Shown: positions 1 through 64,000 of the stretch, in pieces
Layout: each line of letters opens with the position of its first letter
Numbering within the stretch: position 1 is the stretch's first letter
From: Marinomonas communis
GTDB lineage: Bacteria; Pseudomonadota; Gammaproteobacteria; Pseudomonadales; Marinomonadaceae
Assembly (NCBI RefSeq): GCF_004363305.1
Contig: NZ_SNZA01000001.1
Location: forward strand, 832,902-896,901
Length of the DNA stretch: 64,000 nt
Reading direction: 5' to 3'
Notes under the pieces: model-generated
Seen by the model: only the letters and a program-made list of their open reading frames with translations
The model's database searches: none
What the model was told of the DNA's origin: nothing
Program-made: the position numbers and the translations under genes

Positions 1-1
1 G

Positions 2-106
2 GTGGTGTACATTATTTTCCGTTTAGTTTTCCAAGTGGTTTTACCCGAAGGCATTGTGCCAGAGCGTGAAATCCTTGCTGCCATTGAACAATTCTGGAGG
101 GGCTAA
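2..106 (+). CDS. tctB: TctB-family small membrane subunit, C-terminal end only
   Basis: Only the last 34 codons lie in the window; the frame enters at base 2 and stops with TAA at 104-106. The visible tail has a hydrophobic stretch (VVYIIFRLVFQVVLPEG) followed by a short polar end, which suits the last membrane segment of TctB, the small subunit of tripartite tricarboxylate transporters. The main support is position: it stops three bases before tctA, and its last codons contain the tctA ribosome binding site. The gene continues to the left of the window. Confidence 0.6.
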   Translation: MVYIIFRLVFQVVLPEGIVPEREILAAIEQFWRG

Positions 107-109
107 TAG

Positions 110-1621
110 ATGGATGCTTTATCTTATTTTGCCATTTCTTGGCTATCGCCAGAGTTATTAGGACTAACAGCTCTTGGTACGTTTTTAGGCATTTATGTAG
201 GCGCTATTCCCGGCCTATCCGTCACCATGGCGGTGTCTATTCTGATTTCATTCACCTTTTCATGGGACGTTAACTACGCTTTATGTTTGATGGTTGGCGT
301 ATTCATGGGGGGTGTTTACGGTGGTTCACGAACGGCTATCTTGCTAAATATTCCTGGCGCACCTTCCGCCATAGCGACTGCATTAGATGGCTACCCGCTG
401 GCGAAAAAAGGTTTAGCAGGTGAAGCCATCGGTCTCTCAACTATCATGTCGGTTGTAGGTGGCTTTGTCGGTATTTTTGTTCTTTCAATCGCAGCGCCCA
501 GTATCAGTGAATTCGCCCTAACTTTCCAACCACGTGATTACATGATGCTGGGGATTCTAGGCATCATGCTGGTCGGTTCGTTGTCTGGCGGCAGCTTGGC
601 AAAAGGTATTTTTGCCGGTGCTTTTGGTCTTCTAATCGGTACGGTTGGCCTTGACCCAATGACCGCTGAAGAACGCTTTACCTTTGGCGTCGTTGAGCTT
701 TGGGATGGTATTAACCCTGTTGCCGTGATGATTGGATTGTTTGGTATTTCAGAAGCATTGCATCAACTGCACCATATGAACAAAGCGGTTGTGAAGCAGA
801 AGATCTCACGCATCATCCCAAAATGGATGGATGTTAAGAAATACCTACCATTGAGTCTGCAGTCTTCATTCATTGGCGTAATCGTCGGCGCTTTACCAGG
901 CACTGGCGGTGACATTGCGGCTTTAATGGCTTATGACCATGCTAAGCGTATTACCAAAAAGCCTGAAGTTGAGTTCGGTAAAGGGGCGAAAGAAGGCCTG
1001 ATCGCTCCGGAGGCCGCCAACAATGCTGCGGTAGGTGGCGCTTATATCCCGATGCTGACACTTGGGATTCCAGGTGATGCAGTAACCGCTGTGTTTATCG
1101 GTGCGTTGTTTATTCATGGATTGAACCCTGGCCCACTATTAATGGTAGAACAGCCTCATATGTTCTGGTTTACCGTGGGCAACCTGACCCTTGCTAACAT
1201 CTTCGTTCTGATTTTCGGTTTAACAGGTATCAAGCTGTTTTCTAAAATCGTCGAATGCCCAAAAGGCATCCTGATCCCATTGATTTTCCTATTGTCAGTG
1301 GTAGGTGCTTACGCCATCAATAACTCTGTAATTGATATTTGGTGGATGCTGGCATTTGGTGTGTTTGGTTACTTCATGCGCCAATATGGCTTCCCTGTTG
1401 GGCCTGTTATTCTTGGTGTGATCCTAAGTAGTTTGACCGATGAAAACTGGCGTCGCGCGATTTTGTCAGAACGCGGCAGTCTAACCGATCTATTTAGCAA
1501 CCTATTGAGCAGCCCTCTATCGACAGTATTGCTGTTCGCTATCGTCTTTATTTTGGTTTCTCAGAGCCCTATTTGGACTCGATGGATTAAACCCAATCTA
1601 CTGCGCTCCAAAACGAACTAG
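110..1621 (+). CDS. tctA: Tripartite tricarboxylate transporter permease TctA
   Basis: Large membrane subunit of a TTT-family secondary transporter, which takes up a carboxylate delivered by a periplasmic TctC protein and is driven by an ion gradient. The 503-residue length is normal for TctA. The N-terminus is hydrophobic with the glycine/proline-rich IPGLSVTMAV stretch, and the conserved central region GALPGTGGDIAALMAYDHAK plus APEAANNAAVGGAYIPM and LGIPGDAVTA are clear. The start ATG has a strong SD (GGAGGGG at 96-102, 7 nt away). No tctC is seen after it, so the binding protein is probably upstream of tctB. Substrate cannot be read from sequence; the neighbouring genes suggest an aromatic or hydroaromatic carboxylate. 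Confidence 0.93.
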   Translation: MDALSYFAISWLSPELLGLTALGTFLGIYVGAIPGLSVTMAVSILISFTFSWDVNYALCLMVGVFMGGVYGGSRTAILLNIPGAPSAIATALDGYPLAKKGLAGEAIGLSTIMSVVGGFVGIFVLSIAAPSISEFALTFQPRDYMMLGILGIMLVGSLSGGSLAKGIFAGAFGLLIGTVGLDPMTAEERFTFGVVELWDGINPVAVMIGLFGISEALHQLHHMNKAVVKQKISRIIPKWMDVKKYLPLSLQSSFIGVIVGALPGTGGDIAALMAYDHAKRITKKPEVEFGKGAKEGLIAPEAANNAAVGGAYIPMLTLGIPGDAVTAVFIGALFIHGLNPGPLLMVEQPHMFWFTVGNLTLANIFVLIFGLTGIKLFSKIVECPKGILIPLIFLLSVVGAYAINNSVIDIWWMLAFGVFGYFMRQYGFPVGPVILGVILSSLTDENWRRAILSERGSLTDLFSNLLSSPLSTVLLFAIVFILVSQSPIWTRWIKPNLLRSKTN

Positions 1622-1637
1622 TTGAGTTCGTGTTTGC

Positions 1638-1665
1638 AATGCCGGCCTAGCGCCGGCATTTTTTT
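1638..1665 (+). terminator. Intrinsic terminator of the tct genes
   Basis: A 9-bp perfect GC-rich stem (1638-1646 with 1652-1660, 5-nt loop) is followed by a run of T, 17 nt after the tctA stop. Confidence 0.9.
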
Positions 1666-1805
1666 ATCTCCCCATCCACACAATTAATACTCAGTTAATC
1701 AGTGCAAAACCAACGCAAATACATAATTTTTAGCGGCTTATGCTTGCACAAATCATCATGCTGAAACAGCTGTTTTTCATTGCCTGACCAGCCAATCAAC
1801 TATAG

Positions 1806-1825
1806 TGTTATAGATATACATAACA
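1806..1825. promoter_or_regulatory. Inverted repeat, possible operator of the VOC/TIM-barrel genes
   Basis: TGTTAT and ATAACA form 6-bp arms separated by 8 bp, centred about 43 bp upstream of the ATG at 1859. Its size and place suit an operator for a dimeric regulator. No regulator gene sits next to it, so the role is inferred from position only. Confidence 0.35.
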
Positions 1826-1858
1826 GCATTATAAAGATGATATTTCGGGGTCGATGAT

Positions 1859-2587
1859 ATGACTGCTCACACTCTTGATGTAAAGCCATCTGTACTCGGT
1901 TTAGAATTTATCGAGATCGTGGCTCAAGATATGGATTACATCCGTTCTTATCTTAATCAGCTTGGATTCACACTGACGTCAAAGCACAGAAGAAAGCAGG
2001 TCTATTTATTTCAACAAGGCCACACCAAGATCATCGTCAATGCATCAGATGACCTCACTGCAGAAGCCTATTTCAACGAGCTCGGAGTTTCGATCTATGC
2101 CATTGCCCTACGCTGTCATCAAGCTGCTGATGTCTACCATAATGCGATCGAATTAGGTGGCTGGGATAAGTCAAATCATTCAGGTCCGATGGAAATCAAC
2201 ATTCCAGGCATAGAAGGTGTGGGAGGAACATCTCTCTACTTCATTGATCAACCTCGGGAAAATTTAAGTGTTTACGATATCGACTTTGTTGAGCTGGATG
2301 AACCTGAAGCCAGTACATCCATGATCGAACGCTTCACAGCGGTCAACTTTACGGTTGAAAAACAGCGCGCCCATGCTTTAACCCTATGGTTACAACGTTT
2401 ACTTGGTCTTGAAGAAAACAAGAACTCAGTCGAACTGTTAGATGGATTCCAAATTCGTTTCACTGAAGATGCAGACAACAGTGAACGTTGTGACTACGTC
2501 AATGTATTAAGTGTGGAGCGTTCTAAGGATAGCCAATCACAGTCACTACCAAGTCTTGAAAACTCTGCGTTTTTGATCGAGGGATAA
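1859..2587 (+). CDS. VOC-fold protein related to the HPPD-like half of QuiC1, likely non-catalytic
   Basis: The N-terminal ~145 residues follow the first VOC domain of 4-hydroxyphenylpyruvate dioxygenase closely: LGLEFIEIVAQD, LGFTLTSKHRRKQVYLFQQG, IIVNA and GPMEINIPGIEGVGGTSLYF. The C-terminal half is short (242 residues in all, versus about 350 in HPPD). Where HPPD carries its first iron-binding His (the IDH motif), this protein reads IDF, so it is probably not an active dioxygenase. In QuiC1-type 3-dehydroshikimate dehydratases such a domain is fused behind a TIM barrel; here it is a separate gene placed before the barrel gene, 3 nt apart. A binding or scaffold role for its neighbour is an inference. 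Weak SD (GGGG at 1847-1850). Confidence 0.72.
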   Translation: MTAHTLDVKPSVLGLEFIEIVAQDMDYIRSYLNQLGFTLTSKHRRKQVYLFQQGHTKIIVNASDDLTAEAYFNELGVSIYAIALRCHQAADVYHNAIELGGWDKSNHSGPMEINIPGIEGVGGTSLYFIDQPRENLSVYDIDFVELDEPEASTSMIERFTAVNFTVEKQRAHALTLWLQRLLGLEENKNSVELLDGFQIRFTEDADNSERCDYVNVLSVERSKDSQSQSLPSLENSAFLIEG

Positions 2588-2590
2588 ACT

Positions 2591-3400
2591 ATGCGCTTGT
2601 CGATCTCTGCGAATCTGTTTAACGGCAACCTTGAGCACATTTTCACCCTATTCACTGAGTACGGCATTACCCATGTCGACTTGACGCATACCGATGTTAA
2701 AGCGGATGCCCGCAGCTTAGAAAACCTTGTTGACTTGTCCAACCGCTACAACATTTCGTTTAACAGTGCATCAGGGCTTAGAGAATACGGTGGAAACACC
2801 AATCATATTCACGAGTACGATACGGAAATGGCACGTACCTATATTCGTGCTTCTAAACGCCTAAACTGTAAAACCTTAGTGGTTACAGCGCCAACGATTC
2901 GATCAAAAGACATTGATCAGAAAAAGATCATCAATGATCTGCGCATATTGGCTAACATGGCGTTACCGTACAATATCAATATCGCTTTAAAAGTCTTGCC
3001 GTGGTCACCATATATTGGAAGCTACGAGTCTGCCCAGGACATCATTGCTGCGGTCAACAGCCCTAACTTTGGCCTTGCCTTAGACACTTTCTTATTTATT
3101 TGTGACGCAGAGAACTTAGACGTACTGGAGACGTTGCCGGTTGATAAGATTTTTATCGTGCAATGCTCTGACCTAGCGGTCACATTAATTGATTCACTAG
3201 AAGAACTGATCGACGCAGATCGCAGCAAGCGCCTATTACCAGGTGATGGCTACTTTCATGATGACATCAAACACATCTGCAACACCTTAACGAGCAAAGG
3301 TTATCACTCTCCTTTCAGTGTATACGCAAATGGAAATAGCTATCACGATATGTCTCACGAAGCGCTATTACAAAGGATTTGTCAGATCTCACTCGCTTAA
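2591..3400 (+). CDS. Sugar phosphate isomerase/epimerase-like TIM barrel (QuiC1/AsbF relative with altered metal site)
   Basis: A 269-residue AP-endonuclease-2/xylose-isomerase-type TIM barrel. Alternating strands are visible (THVDLTH, TLVVTAP, NIALKVLPW, FGLALDTF, KIFIVQCSD, PFSVYANG), and the pattern is that of 3-dehydroshikimate dehydratase barrels. In that family the divalent metal is held by Glu, Asp, Gln/His and Glu on these strands. Here Asp165 and Gln191 remain, but the first Glu is Lys134, the second is Tyr245, and the His of the LDxFH motif is Leu168. The dehydratase activity is therefore doubtful. Good SD (GAGGG at 2579-2583) inside the end of the VOC gene, so the two are probably co-translated. 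Confidence 0.75.
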   Translation: MRLSISANLFNGNLEHIFTLFTEYGITHVDLTHTDVKADARSLENLVDLSNRYNISFNSASGLREYGGNTNHIHEYDTEMARTYIRASKRLNCKTLVVTAPTIRSKDIDQKKIINDLRILANMALPYNINIALKVLPWSPYIGSYESAQDIIAAVNSPNFGLALDTFLFICDAENLDVLETLPVDKIFIVQCSDLAVTLIDSLEELIDADRSKRLLPGDGYFHDDIKHICNTLTSKGYHSPFSVYANGNSYHDMSHEALLQRICQISLA

Positions 3401-3895
3401 GAAAGATGAATTATGGCGACTTTCTCAAAGCTAAGTAGACACACATAATCTATTTCGATTTGACGAGGCAGGTATTAGTTTTTGAGAACGCGTTGAATTT
3501 CATTTTATGAATGAAATTTTATTTTCTGAATAGCGCTATTTTATTATGGATAAAAGATCAGAAAAAAATAGCGCGATAAAACCTTAACCATATGATTTAA
3601 ATATAGTTTTACCCATTTTAAAATTTTCAAAAAGCATACATTCCATTTCGTCATATTAGATGACGCAAAAATTCATTTCTAAATACATTCATTTTCGTTC
3701 ATTTTTGAACCGTTCTAATTCGATAGCAGAGTCGTAGAACACTCCTAAACGTTCTATCGCCAAATTGTGACGGCTAGTTTCAAATTACGAGCTATAGTTT
3801 GAAAGTCCAATGCGATGGTTAAACTCGTTTGAGTGCGTCAATGTATTACAAGAAATATAAAGATGATGGGCCTCGCCCTAACTTGGAGACAATTT
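3401..3895. other. AT-rich 495-bp intergenic region with several inverted repeats, upstream of dctP
   Basis: No convincing gene is present. It contains a 9-bp stem with 5-nt loop (3496-3504 with 3510-3518), a perfect 12-bp palindrome AATAGCGCTATT at 3529-3540 whose left half AATAGCGC recurs at 3567-3574, a 6-bp inverted repeat CGTCAT/ATGACG at 3649-3665, and TAGAAC/GTTCTA arms at 3735-3756. The first may end transcription of the TIM-barrel gene; the others are candidate operators for the TRAP genes. Frames that read upstream from dctP begin at GTG 3833 but have no usable SD. Confidence 0.5.
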
Positions 3896-4906
3896 ATGAA
3901 ATTTGCGAAAAAACTGATGCTAGGTTTAGCAACTGCAGGTATGGCAAGTGTTGCCTCAGCGGCAGATATCACTCTAACGATTGGTCACGTAGACCCTCAA
4001 GAGTGGACTTCTTCTAAAAAAGGCGCGGCAACAGAAGTCTTTAAAAATCTAGTAGAAGCCGAATCAGGCGGTCGCATTGAAGTAAATGTTTATCCTTCTG
4101 GTCAGCTAGGTGGCGAGACGGATCTTGTTCAATCTGCTCAAGAAGGCATGATTAGCATGACAATGGTTTCTGGTGCCTTTGCTAAGGTGTGTAAAGAAGC
4201 CTCTGTTCTTGAGATCCCTTACCTATTCCCATCTGCACCTGTTGCTTGGGAAGTACTGGACGGTGAGTTTGGTAAAGCCTTGTCTGAGCATTGTTTAGAG
4301 CAAACTGGCCTTCGTACACTTGCTTACGGCGAAACAGGCTTCCGTAACTTCACCAACTCTAAACGCCCAGTCGCAGAGCCTGCAGATCTTGAAGGTTTGA
4401 AGATCCGCGTTATGACTCTACCTCTATATGTAGAGATGGTTAAAGCAATGGGGGCTGAGCCAACACCTATCGCATGGCCAGAAGTACCATCTGCATTAAC
4501 AACTGGCGTAGTAGACGGTCAAGAAAACCCAGTGAGTGTTATCGACGCTAACAAATTCTACGAATTCCAAAAATACCTAACCTTAGACGGACACGTTTAC
4601 GGTACTGACTTCTTCTTGATCAACGAAGACATTTACCAGTCATTAGACCAAGCTGACCAAGAAATCGTTGCACGTGCCGCAAAAGTTGCCGGTACACTAG
4701 GTCGCGCCATTCAACAATTTAACTCGGCTAAAGGCTTAAAATCTTTGGCTGAAAACGGCATGGAAATTACAACGCCAACATCAGAGCAATTGGCTAAGTT
4801 CCAAGCGGCTGCTCAACCAGCTGTTATCGAATGGTTGAAAGGTGAAGTTGATTCACAATGGATCGATCACGTTCAAGCGTCTGTAAAAGCTGTTAAATCT
4901 AACTAA
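3896..4906 (+). CDS. dctP: TRAP transporter solute-binding protein DctP
   Basis: Periplasmic binding protein of a TRAP carboxylate transporter, 336 residues. The ATG at 3896 was chosen over an in-frame GTG at 3833 because it has an SD (GGAG at 3885-3888, 7 nt) and starts a clean Sec signal peptide, MKFAKKLMLGLATAGMASVASA, cut before ADITL. DctP family marks include YPSGQLGGETDLVQSAQEG, the LKIRVM-type stretch (GLKIRVMTLPLYVEMVKAMGAEPTPIAW) with the Arg that binds the ligand carboxylate, and GVVDGQENPV. It leads a dctPQM operon. The substrate is not evident; proximity to the QuiC1-like pair makes a shikimate-type acid possible but unproven. Confidence 0.92.
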   Translation: MKFAKKLMLGLATAGMASVASAADITLTIGHVDPQEWTSSKKGAATEVFKNLVEAESGGRIEVNVYPSGQLGGETDLVQSAQEGMISMTMVSGAFAKVCKEASVLEIPYLFPSAPVAWEVLDGEFGKALSEHCLEQTGLRTLAYGETGFRNFTNSKRPVAEPADLEGLKIRVMTLPLYVEMVKAMGAEPTPIAWPEVPSALTTGVVDGQENPVSVIDANKFYEFQKYLTLDGHVYGTDFFLINEDIYQSLDQADQEIVARAAKVAGTLGRAIQQFNSAKGLKSLAENGMEITTPTSEQLAKFQAAAQPAVIEWLKGEVDSQWIDHVQASVKAVKSN

Positions 4907-4929
4907 TTCCATAAACGGACATTAGTATT

Positions 4930-4958
4930 AATAATCGGGGACTATGTCCCCGATTATT
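4930..4958 (+). repeat. Strong intercistronic hairpin between dctP and dctQ
   Basis: A perfect 13-bp stem (4930-4942 with 4946-4958) with a 3-nt TAT loop lies 23 nt after the dctP stop. No T run follows, so it looks like an mRNA-stabilising or partial-attenuation element rather than a full terminator. It would favour high expression of the binding protein over the membrane subunits. An in-frame ATG for dctQ at 4944 falls in its loop, which argues against using that start. Confidence 0.75.
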
Positions 4959-4991
4959 GTATCAACTCAATTGTTATTCCCGGAATCGCCC

Positions 4992-5465
4992 ATGATACTC
5001 CACTACAAACGCATGCTGGCTTTTTTAACAGGTACATCACTGTTTGTTATTTTCGCCGTGGTACTTGTCAGCAGCCTAAGTCGCTACTTACTAAACGCCC
5101 CCATTCAATGGAGCGAGGAAGTGGCCCGATACGCCATGATCTATGGCACCATGTTTGGTACGGTACTTTGTTATCTGCATGGCATTCATATCCGTTTTTC
5201 TTTTCTTGAAGACGCGGTAAAGCCTGCTGCAAAACGCTTCCTACAACTTATTTCAGATGTGGTGGCGCTCGTTTCTGGTGGCGTACTGACTTACTCTGGT
5301 TACATTTTCATGATGAAGCGCGGTGCTATCAATGCGCCGGCCATGGGCATCCAAATGTATTACTTCCAAGCTGCAATGGTTGTTGGTGGTGTCTTACTGG
5401 CTATTGCCGCACTACTTCGCATTGTCGAGTTCTTCACTAACAAACACCAAGAGGAAGGTAAGTAA
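4992..5465 (+). CDS. dctQ: TRAP transporter small permease DctQ
   Basis: Small four-helix membrane subunit of the TRAP transporter, 157 residues from ATG 4992. The family signature is plain: FAVVLVSSLSRYLLNAPIQWSEEVARYAMIYGTMFGTVLCYLHGIHIRF (Asn/Trp/Glu-Glu motif after helix 1). The ATG at 4944 would add 16 residues but starts in the loop of a 13-bp hairpin and has no SD, so 4992 is preferred; its own SD is weak (CGGAA). It lies between dctP and dctM, 2 nt before dctM. Confidence 0.88.
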   Translation: MILHYKRMLAFLTGTSLFVIFAVVLVSSLSRYLLNAPIQWSEEVARYAMIYGTMFGTVLCYLHGIHIRFSFLEDAVKPAAKRFLQLISDVVALVSGGVLTYSGYIFMMKRGAINAPAMGIQMYYFQAAMVVGGVLLAIAALLRIVEFFTNKHQEEGK

Positions 5466-5467
5466 TT

Positions 5468-6736
5468 ATGTTGGGCTTTGGTGTTTTATTGATTCTACTG
5501 GCAATAGGTAGCCCTATTGCATTTGCTATTCTATTGGCTGTGGTTGGCCACGTTTCAACGCTTCCGTTCAATATGAGCCTTGTGGCACAACGTGTATTTG
5601 CGGGGTTAGATTCGTTCTCTATCTTGGCCATTCCATTATTCGTTCTAGCGGGTGAGCTCATGAACGAGAGTGGTATTACCAGCCGCATTATTAATTTTGC
5701 TAACGCACTGGTCGGGCACATGCGAGCAGGTCTTGCGCAAGTGAACATTTGGGCATCGGTCATCTTTGCAGGGTTATCAGGCTCAGCGGTGGCAGACACT
5801 TCCGCACTTGGTCGAGTATTCATCCCGACCATGGAAAAAGAAGGCTACCCACGTTCTTTTGCTGCCGCACTGACGGCTGCCTCATCGGTGATTGGCCCGA
5901 TGATCCCACCCAGCATTCCTGTGATCATTTATGCTTTGATCACTACTGGCGTATCGGTACCTGCACTGTTCTTAGCTGGTGTTGCGCCTGGTTTATTCCT
6001 AGCCTGTGGTTTGTCCATTTACGTTTATTTCTTTGCGGGCCACTACGCAGAACTAAAACCGAAGCAGACCATGAAAGAGCGTATGAAGGCATTCGTTCAA
6101 GCATGGATTCCGCTGTTTATGCCGATCTTCATTGTTGGGTCGATCTTAACGGGTATCGTGACGCCGACTGAAGCAGCAGCTTTTGCCGCGGCCTATGCAT
6201 TGATCGCGGGTATGTTCATTCTTCGTACTTTGAAAATTGTCGACCTACCAGCGATCTTCATCCGTGCGATGCGTGACTCTTCCGTTGTTCTTATCATCAT
6301 GGCAGTCATCGCTGCAGCAAACTGGCTACTAACATTCTCTCGAGTGCCTCAAACAGTGTCTGAGTTGGTGCTTGACTCCGTATCCAGCCCTTGGATGTTC
6401 TTGATCCTAGTGAACGTGATTCTATTGGTGATTGGTTTGTTCCTAGAAGGTATCGCTGCAATGCTAATCCTTCTACCAATTCTTCACCCAATCGCGATGA
6501 CATTAGGCATCGATCCAGTTCACTTTGGTATCGTCGTCATCTTTAACTTGATGATCGGTCTGGTGACACCACCAATGGGTATCTGTTTATTCGTCTCCAA
6601 CTCCATTGCCAACGTTGGTATCGCTGCGATTTCGAGACAAATCATGCCGATGTTCTTAGTCGAGCTAGCAGTACTACTCTTGATAACGTTTGTACCAAGT
6701 ACGGTAACCTTCTTACCTAGGCTATTCGGGTATTGA
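5468..6736 (+). CDS. dctM: TRAP transporter large permease DctM
   Basis: Large subunit of the TRAP transporter, 422 residues with about 12 hydrophobic segments; it carries the sodium and substrate sites that work with DctP and DctQ. Typical motifs are LAIPLFVLAGELMNESGI, WASVIFAGLSGSAVADTSALG, MIPPSIPVIIYA and TPTEAAAFAAAYAL. SD GAGGAAGG (5451-5458) sits 9 nt before the ATG. It is the last gene of the operon and is followed by a clear terminator. Confidence 0.94.
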   Translation: MLGFGVLLILLAIGSPIAFAILLAVVGHVSTLPFNMSLVAQRVFAGLDSFSILAIPLFVLAGELMNESGITSRIINFANALVGHMRAGLAQVNIWASVIFAGLSGSAVADTSALGRVFIPTMEKEGYPRSFAAALTAASSVIGPMIPPSIPVIIYALITTGVSVPALFLAGVAPGLFLACGLSIYVYFFAGHYAELKPKQTMKERMKAFVQAWIPLFMPIFIVGSILTGIVTPTEAAAFAAAYALIAGMFILRTLKIVDLPAIFIRAMRDSSVVLIIMAVIAAANWLLTFSRVPQTVSELVLDSVSSPWMFLILVNVILLVIGLFLEGIAAMLILLPILHPIAMTLGIDPVHFGIVVIFNLMIGLVTPPMGICLFVSNSIANVGIAAISRQIMPMFLVELAVLLLITFVPSTVTFLPRLFGY

Positions 6737-6747
6737 TTACCATCTTT

Positions 6748-6773
6748 AAGGGGGCAACAATGCCCCCTTTTTT
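6748..6773 (+). terminator. Intrinsic terminator of dctPQM
   Basis: A 9-bp stem (6748-6756 with 6761-6769) containing five G:C pairs in a row, a 4-nt loop and a six-T run. Confidence 0.92.
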
Positions 6774-6952
6774 GCATGGCTTACTTAACTTCACAACACA
6801 TCTAAACTTGCCTTTCAGCCTCTTCATATTTGTAAACACTCTCCTAAAATTTTTAACAAAAAGGTACAGCAAAAATTACATATCCGGCCTACCTTTAGAT
6901 ATAACATAAGCAAAAGCTTTTATAATATTTCTATCGTTATTAAGGATATCCA

Positions 6953-8185
6953 ATGAAGCATCGGCTTTGTTCGATCTATGGGTCGATTATTGCGTTAAGT
7001 ACAGGAATGATGTATTCGAAAATAGCCTTGGCTGATGATAGGGTTCAAGTCTCTGGCTTTACTCGTATCGTAGCTGGTTACTTAAATACAGATGATGCTG
7101 AATTTCGAGGATATAAAGACGATATTCAATTCTCACCAAACTCCCTTTTGGGGTTACAAGTAAACGCTCAAGCAAATGAACATATTTCTCTCACTGCGCA
7201 AGGAATACTGCGTGCCGATAGTGATAAAGACTCCGGTCTAGAATGGTTCTACGCGACTTTACAGCCTGAAGATAATCTATCTTTTAAAGTAGGCAAGTTA
7301 AGAACACCATTTTTTATGCACAGTGATGTATTAGATGTTGGCTATGCATATCATTGGATTAGCCCTCCTCCGCAAATGTACAATGCATTTCTATTTCCAA
7401 CATTTGAAGGTGTAAATGCAACTTACGGCCATTTCGGTGAACATTATGATGTATCTTTTGAAGCTTATTTAGGACAACATTCAGGGGATATTGATCTTAA
7501 TAATACTCGTACCCAATACGATGTAGAAGTATTAGGTGGTTTTATCACTGAGGTCAAACGAGAAAACTTAACGTTTAGAGCTTCGATCCACCAAGGGGAC
7601 GTTGACGTCTCTCTGCCTCAACTAGAATCGTTAGCCGCTGCTTTAAAGAACTATTCTATGTTCAATAAAACAGTTGATGCTCTCTCATCTCAAAGCCAAA
7701 TCGATGTCATGCAATTCGGCGTTCGGTATGACAACTTAAATTATTTCACTGCTGCAGAATGGGTGAAAATCAAACCAAATCAAAAAACATTTTTACCCGA
7801 GATTGATACCTATTATCTCACTGGGGGTTATGTATTTGATCCTGTAACCGTTCACGTGACTTATGCAAAAAGCAAACTTCGCTATAGTGATTTTCCATCA
7901 GAGGTCAGTGATACTTTAACTAATCTCCCTACCTCAAGCCCACTTTACCCAGGGTTATCGCAAGCCGCATATGGCTTGAGCACTATTGAGAACTCAAGAA
8001 GTAGTGACAGTTTAAATTCATGGACTATAGGCGCTAGATGGGATGTGAAACCAAGGCTAGCTCTAAAAGCTGACATTACGTTCTTACATGGAAATGATGG
8101 TGAAACAGCGATGTTTGAGTCCATTAAAGATGGATTTGATCGAGAGTCACAACTTTATCAAGTAGCAATGGAGTGGGTATTCTGA
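6953..8185 (+). CDS. Outer-membrane beta-barrel porin-like protein
   Basis: A 410-residue protein with signal peptide (MKHRLCSIYG...SKIALA cut before DDRVQVSGF), then alternating amphipathic strands (VQVSGFTRIVAGYL, HISLTAQGILRAD, LSFKVGKLRTPFF, YDVSFEAYLGQ) and a final strand ending in Phe (LYQVAMEWVF), the usual C-terminal signal for BAM insertion. Similar barrels are often annotated as porins or selective channels; the substrate is unknown. SD AAGGA at 6942-6946; a perfect TATAAT at 6921-6926 could be a -10 box, but no good -35 was found. The stop codon shares one base with the next start, so the three genes to 10745 look co-transcribed. Confidence 0.8.
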   Translation: MKHRLCSIYGSIIALSTGMMYSKIALADDRVQVSGFTRIVAGYLNTDDAEFRGYKDDIQFSPNSLLGLQVNAQANEHISLTAQGILRADSDKDSGLEWFYATLQPEDNLSFKVGKLRTPFFMHSDVLDVGYAYHWISPPPQMYNAFLFPTFEGVNATYGHFGEHYDVSFEAYLGQHSGDIDLNNTRTQYDVEVLGGFITEVKRENLTFRASIHQGDVDVSLPQLESLAAALKNYSMFNKTVDALSSQSQIDVMQFGVRYDNLNYFTAAEWVKIKPNQKTFLPEIDTYYLTGGYVFDPVTVHVTYAKSKLRYSDFPSEVSDTLTNLPTSSPLYPGLSQAAYGLSTIENSRSSDSLNSWTIGARWDVKPRLALKADITFLHGNDGETAMFESIKDGFDRESQLYQVAMEWVF

Positions 8186-8628
8186 TGAACGTATTTATCC
8201 TCTCACATCGACAACTAAGAATTATTGCCCTAGCAGTTTTCATGCTGATTACCACTATTCCTCATAGCTATGCTGAAGCTTCTCTATACATTATCACCAA
8301 CCAAAATTCTGATATTTCAGAGTTGAGTAGCAACGAAGTACGGCAAATTTATATGGGAGGTACATTGAGTAGAAAACTAAATGCGATTTCTCTCCCTGTA
8401 GATAGCTCTATTCGCAAGAATTTCAATGTCAGCATAATAGGCCTGACCGAAAACCGAATTCAATCCTATTGGGCTCAACTGTTCTTTACAGGAAGAAGTT
8501 CTAGACCGAAGGAATTAAAAACTGTTAATGAAGTTGTAGATTACATATCTAGTGAAGTAAATGTTGTCGCTTACGTACCTGCGAATGTTGAATTACCTAG
8601 TAATGTAGTTGTTTTATTTCAACGCTAG
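8185..8628 (+). CDS. Short periplasmic PstS-like substrate-binding-type protein
   Basis: 147 residues from ATG 8185, which overlaps the porin TGA by one base; an in-frame GTG at 8173 is possible but less likely. A signal peptide is followed by ASLYIITNQNSDISELSSNEVRQIYMGG, the opening seen in short phosphate-ABC-type binding proteins, in which the DVYTIFLG-like helix follows the first strand; NEVVDYISSEVNVVAYVPAN near the end also fits. It is only half the length of a true PstS and there are no ABC genes, so a sensory or accessory role with the following GGDEF-EAL protein is more likely than transport. Confidence 0.7.
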   Translation: MNVFILSHRQLRIIALAVFMLITTIPHSYAEASLYIITNQNSDISELSSNEVRQIYMGGTLSRKLNAISLPVDSSIRKNFNVSIIGLTENRIQSYWAQLFFTGRSSRPKELKTVNEVVDYISSEVNVVAYVPANVELPSNVVVLFQR

Positions 8629-8654
8629 AATTACTAGCTAACAAGGATCTTTCT

Positions 8655-10745
8655 TTGAAGTTAAGTATACGCTTCAAATTATTAACAATTGGTATCGTTT
8701 CAGTTATCAGCTCTGCTTTAAGTGTGCTTTCAGTGTCATTGAATGAGCATCAGACTCTCTATGCAAATTCTGTAAAAGAAAGTTTAGTTGCGCTAACAGA
8801 GAATACTGCTGATGATATCCTGTTAATAATGTCTGATAACAATGACTCTTTTTTATTAAGGAGCGCTCTGCTGCGCTTCGAACGATATGAGCATATTGAG
8901 TATGCTATTTTATACGATCAAAACTGGAATCAAATAGAAATCTACTTGAAACCAAGTCTCATTAACAAATTTGAAAAAGAACTAATAACTATACCTTCAA
9001 AGGCACCGAAAAATTTGCCTTTAGGCGTTTCTGTCCTAGAAAATAGCTTTTACGCATTACAAGAGATTGGTGAAAATAAGTTTCTTCAAGGCTATTTACT
9101 TGTTACTCATGAATACTCAAATCCTATCGAAAAAAGCCAAAAAGAGCTGTTAAAATTAACACTCCCCTTAATTTTTATTATCTTAGCTGTGGCAATAAGC
9201 GCCACACTCTTTACTATCAGACAGCAACTTTTTCCGCTACTCAAGCTCACTGTTTTTACCAGACACATAAGCCGCTCTAAAAACTATAGCAAACGTTTCA
9301 CTGTTAAAGGGTCCGATGAAGTGAGCACACTGGCGAGTTCGATCAACACGTTACTCGAAGTCATCAATCATGAGATTAAAGAAAACCAAGAAAAAAACAA
9401 TCAACTAACTGAGCAAAAAGAAGCGATGTATAGGCTAGCCAATTACGACCAATTGACTGGTTTGCCTAATAGAAGACACGTAATGACATTGCTTCATGAA
9501 TTATTACAGAAGCATAGCGCATTAGATCAACTTGTCGCATTGCTGTACTTCGATATCGATTATTTCAAAAGCATCAATGACCGTATGGGGCATGAGGTAG
9601 GAGATAAACTGCTTGTTGAAGTTGGTAGAACCGTTACCAAATTATTAGAAAAAGACCAGATACTCGCTCGTCTTGCTGGAGATGAGTTTCTGATCATCAT
9701 TCCAAATCCTCCGAGCAAACAAGTGCTTTTTAACATTACCGAAAAACTCACTACAGCTTTCAACACACCACTAGTGATTGAAAAATGGAGCATTCAGACT
9801 GGTATTAGTATTGGTGTCTCTGATACCCATGACGCAGGCTATAAAGTAAATGATTTAATCAGCTATGCAGACATCGCTATGTACCATTCAAAAAACTTCA
9901 AGAAAGGTACTGCAACATTTTTCAATTCACAAATGCTGATAGAAAGTCAGCGCCACACTCTAATAGTCAATGGTATCATTGATGCCGTTCGAGACAATGA
10001 GTTTCAGCTTTATTATCAACCTAAGATTTCTAATCAAGGAATTGTTGAAGGGCTTGAAGCATTAATTAGATGGGAAAGTAAAACCCTAGGCAGTTTGTCA
10101 CCTAGCGAATTTATTCCTATCGCAGAAACATCAGGAAAAATTTCAGATATTACGAAGTGGGTAATTGATCAAGTTCTGGATGACCTACCAAGATTGCTTG
10201 AATACAGCAACAAAAACATCGTCATCTCATTCAATATTTCTTCTTATGATTTGATCAGTGGCTGGTTAGAGGATTACATCAGGCAATTAATCTCCGTTCA
10301 CCCTAATGCTCTACAACATTTGCAGTTTGAAATCACTGAATCAAGCTATCTTAATGACTTCGACCAAGCTAACCGGCTATTTTCAATGGTGCAAGAAGCA
10401 GGCGGTTCTGTCGCCCTAGATGACTTCGGTACTGGTTTCTCATCTTTAAGTTATCTTAGCCGGATAGACATTGATACGATCAAAGTCGACAGAGCCTTCA
10501 TAGACAATTTCATCAATGATTACCGAGAAAAAGCTGTTCTCAATTCAATACTAGAACTCTCAGACCAGCTGGGACTTAACATTTGTTGTGAAGGAGTTGA
10601 GAACATCGAACAAGCCAAATATCTTATCGTAAAGAAATGCCACCTTATGCAAGGCTTTTACTTCTCTGCTCCCACCCCAATTGAGGAGCTGTCGATCGCA
10701 GTAGACCAAGCGCAGCAGCGTTATCAAGCTCTAGGACTTTTCTAA
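8655..10745 (+). CDS. Membrane-bound GGDEF-EAL c-di-GMP protein with periplasmic sensor
   Basis: 696 residues. Membrane helix at about 8-28, periplasmic domain to ~165, second helix ~167-187, HAMP-like linker, GGDEF domain ~260-420 and EAL domain ~440-690. The cyclase signature reads AGDEF (~341-345), a variant that can still be active in some proteins. The phosphodiesterase part keeps EALIRW and DDFGTGFSSLSYL, so c-di-GMP breakdown is expected. The start is TTG at 8655, supported by AGGA at 8644-8647. It follows the porin and PstS-like genes; the periplasmic domain may sense a signal bound by them. Its end overlaps the convergent gene by 15 bp. Confidence 0.88.
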   Translation: MKLSIRFKLLTIGIVSVISSALSVLSVSLNEHQTLYANSVKESLVALTENTADDILLIMSDNNDSFLLRSALLRFERYEHIEYAILYDQNWNQIEIYLKPSLINKFEKELITIPSKAPKNLPLGVSVLENSFYALQEIGENKFLQGYLLVTHEYSNPIEKSQKELLKLTLPLIFIILAVAISATLFTIRQQLFPLLKLTVFTRHISRSKNYSKRFTVKGSDEVSTLASSINTLLEVINHEIKENQEKNNQLTEQKEAMYRLANYDQLTGLPNRRHVMTLLHELLQKHSALDQLVALLYFDIDYFKSINDRMGHEVGDKLLVEVGRTVTKLLEKDQILARLAGDEFLIIIPNPPSKQVLFNITEKLTTAFNTPLVIEKWSIQTGISIGVSDTHDAGYKVNDLISYADIAMYHSKNFKKGTATFFNSQMLIESQRHTLIVNGIIDAVRDNEFQLYYQPKISNQGIVEGLEALIRWESKTLGSLSPSEFIPIAETSGKISDITKWVIDQVLDDLPRLLEYSNKNIVISFNISSYDLISGWLEDYIRQLISVHPNALQHLQFEITESSYLNDFDQANRLFSMVQEAGGSVALDDFGTGFSSLSYLSRIDIDTIKVDRAFIDNFINDYREKAVLNSILELSDQLGLNICCEGVENIEQAKYLIVKKCHLMQGFYFSAPTPIEELSIAVDQAQQRYQALGLF

Positions 10746-11123
10746 AGAGGTGAGGACTTGATAGACCCAGTCCTCAACAAGTGCTCCGTATGCCATAACT
10801 TCTTGCTTTACCCCTAAGCCGCTTAACTCTTCTCGAATCGAATCAGGCACCATTTCAACACCTTCAAAATCGATGATTAGCTTCACCTCATGACGTATGA
10901 TAAGCGCTGCCATATCGCTAGGATAACGCACTGTGGCACCAAGTAGTTCTGTTCGATTGGTCCAAGGTTCATCGTCAATAAATGCAATGATAGTCACCTT
11001 TTGGGTCTCTAATAATTTCTGAGCTAACTGATAACTAGGAGTATCTATGCCGACGATGATGACATTAATGGGAGATTGACGAGTTCTAAGGAACGTTTTT
11101 TTAAGCCATTTTGGCCACATCAT
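10731..11123 (-). CDS. Small Rossmann-like protein at the end of the btu operon
   Basis: 130 residues from ATG 11123, which has a GGGAG SD; a TTG further up (11135) is less likely. The stretch NVIIVGIDTPSYQLAQKLLETQKVTIIAFIDDEPWTNRTELLGATVRYPSDMAALIIRHEVKLIIDF resembles the nucleotide-binding domain that precedes the epimerase in FlaA1/CapD-type proteins (CoA_binding_3-like): glycine-containing turn, IAFIDDEP and the LLG..V motif. It stands alone here without the epimerase. It is 15 bp from btuD and probably co-transcribed under the cobalamin riboswitch. Its role is unknown. Confidence 0.65.
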   Translation of the reverse strand: MMWPKWLKKTFLRTRQSPINVIIVGIDTPSYQLAQKLLETQKVTIIAFIDDEPWTNRTELLGATVRYPSDMAALIIRHEVKLIIDFEGVEMVPDSIREELSGLGVKQEVMAYGALVEDWVYQVLTSLEKS

Positions 11124-11138
11124 TGGTTCTCCCAAGCA

Positions 11139-11903
11139 TTATACGGATGGTAAAAAAACCAGCTGGTCATTGATCTTTCCTTGCGCTAATCGTTGTTGAT
11201 ACAGAGGTTCTAAGTTTTCAACCGTCAGCAACTGTTCAGTCTTGCCCATTAAAGCGGGACGATCAGGGTAAAGCAACATCACATGTGAGCACCATTTGGT
11301 CGCTAAATTCACATCATGAAGAGTCATCACCACCAATTTATTCTGCAACGCTTGCTGGGATAGCATCTTCATCACCGCGACTTGATGGTGGAGGTCCAAG
11401 TGGTTACTTGGCTCATCTACGAGCCATACCTTTGGAGCTTGAAACAACAAGGCAGCAATTGCAGTACGCTGGCGCTCCCCACCTGATAATTGGCTTAACG
11501 GTCGAGAAGCAAGTGCTTCCAGCTCTAATTGCTTTAAGGCAAGAGTTGCAAGAGCAATGTCTTCTTCAGAGTCCTTATGCCAGCTCGAGGTATTATGGGG
11601 AAACCTACCGAGCAGAACCGTTTCAAGTACCGTTGCCGGAAATCCATCTTGATGTTCTTGAAACAACACCCCCATATTTTGAGCGATGAACAAACGCTGA
11701 CAATCAAGCAGATTTTGGCCATTAAGCAGTATCTCGCCCGAACGTTTATTACGCAGGTTTGCAAGGGTGTGCAGTAGTGTGGTCTTCCCTACCCCGTTTG
11801 GCCCCAATATCCCCCAAATCTCGCCTGGATTCATAACAAAAGACAATGGAGGCTGGTTTCGATTAGGTAAATCAAGTGCCAATAACTCAGCAGACAACAT
11901 CAT
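11139..11903 (-). CDS. btuD: Vitamin B12 ABC transporter ATPase
   Basis: 254-residue ABC ATPase that powers cobalamin import across the inner membrane with BtuC and BtuF. Walker A GPNGVGKTT (~34-42), Q-loop FQEH, signature LSGGERQR, Walker B VWLVDEP, D-loop NHLDLHH and switch His in TLHD are all intact. Two adjacent ATGs are present (11903 and 11900); the first overlaps the btuC stop by one base. Operon order and the riboswitch upstream of btuB support B12 rather than iron-siderophore transport. Confidence 0.9.
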   Translation of the reverse strand: MMLSAELLALDLPNRNQPPLSFVMNPGEIWGILGPNGVGKTTLLHTLANLRNKRSGEILLNGQNLLDCQRLFIAQNMGVLFQEHQDGFPATVLETVLLGRFPHNTSSWHKDSEEDIALATLALKQLELEALASRPLSQLSGGERQRTAIAALLFQAPKVWLVDEPSNHLDLHHQVAVMKMLSQQALQNKLVVMTLHDVNLATKWCSHVMLLYPDRPALMGKTEQLLTVENLEPLYQQRLAQGKINDQLVFLPSV

Positions 11904-12883
11904 TACATACGACCTTTACGCAATAAAAAGAGGAATGTTGGTACACCGAGTAAAGCCGTCATAACCCCCACTGGTAATTGTTCAGGAGCAATTACTGTAC
12001 GCGCTATGGTATCAGCAAATGTTACTAAACAGCCCCCTGCCAGCGCCGCCGCAGGTAAAATCACACGCTGATCATTTCCTAGTATCAAGCGCATCATATG
12101 CGGCACAACCAGACCCACAAAACCGACACTGCCCGCTGTCGTAACAGCAACGGCGGTCATCAAGCTTGCCAACACAAATACTAAACGTTCGACCAAAGTA
12201 ACATTCACACCTAAGGCTGCAGCTTGCAATGGCCCACGGGATAGAACATTCAGAGATTTAGCAAACGGCATTATTACGCCCATTGCGGCTAATAACGTGA
12301 CCCAAGCCAGCCACGGTGTATGAGCATAGGACAAATCCCCCATTAGCCAAAACAACATACCCGGTATTTTTTGCGGCGGCGCTACTGCCAACATCAATGT
12401 AATGCACGCACCCCAGCCAGCGGCAATAACAACACCGGTTAAAAGCAGTCTGATAGGCGTCGTTTGCCCTGTTCGTTGAGACAAGCCGAATACCAATAAC
12501 GTCGAAATGACCGCTCCGATAAAAGCGGCTCCGGACAAGAGTACGCCACTTAACCCCAGCAGTATCGCACCGAGCACCATAACAGACGCCCCACCGGAGA
12601 TACCAAGAACATAGGGGTCAGCTAATGGATTACGTAATAAAATTTGCATTAATGCTCCCGCGAGGGACAACAAAGCACCTGTAGCAAACGCTGCCATAAC
12701 TCTTGGCACTCGAAGCTCCCAAATCAGCGTTTGCGCTAGGTAAGTGCCTTCTGATTGCAATGCTAACGCCACCTCGGAAACAGTTAAGGCAACACTTCCT
12801 TGAGAGAGAGAAAACACTACGACCACAATGGCAAGCAAAAGCATCAGGAGCAATATGGAGTTATGAGACAGTTTGATGTTCAA
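11903..12883 (-). CDS. btuC: Vitamin B12 ABC transporter permease
   Basis: FecCD/BtuC-type permease, about 326 residues and ten hydrophobic segments; family motifs LRVPRVMAAFATGALLSLAGALMQILLRNPLADPYVLGISGGA, GFVGLVVPHMMRLILGNDQR and PEQLPVGVMTALLGVPTFLFLL are intact. The frame is open up to GTG 12937, but TTG 12883 is preferred because it follows GAGG by 5 nt and lies 2 nt after the btuF stop, giving a normal membrane-protein start (LNIKLSHNSILLL). One-base overlap with btuD. Confidence 0.88.
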   Translation of the reverse strand: MNIKLSHNSILLLMLLLAIVVVVFSLSQGSVALTVSEVALALQSEGTYLAQTLIWELRVPRVMAAFATGALLSLAGALMQILLRNPLADPYVLGISGGASVMVLGAILLGLSGVLLSGAAFIGAVISTLLVFGLSQRTGQTTPIRLLLTGVVIAAGWGACITLMLAVAPPQKIPGMLFWLMGDLSYAHTPWLAWVTLLAAMGVIMPFAKSLNVLSRGPLQAAALGVNVTLVERLVFVLASLMTAVAVTTAGSVGFVGLVVPHMMRLILGNDQRVILPAAALAGGCLVTFADTIARTVIAPEQLPVGVMTALLGVPTFLFLLRKGRM

Positions 12884-12884
12884 A

Positions 12885-13769
12885 TTAACCTCGTCGCGAT
12901 CTAGCCAAATCGAGCTTTTCACATAATATCTTTGCACCCTCTAATAGTCGGGGTGTAGGACGCTGGAGTAATGATGGGGGGACAAAAAAGAGATTATCTT
13001 GTTTGGTTGCCATTAATTCTGGAAAAGCACGCCACCCTTCAAGCCAATGAGCGTTTCGTTCACCCATGCCTCCTGCTACGATAACCTCAGGGTTTTCGAT
13101 TAGCACTGCTTCTTTATTTAAACGCGGGATCAAGCGCGGCGATTTAGAAAACACATTAATGCCACCACATAATTCAACAACCTGATTAATATAATGCTGA
13201 CCATTCATGGTCATCAGAGGTTCATCCCAAACTTGGTAGAATGTACGGATTTTTGGTTTTTGAGAATACTGTGTTTTAAGGTCAGAAATTCCCTTTAGAA
13301 AAGCGCTCGCCGCCACATCACCAGAGGCTTCTGTACCCGCTAATTGCGCAATGTCTCTAATGTCTTGTGCAATGCTCGAAAATGAATGGGGTTCAACGTA
13401 GAACACTCTCATTCCCAACCGCAATAATGTCGAAATTTGCTCGCTGGGGTTACCGGTTCCCCATGCTAGGATCAGATCAGGTTTCAGGGCCAGTAAGCGT
13501 TCAAGATCCAAGCGACTGGGACTGCCCACTGACTCTATTTCTTGTGCCGCTGGAGGATAATCACTGAACGACACCACTGTGACTACCTTGCTACCAGCAC
13601 CCGCAGCAAATGCCAATTCCGTTGCCCCCGGTGACAACGCTGCAATACGCGTCACAGGGGCATTCGAGCAAACCTCACGCTCTCTATCATCTATTACACA
13701 ACTCCCCCAAACGGAGCTGACATAGAAAAACAAAACAGTAAAAATAAACGCGGAGGTCGCTTTAAACAT
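12885..13769 (-). CDS. btuF: Vitamin B12-binding periplasmic protein
   Basis: 294 residues with signal peptide (MFKATSAFIFTVLFFYVSSVWG). The mature part is a helical-backbone binding protein of the BtuF/FhuD class: RIAALSPGATELAFAAGAGSKVVTVVSFSDYPPAA, LDLERLLALKPDLILAWGTGNP, FYQVWDEPLMTMNGQHYINQVVELCGG, and ENPEVIVAGG. The VTVVSFSDYPPAA and WDEPL motifs are typical of cobalamin-binding members. SD AAGGA lies a few bases before the ATG. Lies between btuB (16-nt gap) and btuC. Confidence 0.9.
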   Translation of the reverse strand: MFKATSAFIFTVLFFYVSSVWGSCVIDDREREVCSNAPVTRIAALSPGATELAFAAGAGSKVVTVVSFSDYPPAAQEIESVGSPSRLDLERLLALKPDLILAWGTGNPSEQISTLLRLGMRVFYVEPHSFSSIAQDIRDIAQLAGTEASGDVAASAFLKGISDLKTQYSQKPKIRTFYQVWDEPLMTMNGQHYINQVVELCGGINVFSKSPRLIPRLNKEAVLIENPEVIVAGGMGERNAHWLEGWRAFPELMATKQDNLFFVPPSLLQRPTPRLLEGAKILCEKLDLARSRRG

Positions 13770-13785
13770 GAATTACATCCTTTCC

Positions 13786-15609
13786 TTAAAATGCGGAATA
13801 CTGAACTGAAAGGAAAATACCTCGTCCGGGATTACGGTATCCGTCAGCGGTTTGATAACTTTTATCCAAAGCATTTTTCACTTGAACACTCGCTTTCCAA
13901 TGCTCGGCTAGATCGTATTGGGCACGCAAGTGCAACAGGCCAAAGCCTGGCAAGACGGTACTATTAGCGGCATCATCATAGCGTTGACCGTAACCAACCA
14001 ACGTCGCCCCGAGCAAACCTTTTTCAAAGTGACGATCCAACTCAATGCGCGCGCTCTGCTTTGCTCGTCTTGCAAGCTGTTTACCATACTCACTGCCCGA
14101 ACTGCGATTTTCTGTTTCCATAAAAGTCGCAGAGGCAGCAAGTGACCATTGCTCGACTGTTACTCCTGATGAAAGCTCAAGTCCTTGTGCTCGGGCTGCA
14201 TCAATGTTGCCAACCGTTGGATAGGTCCATGAAATCAAATCCTGATAATCGGCTTGATAAATTGCTGCATCCCAATACATGTTCGCAAAGTCCGCACGGA
14301 TACCCGCTTCTATTGTCTGGGACGTTTCTGGGCGGATCTCATTGGTTAGGGTATACCCCCAATTTTCCGCATTCATTGAATTAAAAGTCGGAGCTGTGAA
14401 TGAAGAACGCCCACTCAAACGAAGCGTATAGTGATCCTCCAATTGATAGCCTAAGGCAACACCACCCGTCGTCTGCGTGTCATACTCGCTGTAATGATCG
14501 GCCCTAACATTTAGCTGTACACTCGCTTGACCAAATTGCGATAGGCTTTGAGCAAAAATGCTATTGCTCTGTCGGTCTTTAGAATAAGACCCTTCAAAGT
14601 CATCTTCAATACGCTCGGCCCCTACAACAAACTCATGATTATCAAGCCAAACTGTATTACTCCAGCGTAGTGCCTGAGACCGACTGTTATAAAACGTGCC
14701 CGTTGCATTACCGTCACTGTCTAGTACGTCGTATTCATCACGAGCTTCCCGTAGCTGAAGTTCCGATTGCCAAGACTCGCTTACATCAATGCCAGCTGTC
14801 AGCGCCATAACTTGGTTCATATAGTCGTTGGAGCGTAAATTACCATAGGACTCATAATCAGACTCACCTGCTGCCCGCATGACGAGCATTTTAATATATG
14901 CATCGTTATCAAACTCGTAGCCAAAACGCGCCATAAAGTGGTCATTCGTGTAAGGCATACTTTTGTTTTCTGACTTCACAGGCGTACCGTCAGTTCGAAA
15001 AGTCCCCGCAGAGATAACATAGCTTGCACTCCCCTCCTGACCGGATACCGAAGTGTCAACTTGTCTAGTACCAAACGAGCCTGCGCCAACCGAAACATCT
15101 GCCGCCGTTTCTGCATTGCCTTCAGGTAAAAAAACTTGAATCACACCACCTGAAGCACTTGATCCATATAATGAAGATTTTGGACCCCGGACAATTTCTA
15201 CACGCTCAACCTGACTAATGGGAATGTATTGCCAAGAAGGGGTTCCGAGGGAATGGGATTGGATAGGCACACCATCGATAAGCAGTTTCGTGCCGGTGCT
15301 GTTAGCACCACGTGTTAGTACACTCGTACTTTTACCATAGCCACCATTGCTAACAATATCGATACCTGGTTGGCCAGCCAACACCTCGGATAATTCTTGG
15401 GGCTGCTGAGCCTGTAATGTCTTTTTATCAATAACGGTAACAGACGTCAGTGATTTAGCCGTAGTCTGCTCAGTTGTCGTTGCCGTCACAACCAGCTGAC
15501 TTAACGTATTTAGTTCGGTTGAGCTGTCACTTTGAGCGATAGAGCTGGATTGATGCGCAAGAAGTCCCAACGCAATGAAGGTCTTCGGTAAGGAAATAGT
15601 TGTGTTCAT
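13786..15609 (-). CDS. btuB: TonB-dependent vitamin B12 outer-membrane receptor
   Basis: 607 residues from ATG 15609. Signal peptide MNTTISLPKTFIALGLLAHQSSSIAQ, TonB-box-like region (SQLVVTATTTEQ), plug domain (VTVIDKKTLQAQQPQELSEVLAGQPGIDIVSNGGYGKSTSVLTRGANSTGTKLLIDGVP, VERVEIVRGPKSSLYGSSASGGVIQV), then a 22-strand barrel ending in Phe (GIFLSVQYSAF). The frame stays open upstream to 15762, but that stretch is the translated end of the cobalamin riboswitch and not protein. It leads the btuBFCD operon. Confidence 0.92.
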   Translation of the reverse strand: MNTTISLPKTFIALGLLAHQSSSIAQSDSSTELNTLSQLVVTATTTEQTTAKSLTSVTVIDKKTLQAQQPQELSEVLAGQPGIDIVSNGGYGKSTSVLTRGANSTGTKLLIDGVPIQSHSLGTPSWQYIPISQVERVEIVRGPKSSLYGSSASGGVIQVFLPEGNAETAADVSVGAGSFGTRQVDTSVSGQEGSASYVISAGTFRTDGTPVKSENKSMPYTNDHFMARFGYEFDNDAYIKMLVMRAAGESDYESYGNLRSNDYMNQVMALTAGIDVSESWQSELQLREARDEYDVLDSDGNATGTFYNSRSQALRWSNTVWLDNHEFVVGAERIEDDFEGSYSKDRQSNSIFAQSLSQFGQASVQLNVRADHYSEYDTQTTGGVALGYQLEDHYTLRLSGRSSFTAPTFNSMNAENWGYTLTNEIRPETSQTIEAGIRADFANMYWDAAIYQADYQDLISWTYPTVGNIDAARAQGLELSSGVTVEQWSLAASATFMETENRSSGSEYGKQLARRAKQSARIELDRHFEKGLLGATLVGYGQRYDDAANSTVLPGFGLLHLRAQYDLAEHWKASVQVKNALDKSYQTADGYRNPGRGIFLSVQYSAF

Positions 15610-15679
15610 AATGTCTTCTATGTAGAGATCGAGCACGCCCGCACGATCGTTCATCATTCGCCAACTACATTGGCGCCTC

Positions 15680-15862
15680 ACCATAGGCAGGTCTCCGGAC
15701 TTATAAAGTGGACTATCCAGCTTGATCGCCTTCCCATGTAAACACAGTGGCCTAATGAACAAGCATTGCTTTAATTACCGTTGCGGGGGCAGTGCTGAAT
15801 TTGCATCAGCTTCCCTTTTAATTCAGGGGCTTAGTCTCTACAACTAAGCTCCTGTCACCTAT
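15680..15862 (-). promoter_or_regulatory. Cobalamin riboswitch upstream of btuB
   Basis: Reading the minus strand, the order of conserved blocks is right: ATAGGTGACAGG near 15861-15850, AAAGGGAAGCTGATGCAAATTC, GCACTGCCCCCGCAACGGTAA, the B12 box GGCCACTG...GGGAAGGCG, and GTCCGGAGACCTGCC near 15700-15686. The last blocks close on each other as in adenosylcobalamin aptamers. It lies about 70-250 nt before btuB. The expression platform (a CGCCAA/TTGGCG stem at ~15675-15659 and GC-rich pairing near 15650-15625) lies between the aptamer and the ATG; B12 binding is expected to lower btuB operon expression. Confidence 0.93.
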
Positions 15863-16045
15863 AGCGGCGCGTACTCTAACACATGCCCAATGTGGAATGA
15901 ATGAAAGCCACTCAAGGCCAAATTAGTAAATTAAGTCACCTAATGATTTATTGCTTCCACAGACGTTGTAGAGCATTATTATTTTTACTTATAGATGGAA
16001 CGAATCATCACAAGGCCGTGAGTAAGTTTGTCATTTGAGGCTTTT

Positions 16046-16471
16046 ATGTTTCGCTATCTTTCTTTCAGTCTTGCTCTTCTTGCCACTACACCCGTTTTTG
16101 CACAGATCAATGCGACCGTAGATAACATCAACTCGGTATACGATGCTGATACGTTTCGCGTGGATATCGCTGGTTGGCCAGACATTGTCGGAAAAAATAT
16201 TCCCGTTCGTGTCAATGGTGTCGATGCCGCTGAGATCCGTGGAAAGTGCTTAAGCGAAAAGGAACAAGCGAAAGCGGCTCGAGATTACACCAAGGCATTT
16301 TTGCAAAGCGGCAGCACCATCGAGCTGCGAAATATTCAGAGGGGCAAGTACTTTCGTCTACTTGCGGATGTATATGTGGACGGGGCCTCCCTATCAGAAG
16401 CGCTCATCGCTTCAGGCCATGCCAGAAGCTATCACGGTGGAACGCGTGAAGGCTGGTGTGCTTTAAACTGA
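16046..16471 (+). CDS. Secreted staphylococcal-nuclease-like (TNase) nuclease
   Basis: 141 residues. ATG 16046 is preferred over TTG 16028 because TGAGG precedes it at ~6 nt and it begins a signal peptide (MFRYLSFSLALLATTPVFA). The SNase fold and catalytic set can be placed: VYDADTFRVD (Asp ligand), VRVNGVDAAEIRG (Arg, Asp, Glu), and GKYFRLLADVYVDG (second Arg), then SLSEALIASGHARSYHGG. Probably a periplasmic or secreted calcium-dependent nuclease. Stands alone, divergent from btuB. Confidence 0.82.
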   Translation: MFRYLSFSLALLATTPVFAQINATVDNINSVYDADTFRVDIAGWPDIVGKNIPVRVNGVDAAEIRGKCLSEKEQAKAARDYTKAFLQSGSTIELRNIQRGKYFRLLADVYVDGASLSEALIASGHARSYHGGTREGWCALN

Positions 16472-16661
16472 CTTGAAAATCCACATTAATATCAAGCAAA
16501 GTGTAACTTTATGTATTTAAAATACTTGTCAGTAACAAAAAGTATTACTTAAATAAACAATAGTGTTACAAATAGTTTTCTTCAATTGTAAAAGCAATGC
16601 ACCAATTTTATGGTTGTCCGCCACGACACCTGTTCCCCTCAATCGATATGAGGATCGATAA

Positions 16662-17966
16662 ATGTTATTCCAGAACAAGAAGTTGCAATCAAAGATTGCA
16701 GAGATGGAGAAAGAATTAGCGATTTTTCACAGCATCCAAAAGGATTTGGTTGAGGAAATGTTGTACTTTTCAGTGGATCGACAAGGTGTATTTGTCGATG
16801 CGAACCCTGCGTTTTTAGAGTCTTGTGGTTATAGCCTAAATGAATTAAGCCAGTTAAACGACCACATTTCAGACAAAGCAAAAAGTAGCGCTCACACAAA
16901 AAATATGTTTGATGCAATGAAAGATGGGAAGCATTGGCACGGTGCAATGCAATTTACATCAAAGAACGGCGATGAACGTTGGTACCGAGTCATCATGCAG
17001 CCAGTACCAGGTATTGGTGGACGTAACCTAAATGCCTACTGCGCTGAGCTCACTCGCACTATCTCACAATCTAGGCAGCAACAGGACATGTTAATGGCTC
17101 TAGATAGATCTCAAGCGGTCATCGAATTCAGCCTTGATGGTATTATTCTTGAAGCAAATGACAATTTTTTAAAAGGCATGGGCTATCAGAAAAGTCAGAT
17201 TTTAGGGAAACATCACAGGATCTTCTGTGACCCCGCTGAAGTCGAGTCAGATGACTACCAGAAATTTTGGCAAAAACTCGCAACTGGGAAATTCTTCTCT
17301 GGACGCTTTAAGCGCATTGACAGTCATGGTAATGAGGTTTGGTTAGAGGCGACTTATAATCCAATTCACGATGAGCATGGTGACTTATATAAAGTAGCCA
17401 AATTCGCCTCTGTGGTAACGGATCAAGTCAATCGAGAAAACGCTATATCTGAAGCATCCGAAGTAGCCTATAACGTTTCTCAAAGAACTGATGAGCATGC
17501 AGCTAAGGGCATTCAGGTTATTAACGACACCATCAAAACCATGCAAGAGCTCTCTTCACGTATGGGAAATGCAAGTGATGGTATTACCGAACTCGACTCT
17601 CAATCGCTAAAAGTATCAGAACTTGTTGAAAGTATTCGAGGCATTGCAGACCAAACCAACTTACTGGCCTTAAATGCTGCGATTGAGGCTGCTCGTGCAG
17701 GGGAACAAGGTCGTGGATTTGCTGTGGTTGCCGATGAAGTAAGGCAGCTGGCATCTCGGACCAGCGCTGCAACAGAGCAGATCATCGAGGTCGTGACTGA
17801 AAACAAAAAGCTTACTGAGCAAGCGGTGAGCTTAATAAAAGGCAGCTTAGTAAAAGTGGAAGAAGCCCACAAACTATCCAGTGATGCCGGAGTTGTGATC
17901 AATGATATTCAAGTAGGCGCCCAAGAGGTCGTCAACGCCGTCAATCACTTCAAGCGCAGCCTTTAA
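16662..17966 (+). CDS. Soluble methyl-accepting chemotaxis protein with two PAS domains
   Basis: 434 residues with no membrane segment. Two PAS domains (~35-130: [23 protein letters not shown]; ~155-260: [22 protein letters not shown]) are followed by the MCP signalling domain, whose tip reads [40 protein letters not shown]. The signalling region is short (~170 residues). This BdlA/Aer-like layout suggests a cytoplasmic redox or small-ligand sensor coupled to CheA/CheW. No che genes are nearby. Confidence 0.9.
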
Positions 17967-17986
17967 TAAACTCACTTTGAAATCAA

Positions 17987-18023
17987 AACAGCCCCTAGTG
18001 AAGTCGATTCACTAGGGGCTGTT
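17987..18023. terminator. Bidirectional terminator between the PAS chemoreceptor and katG
   Basis: A perfect 16-bp stem (17987-18002 with 18008-18023) with a 5-nt loop lies between two convergent genes. On the minus strand it is followed by TTTTGATTT, so it chiefly serves katG; the + strand side has only a poor T tract. Confidence 0.88.
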
Positions 18024-18055
18024 GTATTAAGGTGTAAAACTTAACTCTCTAGCTT

Positions 18056-20603
<2,548 letters not shown>

Positions 20604-21014
20604 ATGAACGAGCTGCCAAACCAAATCAAGAATTTATCTTACTGCCTTACCATTCTTCCTGTTTCTAGTCGATGTGTAGAAAACTTTGCACGCCGCCACG
20701 ACTTACGGCAAGTTATTGAAAAGTTAAATAAGGCATTAAAAAAACACCGTAGTTCAGGCTACGACATTGAGGGTAAGAAACTACCAATTGAAAATGCCTT
20801 GCTCACTATTTTGGACCGTCTGAACACGTTAAAGCTAAATCAAGCCGACACGCAAAAACAGTGCACTCTTCTGACACCACTTGAGAAGAACGCTCTACTC
20901 GATTTAACACAACAAATCATCGATAAAATGGACGAGCGTGAGAGCAAAGCACAAGCTGTTCTGGAAGCCATGTCGAAAACAGGCATCACTCTTGACGATC
21001 TAATGAACGACTAA
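20604..21014 (+). CDS. Conserved-looking small protein of unknown function
   Basis: 136 residues, not recognised. Predicted mainly helical, with Lys/Gln-rich middle (VIEKLNKALKKHR, IENALLTILDRLNTLK, LTPLEKNALLDLTQQIIDKMDERESKAQAVLEAMSKTGITLDDLMND). No signal peptide or membrane segment. The C-terminal run with charged heptads could form a coiled coil. It is convergent with the hybrid kinase gene, with the two stop codons 4 nt apart, and divergent from katG. Coding potential is supported by length and by the gene-like spacing. Confidence 0.55.
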   Translation: MNELPNQIKNLSYCLTILPVSSRCVENFARRHDLRQVIEKLNKALKKHRSSGYDIEGKKLPIENALLTILDRLNTLKLNQADTQKQCTLLTPLEKNALLDLTQQIIDKMDERESKAQAVLEAMSKTGITLDDLMND

Positions 21015-21018
21015 CTCG

Positions 21019-24000
21019 CTACGCTTCTCTACGAGAAGCCATATACTTGTCTAACCATTGAAGCGCCTCTTGAAATGATAACTTATCAATAAGAGGTTTC
21101 ATGCCTTCTAAATTTTGGTCCGACTTAAGGTCATTCAGCTGAACCAGTTCATCATATAACTTGAGAGCTTTCATATTTGAGTGCTCCAACAACTCTTTTA
21201 ACTCTGCTAACGCTTCGTCAGTTAACGCATTACGGTTTTTGCTACCCTCAGCAACTGTCGATACATTTTTTTCTTTTAGGTATAGCTCAATCGCAACAAT
21301 GGAATGCTCGTAGTAGCTCTGCATTTTTTTTACTAAGGTATAATAGTTTTCAATCTCGCCATTCTTGAGCTGAAGTTCTAACTCTTTCAAAACACTCGCT
21401 AATTTATCTGCACCGACCGTGGCACTCGCGCCTTTAAAGGTATGAGCTAATATCGCCATACTCTTTATGTTTGTCTCATCTAGCTCAGAGACAAAGCCAC
21501 CCATCAGTTCAACAGAGTCGCCAAGATACGCCTCAAGAGCAGCCTGAAAAATAGTCTGATTGCCACCTAATCTCGCTAAAGCCAATTGTGGTACAAAAAA
21601 CTCATCTCCATCCGACATATCCACGGGATAAGAATGATGTTCGTTGGATTCAACACAATCGCTATTGAGCTGTGGTGCCTCAAATTGCCCGTAGATATAC
21701 TTAAGAATAGTCCGCACCAAATCAGCACTATTGAATGGCTTACTAACGTGATCATTCATCCCCACATCCAGCGCCTCTCGTCGGTCTGATGCCATGGCAT
21801 TTGCTGTCATAGCAACAATCGGTAAAGTGTCAGCGTCATACCGTTTCCTAAGCTGACGAGTCGCTTCATAACCATCCATGATTGGCATCTGGATATCCAT
21901 TAACACCAGCGCATAAGGAACTTCTGACTGCTCTACCGCAGTGATAGCTTCTCGCCCGTTTGCCACTACATCTACCATGGCACCTTCAGCCTCAAGGATC
22001 TCACGAGCAACAAGTTGATTGATGCTATTGTCTTCTACTAGTAACAGTCTGTAACCATGCAATCGAGTCATATTCGACGAAAAGTTAATGCTACCCTTGA
22101 CTCTTAAAAGACTATGCTCAGCGATACGGTCTACCAGTACAGAGGCTGAGAGCGGTTTCTGTATGATGTCATCTACAATTTTTTCACCATCATAATGACC
22201 CTGAACTTCTGCATCTTTACCATAAGCTGTGACCACAAACATTTTACCCGAGAAAAACTCCGATCCCAGCTGTCGAATCTTGACGATGGTTTCCCATCCA
22301 CTCATTTTGGGCATGCTCCAATCCATAAGGATTAGATCAAAATGATGTCCTTGCTCAGCATGATGTCTAATAAGGTTTATCGCGTCTTCACCATTTGAGG
22401 CAGTTTCGGCATGCCAAGTTAAGCCTTCAACAATATGCCGACACGCTTCTAACGCCTCTGGTAAATCATCAACAATCAGTACATTGAGTTGCTGGCTTTC
22501 TGGCGTAAACACATTTTCGTCAAAACTTGATTTGTAAGGAATCACCGCAGAAAAAGTTGAGCCGGCTCCCTCTTCACTTACAAATGAAAACTGTCCTCCC
22601 ATGAGATCAATTAGCTTTTGCGTAATGATCAACCCAAGGCCTGTGCCACCAAACTCTCTCACAGTCGAAGCTTCTGCCTGACCAAAAGCTTCGAGTATTT
22701 TTTCTTGTTTATTTTTAGGAATACCTATACCGGTATCAATGATATCTATCTGTAATGCACTGTCCGTCCGAGCAGAAAATTTAATTTGCACCATACCCTG
22801 ATGAGTAAACTTAATTGCATTGCCAGCAAGATTGATAATGATTTGCTGTAATCGGAAAGAGTCTAGAGTAATAAAAGATGGCAACTTAGGGTCAACATCA
22901 ATAATCAACTCTATTGGTTTATCACCTAGGTTTGCATTCAACACCGTCGCTACATTCTCAGCTAAATCATGAAGGCTAAATGGATGGGGGTCGATCTCAA
23001 GCTTCCCTGCTTCGACTTTGGAAAAGTCCAAAATATCATTCAATATATTAAGCAACGAGCGAGCAGCCCCATCAGACTTTGCCACGTAATCGAGCTGTTT
23101 TTCATCTAAGCTAGTCTTTCCAAGTAACTCAAGTAACCCAATAATTGCATTCATCGGCGTGCGAATTTCATGACTCATATTCGCCACAAATTCGGACTTT
23201 GTTTTGTTCGCTTGATCAGATGCGTCCTTGGCATCTTTTAAGGCTTGCTCATAACGAACTTGTTCACTGATGTCTTTGTTAATGCCCACAAGCTTTATGG
23301 CATTATTCAATGGATTATGTTCGATGGTCGCCGATGCTTGTATGGTTTTACGCTTACCCGAGGCGGCAATCACATCAAAACTTATATCCGAGCCTCCTTT
23401 TCCTTCTGCAAAGCGTTCGAAATGCTTATTAGCCCTTTCTCGGTCTTCTTCCGCCACCATATCAATCCACGCTTGCGCATCAATTGAATCATCAGGTGAC
23501 ATATCATATACCTCGAACATTTTCTCATTCCATGTAATTGCACCAGATCCTGGATCCCAACTCCAAATACCAATATCTGCAATATCTGATGCGATGGAGA
23601 GCTGCTCCTTTAATGCCTCCAATCGATTCCGATTCGATACTAGCTCGGAAATATCCGTTGCCATCCCTAAAAAGCCGATGAGATTTTCTTTATCGTCGTA
23701 AATGCCTGTGACGGAAAGGTAGACAGAAATAAACTTGCCACTCTTTGAGACATAGGTCCATTCATGTTCATTTTTCAAACCCTTAAGGGTTTTTGCAACA
23801 AAGACCTGAAATCCAGGATCAATTGACTCTTCAAGCTCCTCCGAAAACAGTTTTGCTCGACCTACAACCTCAGACTCTAAATGAAATACTTTTGGCGTTA
23901 GTTTTCCGACTAGCTCATCTTGCTTGTATTCCAACATGCTTTCTGCTGCCGGGTTAAAAAGTGTGATGACCCCTTCAAGGTCAGTAGCGATCACAGCGTG

Positions 24001-25527
24001 GGCAGCATTATCTAAAATAGCCGACTGCATTGAATAAGTACGTTTCAGCTCCTCAGTACGTTCCTGTATCTGCTGCTCCAGCATATGATTGAACTCTTCC
24101 AATTGATGCTCTAGTTGTTTCTGTTCAGAGATATCACGAACGATTTTGGAGACGCCGACGACATTTTCATGCTCATCTCTAATCGGTGACGCTGAGATGG
24201 ATACCAAAAGCACTTGTCCTGATTTCGTTTGGCGCTGTGTCTCAAATAACTTCACTTGCTTGCCTAGCAATAAGTCCTGTCTTATCTTGTCTTCCTCCTC
24301 CTTAGTGGATTCGGTTAGGAATACATTGTGGGTGTACTCTCCTAATACTTCTTCTTTTGTAAAGCCAAACATCTTTGTTGCACTGGGGTTCCAATCCGTA
24401 ATTCGGCCTTCCATTGACACACCAATAATCGCGTCTTGACTGCCTTCAACAATGGCATTGATTTGAGCCTTTTCTAACGCTAATTCATTCTGACTTCTTA
24501 CACTGGCACGATAAATCACAAAGAAAACAGAAAAGACCCCCATGCCCACTAAGAACATTATAAATGAGTAGAGAGTATTGAATAATGCTTCGTTATTTAT
24601 GGACGAAAGGGGCTTTAGTAAGCGAATGGTAATGCTGTTTTTGCCTTCAACTAAAGGGATGACTTCGGATGCATAAAGTCCCTCTAGGTTGCCATCAGTT
24701 TGATACAGGGTTGCGGTCGTTACTTTATCATTGCGCTGATGGATCGAAGCGTCCCAAACACTCCCCCCCTCCCCAAATTCGAAGGCAAAGGCATTTTGCT
24801 TGTCAGGGTGCATAACAAATGCACCAGTGTCATTTGTTATGTATAGAAGAGTATCGGGATCCGTTGCATTTAGGAGACGTTGAAACATTTTCTCTACTGC
24901 AACATTAACCATAATAAAACCGAACAATTGACCGCTGTCTGAGTAGACTTGTATCGCAAACCTGATGGTCGGGGTGTGAGGGATCTGGATCACACCTTGC
25001 TCCCTATTGAGAGTAATGTCCGAGATATATAGTCCGCTAAAAGTGGGCGATGTGATTTCTTTGTAATAATCCCGAGAGCCTTTGGACTGTAATCCAGTCT
25101 CAGCGACTTTCATAATGCCTGATTCAGACTTATCAACTCGGACAAGCTCTTTACCGTTATTTTCTATGCCAATGTAACGAATCTGATAGGCACTCTCATG
25201 TGCCGAAACATAACTTTTAAATATTTCACCTAAGCGCGATTTCCAAGTTTCAAGCGGGCTCTGGTCAAAAGGGTCAACACCACCGTTATCAGTCGCCCTA
25301 ATGATCCCTTGAATAGGTGGGACCGAAAGCATAAATCGTAAGTCACTGGCTAATTCATCTATTTCAGTGAGCAGAATCTGTCTTTGTTCGATTAAGTCTT
25401 CTTCCATTTCTAGAGAGTGGTTTGAAAGCAAGCGTTGATGTTGTACCCAATAAAGGAAATACGAGCTTGCAACGAAAAAGCCCGCAACCAACAGTCCAAT
25501 AACACCCCAACGAATGGCGCTCTTCAT
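21019..25527 (-). CDS. Hybrid sensor histidine kinase with Cache, PAS, HisKA, HATPase, two REC and Hpt domains
   Basis: 1502 residues. Membrane helices at about 8-28 and 315-340 bracket a periplasmic Cache-type sensor; three PAS domains follow (~355-470, ~500-625, ~640-755). HisKA has His786 in SHEIRTP; the ATPase domain has N903 and GTGLGL. REC1 has phospho-acceptor Asp1069 (ILMDWSMP), REC2 Asp1211 (VLMDIQMP), and the Hpt domain has His1362 (AHTFKGASATVG). The arrangement supports an internal His-Asp-His phosphorelay. The divergent neighbour is a REC-GGDEF-EAL protein, a likely output partner. Confidence 0.93.
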   Translation of the reverse strand: MKSAIRWGVIGLLVAGFFVASSYFLYWVQHQRLLSNHSLEMEEDLIEQRQILLTEIDELASDLRFMLSVPPIQGIIRATDNGGVDPFDQSPLETWKSRLGEIFKSYVSAHESAYQIRYIGIENNGKELVRVDKSESGIMKVAETGLQSKGSRDYYKEITSPTFSGLYISDITLNREQGVIQIPHTPTIRFAIQVYSDSGQLFGFIMVNVAVEKMFQRLLNATDPDTLLYITNDTGAFVMHPDKQNAFAFEFGEGGSVWDASIHQRNDKVTTATLYQTDGNLEGLYASEVIPLVEGKNSITIRLLKPLSSINNEALFNTLYSFIMFLVGMGVFSVFFVIYRASVRSQNELALEKAQINAIVEGSQDAIIGVSMEGRITDWNPSATKMFGFTKEEVLGEYTHNVFLTESTKEEEDKIRQDLLLGKQVKLFETQRQTKSGQVLLVSISASPIRDEHENVVGVSKIVRDISEQKQLEHQLEEFNHMLEQQIQERTEELKRTYSMQSAILDNAAHAVIATDLEGVITLFNPAAESMLEYKQDELVGKLTPKVFHLESEVVGRAKLFSEELEESIDPGFQVFVAKTLKGLKNEHEWTYVSKSGKFISVYLSVTGIYDDKENLIGFLGMATDISELVSNRNRLEALKEQLSIASDIADIGIWSWDPGSGAITWNEKMFEVYDMSPDDSIDAQAWIDMVAEEDRERANKHFERFAEGKGGSDISFDVIAASGKRKTIQASATIEHNPLNNAIKLVGINKDISEQVRYEQALKDAKDASDQANKTKSEFVANMSHEIRTPMNAIIGLLELLGKTSLDEKQLDYVAKSDGAARSLLNILNDILDFSKVEAGKLEIDPHPFSLHDLAENVATVLNANLGDKPIELIIDVDPKLPSFITLDSFRLQQIIINLAGNAIKFTHQGMVQIKFSARTDSALQIDIIDTGIGIPKNKQEKILEAFGQAEASTVREFGGTGLGLIITQKLIDLMGGQFSFVSEEGAGSTFSAVIPYKSSFDENVFTPESQQLNVLIVDDLPEALEACRHIVEGLTWHAETASNGEDAINLIRHHAEQGHHFDLILMDWSMPKMSGWETIVKIRQLGSEFFSGKMFVVTAYGKDAEVQGHYDGEKIVDDIIQKPLSASVLVDRIAEHSLLRVKGSINFSSNMTRLHGYRLLLVEDNSINQLVAREILEAEGAMVDVVANGREAITAVEQSEVPYALVLMDIQMPIMDGYEATRQLRKRYDADTLPIVAMTANAMASDRREALDVGMNDHVSKPFNSADLVRTILKYIYGQFEAPQLNSDCVESNEHHSYPVDMSDGDEFFVPQLALARLGGNQTIFQAALEAYLGDSVELMGGFVSELDETNIKSMAILAHTFKGASATVGADKLASVLKELELQLKNGEIENYYTLVKKMQSYYEHSIVAIELYLKEKNVSTVAEGSKNRNALTDEALAELKELLEHSNMKALKLYDELVQLNDLKSDQNLEGMKPLIDKLSFQEALQWLDKYMASRREA

Positions 25528-25784
25528 CCATGTATACCTTTCATAATTAAAAAGTTCATTTGGAGATTACAAGGTAGATAAATCTACAAAATCGACTACA
25601 AGTTAAAGAAATATAGCAAAGAATATGAAACTTTAACGTTACATTTACAGTGTGAAATTTGTCGAAGCACTGAAAGCATGACAGGAAGTTTTGTCATTAA
25701 CATTTCTCATACCAATATTTGGGGCATTTTCAGTCTATAATGATTGTTATTACGCCATGTTTTTATCGCTTCAAGGAAGGCTGT

Positions 25785-28274
25785 ATGTTCAGTACCACCC
25801 ACCAAATACCATCCATCTTAATCGTAGATGACTCAACAGCCATTCTAAAATTGCTACATGAGGCTACCAAGGACATGGGGGAGGTTTTTTTTGCGACGAA
25901 TGGCTCTGACGCAATATTGATTGCTCAAGATAAAAAACCAGATTTGGTACTACTTGACATTGAAATGCCCGATATGAATGGCTACGAGGTGTTTAAGAAG
26001 ATCAAAACAATTCCTGGCCTAGAAGAAGTGCCAATCCTGTTTGTAACAGGTCATGACGATCAAGGTCATGAGCTAAAAACTCTAGAGCTAGGCGGTGTCG
26101 ACTATATTCAAAAGCCCATTAATATTTCAATTACTCGTGCAAGGGTAAAAAATCAACTCACACTAATTGAACAAAAAGCCCGCATCCAGAAGCATGCTCA
26201 TGAAATGGCGCTACTGGTCAATTCATTGCCCGCTTTTGTGGCGTATTGGGATGCTCAGGATAACAATATTTTTTGTAATGATGCCGTAGGGCAATGGTTT
26301 GGCATACCAGCCGAGAACATGATCGGGAAACATGCCTCTGAGATACTCCCTCCCATAGCCTGGGAAAAAGTAAAAAATCTAATACACCTAGCCCCCAACG
26401 GAGAAGAACAGTCTGTAGATATCACCTGCCGCGTAGGCGATGTTAAGCGTTTTGGTCAAGTAAAAATCGTACCTCACACTGAAGGTACTCTTGAAAATGG
26501 CTATTTAATGCTGATCAATGACATTACCAGCCGCAAACAGGCAGAGCAGACATTAATCGATGAAAAGGAACGCATTCGCATCACCCTAAACTCAATTGGT
26601 GATGCCGTCATTGCCACGGATACCGATGGTAATGTGACTTTTTTAAATCCTATTGCGGAAAATATGACTGGCTGGTGTTTAGGCAAAGCCATCGGTGAGC
26701 CCATTGAAAATGTTATGCCCCTAGTTGACGCTGACTCTGGTGAAGCGATGCGCAACCCGATCCGCGTGGCATTAGAAGAAGAGCGTATAGTCGGCATGGC
26801 ACTTAACTGTGCCCTCGGTAAGTCAATGAAATCGGCCATTGCAGTGGAAGACTCTGCCGCTCCAATCCGTAACCATGATGGGCAAATTACGGGAGCAATT
26901 ATTGTTTTCCATGATGTTAGTGAAGCTCGCGCCATGGCAATCAAAATGACGCATTTGGCACAACATGATTCCCTTACTAATTTACCAAACCGTTTGCTAC
27001 TTCGAGATCGGGCCCTGCAATCTATTAAGCAGCATGCTACTTCAAACCAAAAATTGGCTATGGTCATGGTGGATCTTGATGACTTTAAGTCTGTTAATGA
27101 GCTAGTTGGTCATGATGTAGGTGATATGGTCTTGCAACAAGTAGCCTATGAACTACAAAAAGAGCTCAAGCTAGAAGGTAACTTATTCAGACCTGGTGGA
27201 GACGAATTTTTAATCTTACTTTCAAACCTCTCGAGCAGTATCCAAGTCACTAGGTTTATTCAAAAGCTCATGGCTATCTTTCAATCTAAATGGGAGGCAA
27301 GAGGTCAGCACTTCAAAATTACGATCAGTGTTGGCGTATCAGTTTACCCTGAAGATAGCCGAGATTTAGATGAGCTTTACCGACACTCTGAAGCAGCCCT
27401 ATTTTCTGCAAAGGATTCAGGTAAAAACCAATATAAGTTTTATAACCAGGGGCTTGAGAAAAAACTACAATTAAAACAGGAACTTGAGTCCTCTCTGAAA
27501 ACAACTTCGGGAAGGAAAAGCTTTGAAATTTACTATCAGCCCAAAGTCAATGTGCACTCAAAAAATATGATCGGGGTTGAAGCATTGGTACGTTGGCGCA
27601 ATGCCTCTGGAGAGTTAATACCACCTGGCGAATTTATTTCTCTGTCCGAAGAATCAGGACTCATCATCCCATTGGGAGAGTATGTTTTAACTGAGGCATG
27701 CCGACAAGCCGTTGCTTGGAAAGAATCAGGACATGAATTGATCTTAGCGGTCAATGTTTCCATTATTCAGTTCGAAGACAGCAAGTTCTTGTCAATGCTA
27801 AAACGAGTACTTGAAGACAGTAAAATTTCGCCTCATATGTTAGAACTAGAGCTAACGGAGAGCGTCCTTGCTAAAGACATAGAGTATGCTCGTAAGCTTA
27901 TTGAAGAAATCAGATTACTGGGCGTCAAAATAGCTCTAGATGATTTTGGCACCGGTTACTCCAGCCTATCCTACATCAATGGTTTCCCGTTGGACGTATT
28001 AAAAATAGATCAAAGCTTTGTACGAAACATGCTACGAAGCAAAACTGACCAAACGATTATCGCCGCCATTATTCAAATGGCTAATGGTTTGAACTTAAAG
28101 CTTGTCGCAGAAGGGGTAGAAACTCAAGAGCACGCGGATGAACTTGAAAAAATGGGCTGTGAGATCATGCAAGGCTATTTCTTTAGCCGACCAGTGACAG
28201 CAGACACCATTACTAGCACATTAGAAGAGTCAAAATCGATCTTTAAAGATATGCTGTCTTCTATCGAGCCTTAG
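25785..28274 (+). CDS. Response regulator with PAS, GGDEF and EAL domains
   Basis: 829 residues from ATG 25785, chosen because AAGGAAGG (25773-25780) precedes it; the open frame extends up to 25719 but without a signal. Order: REC (SILIVDDS; phospho-Asp in LVLLDIEMPDMNG; PILFVTGH; KP near YIQKPI), two PAS domains, GGDEF (RPGGDEFLIL intact), and EAL (GVEALVRW, DDFGTGYSSLSYI intact). Could both make and break c-di-GMP. It is divergent from the hybrid kinase and may receive its phosphate. Cytoplasmic. Confidence 0.93.
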   Translation: MFSTTHQIPSILIVDDSTAILKLLHEATKDMGEVFFATNGSDAILIAQDKKPDLVLLDIEMPDMNGYEVFKKIKTIPGLEEVPILFVTGHDDQGHELKTLELGGVDYIQKPINISITRARVKNQLTLIEQKARIQKHAHEMALLVNSLPAFVAYWDAQDNNIFCNDAVGQWFGIPAENMIGKHASEILPPIAWEKVKNLIHLAPNGEEQSVDITCRVGDVKRFGQVKIVPHTEGTLENGYLMLINDITSRKQAEQTLIDEKERIRITLNSIGDAVIATDTDGNVTFLNPIAENMTGWCLGKAIGEPIENVMPLVDADSGEAMRNPIRVALEEERIVGMALNCALGKSMKSAIAVEDSAAPIRNHDGQITGAIIVFHDVSEARAMAIKMTHLAQHDSLTNLPNRLLLRDRALQSIKQHATSNQKLAMVMVDLDDFKSVNELVGHDVGDMVLQQVAYELQKELKLEGNLFRPGGDEFLILLSNLSSSIQVTRFIQKLMAIFQSKWEARGQHFKITISVGVSVYPEDSRDLDELYRHSEAALFSAKDSGKNQYKFYNQGLEKKLQLKQELESSLKTTSGRKSFEIYYQPKVNVHSKNMIGVEALVRWRNASGELIPPGEFISLSEESGLIIPLGEYVLTEACRQAVAWKESGHELILAVNVSIIQFEDSKFLSMLKRVLEDSKISPHMLELELTESVLAKDIEYARKLIEEIRLLGVKIALDDFGTGYSSLSYINGFPLDVLKIDQSFVRNMLRSKTDQTIIAAIIQMANGLNLKLVAEGVETQEHADELEKMGCEIMQGYFFSRPVTADTITSTLEESKSIFKDMLSSIEP

Positions 28275-28310
28275 CCAATAACTGATTGAGTTAGAGGCTT
28301 TTTCCCTGAA

Positions 28311-28346
28311 GAGGAGCTAACAACAACGTTAGCTCCTCTTTTTTTG
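28311..28346 (+). terminator. Intrinsic terminator of the REC-GGDEF-EAL gene
   Basis: A perfect 11-bp stem (28311-28321 with 28328-28338, 6-nt loop) is followed by seven T. A second small perfect hairpin (7-bp stem, 4-nt loop) follows at 28346-28363. Confidence 0.93.
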
Positions 28347-28582
28347 GTTGATAGTAATCAACCGACTCTTACACCATCCTCGATATAAAAATGAGCCTCC
28401 AATCAAAAGTCACTTCGACTACTTTTTGAGCAAAGTGCAGTTTTTTATTTTGGATACATTCTTAATACCTGCAGGAATACAACACTTTTTTTGAAAAAAA
28501 GGTAACTTCGACAAAAAAATTATGCTAACTTTGCGCACCTTATTTCCACATTTCTTACTAACTACAAAATAAGGAACCCCCT
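28347..28582. other. Promoter-bearing region upstream of uspA
   Basis: AT-rich, with no gene seen. After the 28311 terminator it holds homopolymer A/T tracts (around 28440-28520), which are often seen upstream of strong promoters, and the uspA SD AAGGA at 28570-28574. No recognised operator. Confidence 0.4.
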
Positions 28583-29023
28583 ATGACAGCGACTTACGTT
28601 GTTGGTGTTGACGGCAGTGATGCGAGCCATCGCGCTTTAGCTTTCGCCAAACGCCAAGCATCTCTCGTGGGTGATGACTGTTCTTTGTTACTGGTATGTG
28701 TGGTGGAGTGGTCTCCCTACAAATTCCAGACGCATGAAGAAAATGCTCGTCGAACCAAACAAAAACAAGAAGAAATCAAGATCGCCACAGAACGTGTGAT
28801 CGAACCTCTTCTTCAAGAACTTAAGGCTGAAGGCATCAAAGCTGAAGGCAAGGTAGTTCACGGTAAAGCAGCCGCTGTTTTAAACAATGCAGCAGTGGAA
28901 GCTAACGCAGAACAAATTTTTGTTGCCCGTTCTGCCGATCATGGATTGAGCGCACGTGTATTTGGCAGTGTAACTGCTCAGCTTGTAATGAGCGCCAATG
29001 TCCCTGTGACTGTTGTTAGCTAA
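28583..29023 (+). CDS. Universal stress protein UspA family
   Basis: 146-residue Usp domain: YVVGVDGSDASHRALAFAKRQA, SLLLVCVVEW, GKAAAVLNNAAVEANAEQIFVARS and the C-terminal GSVTAQLVMSANVPVTVV. The first G-2x-G of the usual ATP-binding loop is not clear, so it may or may not bind ATP. It is 18 nt upstream of the AGCS symporter gene and probably co-transcribed, a pairing that suggests stress-linked control of amino-acid uptake. Confidence 0.9.
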   Translation: MTATYVVGVDGSDASHRALAFAKRQASLVGDDCSLLLVCVVEWSPYKFQTHEENARRTKQKQEEIKIATERVIEPLLQELKAEGIKAEGKVVHGKAAAVLNNAAVEANAEQIFVARSADHGLSARVFGSVTAQLVMSANVPVTVVS

Positions 29024-29041
29024 AAAAGGTTTTCCCCCAAC

Positions 29042-30583
29042 ATGTTTAAGAATTACATCCAAGCAGCAGTCGTTGCACTGCTTACTTTTGGCAGTTCTAT
29101 GCTGTTTGCAAGTGAAGGTCTAGACGAAGCAGTAAACGCTATCTTTGCTTCCTCTACTGGCTGGTTCGTTAGCCTAATTTTTGCCCCAATCCCTGGTACG
29201 TCTTTCCCATGGATCGTTCTATGGTTGGTAGTGGGCGCAAGTGTTTTCACACTTTATTTCGGTTTTGTTCAATTCCGATCTATTGGCCATTCTATCTCCC
29301 TCGTTAAAGGTGACTACTCAAACCCAAATGACGCGGGTGAAGTTAGCCATTTCCAAGCTTTAACCACTGCTCTATCTGGTACGGTTGGTCTTGGTAACAT
29401 CGCGGGTGTTGCTGTAGCGATCGGTATTGGTGGCCCAGGTGCAATCTTCTGGATGATCCTAGCAGGTCTTCTAGGTATGGCATCTAAGTTCACCGAATGT
29501 ACCCTTGCAGTGAAATACCGTAATGAATACAAAGATGGCAGCGTATCTGGTGGTCCGATGTACTACATCACCAAAGGTTTCGCTGAACGCGGTATCCCTG
29601 GTGGTAAGATCCTAGCAGTACTGTTCGCAGTATTCTGTATCCTAGGTGCTCTAGGCGGCGGTAACATGTTCCAAGCCAACCAAGCACACGCTCAACTTTC
29701 TGGCGTATTTGGTGACTACCCAGGTTGGGTAACAGGCTTAATCTTCGCGGGCATCGTTTTCGCAGTAATCGTTGGTGGTATCAAATCTATTGCTAACGTT
29801 ACTGAAAAAGTCGTTCCTTTCATGGCGATTCTTTACGTTGGTACTGCGATCATCATCCTTGCAATGAATGCTGACAAAATTGGTTGGGCTTTTGGTCAAA
29901 TCTTTGAAGGCGCATTCACAGGTCTAGGTGTTGCTGGCGGTATGGTTGGTGCATTGATTCAAGGCTTTAAACGTGCCGCGTTCTCTAACGAGGCGGGGGT
30001 GGGTTCTGCTGCGATTGCCCACTCTGCGGTACAAACAAAAGAGCCTATCACTGAAGGTTTTGTCTCTCTTCTTGAGCCATTTATCGATACAGTCGTAATT
30101 TGTACTATGACTGCTCTAGTGATCATCATCACTGGCCAGCTTATGTTCGATGCACAACAAGGTGTCTACCTGCTAGGTGACAGCGGCCATATTCAGACGA
30201 TTGGTGACACATCAGGTGTTGCACTGACATCAGCAGCATTTGGCTCGGCTGTAGGTTGGTTCCCATACCTATTGGTGATTGCTGTTGTATTGTTCGCTTT
30301 CTCAACCATGTTGAGCTGGTCTTACTACGGCCTTAAGGCTTGGACTTACTTGTTTGGTGAAGGCAAGAACACTGAGCTAGCATTCAAACTGATCTTCTGT
30401 GTCTTTGTTGTCATTGGCGCAGCAGCTAACTTAGGACCTGTTATCGACTTCTCTGACGCAGCGATCTTCGCTATGGCTGTTGTGAACATCATCGGTCTGT
30501 ACTTCTTGATGCCGATTGTTAAGCGTGAACTTACGTCTTACAACGCTCGCCTTAAAAGCGGTGAGATTAAGAAAACTAAGTAA
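29042..30583 (+). CDS. Sodium/amino-acid symporter, AGCS (alanine or glycine) family
   Basis: 513 residues, about 11 membrane segments, N-terminal hydrophobic region that looks like a signal-anchor. AGCS marks: FQALTTALSGTVGLGNIAGVAVAIGIGGPGAIFWM, GGPMYYI, and AAFSNEAGVGSAAIAHSA. It moves alanine, glycine or a related neutral amino acid with sodium across the inner membrane. Codon use looks strongly biased towards frequent codons, consistent with high expression. Follows uspA closely. Confidence 0.92.
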   Translation: MFKNYIQAAVVALLTFGSSMLFASEGLDEAVNAIFASSTGWFVSLIFAPIPGTSFPWIVLWLVVGASVFTLYFGFVQFRSIGHSISLVKGDYSNPNDAGEVSHFQALTTALSGTVGLGNIAGVAVAIGIGGPGAIFWMILAGLLGMASKFTECTLAVKYRNEYKDGSVSGGPMYYITKGFAERGIPGGKILAVLFAVFCILGALGGGNMFQANQAHAQLSGVFGDYPGWVTGLIFAGIVFAVIVGGIKSIANVTEKVVPFMAILYVGTAIIILAMNADKIGWAFGQIFEGAFTGLGVAGGMVGALIQGFKRAAFSNEAGVGSAAIAHSAVQTKEPITEGFVSLLEPFIDTVVICTMTALVIIITGQLMFDAQQGVYLLGDSGHIQTIGDTSGVALTSAAFGSAVGWFPYLLVIAVVLFAFSTMLSWSYYGLKAWTYLFGEGKNTELAFKLIFCVFVVIGAAANLGPVIDFSDAAIFAMAVVNIIGLYFLMPIVKRELTSYNARLKSGEIKKTK

Positions 30584-30601
30584 TTCATAGTTACTTTGAA
30601 T

Positions 30602-30637
30602 GAAAAAAAATCCCCAGCCAATGGCTGGGGATTTTTT
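30602..30637. terminator. Bidirectional terminator between the AGCS gene and sohB
   Basis: A CCCCAGCC/GGCTGGGG stem with a 3-nt loop is flanked by A8 on one side and T6 on the other. It overlaps the sohB stop region. Confidence 0.92.
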
Positions 30638-31661
30638 AGAAGCCTCTGTGATGAATGGCTTTGGATAACCATTTCGTGGCTTTCTGCTCTAGCGCTGAAA
30701 ATACACCTAAGCCAATTCTCTCGGTTAATCCCTTTGTTTCTCGGTACGAGACCTGCAAAACATCATAGTCTGCATAAAACTGCTCAAGATACGCGTCACT
30801 GGTCATCACTGAATCAGCGAGCTTGTTTTCAACAGCTTCTGATCCATACCACGTTTCACCCGTGGCAATGGTTTCGATGTCTAACACAGGACGATTCGTT
30901 GAAACAAAACGTTTAAACAACTCATGAGTATCTTCTAGATCTTGTTTAAACTTTTCTCGCCCTTCATCGGTGTTTTCACCGAGCATAGTCAATGTGCGCT
31001 TGTATTTACCTGCCGTATGAAGCTCAACATCAATAGTATTACGCTCCAACAAGCGGTGAATGTTCGGAACTTGTGCGACCACACCGATAGAGCCCAGAAT
31101 GGCAAATGGAGCTGCCACGATCTTGTCCGCCACACAAGCCATCATGTAACCACCGCTGGCCGCAACCTTGTCTACTGTGACCGTCAGTGGAACACCTTTG
31201 TCTTTAATACGTTGCAATTGCGAAGCAGCCAGACCGTATCCATGCACCACGCCACCAGGGCTTTCTAGGCGAACCACTACTTCATCTTTAGCGGTCGCGA
31301 CACTTAAGATAGCGGTAATTTCTTCTCGCATGGATTGCACTGCACTGGCCTTCATATCGCCGTCAAAGTCGATGACGTAAATACGCTTTTTCTCTTCTTG
31401 ATCGACTTTTTGCTTTTGCTCTTCTTTCTTTTGCTTTTTCAGGGCTTTCTGCTGCTGTTTCAAGGTTTTTTTATCGAACAGCTGCTTGCTCAACTCCGAC
31501 TTCATCGCTTGGTAGCCTTCATTTAGCTTGCTAATAGTCAGGTTGCCACCTTTGCGCTGCTTACTTTTGCCACTCGCCACGACAGATAAAATGAGCAAAA
31601 TAATCAATGCGATGCTCAATAAGCGAATTAAAAATCCGGCATAGTCTGCTAAAAACTCCAA
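30636..31661 (-). CDS. sohB: Inner-membrane serine protease SohB
   Basis: 341-residue S49-family peptidase. N-terminal helix (~10-30), a Lys/Gln-rich coil (~60-92) and the protease domain. Nucleophile Ser169 in DKVAASGGYMMA and general-base Lys221 in GKYKRTLTM are in place, with FAILGSIGVVAQ between. Faces the periplasm and degrades signal-peptide remnants or misfolded membrane proteins in the family. Divergent from nhaB. Confidence 0.93.
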   Translation of the reverse strand: MEFLADYAGFLIRLLSIALIILLILSVVASGKSKQRKGGNLTISKLNEGYQAMKSELSKQLFDKKTLKQQQKALKKQKKEEQKQKVDQEEKKRIYVIDFDGDMKASAVQSMREEITAILSVATAKDEVVVRLESPGGVVHGYGLAASQLQRIKDKGVPLTVTVDKVAASGGYMMACVADKIVAAPFAILGSIGVVAQVPNIHRLLERNTIDVELHTAGKYKRTLTMLGENTDEGREKFKQDLEDTHELFKRFVSTNRPVLDIETIATGETWYGSEAVENKLADSVMTSDAYLEQFYADYDVLQVSYRETKGLTERIGLGVFSALEQKATKWLSKAIHHRGF

Positions 31662-31836
31662 GTCATACTCCTAATGTTACATAACAATCAAATTCAGAAA
31701 CCATAATAGAGCCACTTACCCAATTCACAATAGATAAATACGCCTTAGTTGATTTTTACTATCGCTCTTTGGGCTGCATTTGCTTAAAATTTCCACATTA
31801 ATAACGCCTATGAGAATAATAAAGGAGCGCACTTTA

Positions 31837-33345
31837 ATGAAAGCCTCGTTGTCCCAAGCTTTCGGCAATAACTTTTTGGGGTCCTCGCCCCTGTGGTACA
31901 AGCAAACCATTATCGCCTTTCTGATACTCAATCCCATTGTTTTGATGTCTATGGGGCCATTTGTTACGGGCTGGCTACTGATCATTGAGTTTATTTTTAC
32001 CCTTGCCATGGCTCTCAAATGTTACCCGTTACAGCCAGGAGGATTATTAGCCATCGAAGCTATACTACTAGGTCTGACCAGCACTGACGGCGTGTATCAC
32101 GAAGTGAAAGGGAACATTGAGGTTATTTTGCTACTTATGTTCATGGTGGCAGGGATTTACTTCATGAAGGATATGCTGCTGTTTATTTTCAATAAGCTGC
32201 TGATCCGTATTCGTTCAAAGGTCGCTATTTCTCTCGTGTTTAGTTTTGCCGCGGCTCTATTGTCCGCATTTCTCGACGCATTAACGGTGACCGCCGTACT
32301 GATCAGTGTCAGCGTTGGCTTTTACTCTGTTTACCACAAAGTCGCCTCCGACCAATCCAGTAATAATGCCCACGATCACAGCGGTGATGAGCTGATACTG
32401 CCAGTCAACCAAGAAGACTTAGCCAAGTTTCGTGCGTTTTTACGTAGTCTGCTTATGCATGGTGCGGTGGGAACAGCGTTAGGTGGCGTGTGTACATTGG
32501 TCGGTGAGCCGCAAAACTTGTTGATTGCCCATACAGCAGGATGGGATTTCATTGAGTTCTTTGTCCGTGTCGCACCTGTATCTATGCCAGTGCTGGCTGC
32601 AGGCCTAGTCACCGTGATTGTTTTAGAAAAAACGAAATGGTTTGACTACGGCGCAAAACTACCAGAAAACGTACGTAATATTCTTAAGAATTTTGCAGAC
32701 GAAGAATCAGCCAAAAGTACTAATAAACATAAAGCACAGTTGATCATTCAAGGCATTGTTGCGGTTGTATTAGTCTTTTCTTTGGCGTTTCACGTGGCTG
32801 AAGTGGGCTTAGTGGGTTTGATGATCATCGTCTTACTAACCTCTTTTAATGGCATTACAGAAGAACACCGCATTGGCCATGCTTTCGAAGAGGCGCTGCC
32901 TTTTACTGCTCTACTAGTGGTATTTTTCAGTGTGGTATCGGTCATCCACAGCCAACATTTGTTCCAGCCATTTATTGATATGGTGCTACAGCTACCACAT
33001 GACACCCAGCCAATCATGTTCTTTATTGCCAATGGTCTCCTATCTGCCATCAGCGATAACGTATTTGTGGCGACGGTTTACATCAGTGAAATAAAAGCGG
33101 CGTTAGATGCAGGAGTCATCGACCGTGAACACTTTGATTTGCTGGCGATTGCCGTCAACACCGGTACCAACTTACCAAGTGTTGCAACACCGAACGGGCA
33201 AGCTGCCTTCCTATTCTTGCTGACCTCAGCCATTGCCCCTCTACTCAGATTGTCCTATGGCAAAATGGTATGGATGGCTCTACCGTACACTATCGTTCTT
33301 TCAATTGTTGGCGGTATTTGCGTGAGCTTACTGAGTGCTTCGTAA
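31837..33345 (+). CDS. nhaB: Na+/H+ antiporter NhaB
   Basis: 502 residues from ATG 31837; AAGGAG at 31822-31827 supports it over an ATG 57 bases further up. The start [29 protein letters not shown] matches NhaB closely. The core has [43 protein letters not shown] and [14 protein letters not shown]. It expels sodium in exchange for protons, useful at marine salinity. Confidence 0.95.
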
Positions 33346-33369
33346 GCCATAGCCACTTCTTTTAAAGAA

Positions 33370-33403
33370 AAAAACGGCAAGCCCAATTAGGTTTGCCGTT
33401 TTT
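33370..33403. terminator. Bidirectional terminator between nhaB and dnaQ
   Basis: An 11-bp stem (33370-33380 with 33393-33403) with A tract on the left and T tract on the right serves both convergent genes. Confidence 0.9.
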
Positions 33404-33467
33404 AATTATGCTGATTTAGCTTCTTTAATACTTTTAGACGAAATTACCAAGCATAGTCACAAGCACT

Positions 33468-34199
33468 CTAGTCTTGCGAAGCCAACTCGGGGTTCTCTAG
33501 TTTTCGCCACAACGATAGTCCAGACTTTTTATCAATTAGATCCAAACGTTCATTATGAGCCTCTAGTTCCGATTCACTCACTTTAAGAACTTTAAGGCGA
33601 GGTCTGTCTGGCGACAATCGACGGATAGTGTAAAGATCTTCACCATCTTCATCACCATCACCGCCGAATCCCCCCATGGTGATTTGCCCACCTGTCATGA
33701 GCAGGTACACGTCCGCTAGGATTTCGGAGTCAAGCAAGGCGCCGTGCAATTCACGATGAGAGTTATCAATACCATAACGACGACATAGAGCGTCTAGGTT
33801 ATTTTTTTGACCTGGGTGTTTACGACGAGCATAGACTAAGCTATCAAAGACCTTGCAAACGTCGGCAACATTTGGAAAGCCACCCAACATCGAGAACTCA
33901 TGATCAATGAAGCCCACGTCGAAAGGTGCGTTATGGATGATTAACTCCGCCCCATCGATGAACTCTAGAAACTCTTTTGCCACCTCCGCGAATTTTGGCT
34001 TATCCGCCAAGAACTCATTACTGATACCGTGGACATTGAAGGCTTCTTCTTCTACCTCACGTTCAGGATTAATGTAAACGTGAAAATGTCGATTGGTCAG
34101 CTTACGCCCCACCATCTCGACACAACCAATCTCGATGATTCGGTGGCCTTGTTTCGGGTCAATACCTGTTGTTTCTGTATCAAGTACAACTTGTCTCAT
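33468..34199 (-). CDS. dnaQ: DNA polymerase III epsilon subunit (3'-5' proofreading exonuclease)
   Basis: 243 residues, DEDDh exonuclease: DTETTG (7-12), [15 protein letters not shown], and [20 protein letters not shown] with the catalytic His and Asp. The short C-terminal tail, which binds DnaE, ends in [15 protein letters not shown]. The start overlaps the rnhA stop by four bases (ATGA), showing translational coupling. Confidence 0.95.
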
Positions 34200-34639
34200 G
34201 AGCGAGCCCTCAACTCTTCAATACCTTGATTGGCTAGCTGGTCGGCAATTTCATTGCCTTCAATGCCAGCATGCCCTTTCACCCAATGCCATTCTACTTG
34301 GTGTTTTTGACACATCTCATCCAACTGTTGCCATAGATCTTGATTCTTAACTGGCTGCTTTGAAGCGGTTTTCCAGCCCTTGCGCTTCCATCCAGCTAAC
34401 CACTCAGTGATCCCCTTCTGGACATAAGAAGAATCCGTAAACAGATCTACTTTACAAGGCTCTCGTAATGCCTTTAAACCTTCAATTGCTCCCAACAACT
34501 CCATGCGATTATTCGTTGTGTCGTGTTCACCACCACATAGTCGCTTTTCATGTTGACCAAATGTTAACCATGCACCCCAACCACCTATGCCAGGATTACC
34601 TTTACAAGCACCGTCGGTGTACAGCGTTACTTCTTTCAT
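34196..34639 (-). CDS. rnhA: Ribonuclease HI
   Basis: 147 residues with the full catalytic set Asp9 ([11 protein letters not shown]), Glu47 (NRMELLGA), Asp69 (LFTDSSYV), Asp133 (GNEIADQLA) and the basic protrusion [18 protein letters not shown]. It removes RNA from RNA/DNA hybrids. Four bases after the methyltransferase stop and overlapping dnaQ, so it forms a three-gene operon; in E. coli rnhA and dnaQ are divergent instead. Confidence 0.96.
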
Positions 34640-34643
34640 GTGA

Positions 34644-35381
34644 CTACTTGATCTCTTTTATCGTTGGCTTTGTCAGTGGCGGCACGCGAACTTTTGCCGT
34701 TTTCCAGCGCGGTTTTAATGGGATATAACGTCGTGTTTGCTTGGTGGCGGTCATAATATAAACGCCTCCCAAAGGCAGCTTAAGCGCTTTTGCTGAACCA
34801 CCCACCCAATTCATACGCTGACGCCACTTGTTTGATTGAAGCGGCATATCGTAATCAATAAACTCCACATTTTCGAGGGTTAATCCTGCCACTTTTAACC
34901 AATCATCTAAACGACGATGAGAAATGAAGCGCCCAGCCCATGGTGCCTTCACACGATTGCTAAAATAACGACGAATCCCCCAAAAACCGATCGGATTAAA
35001 GCCAATAATGATTAGCTTGCCGCTCGGCAGCAAAGTACGGGCTACTTCATGCAAATCTCGATGCGGGTTCTCTGATAAATCTAAAGTATGATGCAACACC
35101 ATTGCATCTATCCCATCTGATTCAAGCGGTAACTCACTCATGCGAGCGACTACCGTTCTTTGACTCGCCCCTAACTCGAGTACTGGTGACAACGAAATCG
35201 TTTCACGCATGCGGTGATTGTGAAAAGTTAGATGGCGTAATGGAGATTGCTGTACCAGATAGTAGCCCACCATATTATCCAGCGCGCGCTCAATGAGATC
35301 ATGCTCTTCATTAAGCAATCGCTGACCTAACTCGGTGTCGTACCAATCTTGGAATAATTGTCTTGATTGGTTATCCAACAT
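34644..35381 (-). CDS. SAM-dependent methyltransferase, YafS-like
   Basis: 245 residues. Class I methyltransferase features are partial: [73 protein letters not shown] corresponds to motifs after the SAM loop, while the canonical GxGxG motif I is not obvious. The gene order gloB / this gene / rnhA / dnaQ matches E. coli yafS. The substrate is unknown. Confidence 0.85.
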
Positions 35382-35462
35382 ACAATGCTCTCTTTTTATG
35401 ATCGGACTGCCGTAGGAATGTTATGGCGTCTTTTATCAATATTTAAACATAACGTTGGGCAT

Positions 35463-36242
35463 ATGACATTTATTCCGTTACCTGCATTCAATGACAATTA
35501 TATTTGGGTTACCCAAGCAACATCACAACAGACTATCTGGGCAGTCGACCCAGGTGATGCCAAGGTCGTCATTGAATACTGTCAGTCCCAACAACTCAAG
35601 CTAGCAGGGATTTTAGTAACCCACCACCACAAAGATCATACCGGTGGCGTTGCTGAGCTAACCCAGCTCTATCAGTGTCCAGTATATGGTCCAGCGTCAT
35701 TAGCACCACAATTAGTCACTCATCCAGTACAACAAGGCGATGAAGTGTCAGTGGCTGACAACATGTTCCTAGTTCTTGAAACACCTGGACACACACTAGA
35801 TCATTTGTGCTACTTTGCAGAGCCGCAAGACTCCAAGCCCCTTTTGCTTTGTGGCGATACCTTATTTAGAGGCGGCTGTGGCCGTTTGTTTGAAGGCACT
35901 CCAGCGCAAATGCTAAGCGCTATGACAAAACTAAGATCATTACCTGCTGATACATTGGTCTTTGGCACCCACGAATACACACTGGCTAACTACCGCTTCG
36001 CTGTAGCCATTGATCCTAACAATACCAAATTAGTTGAAGCCATCGAGGAAGCAGAGTCTCTAAGAGAAGAAGGCACGCCTACTTTGCCTTCAACCATTGC
36101 CCTTGAAATTGAAACCAACCCTTTTATGCGGTTCGACAGAAAAGAAGTCGTCGAAGGCGCAGCAAAGCTATTAAAGGAAGATATGGCATTGGATGCTGTC
36201 AATAGCTTTGCGCAAATCAGACGAGCTAAAGATGGCTTTTAG
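35463..36242 (+). CDS. gloB: Hydroxyacylglutathione hydrolase (glyoxalase II)
   Basis: 259 residues from ATG 35463 (MTFIPLPAFNDNYIWV, the standard GloB start); the open frame reaches back to 35367 but that part overlaps the divergent gene. Binuclear metal motif THHHKDHTGG (His54, His56, Asp58, His59), TPGHTLDHLCY, CGDTLFRGGCGRLFEGT and GTHEYTLANYRF are complete. It hydrolyses S-lactoylglutathione to D-lactate in methylglyoxal detoxification. Confidence 0.95.
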   Translation: MTFIPLPAFNDNYIWVTQATSQQTIWAVDPGDAKVVIEYCQSQQLKLAGILVTHHHKDHTGGVAELTQLYQCPVYGPASLAPQLVTHPVQQGDEVSVADNMFLVLETPGHTLDHLCYFAEPQDSKPLLLCGDTLFRGGCGRLFEGTPAQMLSAMTKLRSLPADTLVFGTHEYTLANYRFAVAIDPNNTKLVEAIEEAESLREEGTPTLPSTIALEIETNPFMRFDRKEVVEGAAKLLKEDMALDAVNSFAQIRRAKDGF

Positions 36243-36301
36243 TTGACCTCAACTGGCCAATCCTTAGAATGCAGACCAAATGAAAATCTAATGTGAGCAG
36301 A

Positions 36302-37945
36302 ATGACGAAAAACATACTCATCGCCCTCTTAGCAGGCAGTATCTTGACTGGCTGTCAGTCTATGACAAACCAACCAGCAGACATTGCCGAAATCGATGCT
36401 GAGAACGAAGCCATCGGTGCACCGGAAGCCGACGCGAACGAAGTCGACTTTATTGATACCGTCAAACCTGTTCGCTCTGACGAAGCAAAAGCTCTTGCCA
36501 AAAGCAAACAAGACCAAGAACCAGCAAATCTTCCTCCGGAAGATTTGTGGGATCGTATCCGTGCTGGCTACCAATTTGATTTAGATGTCGACCAACCACG
36601 TCTGAAGTCTCAGATCCGCTGGTACAGCACGCACCTATCTTATCTAGATCGTGTGTCTAAACGTGGCGAACGTTACCTTCACTACATCGTAGAAGAGCTG
36701 GAAAAAGAAGGCTTACCACTTGAAATCGCCCTGCTGCCCATCGTAGAAAGTGGCTTTGACCCATTTGGCTACAGTCACGGACGAGCATCTGGCCCTTGGC
36801 AATTTATCCCGTCTACGGGACACATGTACGGACTAGAACAAACTTGGTGGATTGATGGTCGTCGTGACATTCAGCTTTCCACTAAAGCTGCCATAGCGTA
36901 CCTGAAGCGTCTTAATAAGATGTTCGATGGTGACTGGTTACATGCATTAGCGTCTTACAACTCAGGCGAAGGCACTGTCATGCGCGCCATTCGTAAGAAC
37001 AAAAAAGCGGGTAAGCCGACGGACTTTTGGTCATTAGATCTACCTGCAGAAACTCGTGCTTATGTACCGAAGTTGATGGCATTGGCCATCATTATGAAAA
37101 ACCCTGAACGTTACAACTACGAGACTTATTTCATTGCCAATCAACCGTACTTCGAAGAAGTAAACATTGGCGGTCAAATGGATCTTGCTCAAGCAGCTGA
37201 CATGGCTGAAGTGAGCATCGATGAAATCTATCTTTTGAATCCTGCGTTTAATCAGTGGGCAACATCACCAGATGGGCCACATACCCTGCTGGTACCGATT
37301 GATTCAGCTGACAAGTTCCGTACTAAACTTGCGACATTGCCACCGAAAGAGCGTGTTACTTGGATTCGTTACACAGTTCAAGCTGGCGATAATTTAGGAG
37401 CCGTTGCTCGCGACCACAACACCACCGTTGCAGTGCTTCAGGACATCAACAAGATCTCTTCTAATCTTATTCGTGTAGGACAACAGTTGATGATCCCAGT
37501 AGCAGGACAAAGCGCAGCAAACTATACACTGAGCTCACATCAGCGCTTGCTAGCAAAACAGTCTCGTTCACCTAGCAGCAGTCGAGTAAAAGTAAATTAT
37601 ACCGTTGAAAGTGGCGACAGCTTGTGGAGTATCGCTAAGAAATACAACACGGACACGAAAACTCTAGCGCGCTGGAACAGCATGGGCTTAGCTGATCCGT
37701 TGTTCCCTGGCAAAAAGCTTGTAGTATGGATGAAACCAGAAACAAGCAGCTCTAAAAGCAGCACACGCTCCGTTGTTAAACGTGTGGTATACACCATTCG
37801 TTCCGGCGACTCATTAGCGGTTGTTGCGAATAAGTTCAATGTCCGCGTCAGTGATATCCGTAAATGGAATCCAAAAGTGGGAAGCCAGAAGTATGTCCAA
37901 CCTGGCGACAAAGTTACACTACTTGTAAATGTTGTCGGTGGTTAG
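36302..37945 (+). CDS. mltD: Membrane-bound lytic transglycosylase MltD with three LysM domains
   Basis: About 547 residues. ATG 36302 gives a lipoprotein signal MTKNILIALLAGSILTGCQS with lipobox LTGC; GTG 36293 is an alternative. The SLT domain has catalytic Glu in PIVESGFDPFGYSHGRASGPWQFIPSTG, then YVPKLMALAII. Three LysM repeats follow (VRYTVQAGDNLGAVA..., VNYTVESGDSLWSIA..., VVYTIRSGDSLAVVA...), which bind peptidoglycan. It cleaves glycan strands to form 1,6-anhydroMurNAc ends. Confidence 0.94.
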   Translation: MTKNILIALLAGSILTGCQSMTNQPADIAEIDAENEAIGAPEADANEVDFIDTVKPVRSDEAKALAKSKQDQEPANLPPEDLWDRIRAGYQFDLDVDQPRLKSQIRWYSTHLSYLDRVSKRGERYLHYIVEELEKEGLPLEIALLPIVESGFDPFGYSHGRASGPWQFIPSTGHMYGLEQTWWIDGRRDIQLSTKAAIAYLKRLNKMFDGDWLHALASYNSGEGTVMRAIRKNKKAGKPTDFWSLDLPAETRAYVPKLMALAIIMKNPERYNYETYFIANQPYFEEVNIGGQMDLAQAADMAEVSIDEIYLLNPAFNQWATSPDGPHTLLVPIDSADKFRTKLATLPPKERVTWIRYTVQAGDNLGAVARDHNTTVAVLQDINKISSNLIRVGQQLMIPVAGQSAANYTLSSHQRLLAKQSRSPSSSRVKVNYTVESGDSLWSIAKKYNTDTKTLARWNSMGLADPLFPGKKLVVWMKPETSSSKSSTRSVVKRVVYTIRSGDSLAVVANKFNVRVSDIRKWNPKVGSQKYVQPGDKVTLLVNVVGG

Positions 37946-37960
37946 CACCTTCACCTGATA

Positions 37961-37998
37961 AAAAAAGAGGCGTTCGCATATGCGAACGCCTCTTTTTT
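37961..37998. terminator. Bidirectional terminator between mltD and ppnP
   Basis: A perfect 38-bp palindrome with 19-bp arms and no unpaired loop base in the duplex, with A6 and T7 flanks, between convergent genes. Confidence 0.94.
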
Positions 37999-38033
37999 TG
38001 GTTTCTAAATTCTATTTATCGAGAAAATAGAAT

Positions 38034-38318
38034 TTATTCGTAGCGGCAAAGGTAAGCCGTTGTTTCTGTTACTTTCACGCCGAATTTTTGGTTTGCTTCA
38101 ACGATAAAGGTTTCACCTTTAACAAATGTTTTCCACTCAGATTCGCCTGGCAATAGAACCGTCAAAGAACCTGAAACAACCGTCATGTATTCGCGCTGAG
38201 AAGTACCGAACTCGTAATCACCGATGCTCATTACACCTACGGTAGACGTTCCCTCTGCATTGTCTAGGGCAATAGATTTAACGGCATCATCAAAATAACT
38301 ATTTACTTGTAGAGACAT
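38034..38318 (-). CDS. ppnP: Pyrimidine/purine nucleoside phosphorylase PpnP
   Basis: 94-residue single cupin. ATG 38318 ([18 protein letters not shown]) matches the family start; an ATG 24 bases further up is unlikely. [38 protein letters not shown] and the C-terminal YLCRYE are characteristic. It splits nucleosides with phosphate. The LysR gene lies 60 nt upstream in the same direction. Confidence 0.92.
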
Positions 38319-38378
38319 AAAACACTCACTGTGGTCAAACACGGCCAGTTATCTAGCCAACTTAAAAACAGCTATAAA

Positions 38379-39257
38379 TTAGCTGTCGTTCATTTCTTCA
38401 ATAATCCATTCTTTGAACGCTGCCATGGCTGGCGTTAATGCGCGTTTTTTCTCGAATACCAAATAGAACGAACGGTTGGTATCCAGCTGTTTATCAAATA
38501 GCACCTGCAATTGACCAGACTCGATCTCAGGGGTCACTAAACTAATATCAGCCAAGGCAATACCTAATCCTTGAGCCGCAGCCCCAGCGGTAAGAGAACC
38601 GCTTGAGAACATCAAACCGCGTCGGAAAACCTTTGGATCTAGGTCATTCTGCACCAACCAATCGTTCCACTCATCATTGCGTTTACTAACGTGCAATAAG
38701 GGGTAAAAACGCATGTCTTCAGGCTGTTTAATTGGTTGATCCGGTTTGATCATCTTCGGAGAACAAACTGGAGCAAGTCGAATCGGCCTGAGGTAATGAG
38801 CTTCTACATCACTCCATTCACCATTTCCGAAGTATACTGCCATGTCGATTTCCCCTAGGGAGAAGTCAATAAAGCCCATCGATGATCGGATTTCGATCTC
38901 GATGTCAGGATAACGACTTTGGAAGCGCTCCATGCGTGGCATCAGCCAACGAGTTAAGAATGAGGGCGCTACCGCAAGCCGCAAAGATCCTGCATGCTGA
39001 GCGCTCTTAAGATCTGCAGTCGCTTGCTCTAACTTTTGGAAAATTTGCTTGATCGGTTTTAAGTACGTCTCACCTGCCTCGGTCAACACAACTTTTCTTT
39101 TCGTGCGACGAAATAGCTCAATCCCCAAAAAGCTTTCCAGCCCTTTGATCTGATGGCTAATCGCTGAAGGTGTCACGTTAAGCTCTTGGGCAGCTTTGTT
39201 AAAGCTGCCATGACGAGCAGCAGATTCAAAACACTTCAACGAATTTAAAGGCGGCAA
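38379..39257 (-). CDS. LysR-type transcriptional regulator, GcvA-like
   Basis: About 292 residues. N-terminal winged helix (LPPLNSLKCFESAARHGSFNKAAQELNVTPSAISHQIKGLESFLGIELFRRTKRKVVLTEAGETYL) is typical of the GcvA/AmpR branch, followed by a LysR substrate domain. TTG 39257 is the only usual start codon, but it encodes the Leu inside the conserved RLPPLN and lies 17 nt from the SD. Translation may start instead at ATT 39266 (8 nt after GGAG), giving the usual NRLPPLN N-terminus. The target is unknown; not adjacent to gcv genes. Confidence 0.85.
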   Translation of the reverse strand: MPPLNSLKCFESAARHGSFNKAAQELNVTPSAISHQIKGLESFLGIELFRRTKRKVVLTEAGETYLKPIKQIFQKLEQATADLKSAQHAGSLRLAVAPSFLTRWLMPRMERFQSRYPDIEIEIRSSMGFIDFSLGEIDMAVYFGNGEWSDVEAHYLRPIRLAPVCSPKMIKPDQPIKQPEDMRFYPLLHVSKRNDEWNDWLVQNDLDPKVFRRGLMFSSGSLTAGAAAQGLGIALADISLVTPEIESGQLQVLFDKQLDTNRSFYLVFEKKRALTPAMAAFKEWIIEEMNDS

Positions 39258-39328
39258 TCTGTTAATAATGAGCTCTCCGAGTCAAGCAACCTCTAGCGAG
39301 GCTTTACAGCATAGCGATCCAGAAACCA

Positions 39329-40663
39329 CTACGCATCCTTTTGTTTGTTTTTCTTAGGCAAACGAAACGGTTCGAATCCCTGTTGTGTTTGGTCTTGAAA
39401 GACAACCTTCTTACGTGCAGCCGGTTTCTTTTGGACTTTATTAGTCTTTGGTTTTTGCTTGGTTTTAGGTTTCGATTGTTTCTGTGGCGCTCGCTTACTT
39501 GCAATACCAGTAAACGTCGCTTCTAGCCCTTCGACTTTAGACAATACGAAGGTACGCTTTAGAAACTCTTCCACGTCCTTAAAGTTAAACCAATCTTTCG
39601 GTCCCACTAAGGAAATGGCTTCACCTTTAAACCCAGCTCGTCCCGTACGTCCAGTACGATGAACGAACTCTTCTGCAGGTTTTGGGATATCAAAGTTAAA
39701 CACATGTGAAACACTTGCAATATCAAGACCACGTGATGCGATGTCGGTACTTACCAACACCTCAAATTTACCTCGTGCAAAGTCATCCATCACCTTACTG
39801 CGGGCGCTCTGACTCATATCACCATTCAAACTACCAGTTCGCACGTCCCAGCTACCAATAAGTTCAGCCAAACGAACCGTATCAGTTTTGGTTGCGGTGA
39901 AGACAATGGCTTGCTTGATCGTGAGGGAGCGAATGAAATGCTCTAGTAACGCCTGCTTATGATCCAAGTGATCACATAAGTAAACATGTTGTTTGATATC
40001 TTGGTGTTCGTCTTGGCTGTGACCAATCGCTACACGTACAGGCTCATGTAATAACTCTTGTGCAATCTCATTGACGTCAGTGTTATCAAGTGTCGCAGAG
40101 AAAAATAACGTTTGGCGACGACGGTGATTCGCAGCATTGTTGATGGCGCGTAAGTCCGCGGCAAAGCCTAAATCTAACATGCGATCCGCTTCATCAAGGA
40201 TCAACATTTCTAGACCTTCTAAAAACACGTTGCGCTGTTTTAGGTGATCCGCCATACGACCTGGTGTCGCCACCACAAAATGTGGGTCTTTCTGGAAGTT
40301 TTTATGCTGATCGTTAAAGTTCTCGCCACCGAGCACCAAAATCGAGCTGAAACGCGTTCCCGCGATTAACGTTCTGAGGGTAGCGTACACTTGTTTTGCC
40401 AACTCTCGAGTTGGCACCAGAATAAGGACACGAGGGTCGCGCTTCGCCAAGGCTTTGCGAGTGTACAAGCGGTGAACCGCAGGCAACAAGTACGCCAGTG
40501 TTTTCCCTGAGCCCGTCTTGGAAGACGCCAACAAATCTTTACCAGCCATCGCTTCAGGTATCGCACGCTCCTGAATATCCGTTGCGTGCTCGTAGCCAAA
40601 GTGACCAAAAGACTTCATTAATCGGCTATCTAAATCAAACTCAGAAAATAACAATCGCTTCAC
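39329..40663 (-). CDS. DEAD-box ATP-dependent RNA helicase, SrmB/RhlE-like
   Basis: 444 residues. Q motif (FGYEHATDIQERAIP), Walker A SSKTGSGKT, VPTRELA, DEAD (LILDEADRMLDLGF), SAT, HRTGRTGRAG are all present. The C-terminal ~70 residues are a Lys/Gln/Pro-rich tail (KRAPQKQSKPKTKQKPKTNK...) expected to bind RNA. The general layout is closest to SrmB, which helps 50S assembly, but the exact subfamily is uncertain. Confidence 0.88.
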   Translation of the reverse strand: MKRLLFSEFDLDSRLMKSFGHFGYEHATDIQERAIPEAMAGKDLLASSKTGSGKTLAYLLPAVHRLYTRKALAKRDPRVLILVPTRELAKQVYATLRTLIAGTRFSSILVLGGENFNDQHKNFQKDPHFVVATPGRMADHLKQRNVFLEGLEMLILDEADRMLDLGFAADLRAINNAANHRRRQTLFFSATLDNTDVNEIAQELLHEPVRVAIGHSQDEHQDIKQHVYLCDHLDHKQALLEHFIRSLTIKQAIVFTATKTDTVRLAELIGSWDVRTGSLNGDMSQSARSKVMDDFARGKFEVLVSTDIASRGLDIASVSHVFNFDIPKPAEEFVHRTGRTGRAGFKGEAISLVGPKDWFNFKDVEEFLKRTFVLSKVEGLEATFTGIASKRAPQKQSKPKTKQKPKTNKVQKKPAARKKVVFQDQTQQGFEPFRLPKKNKQKDA

Positions 40664-40729
40664 CTTACAAAGATATATGTCAAAGGCTCATTATAACGTA
40701 GCCCGTCAAATGACTGACATAGAAATCGT

Positions 40730-41278
40730 TTATATTTCGTGAAAAGTTCCAATTGTGTGGGGTTGTCCAGCACTTTTCAGTTGTAGGGTAATACCTTGAG
40801 CTTGCTCTATTTGTTCGGCCTCTTCGATCAACTGATAATAAACATTACGATGAAAATTCGCCCACATACCATGGCGCACTGAAACATAGGGCATCCAGTC
40901 CCCCTGATACGGTCGCAATTCTATACGGCAATCTTCGCCTAGCGTTAAGACATCATTTGTTTTCGTGTAAAAACGCCAAACAAATTCACCTACACTATTG
41001 GGTATCTGCTCCGCTCGCACAATTTGAAATGGCACATCCTCCACTTGTATGCGCACCTTTTCAGCAGGCGTGACTAAAAAGTACTCATTCCCTTCACGCC
41101 AAAGAATGCGGCTAAACAGTGTCACCATTTTTTCACGCTTAATCGCACTTCCTTCATGAATCCATTCACCATTCGCTTTGATGAGTAAATCCATATCGCC
41201 ACAAAAATCGGGGTGCCAACGATCCACTGGCGGGTAACCTTCCTCTAGGGTGATGGGGTCTAAATTAATACTCGGCAT
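40730..41278 (-). CDS. DUF1285 family protein
   Basis: 182 residues. PPVDRWHPDFCGDMDLLIKANGEWIHEGSAIKREKMVTLFSRILWREGNEYFLVTPAEKVRIQVEDVPFQI follows the DUF1285 pattern (G-D-M/I, W-x-x-x-G-x-x-I-x-R-x-x-M-V-x-L-F). Cytoplasmic, function unknown. GAGGAAAG SD upstream of the ATG. Confidence 0.82.
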   Translation of the reverse strand: MPSINLDPITLEEGYPPVDRWHPDFCGDMDLLIKANGEWIHEGSAIKREKMVTLFSRILWREGNEYFLVTPAEKVRIQVEDVPFQIVRAEQIPNSVGEFVWRFYTKTNDVLTLGEDCRIELRPYQGDWMPYVSVRHGMWANFHRNVYYQLIEEAEQIEQAQGITLQLKSAGQPHTIGTFHEI

Positions 41279-41436
41279 GGGCTTTCCTCATACAGCAAAT
41301 TAGCGCCATTCAATTTAACTTCAAAATTATTCACACGCTGATAGCAGATCTTGAATTCGATTCACTGTTAAAATACGCAGCATAAAATGATTACAAGAAG
41401 CTAAGCTTCCATAGAGATTATAAAACGAGCCCCCAA

Positions 41437-42396
41437 ATGACTACTGAATTAGCACGTAAATTTGCCGACCCAAATCGTGGGGTTTACTTTATCGGCACAA
41501 CACCGCCGAAAAACACGATTGATGATGACCAGAAACTCAATGACATCGGTCAAAAGCTGCTTGACCGCCTAGGCCAAATCGAAGTCGACGGTTTGATTGT
41601 TTACGACATTCAAGACGAAAGCAGCCGTATTTCAAAACCGCGTCCATTCCCATACATGGAAACTCATGATCCATTAGAATGGTCAAAACGCCTGAACACG
41701 TTGGCAATCAAGCCAGTGATCACCTACAAAAGCGTTTCTTCACGCAGTGCACAAGAGTTTGATCAATGGCTGAACTCTGCTTGGGAAGATTATGGTGTAC
41801 GCGATATCGTATTGGTAGGCGCACCTTCTTCAGAAGGGCAAATTGTTCTACCACTGAACCAAGCCTATGAAACACTACAAAAGAATGCCCACGACTTTAA
41901 CTTGGGTGGTGTCACCATTGCCGAGCGCCATGCGGTGAAAGGTGATGAGCACCTACGTTTGATGAACAAATCCATCGCAGGTTGTGATTTCTTTGTTTCG
42001 CAAGCCGTTTACAACCCACAAGCGACCGTTGACATGCTGAGCCAATACGCTCGCTCTTGTCGCGATAAGGGAGAAGCACCTAAGCGTGTGATCTTAACCT
42101 TCACGCCATGTGGTAGTGAGAAAACATTGAGTTTTATGGAGTGGTTAGGCATTTCTGTGCCTGATGCGACCAAGCACCGTATTCTTGATGCCGAGTCGCC
42201 ACTTGATGAGTCCATTAAGATTTGTCGCTCTGCTCTGGAGCAGATTATTGAGATTGCTCTGCCTTTGGGCATTCCGCTTGGTCTAAACATTGAGAGCTTA
42301 ACCAACCGCAAGGAAGAGATTGACGCTTCGATCAACCTCTACAAGCTTTTAAAAGCAACCCTTGATTTAAAGCTTGCTGAACAAAATATCAACTAG
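41437..42396 (+). CDS. MTHFR-fold protein lacking the usual catalytic Glu
   Basis: 319 residues in a methylenetetrahydrofolate-reductase-like barrel: GVYFIGTTPPKN, LIVYDIQDESSR, AIKPVITYKSVSSRS, DIVLVGAPSS, NLGGVTIAERHAVKGDEHLRLMNKSIAGCDFFVSQAVYN. In MetF the N-terminal motif is FEFFPPKT with the catalytic Glu; here Gly20 stands at that position. FAD binding and reductase activity are therefore uncertain and a different reaction is likely. Weak SD. It is convergent with the GT9 gene, ends overlapping by 8 bp. Confidence 0.75.
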   Translation: MTTELARKFADPNRGVYFIGTTPPKNTIDDDQKLNDIGQKLLDRLGQIEVDGLIVYDIQDESSRISKPRPFPYMETHDPLEWSKRLNTLAIKPVITYKSVSSRSAQEFDQWLNSAWEDYGVRDIVLVGAPSSEGQIVLPLNQAYETLQKNAHDFNLGGVTIAERHAVKGDEHLRLMNKSIAGCDFFVSQAVYNPQATVDMLSQYARSCRDKGEAPKRVILTFTPCGSEKTLSFMEWLGISVPDATKHRILDAESPLDESIKICRSALEQIIEIALPLGIPLGLNIESLTNRKEEIDASINLYKLLKATLDLKLAEQNIN

Positions 42397-43390
42397 CCAT
42401 CGTCTGCAGCTGAGCAATCACTTGCTCGGCTGCAATATGCTCCATTGCCTTAGGGTCATGTACTCGAGCCGCCCAAGGCAATTCTGCTACTGGCTTGCCG
42501 TACTCTTTCTCAGCACATTCATCATAAACACTGACCACACGATCTAAATCCGCATAAGGCCCTGTGCGCCTTGGATTAGAGTGTGCATATAAGCCAACCA
42601 CAGGTGTGCCGACCAGTGTCGCCATGTGCGCAGGTCCGGTATCTGGACTCAACACCCACTTAGCCCCCGCCAACACTGAGAGCATTTGCGGCAGACTGGT
42701 TTGCCCCACCAAATTGATCACGCCCTCAGACTCAAGTTGCTGTGCCATTTCCCGCTCCAATGAACTTGGGCCACCGGTTAGAACCACGGTTTTGCCCTGC
42801 TCAGAACACCATTGGATCACCGCTTTGTATCCAGAAACTGTCCAGTTACGCTCAGCTTTTGAGGCACATGGATTAATCACGACGTAATGGTCAGGGAGCG
42901 TCGCAGGCTTTTTAGGTAACGACAACGTTAATGGCAGCTCAACCTCTGTAACACCCAACACCGAACTAATAGAAAGGAAGGAATCTAGAACATGTTCAGA
43001 CTTAGGTGTCACGCCATACTCGCTCACAAACCAATGCTGCTTCTCACGTGAGAAAGCTTTATTAAAACCAATACGCCTTTTAGCCCGGACCATCCTACTC
43101 AACAAACTGGCACGCATGGACCACTGCAAGTGAAGCAACACATCAAACGTACTATCAGACAGCTCTTTTCGCAGCGCCAACATACCTTTTATACCTGTTC
43201 GCTTATCAAATACTTTGACGCTAATATTTGGCAGCAAACGAACCAATTGCGCTTCAAGCGGCCCAGTCACCCATGTTATTTCAGCATTAGGGTACTTCTT
43301 TTGTATTGCACAAATAACCGCCATAGCATGGCACACATCGCCAATAGCCGATAAGCGAATCACGGCAATACGTTGAATAGTCTGATCCAT
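42389..43390 (-). CDS. Glycosyltransferase family 9, heptosyltransferase-like
   Basis: 333 residues. GT9 marks: RIAVIRLSAIGDVCHAMAVICAIQKKYPNAEITWVTG, LLHLQWSMRASLLSRM, RRIGFNKAFSREKQHWFV, VLTGGPSSLERE, VLSPDTGPAHMATLVGTPVVGLYAHSNPRRTGPY. It probably transfers a sugar to the LPS inner core, acting on the cytoplasmic face; the acceptor cannot be stated. The divergent kdkA gene supports an LPS core role. GGGGAG SD. Confidence 0.87.
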   Translation of the reverse strand: MDQTIQRIAVIRLSAIGDVCHAMAVICAIQKKYPNAEITWVTGPLEAQLVRLLPNISVKVFDKRTGIKGMLALRKELSDSTFDVLLHLQWSMRASLLSRMVRAKRRIGFNKAFSREKQHWFVSEYGVTPKSEHVLDSFLSISSVLGVTEVELPLTLSLPKKPATLPDHYVVINPCASKAERNWTVSGYKAVIQWCSEQGKTVVLTGGPSSLEREMAQQLESEGVINLVGQTSLPQMLSVLAGAKWVLSPDTGPAHMATLVGTPVVGLYAHSNPRRTGPYADLDRVVSVYDECAEKEYGKPVAELPWAARVHDPKAMEHIAAEQVIAQLQTMAS

Positions 43391-43493
43391 TTGCTCCCCT
43401 GGGGCTGTTTAAATAGATCAACTATTATAAAATACGCGCCGTTAAAATGGCCCGTAAAACCTGCCATCTCATTCATTTTTTTAGATTATTTAC

Positions 43494-44204
43494 ATGCCAA
43501 GCATTCATCCAACCGCAAGTAGCGACATTCTCTTTATTAGCCCAGGCAACCCGGGAGTCACCAAGGAATGGTTTACACCTGAATATTGGCATTCGCAAGA
43601 CAGGCTAATCCATACCGCTGTGGGGCGAGGGACCGTCTGGTTTCTAGACACGCCTGTAGGTCAAACTGTACTTCGCCGTTACCGACGTGGCGGATTCATC
43701 GCAAAGTTCAATACGTTTCACTTTTTCACTCAACCTATCGAGCAAACTCGTGCTTTCAAAGAACTGGCATTACTTGAAAGGCTGCAACAGCTAGGCCTAC
43801 CAGCCCCGAAACCCGTGGCTGGTATGATTCGTCGTAATGGCCTGTTTTACCAGGCTTGGCTGATGACACAAGTAATCCCTAATGCCAAAGATCTCTACGA
43901 ATGCCTCCAGCAAACGTCTCTAGAAGAGGCTGTTTGGCAGCGCATTGGACGCACTATCGCAGAATTTCACAAGCATAATGTGTATCACAGTGATTTAAAC
44001 TGCCATAACATCATGATCGATACGTCGTTTCAGGTTTGGGTAATAGATTTCGACAAGTGCTCAATTCGTAACGACCAGAAGAGCTGGAAGAAAGAGAATT
44101 TAGAACGCTTAAAACGCTCCTTCCTGAAGGAACAGGGCAAACATGCCCAGTTCCAATTCAGTGAAGACGCATGGCAAGCCTTACTGCAAGGCTATGACGC
44201 TTAA
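43494..44204 (+). CDS. kdkA: 3-deoxy-D-manno-octulosonic acid (Kdo) kinase
   Basis: 236-residue small kinase. VLRRYRRGGFIAKFNTFHFF, SRAF/FKELALLERLQQLGLPAPKPVAG, catalytic loop YHSDLNCHNIMID and metal-binding DFDKCSIR are diagnostic of KdkA/WaaP-type LPS kinases. It phosphorylates Kdo of the inner core at O-4. Its stop codon abuts the cti stop. Confidence 0.92.
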   Translation: MPSIHPTASSDILFISPGNPGVTKEWFTPEYWHSQDRLIHTAVGRGTVWFLDTPVGQTVLRRYRRGGFIAKFNTFHFFTQPIEQTRAFKELALLERLQQLGLPAPKPVAGMIRRNGLFYQAWLMTQVIPNAKDLYECLQQTSLEEAVWQRIGRTIAEFHKHNVYHSDLNCHNIMIDTSFQVWVIDFDKCSIRNDQKSWKKENLERLKRSFLKEQGKHAQFQFSEDAWQALLQGYDA

Positions 44205-46562
44205 CTAGCGGTTTTGCAGTCGGTTGTAGTCTAAGATGCCACTGCTCAGTGGCTTCATAGACTGATTCATACGTGCAATTTTATCGCTTATCGGCCAAAA
44301 CTCAGGGCTGGTACGCCTTACACCATACTGATCTAGCAAAGCGCTATAACCACTGTCATCACGGATGCCGCTCACTGTCTCAACAAATGCCTCTACTTCA
44401 TCTTCAGAGACTTTTATTAAGACATTAGGGTAATCTCCGACGACACCATAGGTGACAACAAAAGAATCTTCGTTAGGGGCCACTGTTGATTCTTCATCCA
44501 GCAGGCTGGTGATATTGTAATGCCCTCGGTTGTGTACCAAAGTTACCAACTCTGCATTGCCATTCGATTGCTCGAGCAACATCAGAGATACTTCAGGAAA
44601 TGGTGCAACGGCTTGTCCTCGAAGTGTTTGCAATGATAACAAGGCATCTTGAGTCTTCGCTGCTAGCGAGCTTTGTGAAAGCTCATGATCATGGTTCAAC
44701 ACCTTCACCATACGCTGACGAATGTGATCAAACAGCTCTTCTTTAGGATCATCAGTCTTATAGTCAATACTCGACTCAATATTTACTTTTAGAAGATCGC
44801 TGAAGATATAATCTTTGATAGTTTGATCTGCGTTGCGGTACCAATATTCGCGCACAGCCTGACGCTGATCCTTGGGTAAGAAAAGTAAGAAATTCATCTC
44901 ACCTTCCATACGTAAGAAATCCATATATAAACGTGTCACGAGCTGATGCCCTACGTTTCCAAATACATCAAAGCCTGCAACAAGCAAGTAATGGATCCGC
45001 TCAAGCAAAGGATAATCGATAACCCATGCGGTTTTAGGATTTGGTCCTATCATGCCTTTTTCTACGGTTGCATTATCGAAATGACGCATCACGGTGAGGG
45101 CCGCATTCTCGTTATGCCCTTCCCCATCCCATACCAAGGATGTCGACATGGTAAGACCTTTATTGCCAAGCTTTTCGATCAGTTTCGCTTTAGCCGAGAG
45201 ATAGTTCTTTTGCTTCTCGGAATACGATACCCAAGAGGTTAATGGCAAAGCATTACTGCTTTGCGATGCAGGTAGCGCCAACGAAGAGGCATTTTCTTTT
45301 AAAAATGTACTGCCGATATTATGCATTTCTAAATCAGGATCAACGAAGTAAACCCAAAATTGCTCATTGATAACGTTTACTGCCACCTGACCACGACATA
45401 CCGGACCTTTTATAAATGCCATGATCGTATTTTGCGCGTGATCGAGTAGGAAGCGGTAGCGACTGTTTGCCGGCAGCTGTGCAAAAGACTGAAATGGGTT
45501 ACTAGCCACTTCTGGGGCATAACTTGGTAACTCTGTGACCTCAAATGACAAGTCGTAGAGCCAATCACTCCAGCGCTGCAATCGTTCATCATCCATTTTC
45601 ATCGGGATGAAGGTTTTCTGTACACGGCTCTCTGGATCTAACCAAAGTCGATAATAGACACGTTCAACCCCTGGCGCATCATATGGGCGACGGGTACTAA
45701 TACGCTGAATTGGCTCACCCGGTGGTGTGCTAGATCTGACTAATTTGTAAGTGAACTGAGCATCGTCATCGAAATACAAGCTGTAAAGGTAGATATGCTC
45801 GTAAACATAGCGATTGATCAATCGAGACTTGAGATCATCTCCATTAAACACCGCTTCCCATTTCGACACTTGCTCAGTTATTTCAGACGGAACATTCACT
45901 GGCGCAGACATAGGCGCTCCTTTTACCAACCATCGAGTCAAAATGTCATACTCTTGATCCGTTAATTCAGGTAAACCATATGGCATTCCCCAAGTCGGGT
46001 GGGAGGCTTCGAAATTAGAATATTCTTCCACTGCTGGACACTCTTGATCACGGTCCAGTGAAAAATCGTAATCGTCCGATGGCAGCACGGTATCTTGAAA
46101 CTCACCTTGCTGTCGACGCAAAGCAATGGCTCGGTATAATACACTGCCTTGCAAATTCGCCGCAGGACTTTGCGATCGCTCGTTTAAAATGGGGTAAAAA
46201 CCCTTATCACGCCACTCTTGGGCTGTACGAGCATCTTCAAATAATCGAGTTGGCTGCACGGCCAGTAAACGATCGCCCTCATAGACTTTATCCTTACTAC
46301 CACCACGCTCAATACCATCGGCGGCAGTCAGTTTAATTTGGCAAGGAGCGTCATAACAGGCATGACAGTTAATACAACGGTTCTCTAAAATAGGCTTAAC
46401 TTGATCTTGATAGAAGTTAACAGGCAACTTCTCTTCTTGGGGCAACCGATTCGCGCTGTTGGCCTTTCCATAAACTTCATCCAAGTTTTGAGTGGCGTAT
46501 ACAGCACACCCAGAAATGACTAATAGAGCCAAAATGCCCAACCAGCGAGAAATCGATTTCAT
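44205..46562 (-). CDS. cti: Fatty acid cis/trans isomerase (Cti), heme-binding
   Basis: 785 residues. It converts cis to trans membrane fatty acids under solvent or osmotic stress. The heme motif CxxCH is present (RCINCHACYDAPCQIKL, ~62-78), followed by a long conserved body (GMPYGLPELTDQEYDILTRWLVKGAP, RRPYDAPGVERVYYRLWLDPESR). The N-terminus has a signal with VISGC just before the mature part, so it may be a lipoprotein; Cti is otherwise described as periplasmic. Stand-alone gene. Confidence 0.92.
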   Translation of the reverse strand: MKSISRWLGILALLVISGCAVYATQNLDEVYGKANSANRLPQEEKLPVNFYQDQVKPILENRCINCHACYDAPCQIKLTAADGIERGGSKDKVYEGDRLLAVQPTRLFEDARTAQEWRDKGFYPILNERSQSPAANLQGSVLYRAIALRRQQGEFQDTVLPSDDYDFSLDRDQECPAVEEYSNFEASHPTWGMPYGLPELTDQEYDILTRWLVKGAPMSAPVNVPSEITEQVSKWEAVFNGDDLKSRLINRYVYEHIYLYSLYFDDDAQFTYKLVRSSTPPGEPIQRISTRRPYDAPGVERVYYRLWLDPESRVQKTFIPMKMDDERLQRWSDWLYDLSFEVTELPSYAPEVASNPFQSFAQLPANSRYRFLLDHAQNTIMAFIKGPVCRGQVAVNVINEQFWVYFVDPDLEMHNIGSTFLKENASSLALPASQSSNALPLTSWVSYSEKQKNYLSAKAKLIEKLGNKGLTMSTSLVWDGEGHNENAALTVMRHFDNATVEKGMIGPNPKTAWVIDYPLLERIHYLLVAGFDVFGNVGHQLVTRLYMDFLRMEGEMNFLLFLPKDQRQAVREYWYRNADQTIKDYIFSDLLKVNIESSIDYKTDDPKEELFDHIRQRMVKVLNHDHELSQSSLAAKTQDALLSLQTLRGQAVAPFPEVSLMLLEQSNGNAELVTLVHNRGHYNITSLLDEESTVAPNEDSFVVTYGVVGDYPNVLIKVSEDEVEAFVETVSGIRDDSGYSALLDQYGVRRTSPEFWPISDKIARMNQSMKPLSSGILDYNRLQNR

Positions 46563-46628
46563 ATATTCGTCCTAGGATTCTTTTATGACTAATACGTTAC
46601 TACATTTAAAATAGTTCAATGAGCAATA

Positions 46629-46658
46629 AAAAAGGGGAAAGTAAACTTTCCCCTTTTT
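46629..46658 (-). terminator. Intrinsic terminator after the acidic protein gene
   Basis: A 13-bp stem (46629-46641 with 46646-46658, 4-nt loop) with a T6 tract on the minus strand, 20 nt beyond the stop at 46678. Confidence 0.9.
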
Positions 46659-46677
46659 AAGATCATGCAAATTGGGC

Positions 46678-47268
46678 TTAACGATTGTCTTCGTCTTCAT
46701 CAAACTCAACAAGTTCGTAAGCGTCTTCGCCCATATCTTCGTTAGCAAGTAGCAATGCATCTTCATACGCACTACCAAACTCAATACGAGTAATGTCATA
46801 TAAGTCGTATTCGTATGTTTCATCGAACCAGCGGGCATCTGAACCGATTTCTTCCAGTTCAAAAGTAGTAGCGTCAGCTCGAAGCACACGACCGATTTCA
46901 CAACCATCAGAATCCACTTCTTCGCGGTGGATGGTCACCAAACCGAATTCTTCACTGATGTCCATTAGCAGTACCGCAAGATCATCCAAGTCCACTTCAG
47001 GGTCTTCAATCTCTTCACCGCGGATCTCAAGCACGCGCTTTTGGAAATCATTAAACGGCGCGGGATGCATAAAGTCGCTAATATCTTCTAGAAACAGGAT
47101 CTGATAGCCATTTAGATGAACACCATCATCAATGAGCTGCATCAGCACCATTTCTTCATTCGCCGCGATGATAAAGCCATCTGTCCAATTATCTGGTCCG
47201 TCAATTTCCTCACGGAAGATACGTACTACATTCTTACGTGTTCGGGCTTTTTCCAATTCGATGAGCAT
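46678..47268 (-). CDS. Acidic protein with an internal repeat, function unknown
   Basis: 196 residues, very rich in Asp/Glu and not recognised. Two halves look alike: IFREEIDGPDNWTDGFIIAANEEM... (~17) and IHREEVDSDG--GRVLRADATTF... (~116) share REE-[IV]-D, a following G-x-[IV]-[IL]-x-A turn, and later Y-x-x-x-[FD]-L-x-DI. The middle ends IEDPEVDLDDLAVLLMDISEEFG. Cytoplasmic. GGAG SD. Upstream lies yacL, transcribed the same way. The duplication suggests two tandem small barrel or sheet domains. Confidence 0.7.
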   Translation of the reverse strand: MLIELEKARTRKNVVRIFREEIDGPDNWTDGFIIAANEEMVLMQLIDDGVHLNGYQILFLEDISDFMHPAPFNDFQKRVLEIRGEEIEDPEVDLDDLAVLLMDISEEFGLVTIHREEVDSDGCEIGRVLRADATTFELEEIGSDARWFDETYEYDLYDITRIEFGSAYEDALLLANEDMGEDAYELVEFDEDEDNR

Positions 47269-47333
47269 ACTGGCTCCTAAAGGACATCATTAAAAACAGG
47301 GTTAGTGTAAACCTTGGCTAACCTAGGAACAAC

Positions 47334-47714
47334 TTATTGCTGAAATTCGTGCCAATTTTCAATCAAATCAATAAGATCATCTAAGCCACACTCCGATTCA
47401 ATGCCATCATTGGAGGCTTGAAAAAAGTTACTTTGAGTGTCGAACATGGCTTTAATCTCGTCTTCTGCTTGGCTCATGTCTACGCGACGTTTTACCACGA
47501 CGCCTTCAGGACTGATCACAACTTGAAAAATACCGTGCTGAAACTCTGTGGTTTCGTCTTCTTTTTCCGCCAACGACACAGCTTGCCAAACACGCTGAAC
47601 CGTTTCTTTGTTGGTTAGGTGCTCGCTAACCCATTCCGCAATGGCTGAAAACTCAATGTCCGCAAATACGCGGTATGAGCCTTCTTCTTGATCAAATGCT
47701 ATTTCATAATCCAT
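47334..47714 (-). CDS. yacL: UPF0231 (YacL) family protein
   Basis: 126 residues from ATG 47714 (MDYEIAFDQEEGSYRVFADIEFSAIAEWV), as in E. coli YacL; a GTG at 47729 inside the end of the GTPase gene is less likely. SD GAGG about 8 nt before. Ends SECGLDDLIDLIENWHEFQQ, matching the LCGVEDFLQ tail. Function unknown; cytoplasmic. Confidence 0.85.
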   Translation of the reverse strand: MDYEIAFDQEEGSYRVFADIEFSAIAEWVSEHLTNKETVQRVWQAVSLAEKEDETTEFQHGIFQVVISPEGVVVKRRVDMSQAEDEIKAMFDTQSNFFQASNDGIESECGLDDLIDLIENWHEFQQ

Positions 47715-47725
47715 AGAGCAGAACC

Positions 47726-48697
47726 TCACTCTTTACTATCACTATTTTCTTGGCGATATGCCACATTCTGTTGCTGCTGGCGTTGGGGTACTGCTGCAGC
47801 AAGTCGCGCTTGACGGGCGGCTTCCTTAGCGGCTTTAACTTGTTCTACTTTGACCCATTCATCTGCCACCATTTCTGGGGTTTCCATAACGTATGGACCA
47901 ATGGCACCACTGCGCACATCTGACAAGAAAACTTCAGCGGCTTTGTGCATATCAACTTTTCCGCCTGCGCGTAACGCCCCGCGCTTAGAACCAATAATCT
48001 TTAACGTTTCAGCAGCATCTGTCGGAATCTCTTTTAACTTGTAGCGGGTAACGAGCGCGTCATTGTAATCCGCTAAGAAAAAGCTCAAGCCAACTAAGGC
48101 GACATCTTCATAATCAATGGCGGTATCTCGCACCGCACCCGTCACTGCCAAACGATAACTGGCATCAGGGTTCTCGATTTTGGGCCATAGAATCCCAGGC
48201 GTGTCCAACAGTTGAAAACCATCGTGTACGCGCAGCTTTTGCTGTGCTTTGGTGACTGCTGGCTCGTTACCAACTTTCGCTACTCGCTTACCTAACAAAG
48301 CATTCATCAAACTCGATTTGCCAACATTTGGGATACCAGCAATCATCGCTCGAATAGGCTTCTCAGCGGTACCCCGATGCGGGACAAGAGCTTGTACCCA
48401 ATTTGACAGTTTTGCTAAATCCGCCTTATCAGTCGTACTAAAAGGGTAAGCAGTGATATCGTCAGCTTCACGCCAATGCTCTAACCAGCGATTGACACGC
48501 TCGCGATCCGCTAGGTCTTTTTTATTGAGCAGGCGTAATACAGGCACATCTCCACGCAAAGTGGTCAGCATAGGGTTTTGACTTGAGTCCGGAATACGGG
48601 CATCCAACACCTCAATGACCAAATCGACTTGGGTCATGACTTTCTCGATTTCACGTCGAGCTTTGTTCATGTGCCCAGGGAACCATTGAACGCTCAC
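47726..48697 (-). CDS. Circularly permuted ribosome-assembly GTPase (RbgA/YlqF-like)
   Basis: 323 residues starting at GTG with GAGAGGTG SD. WFPGHMNKARREI opens the family; G4 NKKDLAD precedes G1 GIPNVGKSS and G3 DTPGILWP, which shows the circular permutation. The C-terminal RNA-binding region ends in a Gln-rich tail. In Bacillus RbgA acts late in 50S assembly. Two to three bases from yacL. Confidence 0.9.
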   Translation of the reverse strand: MSVQWFPGHMNKARREIEKVMTQVDLVIEVLDARIPDSSQNPMLTTLRGDVPVLRLLNKKDLADRERVNRWLEHWREADDITAYPFSTTDKADLAKLSNWVQALVPHRGTAEKPIRAMIAGIPNVGKSSLMNALLGKRVAKVGNEPAVTKAQQKLRVHDGFQLLDTPGILWPKIENPDASYRLAVTGAVRDTAIDYEDVALVGLSFFLADYNDALVTRYKLKEIPTDAAETLKIIGSKRGALRAGGKVDMHKAAEVFLSDVRSGAIGPYVMETPEMVADEWVKVEQVKAAKEAARQARLAAAVPQRQQQQNVAYRQENSDSKE

Positions 48698-48973
48698 GAT
48701 TACACCTCTCAGTTTGATTCAAAAAAATTGGCGCGCAGTCTACCACAAAGTTTAGTTCACCTACGTAAAAACTCTGTGTTGTTGCACAAATAGACTGTGA
48801 TTTAGCGGATCTTAGATCAAAAACGACGGATAAATGCAGGAACCACCTTAACCTGACATGTGTCAACGCAGTGAAAAGCCCTCCTGCCTATACTGCCAAG
48901 CATCCAGAAACCTTAGGTGTTTAATCACTTATGCTCTCTCTGGGTGTTCTCTCGATCGGGCTATCGCCCCTTT

Positions 48974-49008
48974 GGCCGCAGTGACGCCATCACTGCGGCC
49001 TTTCTTTT
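48974..49008 (+). terminator. Orphan + strand intrinsic terminator
   Basis: A perfect 10-bp GC-rich stem (48974-48983 with 48991-49000, 7-nt loop) is followed by TTTCTTTTA on the + strand. All genes around it are on the minus strand, and on that strand no T run follows. It overlaps the acpH stop. This implies an unseen + strand transcript upstream. Confidence 0.75.
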
Positions 49009-49598
49009 ATATGATCCACTCCTTCAGAGAAATCCATGGCTTGCACATAATCCAAAACGTCTGGGTAAAGAATTTCAAAGGGCTTTCGGCTCTGCTCCAA
49101 CAACAATGGTAGCTCTTGAATAAAAGGCTCTAAATAATGACCCAAAGTCCACCTGCGCTGAATAGAGCGTAACGCTCTTTCAACTCCCTGTTGTGTCCCT
49201 AAATCAGATAGCCAATTTCTTTGTTCGAGTGAGCTAATCATGGCCTGTAATCTTTGAGGGCAATTCTCTTTATCTTCCCTTAAAGCTGAAACCGCTGTGT
49301 CGGCAAATCGCTCAAAAGACACTTGTTCAAAGTGCCCCCATGAACGAACCAACCAATAATCCATGACCACATCCTGAACAATGCCAGCAAATCGCCTACG
49401 CCCTTTTCTTGGTAGACTTTTAAACGCTAGTGACTGCGGATGCGCATCCACAAATGTGTCGACAGCCTGATGCAGGCGCCACCCGGTGACCAAATCCTGT
49501 TGTTCATTATTCGGTAACCAAGGGAAATCGCCGAGCAAATTGCCCGCATAAGAAGTGTCGGTCACTTTAGCGATGTGTAAATGCGCAATGTAGTTCAC
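48990..49598 (-). CDS. acpH: Acyl carrier protein phosphodiesterase
   Basis: 202 residues, starting at GTG. MNYIAHLHIAKVTDTSYAGNLLGDF, GWRLHQAVDTFVDAHPQ and GRRRFAGIVQDVVMDYWLVRSWGHF match AcpH (DUF479, HD-like metal site). It removes the 4'-phosphopantetheine from ACP. Divergent from dbpA. Confidence 0.88.
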   Translation of the reverse strand: MNYIAHLHIAKVTDTSYAGNLLGDFPWLPNNEQQDLVTGWRLHQAVDTFVDAHPQSLAFKSLPRKGRRRFAGIVQDVVMDYWLVRSWGHFEQVSFERFADTAVSALREDKENCPQRLQAMISSLEQRNWLSDLGTQQGVERALRSIQRRWTLGHYLEPFIQELPLLLEQSRKPFEILYPDVLDYVQAMDFSEGVDHIKERPQ

Positions 49599-49699
49599 AA
49601 TGTTTAACCATAAATTTCAGTCTGTCTTACCTGCTATAAATAGTGACGCTTCGCAAAATTTGCTAGACTGCGAAAAATTTTTATCATTTAGGTACGCAT

Positions 49700-51085
49700 T
49701 TGAACGCTCCGACCAATATTTCGCCTGCGGGCATCCTGCCTGCAAAGCTGACAAAACTGCTTGCAGACATGGGCATCCAAGATTTCACTCCGATCCAACA
49801 GCAAGCTTTACCAGACGTCATTGATGGCAAAGATGTCATGGCACAAGCACAAACCGGTAGTGGTAAAACACTGGCGTTTGCCATTGGCTTAATTCTGCGA
49901 CTTAATCCTCGCTACTTTGGTTGCCAAAGTTTGGTGCTTTGCCCTACTCGTGAGCTCGCTGATCAAGTCGCTAAAGAGATTCGTAAAGTTGCGCGCTACC
50001 TAGAGAACATCAAAGTGCTAACACTTTGCGGTGGTATGCCATTCGGCCCGCAAATTGCGTCCCTTGAGCACGGTGCTCACGTGGTTGTGGGCACCCCTGG
50101 TCGTATCATGGAGCATTTGCGTAAAGGCAATTTAGACATTTCTGGCATTAGCACACTCGTTTTGGATGAAGCGGATCGTATGCTGGACATGGGCTTTATT
50201 GATAGCATTCGCGATATCGTTGAGCTAACACCTAAAAGTCGACAGACCTTATTGTTCTCAGCCACTTACAGCGACAACATTGCCAGTATCCGTGATGAAT
50301 TCCTTCGCCAACCACGCTTTATCAAGGTTGAAGCAGAGGAAAGCTCAAAGCCCAATATTGATCAATATTTTGTGAGAGCTAACAACAGCGACAAACCAAA
50401 CCGTTTGCTGGATACATTGGCGCACTTTGAGCCTTCTCAGGTCATTGTTTTCTGTAACACCAAGGCGGAATGTGATGACGTTGCAGCGTGGTTAACCGAC
50501 CACGATATCAGTGCCCTCGCGATACATGGTGATTTTGAGCAGAAACAACGTGACCAAGTGTTGGTGCGTTTCTCAAACCGAAGCTGTTCAGTACTAGTGG
50601 CGACAGACGTGGCAGCTCGTGGTATCGATGTGAAAGAGATTGACCTCGTCATAAACTACGACACTACACGAGACATCGATGTGCACACGCACCGAATTGG
50701 CCGAACTGGCCGTGCTGGTGCACAAGGTATTGCTGTTAGCTTCATTACTGAGCGTGAAGACTACAAATTGGCAGACATTGCCGCGCGCTTTGACATTGAG
50801 CCAGAGTTCCTGCAAATGGGCATCTGCCCAGGCAATTTTTCACTACAGCCGGACGTCGCTACCATTGCCTTTGATGCAGGTAAAAAGAATAAGCTGCGAG
50901 CTGGGGATATTCTTGGTGCGCTAACCGCAGGACTTGGTCTTGAAAAAAGTGCGGTAGGTAAAATTGATATTTTCGACTTCCAAGCCTATGTCGCAATTGA
51001 AAAACAACAAGCACGCCAAGTCGTCAAAGCCCTTTCTACCAAGAAAATTAAGGGCCGCACCATCAAATCTCGAGTGCTGCGCTAA
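49700..51085 (+). CDS. dbpA: ATP-dependent RNA helicase DbpA
   Basis: 461 residues starting at TTG 49700 with AGGT 6 nt before. Helicase motifs AQTGSGKT, PTRELADQV, DEADRMLDMGF, SATYS, and HRIGRTGRAGAQG are complete. The C-terminal RNA-recognition domain (KLRAGDILGALTAGLGL, VGKIDIFDFQAYVAI, KIKGRTIKSRVLR) identifies DbpA, which binds hairpin 92 of 23S rRNA. Confidence 0.95.
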   Translation: MNAPTNISPAGILPAKLTKLLADMGIQDFTPIQQQALPDVIDGKDVMAQAQTGSGKTLAFAIGLILRLNPRYFGCQSLVLCPTRELADQVAKEIRKVARYLENIKVLTLCGGMPFGPQIASLEHGAHVVVGTPGRIMEHLRKGNLDISGISTLVLDEADRMLDMGFIDSIRDIVELTPKSRQTLLFSATYSDNIASIRDEFLRQPRFIKVEAEESSKPNIDQYFVRANNSDKPNRLLDTLAHFEPSQVIVFCNTKAECDDVAAWLTDHDISALAIHGDFEQKQRDQVLVRFSNRSCSVLVATDVAARGIDVKEIDLVINYDTTRDIDVHTHRIGRTGRAGAQGIAVSFITEREDYKLADIAARFDIEPEFLQMGICPGNFSLQPDVATIAFDAGKKNKLRAGDILGALTAGLGLEKSAVGKIDIFDFQAYVAIEKQQARQVVKALSTKKIKGRTIKSRVLR

Positions 51086-51087
51086 GC

Positions 51088-51459
51088 ATGATGAAGTGGT
51101 CTTGGTTGTTTGACTCGCGAACCCAATGGCTTGGGTTCGCATTGGGCGCCCTGATTGTTCTGTTGGGGACATTAATGCCTGCCTCTTCTCTTGGTTCACC
51201 ACCTGGCTCGGACAAGCTTCACCATATTCTTGGATTTGGCTGCTGGGCCGGTTTATGTGCATTCGGCCCCAGCAAACGTTTTTATAGCCTGGCTATCCTG
51301 ATCGTTTTCGCCGGTGGCTTGATTGAAATCATTCAGCCTTATGTAAATCGATATGGGGACTGGTACGACTTTTTAGCCGATGCAATCGGTGTCGCACTTG
51401 CCTGTGTTTTTCATCTCATTGTCTGCTTCTTTAAAAAGCGTGGTACAGATACTGCATAG
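51088..51459 (+). CDS. VanZ-family small membrane protein
   Basis: 123 residues with about four membrane helices. SDKLHHILGFGCWAG and GGLIEIIQPYVNRYGDWYDFLADAIGVAL are the VanZ-like signature. No antibiotic-resistance genes are nearby, so a role in resistance is not implied. Two bases after dbpA and probably co-translated. Confidence 0.85.
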   Translation: MMKWSWLFDSRTQWLGFALGALIVLLGTLMPASSLGSPPGSDKLHHILGFGCWAGLCAFGPSKRFYSLAILIVFAGGLIEIIQPYVNRYGDWYDFLADAIGVALACVFHLIVCFFKKRGTDTA

Positions 51460-51515
51460 GGTTTAACACGATGATTCGTGTTAAACCCACCTAACAATAA
51501 TTAGGGAGTATCAGG

Positions 51516-52799
51516 ATGACCAGCTCAACTACAGCGCATACCCAACTATTGCACTCGTTGTTCGAAGCCGCATTGGATGTGGCCCAACCTAATCGATGTG
51601 TTCCAAGACATATGCCCAGCCCCGTCGCAGGTAAAACCATCGTCATTGGCGCAGGAAAAGCATCTGCCGCCATGGCTCAATCTTTTGAACAAAACTGGAA
51701 AGGTGAACTTAGCGGTCTCGTGGTCACACGATACGGTTACGCAGTCCCTTGTGAACAAATTAACATCGTCGAAGCAGCCCACCCAATCCCTGATGAAAAT
51801 GGCCTAAATGCCGCACAAGCCATGCTTGATTTAGTCAGCAATCTGACCGATCAAGACCAAGTGGTCGTGTTAATTTCGGGCGGTGGTTCCGCATTACTGC
51901 CTCTTCCCTATGAAGATATGACATTAAAGGAAAAGCAAGACGTTAATAATGCATTGCTAAGATGTGGCGCGAACATTGTTGAAATCAATACTGTGCGCAG
52001 ACACCTCTCTAAAATCAAAGGGGGGCGTCTAGCGGCTGCGTGTTACCCGGCAAAAGTCACCACACTTTTGATTTCAGATGTGCCGGGCGACGATCTGTCT
52101 GCCATAGCATCCGGTCCGACCATCGCTGATAGCACGACTTGTTTGGACGCTTTGGCTATTTTAGATAAATACCAGATAGCCATAAACGATCGTATTCGTG
52201 AGCAATTGCTAAAAGGCACTTATGAAAGCATTAAGCCAAATGATGAACGCCTTGCTTTGGCAACAACCAAGCTGATTGCCACACCACAAATGGCATTAGA
52301 AGCCGCGGCAAAAAGGGCTCAAGAGCTTGGTATTAATAGCCTGATTTTAGGGGATAGTATTGAAGGCGAGGCCAAAGAAGTCGCAAAAGTGATGGCCGGT
52401 ATCACTCGTCAAGTGAGAACCTTTGGTCAACCCATTAAGCCACCTTGCTTACTCTTATCCGGTGGTGAAACCACTGTTACCCTATCGGGCAACGGAGTCG
52501 GTGGTCGAAATGTCGAATTCCTGCTTGCCTTGGCCATACAGCTCCAAGGCCAAAGCGGCATCTCTGCTATTGCTTGTGATACCGACGGTGTGGACGGAGC
52601 CGCTGACATTGCAGGTGCTATCATCACTGAGCACTCCTTAAATGACGCAGATAAGAAAGGTTTAGATGCTAACGCTTTTCTTATGAATAATGACGCCCAC
52701 ACATTTTTTGAAAAAATTGGTCAATCCGTCGTGACAGGACCAACGATGACCAATGTTAATGACTTCCGAGCAATATTTATTGATACACTGCCAACCTAA
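51516..52799 (+). CDS. Glycerate 2-kinase (GckA/TtuD, MOFRL family)
   Basis: 427 residues. N-terminal IVIGAGKASAAMAQSFE, VLISGGGSALLPLP, VNTVRRHLSKIKGGRLAAAC and LISDVPGDDLSAIASGPT, then MOFRL-type C-terminus LLSGGETTVTLSGNGVGGRNVEFLLALA and ACDTDGVDG. Often labelled hydroxypyruvate reductase in older annotation, but this family phosphorylates glycerate to 2-phosphoglycerate. SD AGGGAG. Confidence 0.9.
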   Translation: MTSSTTAHTQLLHSLFEAALDVAQPNRCVPRHMPSPVAGKTIVIGAGKASAAMAQSFEQNWKGELSGLVVTRYGYAVPCEQINIVEAAHPIPDENGLNAAQAMLDLVSNLTDQDQVVVLISGGGSALLPLPYEDMTLKEKQDVNNALLRCGANIVEINTVRRHLSKIKGGRLAAACYPAKVTTLLISDVPGDDLSAIASGPTIADSTTCLDALAILDKYQIAINDRIREQLLKGTYESIKPNDERLALATTKLIATPQMALEAAAKRAQELGINSLILGDSIEGEAKEVAKVMAGITRQVRTFGQPIKPPCLLLSGGETTVTLSGNGVGGRNVEFLLALAIQLQGQSGISAIACDTDGVDGAADIAGAIITEHSLNDADKKGLDANAFLMNNDAHTFFEKIGQSVVTGPTMTNVNDFRAIFIDTLPT

Positions 52800-52911
52800 T
52801 CGCCTCCAATTGAGCGGGCAAAGAGATGCTCGCTCATTGACTAAAACTAAACAATCGGTCAAAGTCTTTGCCCGACGAATTTTTTCCCTTTATTTCAACT
52901 AGTGAGACAAC

Positions 52912-54219
52912 ATGGCAACGATTAAAGCATGGCGCTCCGCCATCCTGCATTGCACCGCAAACCCAACTGAAGTCGGCACAGAGCAAGCCTTCGAGTATTT
53001 CGAAGATGGATTGCTCGTGGTTAAAGACGGTATCATTCAAGCGTTAGGAAATGCGGAAGAACAGATTGCCCTATTGGACTCGACGATCGAAGTTGAACAC
53101 CACCCTGATGCGCTGATTGTTCCAGGCTTTGTCGACACCCACATTCACTATCCACAAAGCGACATGATCGCCTCTTATGGCGAACAGTTGTTAGATTGGC
53201 TTAATAACTACACTTTCCCTGAAGAAAGTAAATTTGCCGATAAACAATATGCAAGCGACGTTGCTGAACGTTTTCTCGCCGAACTGCTACGTAACGGTAC
53301 GACCACAGCTCTGGTCTTTGGTACGGTTCATAAGCAATCGGTTGACGCATTCTTTGAAGCTGCACTCCCTCTTAACCTGCGTATGATCTGCGGTAAAGTC
53401 ATGATGGATCGCCATGCCCCTGACTATTTGACCGACACACCGGAAACCGCTTATGAAGACTCTAAAGAGCTGATCGAACGTTGGCATAATCACGGTCGCT
53501 TACACTATGCTGTGACACCTCGTTTTGCGCCGACATCTACATCAGAGCAACTTTCTGCCGCCGGCAAGCTGTTATCTGAATACGATGATCTTTATATGCA
53601 CACACACCTTTCTGAAAATCGACAAGAGTGTAGCTGGGTTCAAGAGTTGTTCCCTGACTCTAAAAACTACTTAGATGTTTACGATCAACACCAGTTGCTA
53701 AGTGAACGCTCTGTTTTCGCCCATGGTATTCATCTATGTGATCAAGAATACAACCGCCTTAGCAAAACAGGCTCTGCAATCGCCTTCTGCCCAACTTCAA
53801 ACCTCTTCCTTGGCAGTGGGCTGTTCAACTTAGAAAAAGCCGAATTGCATAAAGTGAACGTGGGTATGGGAACCGATGTGGGAGGCGGCACCAGCTTTTC
53901 AATGTTCAGCACACTGAACGAAGCTTACAAAGTGATCCAAATGCAGGGCCAAAACTTAGATCCGATTAAATCCTTCTACTTAGCTACGTTAGGTGGGGCA
54001 AAGGCCCTAAGACTGGATGACAAGGTGGGTAACTTAGCCATAGGCAGTGAAGCCGATTTCGTCATCCTAGATAAACAAGCAACGCCTTTACTAAGTAAAC
54101 GCTTAGAACGTGCCAAAGACATCAAAGATACCTTGTTTGCCTTGATGATTCTGGCCGATGATCGAGCTATCCAAGCCACCTATGCGATGGGCCACTGTGT
54201 CCATCAAAGAGACGCTTAA
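52912..54219 (+). CDS. guaD: Guanine deaminase
   Basis: 435-residue amidohydrolase. PGFVDTHIHYPQSDMI (HxH metal site), MHTHLSENRQEC, FAHGIHL and GTDVGGGTSFSM mark the family, with PQ after HIHY typical of guanine deaminases. It converts guanine to xanthine in purine catabolism. It follows the glycerate kinase gene by 112 nt but the link is not obvious. Confidence 0.93.
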   Translation: MATIKAWRSAILHCTANPTEVGTEQAFEYFEDGLLVVKDGIIQALGNAEEQIALLDSTIEVEHHPDALIVPGFVDTHIHYPQSDMIASYGEQLLDWLNNYTFPEESKFADKQYASDVAERFLAELLRNGTTTALVFGTVHKQSVDAFFEAALPLNLRMICGKVMMDRHAPDYLTDTPETAYEDSKELIERWHNHGRLHYAVTPRFAPTSTSEQLSAAGKLLSEYDDLYMHTHLSENRQECSWVQELFPDSKNYLDVYDQHQLLSERSVFAHGIHLCDQEYNRLSKTGSAIAFCPTSNLFLGSGLFNLEKAELHKVNVGMGTDVGGGTSFSMFSTLNEAYKVIQMQGQNLDPIKSFYLATLGGAKALRLDDKVGNLAIGSEADFVILDKQATPLLSKRLERAKDIKDTLFALMILADDRAIQATYAMGHCVHQRDA

Positions 54220-54227
54220 GCCTTAAA

Positions 54228-54256
54228 AGGGCCTGATAAAACGAATGTCAGGCCCT
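54228..54256. terminator. Bidirectional terminator between guaD and the alkaline phosphatase gene
   Basis: A 9-bp stem (54228-54236 with 54248-54256, 11-nt loop). On the minus strand a TTTTAAGG follows, so it mainly ends the alkaline phosphatase transcript. Confidence 0.8.
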
Positions 54257-54270
54257 GATCTGACCTACTG

Positions 54271-55845
54271 TTATTGAACAGCGTCCATCAAGAATTGGCC
54301 AATTTTTGAATGATGCTGTATAGAAGACACTGGCAAAATCTGTGCAGCTGGTCCCCAAGCAAATACATTCACTGGCGTACTCGTATGAGTCCCCGTTCCC
54401 CACACTGTATTTTGTGCTGTCGCCTGTACACGACCCAATAAATTACCTCGGTCGTTGTATGGGAAGAAAGCATCAAAGTCATGAATTGCAGGAATGGTCT
54501 CAGCACTTAAGTAGCTATGGTCATGCGTATGATAAGGATTAGGCTTATCTTGTAACACTTCCTCAGCTTGTGCCAACGTGATATCAAACTCAGAATTCTG
54601 ATTGACGACTTTTTGTAGGTTAGCGGCCGTATGTTCTGATTCAGGTAACGCTTCGAACTCCGCTAGGATGTCGTAATAGCTTTTCTTCTGGTTGTATAAA
54701 CCATCAAGGATATCAAAGCTCCCGAAATTGAACTTTGGCGCATAATCCGCGGCTTGGAACGCAACGCCATCTTTTTTCTGTGGTGCCGGAAGATCGTTAG
54801 AAGAGTAACTAAATCCAAATGAGCCCGTTTCATGATCCGCTGTGACTACGACAATGGTATCGTCTCGATCTTTTGCCCAGTCATATACCACTTGGATTGC
54901 TTCATCAAACTTCAGCAGTTCATGCAACATAGTGCCTGCATCATTTGAATGAGCGGCCCAGTCGATCTGCCCACCTTCGATCATCAAAAAGAATCCATCT
55001 TCATCCTTTTCTAGCACGGACAGTGCCTTTAAAGTCATTTCCTTCAACGATGGCTGAGTTCGTGATTCGTCAGACTTTGACTGGCTGTAACGAATGCCAT
55101 CCATCATGCCTGAGTAAGCAAATAAACCAAGTAGTTTGCCCGAATCAGACGCTTCAAGTTGATCTTTATTAAATGCTAGGCCATAGCCCTTTTCTTGCGC
55201 TTCAAGCAATAAATTACGCTCGTCTTTACGCTTTGATTTTAAGTAAACATCACCACCCGTTAGCTCTGTAAGCTGCTGATATACTTCACCCTTTTCATTA
55301 GTAGATTCAGGTATCCAATAGCGTAAGCCTCCAGACAGCATAACATCTGGGCCTGTGTTCAGCATGTCAACGGCTATTTCATTTTCATAAGAACGATGTG
55401 GCTGATGGGCTGCAAAAGCAGCAGGAGTAGCGTGTGTTAAACGCGTATCAGACACTAGGCCTGTCGCTTTACCCAAACGTTTGGCTTTTTCTAAAACGGT
55501 TTCTACGACATTACCGTCTGCGTCGATACCAATGACTTCAGAACCGGTCAATACTCCTGTCGCTAGCTGAGTCGCAGAACAGGCTGAGTCGACAACAATC
55601 GCATCCGTCGGATAAGTCAATGACGAGCCGACGACGCCATCTTGTGCCAATCTATGCAATGCCGTTGGCTTTCCTTGATAAATCGAGTGTGGTGCTTTTT
55701 GAGCATAGGTTTCCAGCATACCAACTTGCTGAGGCCCCATACCATCCCCAATCATGAGTATGACGTTTTTCACTTCTGCGGCGACGGCACTATATGACGC
55801 AACACATAGACCACCAGCAACTAATGCTTTCTTTATCGTATTCAT
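54271..55845 (-). CDS. phoA: Alkaline phosphatase
   Basis: 524 residues with a signal peptide (MNTIKKALVAGGLCVASYSAVA). Asp34 (MIGDGMG), nucleophile Ser87 (DSACSATQ), LTHATPAAFAAH, FFLMIEGGQIDWAAHSND, TADHETGSFGFS and GTHTSTPVNVFAWGP are in place. A long insert lies between the DHETG and GTHTS motifs, as in some marine alkaline phosphatases. It releases phosphate from phosphomonoesters in the periplasm or outside. A candidate Pho box lies upstream. Confidence 0.92.
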   Translation of the reverse strand: MNTIKKALVAGGLCVASYSAVAAEVKNVILMIGDGMGPQQVGMLETYAQKAPHSIYQGKPTALHRLAQDGVVGSSLTYPTDAIVVDSACSATQLATGVLTGSEVIGIDADGNVVETVLEKAKRLGKATGLVSDTRLTHATPAAFAAHQPHRSYENEIAVDMLNTGPDVMLSGGLRYWIPESTNEKGEVYQQLTELTGGDVYLKSKRKDERNLLLEAQEKGYGLAFNKDQLEASDSGKLLGLFAYSGMMDGIRYSQSKSDESRTQPSLKEMTLKALSVLEKDEDGFFLMIEGGQIDWAAHSNDAGTMLHELLKFDEAIQVVYDWAKDRDDTIVVVTADHETGSFGFSYSSNDLPAPQKKDGVAFQAADYAPKFNFGSFDILDGLYNQKKSYYDILAEFEALPESEHTAANLQKVVNQNSEFDITLAQAEEVLQDKPNPYHTHDHSYLSAETIPAIHDFDAFFPYNDRGNLLGRVQATAQNTVWGTGTHTSTPVNVFAWGPAAQILPVSSIQHHSKIGQFLMDAVQ

Positions 55846-55888
55846 ACTGTCCCTTTTTGTTTATTAAACGTTCAATTAAAAACGAATT

Positions 55889-55906
55889 ATTACACTATCA
55901 TTACAA
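55889..55906 (-). promoter_or_regulatory. Candidate Pho box upstream of phoA
   Basis: On the minus strand TTGTAAT-GATA-GTGTAAT gives two 7-bp half sites 4 bp apart, the spacing of PhoB sites (consensus CTGTCAT). The second half ends about 43 nt before the ATG. Matches at TGT and AT are good, but the C positions differ, so it is a candidate only. Confidence 0.5.
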
Positions 55907-56028
55907 CTCAAAGTTTTGAAGTGTTTATTTTTCGGGCAAAAAAGTATCAAAACACGACTATTCGCTCTGCCAGCTTCTCAGTAAAATACTGAGTCACTCT
56001 AGAAGTTTCCTAAGGAAGGGGACGATTG

Positions 56029-56550
56029 ATGAATAATGACGTAACCAAAGTAGCTCCTCCGTGCAGTAGTAAAATCCAACACATTTTAGAAAGTGCTGAC
56101 TTCTATGACGCATGGGAAGTTAGAGCCGCTGCACCCATGCTGACTCCCTTAGAGCAGTTTTTGAGAGTTGCTTCTAAGACCCCAAAATGGGTAGATAGCC
56201 TGATGGTACTGAGAAATAAAGTGGTCTCGCCGTTTGGGCTTAAAGATCTAGGAAAGCTGTCCAGTATCTCGCCTAACAAATCAAGCAAGGACTATGTCGC
56301 GGGAGATCGCGTTGGTATTTTTACTTTAATAGAACAGTCCGAAAATGAAGTGCTCTTAGGAGATGAAGACGAACACTTAAAAGTGGTTTTATCTCTTTAT
56401 CAAACACCGCTAGGAGATAATCAAACTCAAGTTACTATGACCACCGTCGTGCATGTGAAAAATATGCTAGGGCATCTTTACATGCTACCAGTGAAGCCAG
56501 CACATCATGTTATAGCGAAATCCATGACCAAGCTGATAGGTGAAAATTAG
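56029..56550 (+). CDS. DUF2867 family protein
   Basis: 173 residues from ATG 56029, with AAGGAAGGGG (56013-56020) as SD. FYDAWEVRAAAP, RNKVVSPFGLKDL, AGDRVGIFTLIEQSENEVLLGDEDEHL, VSLYQTP and TTVVHVKNMLGHLYMLPVKPAHHVIAKSM follow the DUF2867 pattern. Likely binds a hydrophobic molecule, but function unknown. 29 nt before the NIT-ANTAR gene. Confidence 0.78.
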   Translation: MNNDVTKVAPPCSSKIQHILESADFYDAWEVRAAAPMLTPLEQFLRVASKTPKWVDSLMVLRNKVVSPFGLKDLGKLSSISPNKSSKDYVAGDRVGIFTLIEQSENEVLLGDEDEHLKVVLSLYQTPLGDNQTQVTMTTVVHVKNMLGHLYMLPVKPAHHVIAKSMTKLIGEN

Positions 56551-56579
56551 GAACTGGAATAAAGCTTGCTAGGACTTAG

Positions 56580-57890
56580 TTGCCAGAAAAACTAAGAGTT
56601 ACATCCCCCTATATGAAAAGCATTCCAAGTACCGAAGATTTTTTACTCGCTGCCAAGCAATCAGAAATCAACGCGCTGAACCAACTCGCTACTAATTGCC
56701 GCTTAGTGGTCAGCGTGTCTGATTTCATTCATGAGCTTCAAAAAGAGAGAGGACTATCCAACTCCTACCTAGTCTCTCAAGGTAAACGTCTGCAAAAAGA
56801 GCGTATTGAAGAAATCGAAGCGATCGATCGCGCGCAGCAACAATTTATCGCCACCCTTAAGCCCCTAGATTTGAAACGCTGTGGTAGCTCCACTATTAGG
56901 CTATATCACAGCCTCGCTTATGTACTGCATTCCTTGGATGAGTTACCCCAAGTTCGAGAAAGTGTCAGCAATCAAGCCATCTCAGCCACAGACAACACGA
57001 AGTTTTTTAACCACCTTATCGCAGGGTTGCTAGCCGTTATTTTTGAGGCGGCGGATGTATCCAATGACCCTGATATCACCAAGGCGCTGATCGCTTTGTT
57101 TAACTTTGTGCAAGGCAAGGAATACGCTGGACAAGAAAGAGCCTGGGGCGTCATTGGTTTCACCAAAGGCTCATTTTCCAACTCAACGAAAGATCAAATC
57201 AAAGCATTGATGGACGCTCAGTTCGGCTGCTTTGATGCTTTTAACAACTTCAGTTCCGTCATCCCAGCAGCCCAATGGCGACAACTAGAAAGTGCTGAAG
57301 CGGCTTTTGAGATGGAGCGCATGCGCCAACTTATTGCCCGCTTCAAGACCGGTGATTCACTGCCTACAGCAATTGGCGAAGTCTGGTACCAAGCCGCAAC
57401 ATCGCGTATTGATGGTATGCAAGAAATCGTAAAAACTCTAACAGAAGAGTTGTCCAATGTTTGTCAGAGCAAAGTGAAGCAAGCCAGTGATGAGTTAAAA
57501 AATCACCAAGCTCATTTGGTATCCCTAGGAAATTATGAAGCTCCCCCAATGTCTGCACTTACTGCCATGGACAAACAGAGCTCGGATACAACTATCACCA
57601 TGAGTAATGGAGTCAATTTAAAACTTGCCCAATCCATTTATGATTTAGTGCAAAAACAAGCGGAGCATCTGCGAAAAGTCAGTGAAGAACTTACATTCGC
57701 CAAACAAACCCTCAATGAAAGGAAACTTATCGAAAAGGCCAAAGGTATTCTGATGAGCAGCCAAGGGGTGTCAGAAGAAGCCGCCTATAAACAGCTCCGT
57801 CAGGCAGCGATGGATGGAAACAAACGGATTATTGATATCGCCGATAACATTATCAGCGTTTCAAGCATGCTCAATTCACAACACGCCTAG
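56580..57890 (+). CDS. NIT-ANTAR antitermination protein, NasR-like
   Basis: 436 residues. Cytoplasmic NIT-type nitrate/nitrite sensor domain (~40-290, with HELQKERGLSNSYLVSQGKRL at its start) and C-terminal ANTAR RNA-binding domain (~375-430: IEKAKGILMSSQGVSEEAAYKQLRQAAMDGNKRIIDIADNII). NasR relieves termination of nitrate-assimilation genes when nitrate is present. No nas genes are in the window. TTG 56580 with AGGA at 56571-56574 is the likelier start; ATG 56613 is possible. Confidence 0.9.
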   Translation: MPEKLRVTSPYMKSIPSTEDFLLAAKQSEINALNQLATNCRLVVSVSDFIHELQKERGLSNSYLVSQGKRLQKERIEEIEAIDRAQQQFIATLKPLDLKRCGSSTIRLYHSLAYVLHSLDELPQVRESVSNQAISATDNTKFFNHLIAGLLAVIFEAADVSNDPDITKALIALFNFVQGKEYAGQERAWGVIGFTKGSFSNSTKDQIKALMDAQFGCFDAFNNFSSVIPAAQWRQLESAEAAFEMERMRQLIARFKTGDSLPTAIGEVWYQAATSRIDGMQEIVKTLTEELSNVCQSKVKQASDELKNHQAHLVSLGNYEAPPMSALTAMDKQSSDTTITMSNGVNLKLAQSIYDLVQKQAEHLRKVSEELTFAKQTLNERKLIEKAKGILMSSQGVSEEAAYKQLRQAAMDGNKRIIDIADNIISVSSMLNSQHA

Positions 57891-57897
57891 CTTTGCA

Positions 57898-57936
57898 CCA
57901 AAGTGGTGTACAGATTTATTCTCGGCACCACTTTGG
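57898..57936 (+). terminator. Hairpin after the NIT-ANTAR gene, possible weak terminator
   Basis: A perfect 11-bp stem (57898-57908 with 57926-57936) with a 17-nt loop, then AATGTTTT. The tract is weak for a standard intrinsic terminator. Confidence 0.5.
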
Positions 57937-57942
57937 AATGTT

Positions 57943-58461
57943 TTAAGGATATAAACGCACTATTCCGGTCTTTGCTTCCATGTCTGCAACCATCCAGATT
58001 TTTTCAAATGGATGGTCGTCGGGGACTGTAATATGACCAAATAGTTTCTTGATCTCGTCTTTGCCCCACTGAGGATGGGTATTACGAATCACCAACCACA
58101 CTTTATCTGTTTGATAGCGCTTACCAGCTTTGTTCAAAAGAATTCTATTCAATGCTTTTAACAAGCGCTCATCGGCTTCTAAGTCTAAAGAATGCAGCTC
58201 CGCTTGCGTTTGCTCGGATAATTCCCGCCCTAGGATGGCCATCGCTTCGGCCTCGGAGCCATACAGATGAGCTATCTCAAGATCCAACCGTTCACCTTCT
58301 AAAGTACAAGAAACATCCGGCCGCATGGGTTGATTGTGCCAAATATGGCGAATGGGCTTGCGGGTGTTTGCTTCATAACAACGCATAAACAACTTCGCCG
58401 CTTCATGCTCTAAGCGTATTTTTTCATGTTCGCTACGTTGGCCTTCAGTGACATCTGCCAT
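57943..58461 (-). CDS. Uncharacterised protein, possible PD-(D/E)xK-like fold
   Basis: 172 residues, not recognised. RPDVSCTLEGERLDLEIAHLYGSEAEAMAILG (Pro48-Asp49 and Asp60/Glu62) recalls the active-site spacing of PD-(D/E)xK nucleases, but the Lys position is Ala64, so either the match is chance or the site is inactive. Later KVWLVIRNTHPQW and KIWMVADM look like core strands. Cytoplasmic, alone on the minus strand. Confidence 0.55.
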   Translation of the reverse strand: MADVTEGQRSEHEKIRLEHEAAKLFMRCYEANTRKPIRHIWHNQPMRPDVSCTLEGERLDLEIAHLYGSEAEAMAILGRELSEQTQAELHSLDLEADERLLKALNRILLNKAGKRYQTDKVWLVIRNTHPQWGKDEIKKLFGHITVPDDHPFEKIWMVADMEAKTGIVRLYP

Positions 58462-58637
58462 AACTACTCCTACCGAAGTTTAGCCTTTCAGGTTTAGCAT
58501 AGACCAGTTGAACCGTTTAGTCCCCGTTTCTAGTTCCTTGCTTTCCTATTTAGTCCTCATTTTTAGCAACACAGAATTCATAATAAAGCCTTATAATTCA
58601 AAGTTCGTTTTGCATTCACTTTTAAGGACTATGGATC

Positions 58638-59864
58638 ATGCCTTCAATTTCTCAACGCTCAGAAATGGGAGCAAAAGAGTTCACTGTGTTGGTTGCACTG
58701 TTGATGTCGATTGTCGCTATTTCAATTGACGCCCTGCTTCCCGCACTTGGCCTCATTGGTCAAGACTTAAAAGCGACAGACTCTAATCAGCCACAACTGT
58801 TAATCAGTTTAATATTTTTAGGCATGGCGATTGGCCAACTCATTGCAGGCCCTTTGTCTGATGCACTAGGCCGAAAACCGATACTCTTTGCTGGCTTTGC
58901 TCTGTATCTGGCTGGCACGGTGTTTTGTTTTTTTGCACCAACTTTATCAGAACTAATGATTGGTCGATTTATACAGGGCTTGGGCGTTTCCGGTCCTTAC
59001 ATCGCAGCCATCTCTTTAGTACGTGACCAATTCAGCGGTGCAAAAATGGCTCGCACCATGTCATTTGTCATGATGATATTTGTCTTAGTGCCTGCGATCG
59101 CACCCACATTAGGTCAAGCCATCATGTTTGTCGCAGATTGGCACAGCATTTTTATTATGTACTTTTTATATGCCGCCATTCTGCTCGTATGGATTGCGAC
59201 ACGCCTGAAGGAAACACTAGCCAAACCTGATCGTATTCCGTTCACCTACTCAGGGTTTAAAAATGGCTTCAAAGAAGTCCTGAGTAACCGCCAAACACTT
59301 TGCTATATGCTGTGTATGGGACTGTTCTTTGGTAGCTTTATTGGTTACCTAAACTCTTCACAGCAAATTTTCCAAGTGCAATTCAATACTGGCGCCTTAT
59401 TCAGTTTGTACTTTGGTGCCTTAGCACTCGTGCTTGGCTTTTCCTCGTTATTAAATGCCCGTATTGTTGAAGCATTTGGGATGCGTCCTATTGCACTGTG
59501 CGCCATCACTACAGTGGTCATTGCCTCCCTTATTTTCTGGGCACTGCATTCATTCGTTAACGTTACATTATGGATGTTCTTAACCTACGCAACTGTGTTG
59601 TTCTTTTGCTTTGGCTTATTGTTTGGCAACGTTAACGCCCTAGCCATGGAACCTATGGGGCATGTTGCAGGCATTGCTTCTGCGGTCATTGGCTCAGTTT
59701 CTTCTATCTTATCAATGGGCATAGGCACTTTGATTGGTCAGTTGTACGACAATACGCTTATTCCCGTTGTCATGGGCTTTAGCTTACTTGGGCTACTAGC
59801 ACTGGGGCTAATGTATATTGCCGACAGCAAAACACCTGATGACTTAGATCCTGCGATAGCATAG
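58638..59864 (+). CDS. MFS drug-resistance transporter, Bcr/CflA family
   Basis: 408 residues with 12 predicted helices. SIDALLPALGLIGQDLKATDSNQPQLLISLIFLGMAIGQLIAGPLSDALGRKP, VRDQFSGAKMARTMSFVMMIFVLVPAIAPTLGQ are Bcr/CflA signatures. It exports drugs by proton antiport; the substrate is unknown. AAGGA SD at 58624-58628. Followed 7 nt later by a small gene. Confidence 0.9.
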   Translation: MPSISQRSEMGAKEFTVLVALLMSIVAISIDALLPALGLIGQDLKATDSNQPQLLISLIFLGMAIGQLIAGPLSDALGRKPILFAGFALYLAGTVFCFFAPTLSELMIGRFIQGLGVSGPYIAAISLVRDQFSGAKMARTMSFVMMIFVLVPAIAPTLGQAIMFVADWHSIFIMYFLYAAILLVWIATRLKETLAKPDRIPFTYSGFKNGFKEVLSNRQTLCYMLCMGLFFGSFIGYLNSSQQIFQVQFNTGALFSLYFGALALVLGFSSLLNARIVEAFGMRPIALCAITTVVIASLIFWALHSFVNVTLWMFLTYATVLFFCFGLLFGNVNALAMEPMGHVAGIASAVIGSVSSILSMGIGTLIGQLYDNTLIPVVMGFSLLGLLALGLMYIADSKTPDDLDPAIA

Positions 59865-59871
59865 GCACAAC

Positions 59872-60219
59872 ATGCGTAAAACAGATAAGAAAAGAGACAA
59901 CTTGATTCGAGAGTCGCTGACTAAGCTCTGCGATGAACTATTGGCTCTAAACATAGGCTTTGCGTGGCTGACGCACACCGTGGATTACAATACCTTTCCG
60001 CAAAGCCTAAAAGTCATCATTATCTTTGAGACAGACGAAGCTCAAGAACGATTCGCCAACAGTTCCGCTCTAGACAAACTCTTATCGGATATTGCCAATC
60101 GCTTTAAACAGCTAGACATCCGCCTTGCCACACCACATAAACACGTCTTGCTCGATAACGAGCAAGCATGCTTTAGAAGTCATCAAGGCAAATGGGCTAA
60201 CCGATTACAGCAACACTGA
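59872..60219 (+). CDS. Small conserved-looking protein, unknown function
   Basis: 115 residues. Begins RKTDKKRDNLIRESLTKLCDELLALNIGFAWLTHTVDYNTFPQSLKVIIIFET. Basic N-terminus and an alternating strand/helix pattern, no signal or membrane segment. I do not recognise it. It follows the Bcr/CflA gene closely and shares its terminator. Confidence 0.6.
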   Translation: MRKTDKKRDNLIRESLTKLCDELLALNIGFAWLTHTVDYNTFPQSLKVIIIFETDEAQERFANSSALDKLLSDIANRFKQLDIRLATPHKHVLLDNEQACFRSHQGKWANRLQQH

Positions 60220-60242
60220 GCACATTCCTGCGTACTCATGAC

Positions 60243-60271
60243 AAGGCGCTGACTTAAGAAGCGCCTTTTTC
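60243..60271 (+). terminator. Terminator of the Bcr/CflA operon
   Basis: An 8-bp stem (60243-60250 with 60260-60267, 9-nt loop) followed by T5. Confidence 0.87.
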
Positions 60272-60414
60272 TATAAAGCTTCGTCCGCATACATAATCTT
60301 TACATTCTCGGCTATAACTCCCAATTCATCGCACGTTTCTTGCGCTTATTGCATGTCTTACCTGTCTATCCTGATTACGTCATTTAGAAAATTAGCGATT
60401 AAGGAGAACGAATT

Positions 60415-60588
60415 ATGTTGGGTTGGACATTTCTATTTTTGATTGTTGCGTTATTGGCGGGTGCTCTTGGTTTCACTGGGATTGCAGGGGCAAGTATGGG
60501 AATTGCAAAAGTACTGTTCTTTGTCTTCTTAGCATTGATGATAATTTCGGCAGTCCTTCATGTGATTCGAGGCAAAAAACCTCTTTAA
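60415..60588 (+). CDS. Small DUF1328 membrane protein
   Basis: 57 residues: [20 protein letters not shown]...[37 protein letters not shown]. Two hydrophobic helices around a Gly/Ala turn are typical of DUF1328 (YtjA-like) inner-membrane proteins. AAGGAG at 60401-60406 gives strong support for the start. Confidence 0.88.
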
Positions 60589-60716
60589 CCGCTATTCCAT
60601 TCATAGGCCCACAGGTATTTACCGTGGGCCTCAATCGCCTTATTTTTGTCACCTTTTCCAATCAGATAAGACGTACCATGTTTTCTTCGCCCTATCAATG
60701 TACCAGAGGATGAAAC

Positions 60717-61454
60717 ATGAAAGCTTACAAGTACGTACCATTAATCATTTTGCCATTCGCCTCAAGCACCTATGCCGATGAGCTGAACTCCAGCATCGGT
60801 GTTACAGGTATTTGGGCAAAGTCTTATATCGTAGGCGAAGATAACGCCAGCGACCCTTTTCCTTACGTCAATCTGTCCTATGGCATGTTTAGAGCATCCC
60901 CACAAGGTATAGGTGTAGAACACGCCATTAGTGACAAAGATAAAGTCAGCCTTCTTGTGAAGCTAAGACGATCCCCACTGGATATTGATGAGAATAGCCA
61001 ACTTACTGGCCTAAATGAGCGCAAAGATGCCACGGAATTAGCTCTAGGCTGGTCAACCAAGCTTCAATCTATTGATATTACCTCCTCTTTGGCAGCGGAC
61101 ATCAGTGACAAGCACAATGGCTACGAAGCGAAAATCAAAGCGTCCAAACCGTATAAAACGCAAGTGGGATTGTTCATCCCTTCCCTCGGTTTAGCTTATC
61201 AATCAAAAGACCTAGTCAACTATTACCATGGTATCAGTGCTAGCGAGTCTGCTCTGTCTGGATACCAAGCCTATGAAGGTGATGGAGGTGTAATTGGTCA
61301 AATGGGCATCACACACATTTTCCCTATTTCTGATCACTGGAAAACCATTACAAACATTCAACATACCACCTTAGGCGATAACATTAGCGACAGTCCAATT
61401 GTTGAGCAATCTAGCTTCTGGGCCGGCATGTTTTCGGTAGTGTATACATTTTAA
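60717..61454 (+). CDS. MipA/OmpV family outer-membrane protein
   Basis: 245 residues with signal peptide (MKAYKYVPLIILPFASSTYA). FPYVNLSYGMFRASPQGIGVEH, KLRRSPLDIDENSQLTGLNERKDATELALGWS, and a barrel ending in Phe (FWAGMFSVVYTF) match MipA/OmpV, a family linked to peptidoglycan synthesis complexes and outer-membrane scaffolding. GAGGA SD. Role here unknown. Confidence 0.85.
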   Translation: MKAYKYVPLIILPFASSTYADELNSSIGVTGIWAKSYIVGEDNASDPFPYVNLSYGMFRASPQGIGVEHAISDKDKVSLLVKLRRSPLDIDENSQLTGLNERKDATELALGWSTKLQSIDITSSLAADISDKHNGYEAKIKASKPYKTQVGLFIPSLGLAYQSKDLVNYYHGISASESALSGYQAYEGDGGVIGQMGITHIFPISDHWKTITNIQHTTLGDNISDSPIVEQSSFWAGMFSVVYTF

Positions 61455-61523
61455 ACGGATTAAATAGTGTGATACGCCTTAGGTTTGTTTTAGACTGAAA
61501 AGGTCATCATTGCGGAGGTGCTT

Positions 61524-61790
61524 ATGAAAAAACTAAAGAATGAAGCGCAACTCGTAAAAAAAGCCATTCAAGTAGGTGAATCTTACGCCAAGAACCGTGG
61601 CTATGCGGCATTTTCGGCACAGACCTCAGCCAATCAAAAAGTGGAGTCTTTATACCGCTTACTGGTACTCGATAAACTGGTGGTCGCACTGCCTCCGGAT
61701 AAAGAAGACTTGCCTGGAATGAAACACAAACTGGCTATTTGGATTGATAAAATGCTCCCTGCAGATCATCCATTGAAAGAAGCCAGTTAG
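61524..61790 (+). CDS. DUF5062 family protein
   Basis: 88 residues from ATG 61524 (GGAGG at 61514-61518). KKLKNEAQLVKKAIQVGESYAKNRGYAAF, VESLYRLLVLDKLVVALPPDKEDLPGMKHKLAIWIDKMLPADHPL follows the DUF5062 pattern of marine gammaproteobacteria. Function unknown. Confidence 0.82.
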   Translation: MKKLKNEAQLVKKAIQVGESYAKNRGYAAFSAQTSANQKVESLYRLLVLDKLVVALPPDKEDLPGMKHKLAIWIDKMLPADHPLKEAS

Positions 61791-61802
61791 CACTGAGCTA
61801 AA

Positions 61803-61846
61803 AAAAGGGCAATTTGATTCCAAGCAAGGTTTCAAATGGCCCTTTT
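61803..61846. terminator. Bidirectional terminator between the DUF5062 and ArsA-like genes
   Basis: A 15-bp stem with one mismatch (61803-61817 with 61832-61846, 14-nt loop), flanked by A and T tracts, between convergent genes. Confidence 0.85.
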
Positions 61847-61873
61847 AAATTTCTAACGAAAAAAAACTCTGAA

Positions 61874-62881
61874 CTACAAGCCAGATTGATCCAACAACAC
61901 TGCCGTTTGTTGCAAAGCACCGATACCATGAATATCCGTTGGCATTAACGGCATTCTAAACTGTGCTTGGTCAGCGAAAATACGATCGATATCGTTTAAG
62001 TAACGCTTTTCTTGCTCGCGACGCTGTGCTAAAAACTCGCCATCTGCATTGTCTGGCAATACTCGATTAACGACCAAACCGTGTAACGGTAACGCTTCGT
62101 CCTTAAGAGATTTCACCGCACGTTCAGTTTCTAGAATAGGTAATTTTTCTGGCGTTAACACGAACAGCAAACCTGTGTTTTCAGCGTCTTGAAAACGACG
62201 GCGACTACGTTGAAACAAGCGTTGACGCTCAAGTAAGGTTTCTGTGATTTCCTGTGTTCGGCTGTCCATACCGTCGGTTGCATGTTTGCTCGGATCCGCC
62301 ATTGGGTTCGCAATGTCTTTTCCCGCTTTTGCCGTTAAATGGTCCAACACACCAGCGAGCTTTTCTGACTTCGCCTGCTGGCTAAGCATACCTTGAGTCC
62401 AAGCCGCCATTGCCTCAGGGAGACTTAACAAACGAAGTGTATGCCCTGTGGGGGCAGTATCGAAAATCACTAAGTCATATTGATCTTCAGCGTCTTCAAT
62501 AAGCCGGCATATACGCTCTAACAAGGCCGCTTCCTGTGCACCTGGTGATTGCTCTGTCAAACGCATTTGACGCTCAATCTCAGGGTACATTTCTGGGCGT
62601 GTGAAGCGTTTCATATCTTTCGTCACACGCTCGATATGCGCCATAACCTCTTTGTCAGGGTCAATCTCTAGCGCATGAACACCCGCGCACACCGCGGCAC
62701 CTTGGTCACCAATCTCCCAATCAAACGCATCGCCTAAGCTATGAGCTGGATCGGTTGACACCACTAACACACGTTTACCCCGGCGAGACGCCAATAACGC
62801 CAGCGAAGCAGAAATGGTGGTTTTGCCCACTCCTCCTTTACCACCCACCAAAATTAAACGCTTATCTGTAATGCACGACAT
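61874..62881 (-). CDS. ArsA/Get3-like ATPase
   Basis: 335 residues from ATG 62881 (MSCITDKRLILVGGKGGVGKTTISASLALLASRRGKRVLVVSTDPAHSLGDAFD); the upstream open frame to 63004 runs over the preceding gene. Deviant Walker A GGKGGVGKTT, STDPAHSLGDAF, FDTAPTGHTLRLLSLPE, LVVNRVLP match ArsA/Get3. Single ATPase domain, so a dimer is likely. No arsA-partner arsB or arsD nearby, so arsenic export is unlikely. It is downstream of a cstA-type gene and a Cys-Cys-ending small gene, so a membrane-protein handling role is more likely. Confidence 0.86.
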   Translation of the reverse strand: MSCITDKRLILVGGKGGVGKTTISASLALLASRRGKRVLVVSTDPAHSLGDAFDWEIGDQGAAVCAGVHALEIDPDKEVMAHIERVTKDMKRFTRPEMYPEIERQMRLTEQSPGAQEAALLERICRLIEDAEDQYDLVIFDTAPTGHTLRLLSLPEAMAAWTQGMLSQQAKSEKLAGVLDHLTAKAGKDIANPMADPSKHATDGMDSRTQEITETLLERQRLFQRSRRRFQDAENTGLLFVLTPEKLPILETERAVKSLKDEALPLHGLVVNRVLPDNADGEFLAQRREQEKRYLNDIDRIFADQAQFRMPLMPTDIHGIGALQQTAVLLDQSGL

Positions 62882-62909
62882 CGACTTCAACCTACAATGA
62901 CTTGGTTTA

Positions 62910-63182
62910 TTAACAACAACGAAAATGATCCAGCGGCGAATGCTCCATTCCCATACGCTTATGCCAGTCATGGAAACGTTCGAGCAACAAGGGTTGTAAT
63001 TCAAGCGTGTAATAGGCGGCCGGATTTGGCACGCCCATCAACTCAGAAAACACCAACATCATAAACAAGTCGTCTTCGTCACGCTTTGCCCGAGCAATCG
63101 CGGAGCGGTATGGCGCGTTGTAAGCTTCTTCTAGCATACGCGAGGCTTTACCAGCCCACTGACGAACAGATTTAATCTTCAT
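62910..63182 (-). CDS. Small protein ending in Cys-Cys, partner of the cstA-type transporter
   Basis: 90 residues, MKIKSVRQWAGKASRMLEEAYNAPYRSAIARAKRDEDDLFMMLVFSELMGVPNPAAYYTLELQPLLLERFHDWHKRMGMEHSPLDHFRCC. Not the YbdD/YjiX (DUF466) family by sequence, yet it has the same place after a cstA gene and the same RCC end. Two bases after the cstA stop, so co-translated. Its job is unknown; a Cys-Cys tail could bind metal or form disulfide. Confidence 0.78.
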   Translation of the reverse strand: MKIKSVRQWAGKASRMLEEAYNAPYRSAIARAKRDEDDLFMMLVFSELMGVPNPAAYYTLELQPLLLERFHDWHKRMGMEHSPLDHFRCC

Positions 63183-63184
63183 GA

Positions 63185-64000
63185 TTAAGCATTCTCTTTA
63201 CGAACACGAACCATGGTGGCCGCTGCTTCTAGAGCAATACAAATCGCCGCCACCAAGATTACCCCATCAAGGCCAAATAAGAACCAGTTCTCGTCGTTAT
63301 AGAAACCTTTTAGCTGGATAAGCAATGCAAAAATGGTCATAACTAGTAAGAACACCAATGGGATCAAGGTGTAATACGAAGGACGCTTAAGGCGAATCAA
63401 CATCACAGTGATCACCATCAGCGTTAGACCTGCTAATAATTGGTTAGTGGTACCAAATAAAGGCCAAATCAACATACCGCCAGAACCATCGGCACCTGCG
63501 CCGAAGGCCAACAACATGCAAGTACCCACAGCTAACAGCGTCGCTGGCGCAGCTTTTTGTAGCCACTTCAGGTTATAGATTTCACCCCACTCTTGGAAAA
63601 TATAGCGCTGAAGGCGAATACCTGTATCCATGGTAGTACCAGCAAACAACACTGCCATAACCGTTAACAGGGTTTGCGCAATGGTGTTATCCAACCCAAT
63701 ACCATTCGTTAAAATATTCGCGCCACCACTTACAAATGCCGCCACGCCACCTTGACCAAATGAGCTGTAAACCGCTTGCCAATCAGCCAATGTGGCAAAA
63801 CCAGCCGTCACGGCGATGATAGTTGCAAGAGATAAAGACCCCTCACCAATCGCACCAAAATAACCAACAAAACGAATATCGGTTTCTTTCTCAATCTGCT
63901 TAGAGGTCGTACCAGAAGAGACCAAACCGTGGAAACCTGAAATCGCGCCACACGCAATCGTCACAAACAAAAGTGGTACTAAGGACGGCGTGCCTTCAGG
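63185..64000 (-). CDS. cstA: Carbon starvation protein CstA family transporter, C-terminal part
   Basis: Partial: the gene runs off the right edge. 272 residues are visible. LFVTIACGAISGFHGLVSSGTTSKQIEKETDIRFVGYFGAIGEGSLSLATIIAVTAG and GGMLIWPLFGTTNQLLAGLTLMVITVML are typical of CstA/BtsT, which import pyruvate or peptides. The membrane core continues with TTMDTGIRLQRYI. First gene of a three-gene operon with the RCC-tail and ArsA-like genes. Confidence 0.9.
   Translation of the reverse strand, partial: PEGTPSLVPLLFVTIACGAISGFHGLVSSGTTSKQIEKETDIRFVGYFGAIGEGSLSLATIIAVTAGFATLADWQAVYSSFGQGGVAAFVSGGANILTNGIGLDNTIAQTLLTVMAVLFAGTTMDTGIRLQRYIFQEWGEIYNLKWLQKAAPATLLAVGTCMLLAFGAGADGSGGMLIWPLFGTTNQLLAGLTLMVITVMLIRLKRPSYYTLIPLVFLLVMTIFALLIQLKGFYNDENWFLFGLDGVILVAAICIALEAAATMVRVRKENA

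Follow-up and report, generated by a model that had tools for sequence, protein, structure and literature searches.

Two adjoining genes of Marinomonas communis were analysed within a 64,000-nucleotide stretch of contig NZ_SNZA01000001.1 (positions 832,902 to 896,901), referred to here as the window. The first gene, at 1859..2587 (+), encodes a 242-aa VOC protein with an N-terminal VOC domain of the HPPD/QuiC type and a shortened second domain. The second, at 2591..3400 (+), encodes a 269-aa xylose-isomerase-like TIM barrel of the QuiC type. Both frames are intact and 3 nt separate the VOC stop codon from the barrel ATG, so that the earlier note on this DNA was right to call them intact and coupled. 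In Pfam, the VOC protein matched Glyoxalase_5, the HPPD N-terminal family (E 3.4e-35), and the barrel matched AP_endonuc_2 (E 6.3e-19). Each protein also matched one half of the NCBIfam model of QuiC (NF042435, 635 positions), the barrel at positions 2-239 (E 5.7e-16) and the VOC protein at positions 294-471 (E 1.4e-21), in agreement with the note's description of a split QuiC-like pair in reverse gene order. The pair's scores of 76.7 and 58.1 bits are far under the model's 1200-bit cut-off; this cut-off is not decisive, because the fused QuiC of M. communis itself reaches 607.6 bits and also fails it. Profile and structure comparisons show the barrel to be a xylose-isomerase-like homologue of QuiC1. 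A QuiC-type fusion carries the barrel in front of the HPPD-like domain in one chain; here there are two genes in the same orientation, that of the VOC protein immediately preceding that of the barrel.

The pair is flanked by transporter genes. Upstream, the tctA gene of a TTT transporter occupies 110..1621 (+), with tctC and tctB lying upstream of the window. Between tctA and the VOC gene is a terminator-like stem-loop with a T tail (1638..1660, +), which is a pattern match of a kind found twice in the region scanned versus a shuffle mean of 1.6. Downstream are the DctP-DctQ-DctM genes of a TRAP transporter (3833..6736, +), which also occur in the pair-holding clusters L112, L115 and L157-L161. 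Beyond TctCBA, the opposite strand carries genes for a LigK-type aldolase, 4-oxalomesaconate tautomerase, two amidohydrolases, two LigB-type dioxygenases, a shikimate-dehydrogenase-like protein and a fused QuiC that is complete (619 aa); the fused gene lies outside the window, some 11 kb upstream of the VOC gene. Genes for a Gfo/Idh/MocA oxidoreductase, an aldo/keto reductase (AKR) and a LysR regulator lie there on the + strand. The names LigC, LigI and LigJ are applied to less specific matches by presumption from the protocatechuate 4,5-cleavage pathway rather than on proof from the models. The two LigB-type genes, of class III extradiol dioxygenases (L009:9542-11786, same cluster), perhaps serve two ring-cleavage substrates. 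Within the window, 6953-10745 (+) encodes a porin, a small protein with a weak DeoRC match and a HAMP-GGDEF-EAL protein, perhaps forming a coupled sensing operon.

Metal-site residues and fold of the barrel

The active site of QuiC1/QsuB, as listed in the available part of PMC7442255, comprises Arg64, Leu97, Glu134, Leu136, His168, Asp165, Gln191, Ser206, Arg210 and Glu239. According to the available part of PMC9324987, Glu142, Asp172 and Glu253 of AsbF coordinate the metal and are conserved in the three dehydratases compared, and three dehydratases assayed had zero activity without added metal. These AsbF ligands correspond to positions 134, 165 and 245 here, a correspondence taken via the QuiC1 list in the same part of PMC7442255.

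On QuiC numbering, the M. communis barrel has Arg64, Lys134, Leu136, Asp165, Leu168 and Gln191; by alignment its Arg214 is the equivalent of QuiC Arg210 and its Tyr245 that of QuiC Glu239. Among the QuiC1 active-site residues, the equivalents of R64, L136, Q191 and R210 are retained, and those of L97, H168 and S206 are Val, Leu and Asp. The QuiC-type ligand set Glu134/Asp165/Glu239 reads Lys, Asp and Tyr, so that two of the three metal ligands are substituted, one of them by a basic residue. Lys134 is encoded by AAA at 2990..2992 (+) and Tyr245 by TAC at 3323..3325 (+), the two positions at which QuiC has its metal-binding Glu residues. All five residues named in the earlier note (Lys134, Asp165, Leu168, Gln191 and Tyr245) were confirmed by the alignment.

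A structure model of the barrel (pLDDT 74.1, pTM 0.77, 5 sequences; residues 63-73 and 196-219 below 50) places positions 134, 165 and 245 at strand ends and 191 inside a strand, as expected of a metal site. The model is only moderate, so that a contact between Lys134 and Asp165 is proposed by homology. The best Foldseek matches were IolI (1i60, 1.6e-14) and QuiC1 (5hmq, 2.2e-13). In VIA-align the top rows were tied: 2q02 (Z 25.0, rmsd 3.1, 248 aligned), 4hgx (24.9), IolI (24.2, rmsd 3.6, 257 aligned) and 5hmq (24.1, rmsd 3.1, 250 aligned). A single-sequence search likewise gave a tie between QuiC1 (7.4e-11) and IolI (9.9e-11). Profile A7, built from 9 rows, gave 9e-44 for QuiC1 versus 4e-20 for IolI. 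An IolI-type inosose isomerase was therefore rejected as first choice: structure ranks IolI first, with the same fold and 20% identity over 257 residues, but the profile match to it is far weaker than that to QuiC1. The single-domain dehydroshikimate dehydratase AsbF (3dx5) also shares the fold (VIA Z 22.0, rmsd 3.2 over 243, 12% identity) and differs in its ligands, Glu142/Asp172/Glu253 in the available part of PMC9324987 as against Lys/Asp/Tyr here. In the case of QuiC1/QsuB (5hmq, NF042435), both halves are homologous and belong to the same catabolic cluster; the pair differs in being two genes in reversed order, in the replacements Glu134 to Lys, Glu239 to Tyr and His168 to Leu, and in the shortening of the second VOC domain.

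Related pairs with and without the metal-site residues

Searches were performed in the genus, class, order and two further families, f216 and f217. In the genus, strong pair matches were found in 4 of 48 genomes, and the other matches were long frames that fit fused QuiC; the named Marinomonas loci with the pair are those of M. ostreistagni, M. pontica, M. rhodophyticola and M. polaris. The class search returned 3 of 369 genomes, namely M. communis, G175 with a two-gene pair and G432 with a fused QuiC, and the order search returned 8 of 390, namely M. communis, four new pairs and three fused QuiC. The family searches yielded 17 pairs in 116 f216 genomes and 3 in 44 f217 genomes, including the four from the order search. 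With each pair counted once, 5 Marinomonas, 17 f216 and 3 f217 pairs make a clade of 25. One locus found by the barrel profile (L135) proved to be a fused QuiC that has Glu, and it was counted in the QuiC group instead of among the pairs. The idea of a private Marinomonas oddity was rejected, since the order and family searches gave 20 pairs outside the genus. A scan of genome contigs with two short peptide patterns, which misses diverged members, returned only 4 loci, all of them from Marinomonas.

Every member of this clade has a basic residue at position 134 (Lys in 21 of 25, Arg in 4, Glu in none), and Asp165, Leu136 and Arg214 are each present in 25/25. Gln191 is found in 21 pairs and is Arg in the remaining 4, which are the Arg134 members (as read from the printed rows). 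His168 is retained in 11/25. Position 245 is Asp in 12 members, Ser in 4, Tyr in 4, Phe in 2, and Asn, Gln and Leu in one each; in the five Marinomonas members it is Tyr, Tyr, Gln, Phe and Leu, with Asp in none. Where Asp245 is present (12/25, no Marinomonas member among them), the site remains partly acidic. Of the two substitutions to which the earlier note had drawn attention, the one at 134 is general in the clade, in the form of a basic residue, and the one at 245 belongs to a variable position. In the fused QuiC rows (n = 27, without L135), Glu245 is invariant, Glu134 is replaced only once, by Ser, and Asp165 only once, by Asn.

In a maximum-likelihood tree of 84 barrels, the 25 basic-134 members are set apart by one branch (support 100/99), the 31 Glu-bearing two-gene pairs described below by another (99/94) and the 28 fused QuiC by a third (100/100). 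The tree was midpoint-rooted and came with warnings of long branches (S_L134, S_L118 and S_L126 among them) and of unusual composition in the rows of M. communis, M. ostreistagni and S_L133, so that one origin of the clade is well supported and the direction of change is deduced. The most degenerate barrels found are those of L132-L134 (genomes G1191, G1189 and G1276), in which Asp194 is Ala and much of the PGxG loop is lost. One f216 pair (L126/L163, genome G1246) clusters with the pairs of Marinomonas and lies in a LigC-AKR-VOC-TIM setting like theirs, which suggests horizontal transfer of the cluster between families.

Both frames are open in 24 of the clade pairs. In M. rhodophyticola (L034:9222-9996), the VOC frame is broken or frameshifted; a nearby carboxylase gene also looks broken, suggesting an assembly error there. 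Between M. communis and M. ostreistagni, dN is 0.107 for the barrel and 0.139 for the VOC gene, as compared to 0.001-0.059 for 14 other cluster genes and 0.008 for fused QuiC; a 946-aa reverse-strand frame (dN 0.250) looks spurious and was left out of the neighbour range. Omega is 0.0855 for the VOC gene in this comparison and 0.053 for the barrel between M. rhodophyticola and M. polaris. In f216 and f217 it ranges over 0.034-0.139 for the barrel in nine comparisons (0.034-0.063 in seven of them) and over 0.100-0.244 for the VOC gene in the eight that were computable. These values are rough, with several dS near or above 1, and many Marinomonas pairs were saturated and excluded. Both genes are under purifying selection, which is weaker than that on the adjoining enzymes.

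Two-gene pairs that keep the metal ligands are found in the family of genome G175, for which "Burkholderiaceae-type" is a presumed working label. The barrel was matched in 132 of 399 genomes of this family, and residues were checked in 31 of the 132 matches, the 30 best-scoring and G175 (L046 and L050-L079). In all 31 a VOC match adjoins the barrel on the same strand, as in M. communis, and Glu134, His168 and Glu245 are present; these residues, a separate branch and a longer VOC protein set the Burkholderiaceae-type pairs apart. The M. communis barrel lies outside this Glu134/Glu245 branch, on its own 100/99 branch without Glu. Homologues in the same gene order that retain Glu do therefore exist, but Glu occurs at 134 or 245 in 0/25 members of the M. 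communis clade. The VOC-first order pointed out in the earlier note is real and is not peculiar to M. communis, being found in 31/31 Glu-bearing pairs and in 20/20 further basic-134 pairs, which belong to the order of Marinomonas.

AroE, AroQ or TRAP-like matches were seen near many of 21 wider Burkholderiaceae-type stretches. Fused QuiC was missing from 8/10 genomes in a smaller sample. When this was extended to the 399 genomes, fused QuiC was found in 15 of the 132 with a barrel match, and in 5 of the 31 whose residues were checked, leaving 26 without. From this pattern of presence and absence, the Glu-bearing pairs are likely to be the dehydroshikimate dehydratase of many genomes that have no fused QuiC, and they may represent an unrecognised two-subunit form of the enzyme. 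No published name for them was found among the matches listed in a literature search.

In the basic-134 clade, by comparison, a fused QuiC match was present in 24/24 genomes searched, and the frame spans 617 aa or more in 23 of them; that of genome G011 is broken and covers only 351 of 635 model positions. Fused QuiC is on the pair's contig and within 45 kb in 21/24, the exceptions being G011 and G1203 (other contigs) and G1108 (about 735 kb away). Fisher tests gave 2e-18 and 8e-11, which are a guide only because the genomes are related and the counts not independent. The simplest reading is that a lone pair keeps its metal site and that the basic-134 clade, beside a fused QuiC, abandoned it. 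However, the 15 genomes with both fused QuiC and a Burkholderiaceae-type match indicate that QuiC presence alone does not explain the loss, and the loss is not forced by it either, given that 5 of the checked Glu-bearing pairs occur together with a fused QuiC.

The gene order LysR-LigC-AKR-VOC-TIM is shared by M. pontica, M. rhodophyticola and M. polaris. Twenty stretches of about 11 to 20 kb around the non-Marinomonas basic-134 pairs contained a Tct gene in 13 instances, AroE in 13, QuiC in 12 and DctM in 11, and a GntR-like regulator, judged by eye, in 14. Two (L170 and L171) carry AroE-QuiC-VOC-TIM in one direction, followed by a reverse gene of about 222 aa and TctCBA; two others (L162 and L166) have none of Tct, AroE, QuiC and DctM within the stretch examined. 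The barrel of L168 and the VOC gene of L114 are unlabelled in the context map and present in the residue table. These recurring neighbours tie the pair to the uptake and breakdown of quinate/shikimate-type acids.

The VOC protein and the HPPD iron site

The model of the VOC protein is poor (pLDDT 62.1), with HPPD as the best match, followed by 5hmq. By alignment, the equivalent of the HPPD iron-binding His is Ala161 and that of His240 is Val, so the M. communis protein does not have the 2-His-1-Glu iron site of the second HPPD VOC domain. The third ligand column holds Glu in one alignment and a gap in another, because the second domain is shortened. The earlier note had placed an IDF motif where HPPD has its iron His; this was an error, as YDIDF also occurs in genuine HPPD. 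Its broader claim that both halves look unable to bind their metals agrees, for the barrel, with the substituted ligands, but for the VOC half it was argued from a misalignment. Loss of these His residues is not special to this pair, because the Glu-bearing pairs lost both too: their positions are Gly and Arg in 30/31, with a gap in one row, and the third ligand Glu is kept in 30/31 (the VOC frame of L074 is incomplete). Among the VOC partners of the basic-134 barrels, the first iron His is found in 0/4 Marinomonas and 1/20 other rows and the second in none. The N-terminal domain of the VOC partners is conserved. For the HPPD-like domain of QsuB, the available part of PMC7442255 proposes a role in oligomerisation and reports that no activity on protocatechuate was found. 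By analogy, the conserved VOC N-terminal domain would fit such a role.

Possible roles of the pair

The identity of the pair, its linkage and its altered metal site are very probably as described. Judged from sequence, homology, pocket residues and pathway context would place it beside the catalytic QuiC family, and its ligands and lack of fusion outside. It would be a two-subunit paralogue of QuiC, barrel plus VOC, in a quinate/shikimate-to-protocatechuate cluster. Its barrel appears to have lost the divalent-metal site through the change of one Glu to Lys or Arg and variation of the other, with Asp165, Leu136 and Arg214 kept, and the pair is presumably not a dehydroshikimate dehydratase. Replacement of a metal-holding acid by a basic residue suggests that the protein probably binds a molecule of a related kind but does not carry out the usual reaction. 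The basic residue would occupy the former place of the metal, next to Asp165, and maintain a pocket for an anionic intermediate, with 3-dehydroshikimate, protocatechuate or a similar compound as candidate ligand, and the VOC subunit might serve in oligomerisation, as has been suggested for the corresponding part of the fused enzyme. The intermediate may then be bound but not turned over, and the pair could assist or regulate either QuiC or uptake. This non-catalytic role is given a probability of roughly 0.4.

The invariant Asp165, Leu136 and Arg214 and the strictly basic position 134 would be equally expected of an active site or a binding site. A metal-independent enzyme is almost as probable as the non-catalytic role: Lys or Arg134 beside Asp165 would replace the cation and polarise the substrate, a quinate/shikimate-type acid, and the enzyme would be an isomerase, epimerase or lyase. 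The constancy of basic 134, Asp165 and Arg214 throughout the clade and the low barrel omega in seven of nine comparisons are consistent with this, as are the titles of several solved barrels of this fold, which name isomerases or epimerases; the fused QuiC accompanying the pair in every genome searched (one with a broken frame) also leaves it unneeded for the dehydratase step. However, there is wide variation at the second ligand position and at position 168, the pair evolves faster than the neighbour genes compared, and the recognised pathway steps appear to have genes of their own, some under presumed names. Arg134 in 4/25 also speaks against an obligatory Schiff-base lysine, and a mechanism of that class I style was set aside on the premise that all members share one function. 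The full scheme, a conserved barrel subfamily in which Lys or Arg replaces the catalytic metal, pairs with Asp165 and, with the VOC subunit, carries out an undescribed metal-free step on quinate/shikimate-type acids beside a metal-dependent sister, is slightly less probable. The non-catalytic role is narrowly favoured because positions 245 and 168 drift and positions 134, 165 and 214 are frozen.

Continued function as a metal enzyme, possibly as a dehydroshikimate dehydratase, with the metal held by Asp165, Gln191, other ligands or VOC residues, is unlikely. The retention of Asp165 throughout, Gln191 in most members and Asp245 in nearly half would allow it, and a weaker metal site is conceivable in the 12 members with Asp245. 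However, a basic residue occupies a ligand position in every pair, position 245 in Marinomonas is Tyr (twice), Gln, Phe or Leu, and the VOC partners offer almost no iron His. A decaying redundant copy kept by chance is very improbable, and a degenerate pseudogene was rejected, since the raised dN of both genes, the redundancy with fused QuiC and the broken VOC frame of M. rhodophyticola are outweighed by open frames in the other 24 pairs, omega well below 1 and a neighbourhood that recurs in three families.

No split or metal-less QuiC pair was found among the matches listed in a literature search of titles and abstract openings. The pair constitutes a natural experiment, in which three bacterial families retain both a metal enzyme and an apparently metal-less sister within one pathway, and poses the question of whether a single basic side chain can replace a catalytic metal or whether a dead copy became a sensor for the pathway. 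The unexplained role of the HPPD-like half of QuiC is concerned too, since that half has a gene of its own here, retained next to a barrel that is probably incapable of the dehydration. In the fused QuiC of M. communis (L009:6451-8310), Gln replaces the second HPPD iron His (VQQIAF), as it does in L047, which suggests that the HPPD-like half of the fused enzyme is probably without an iron site as well.
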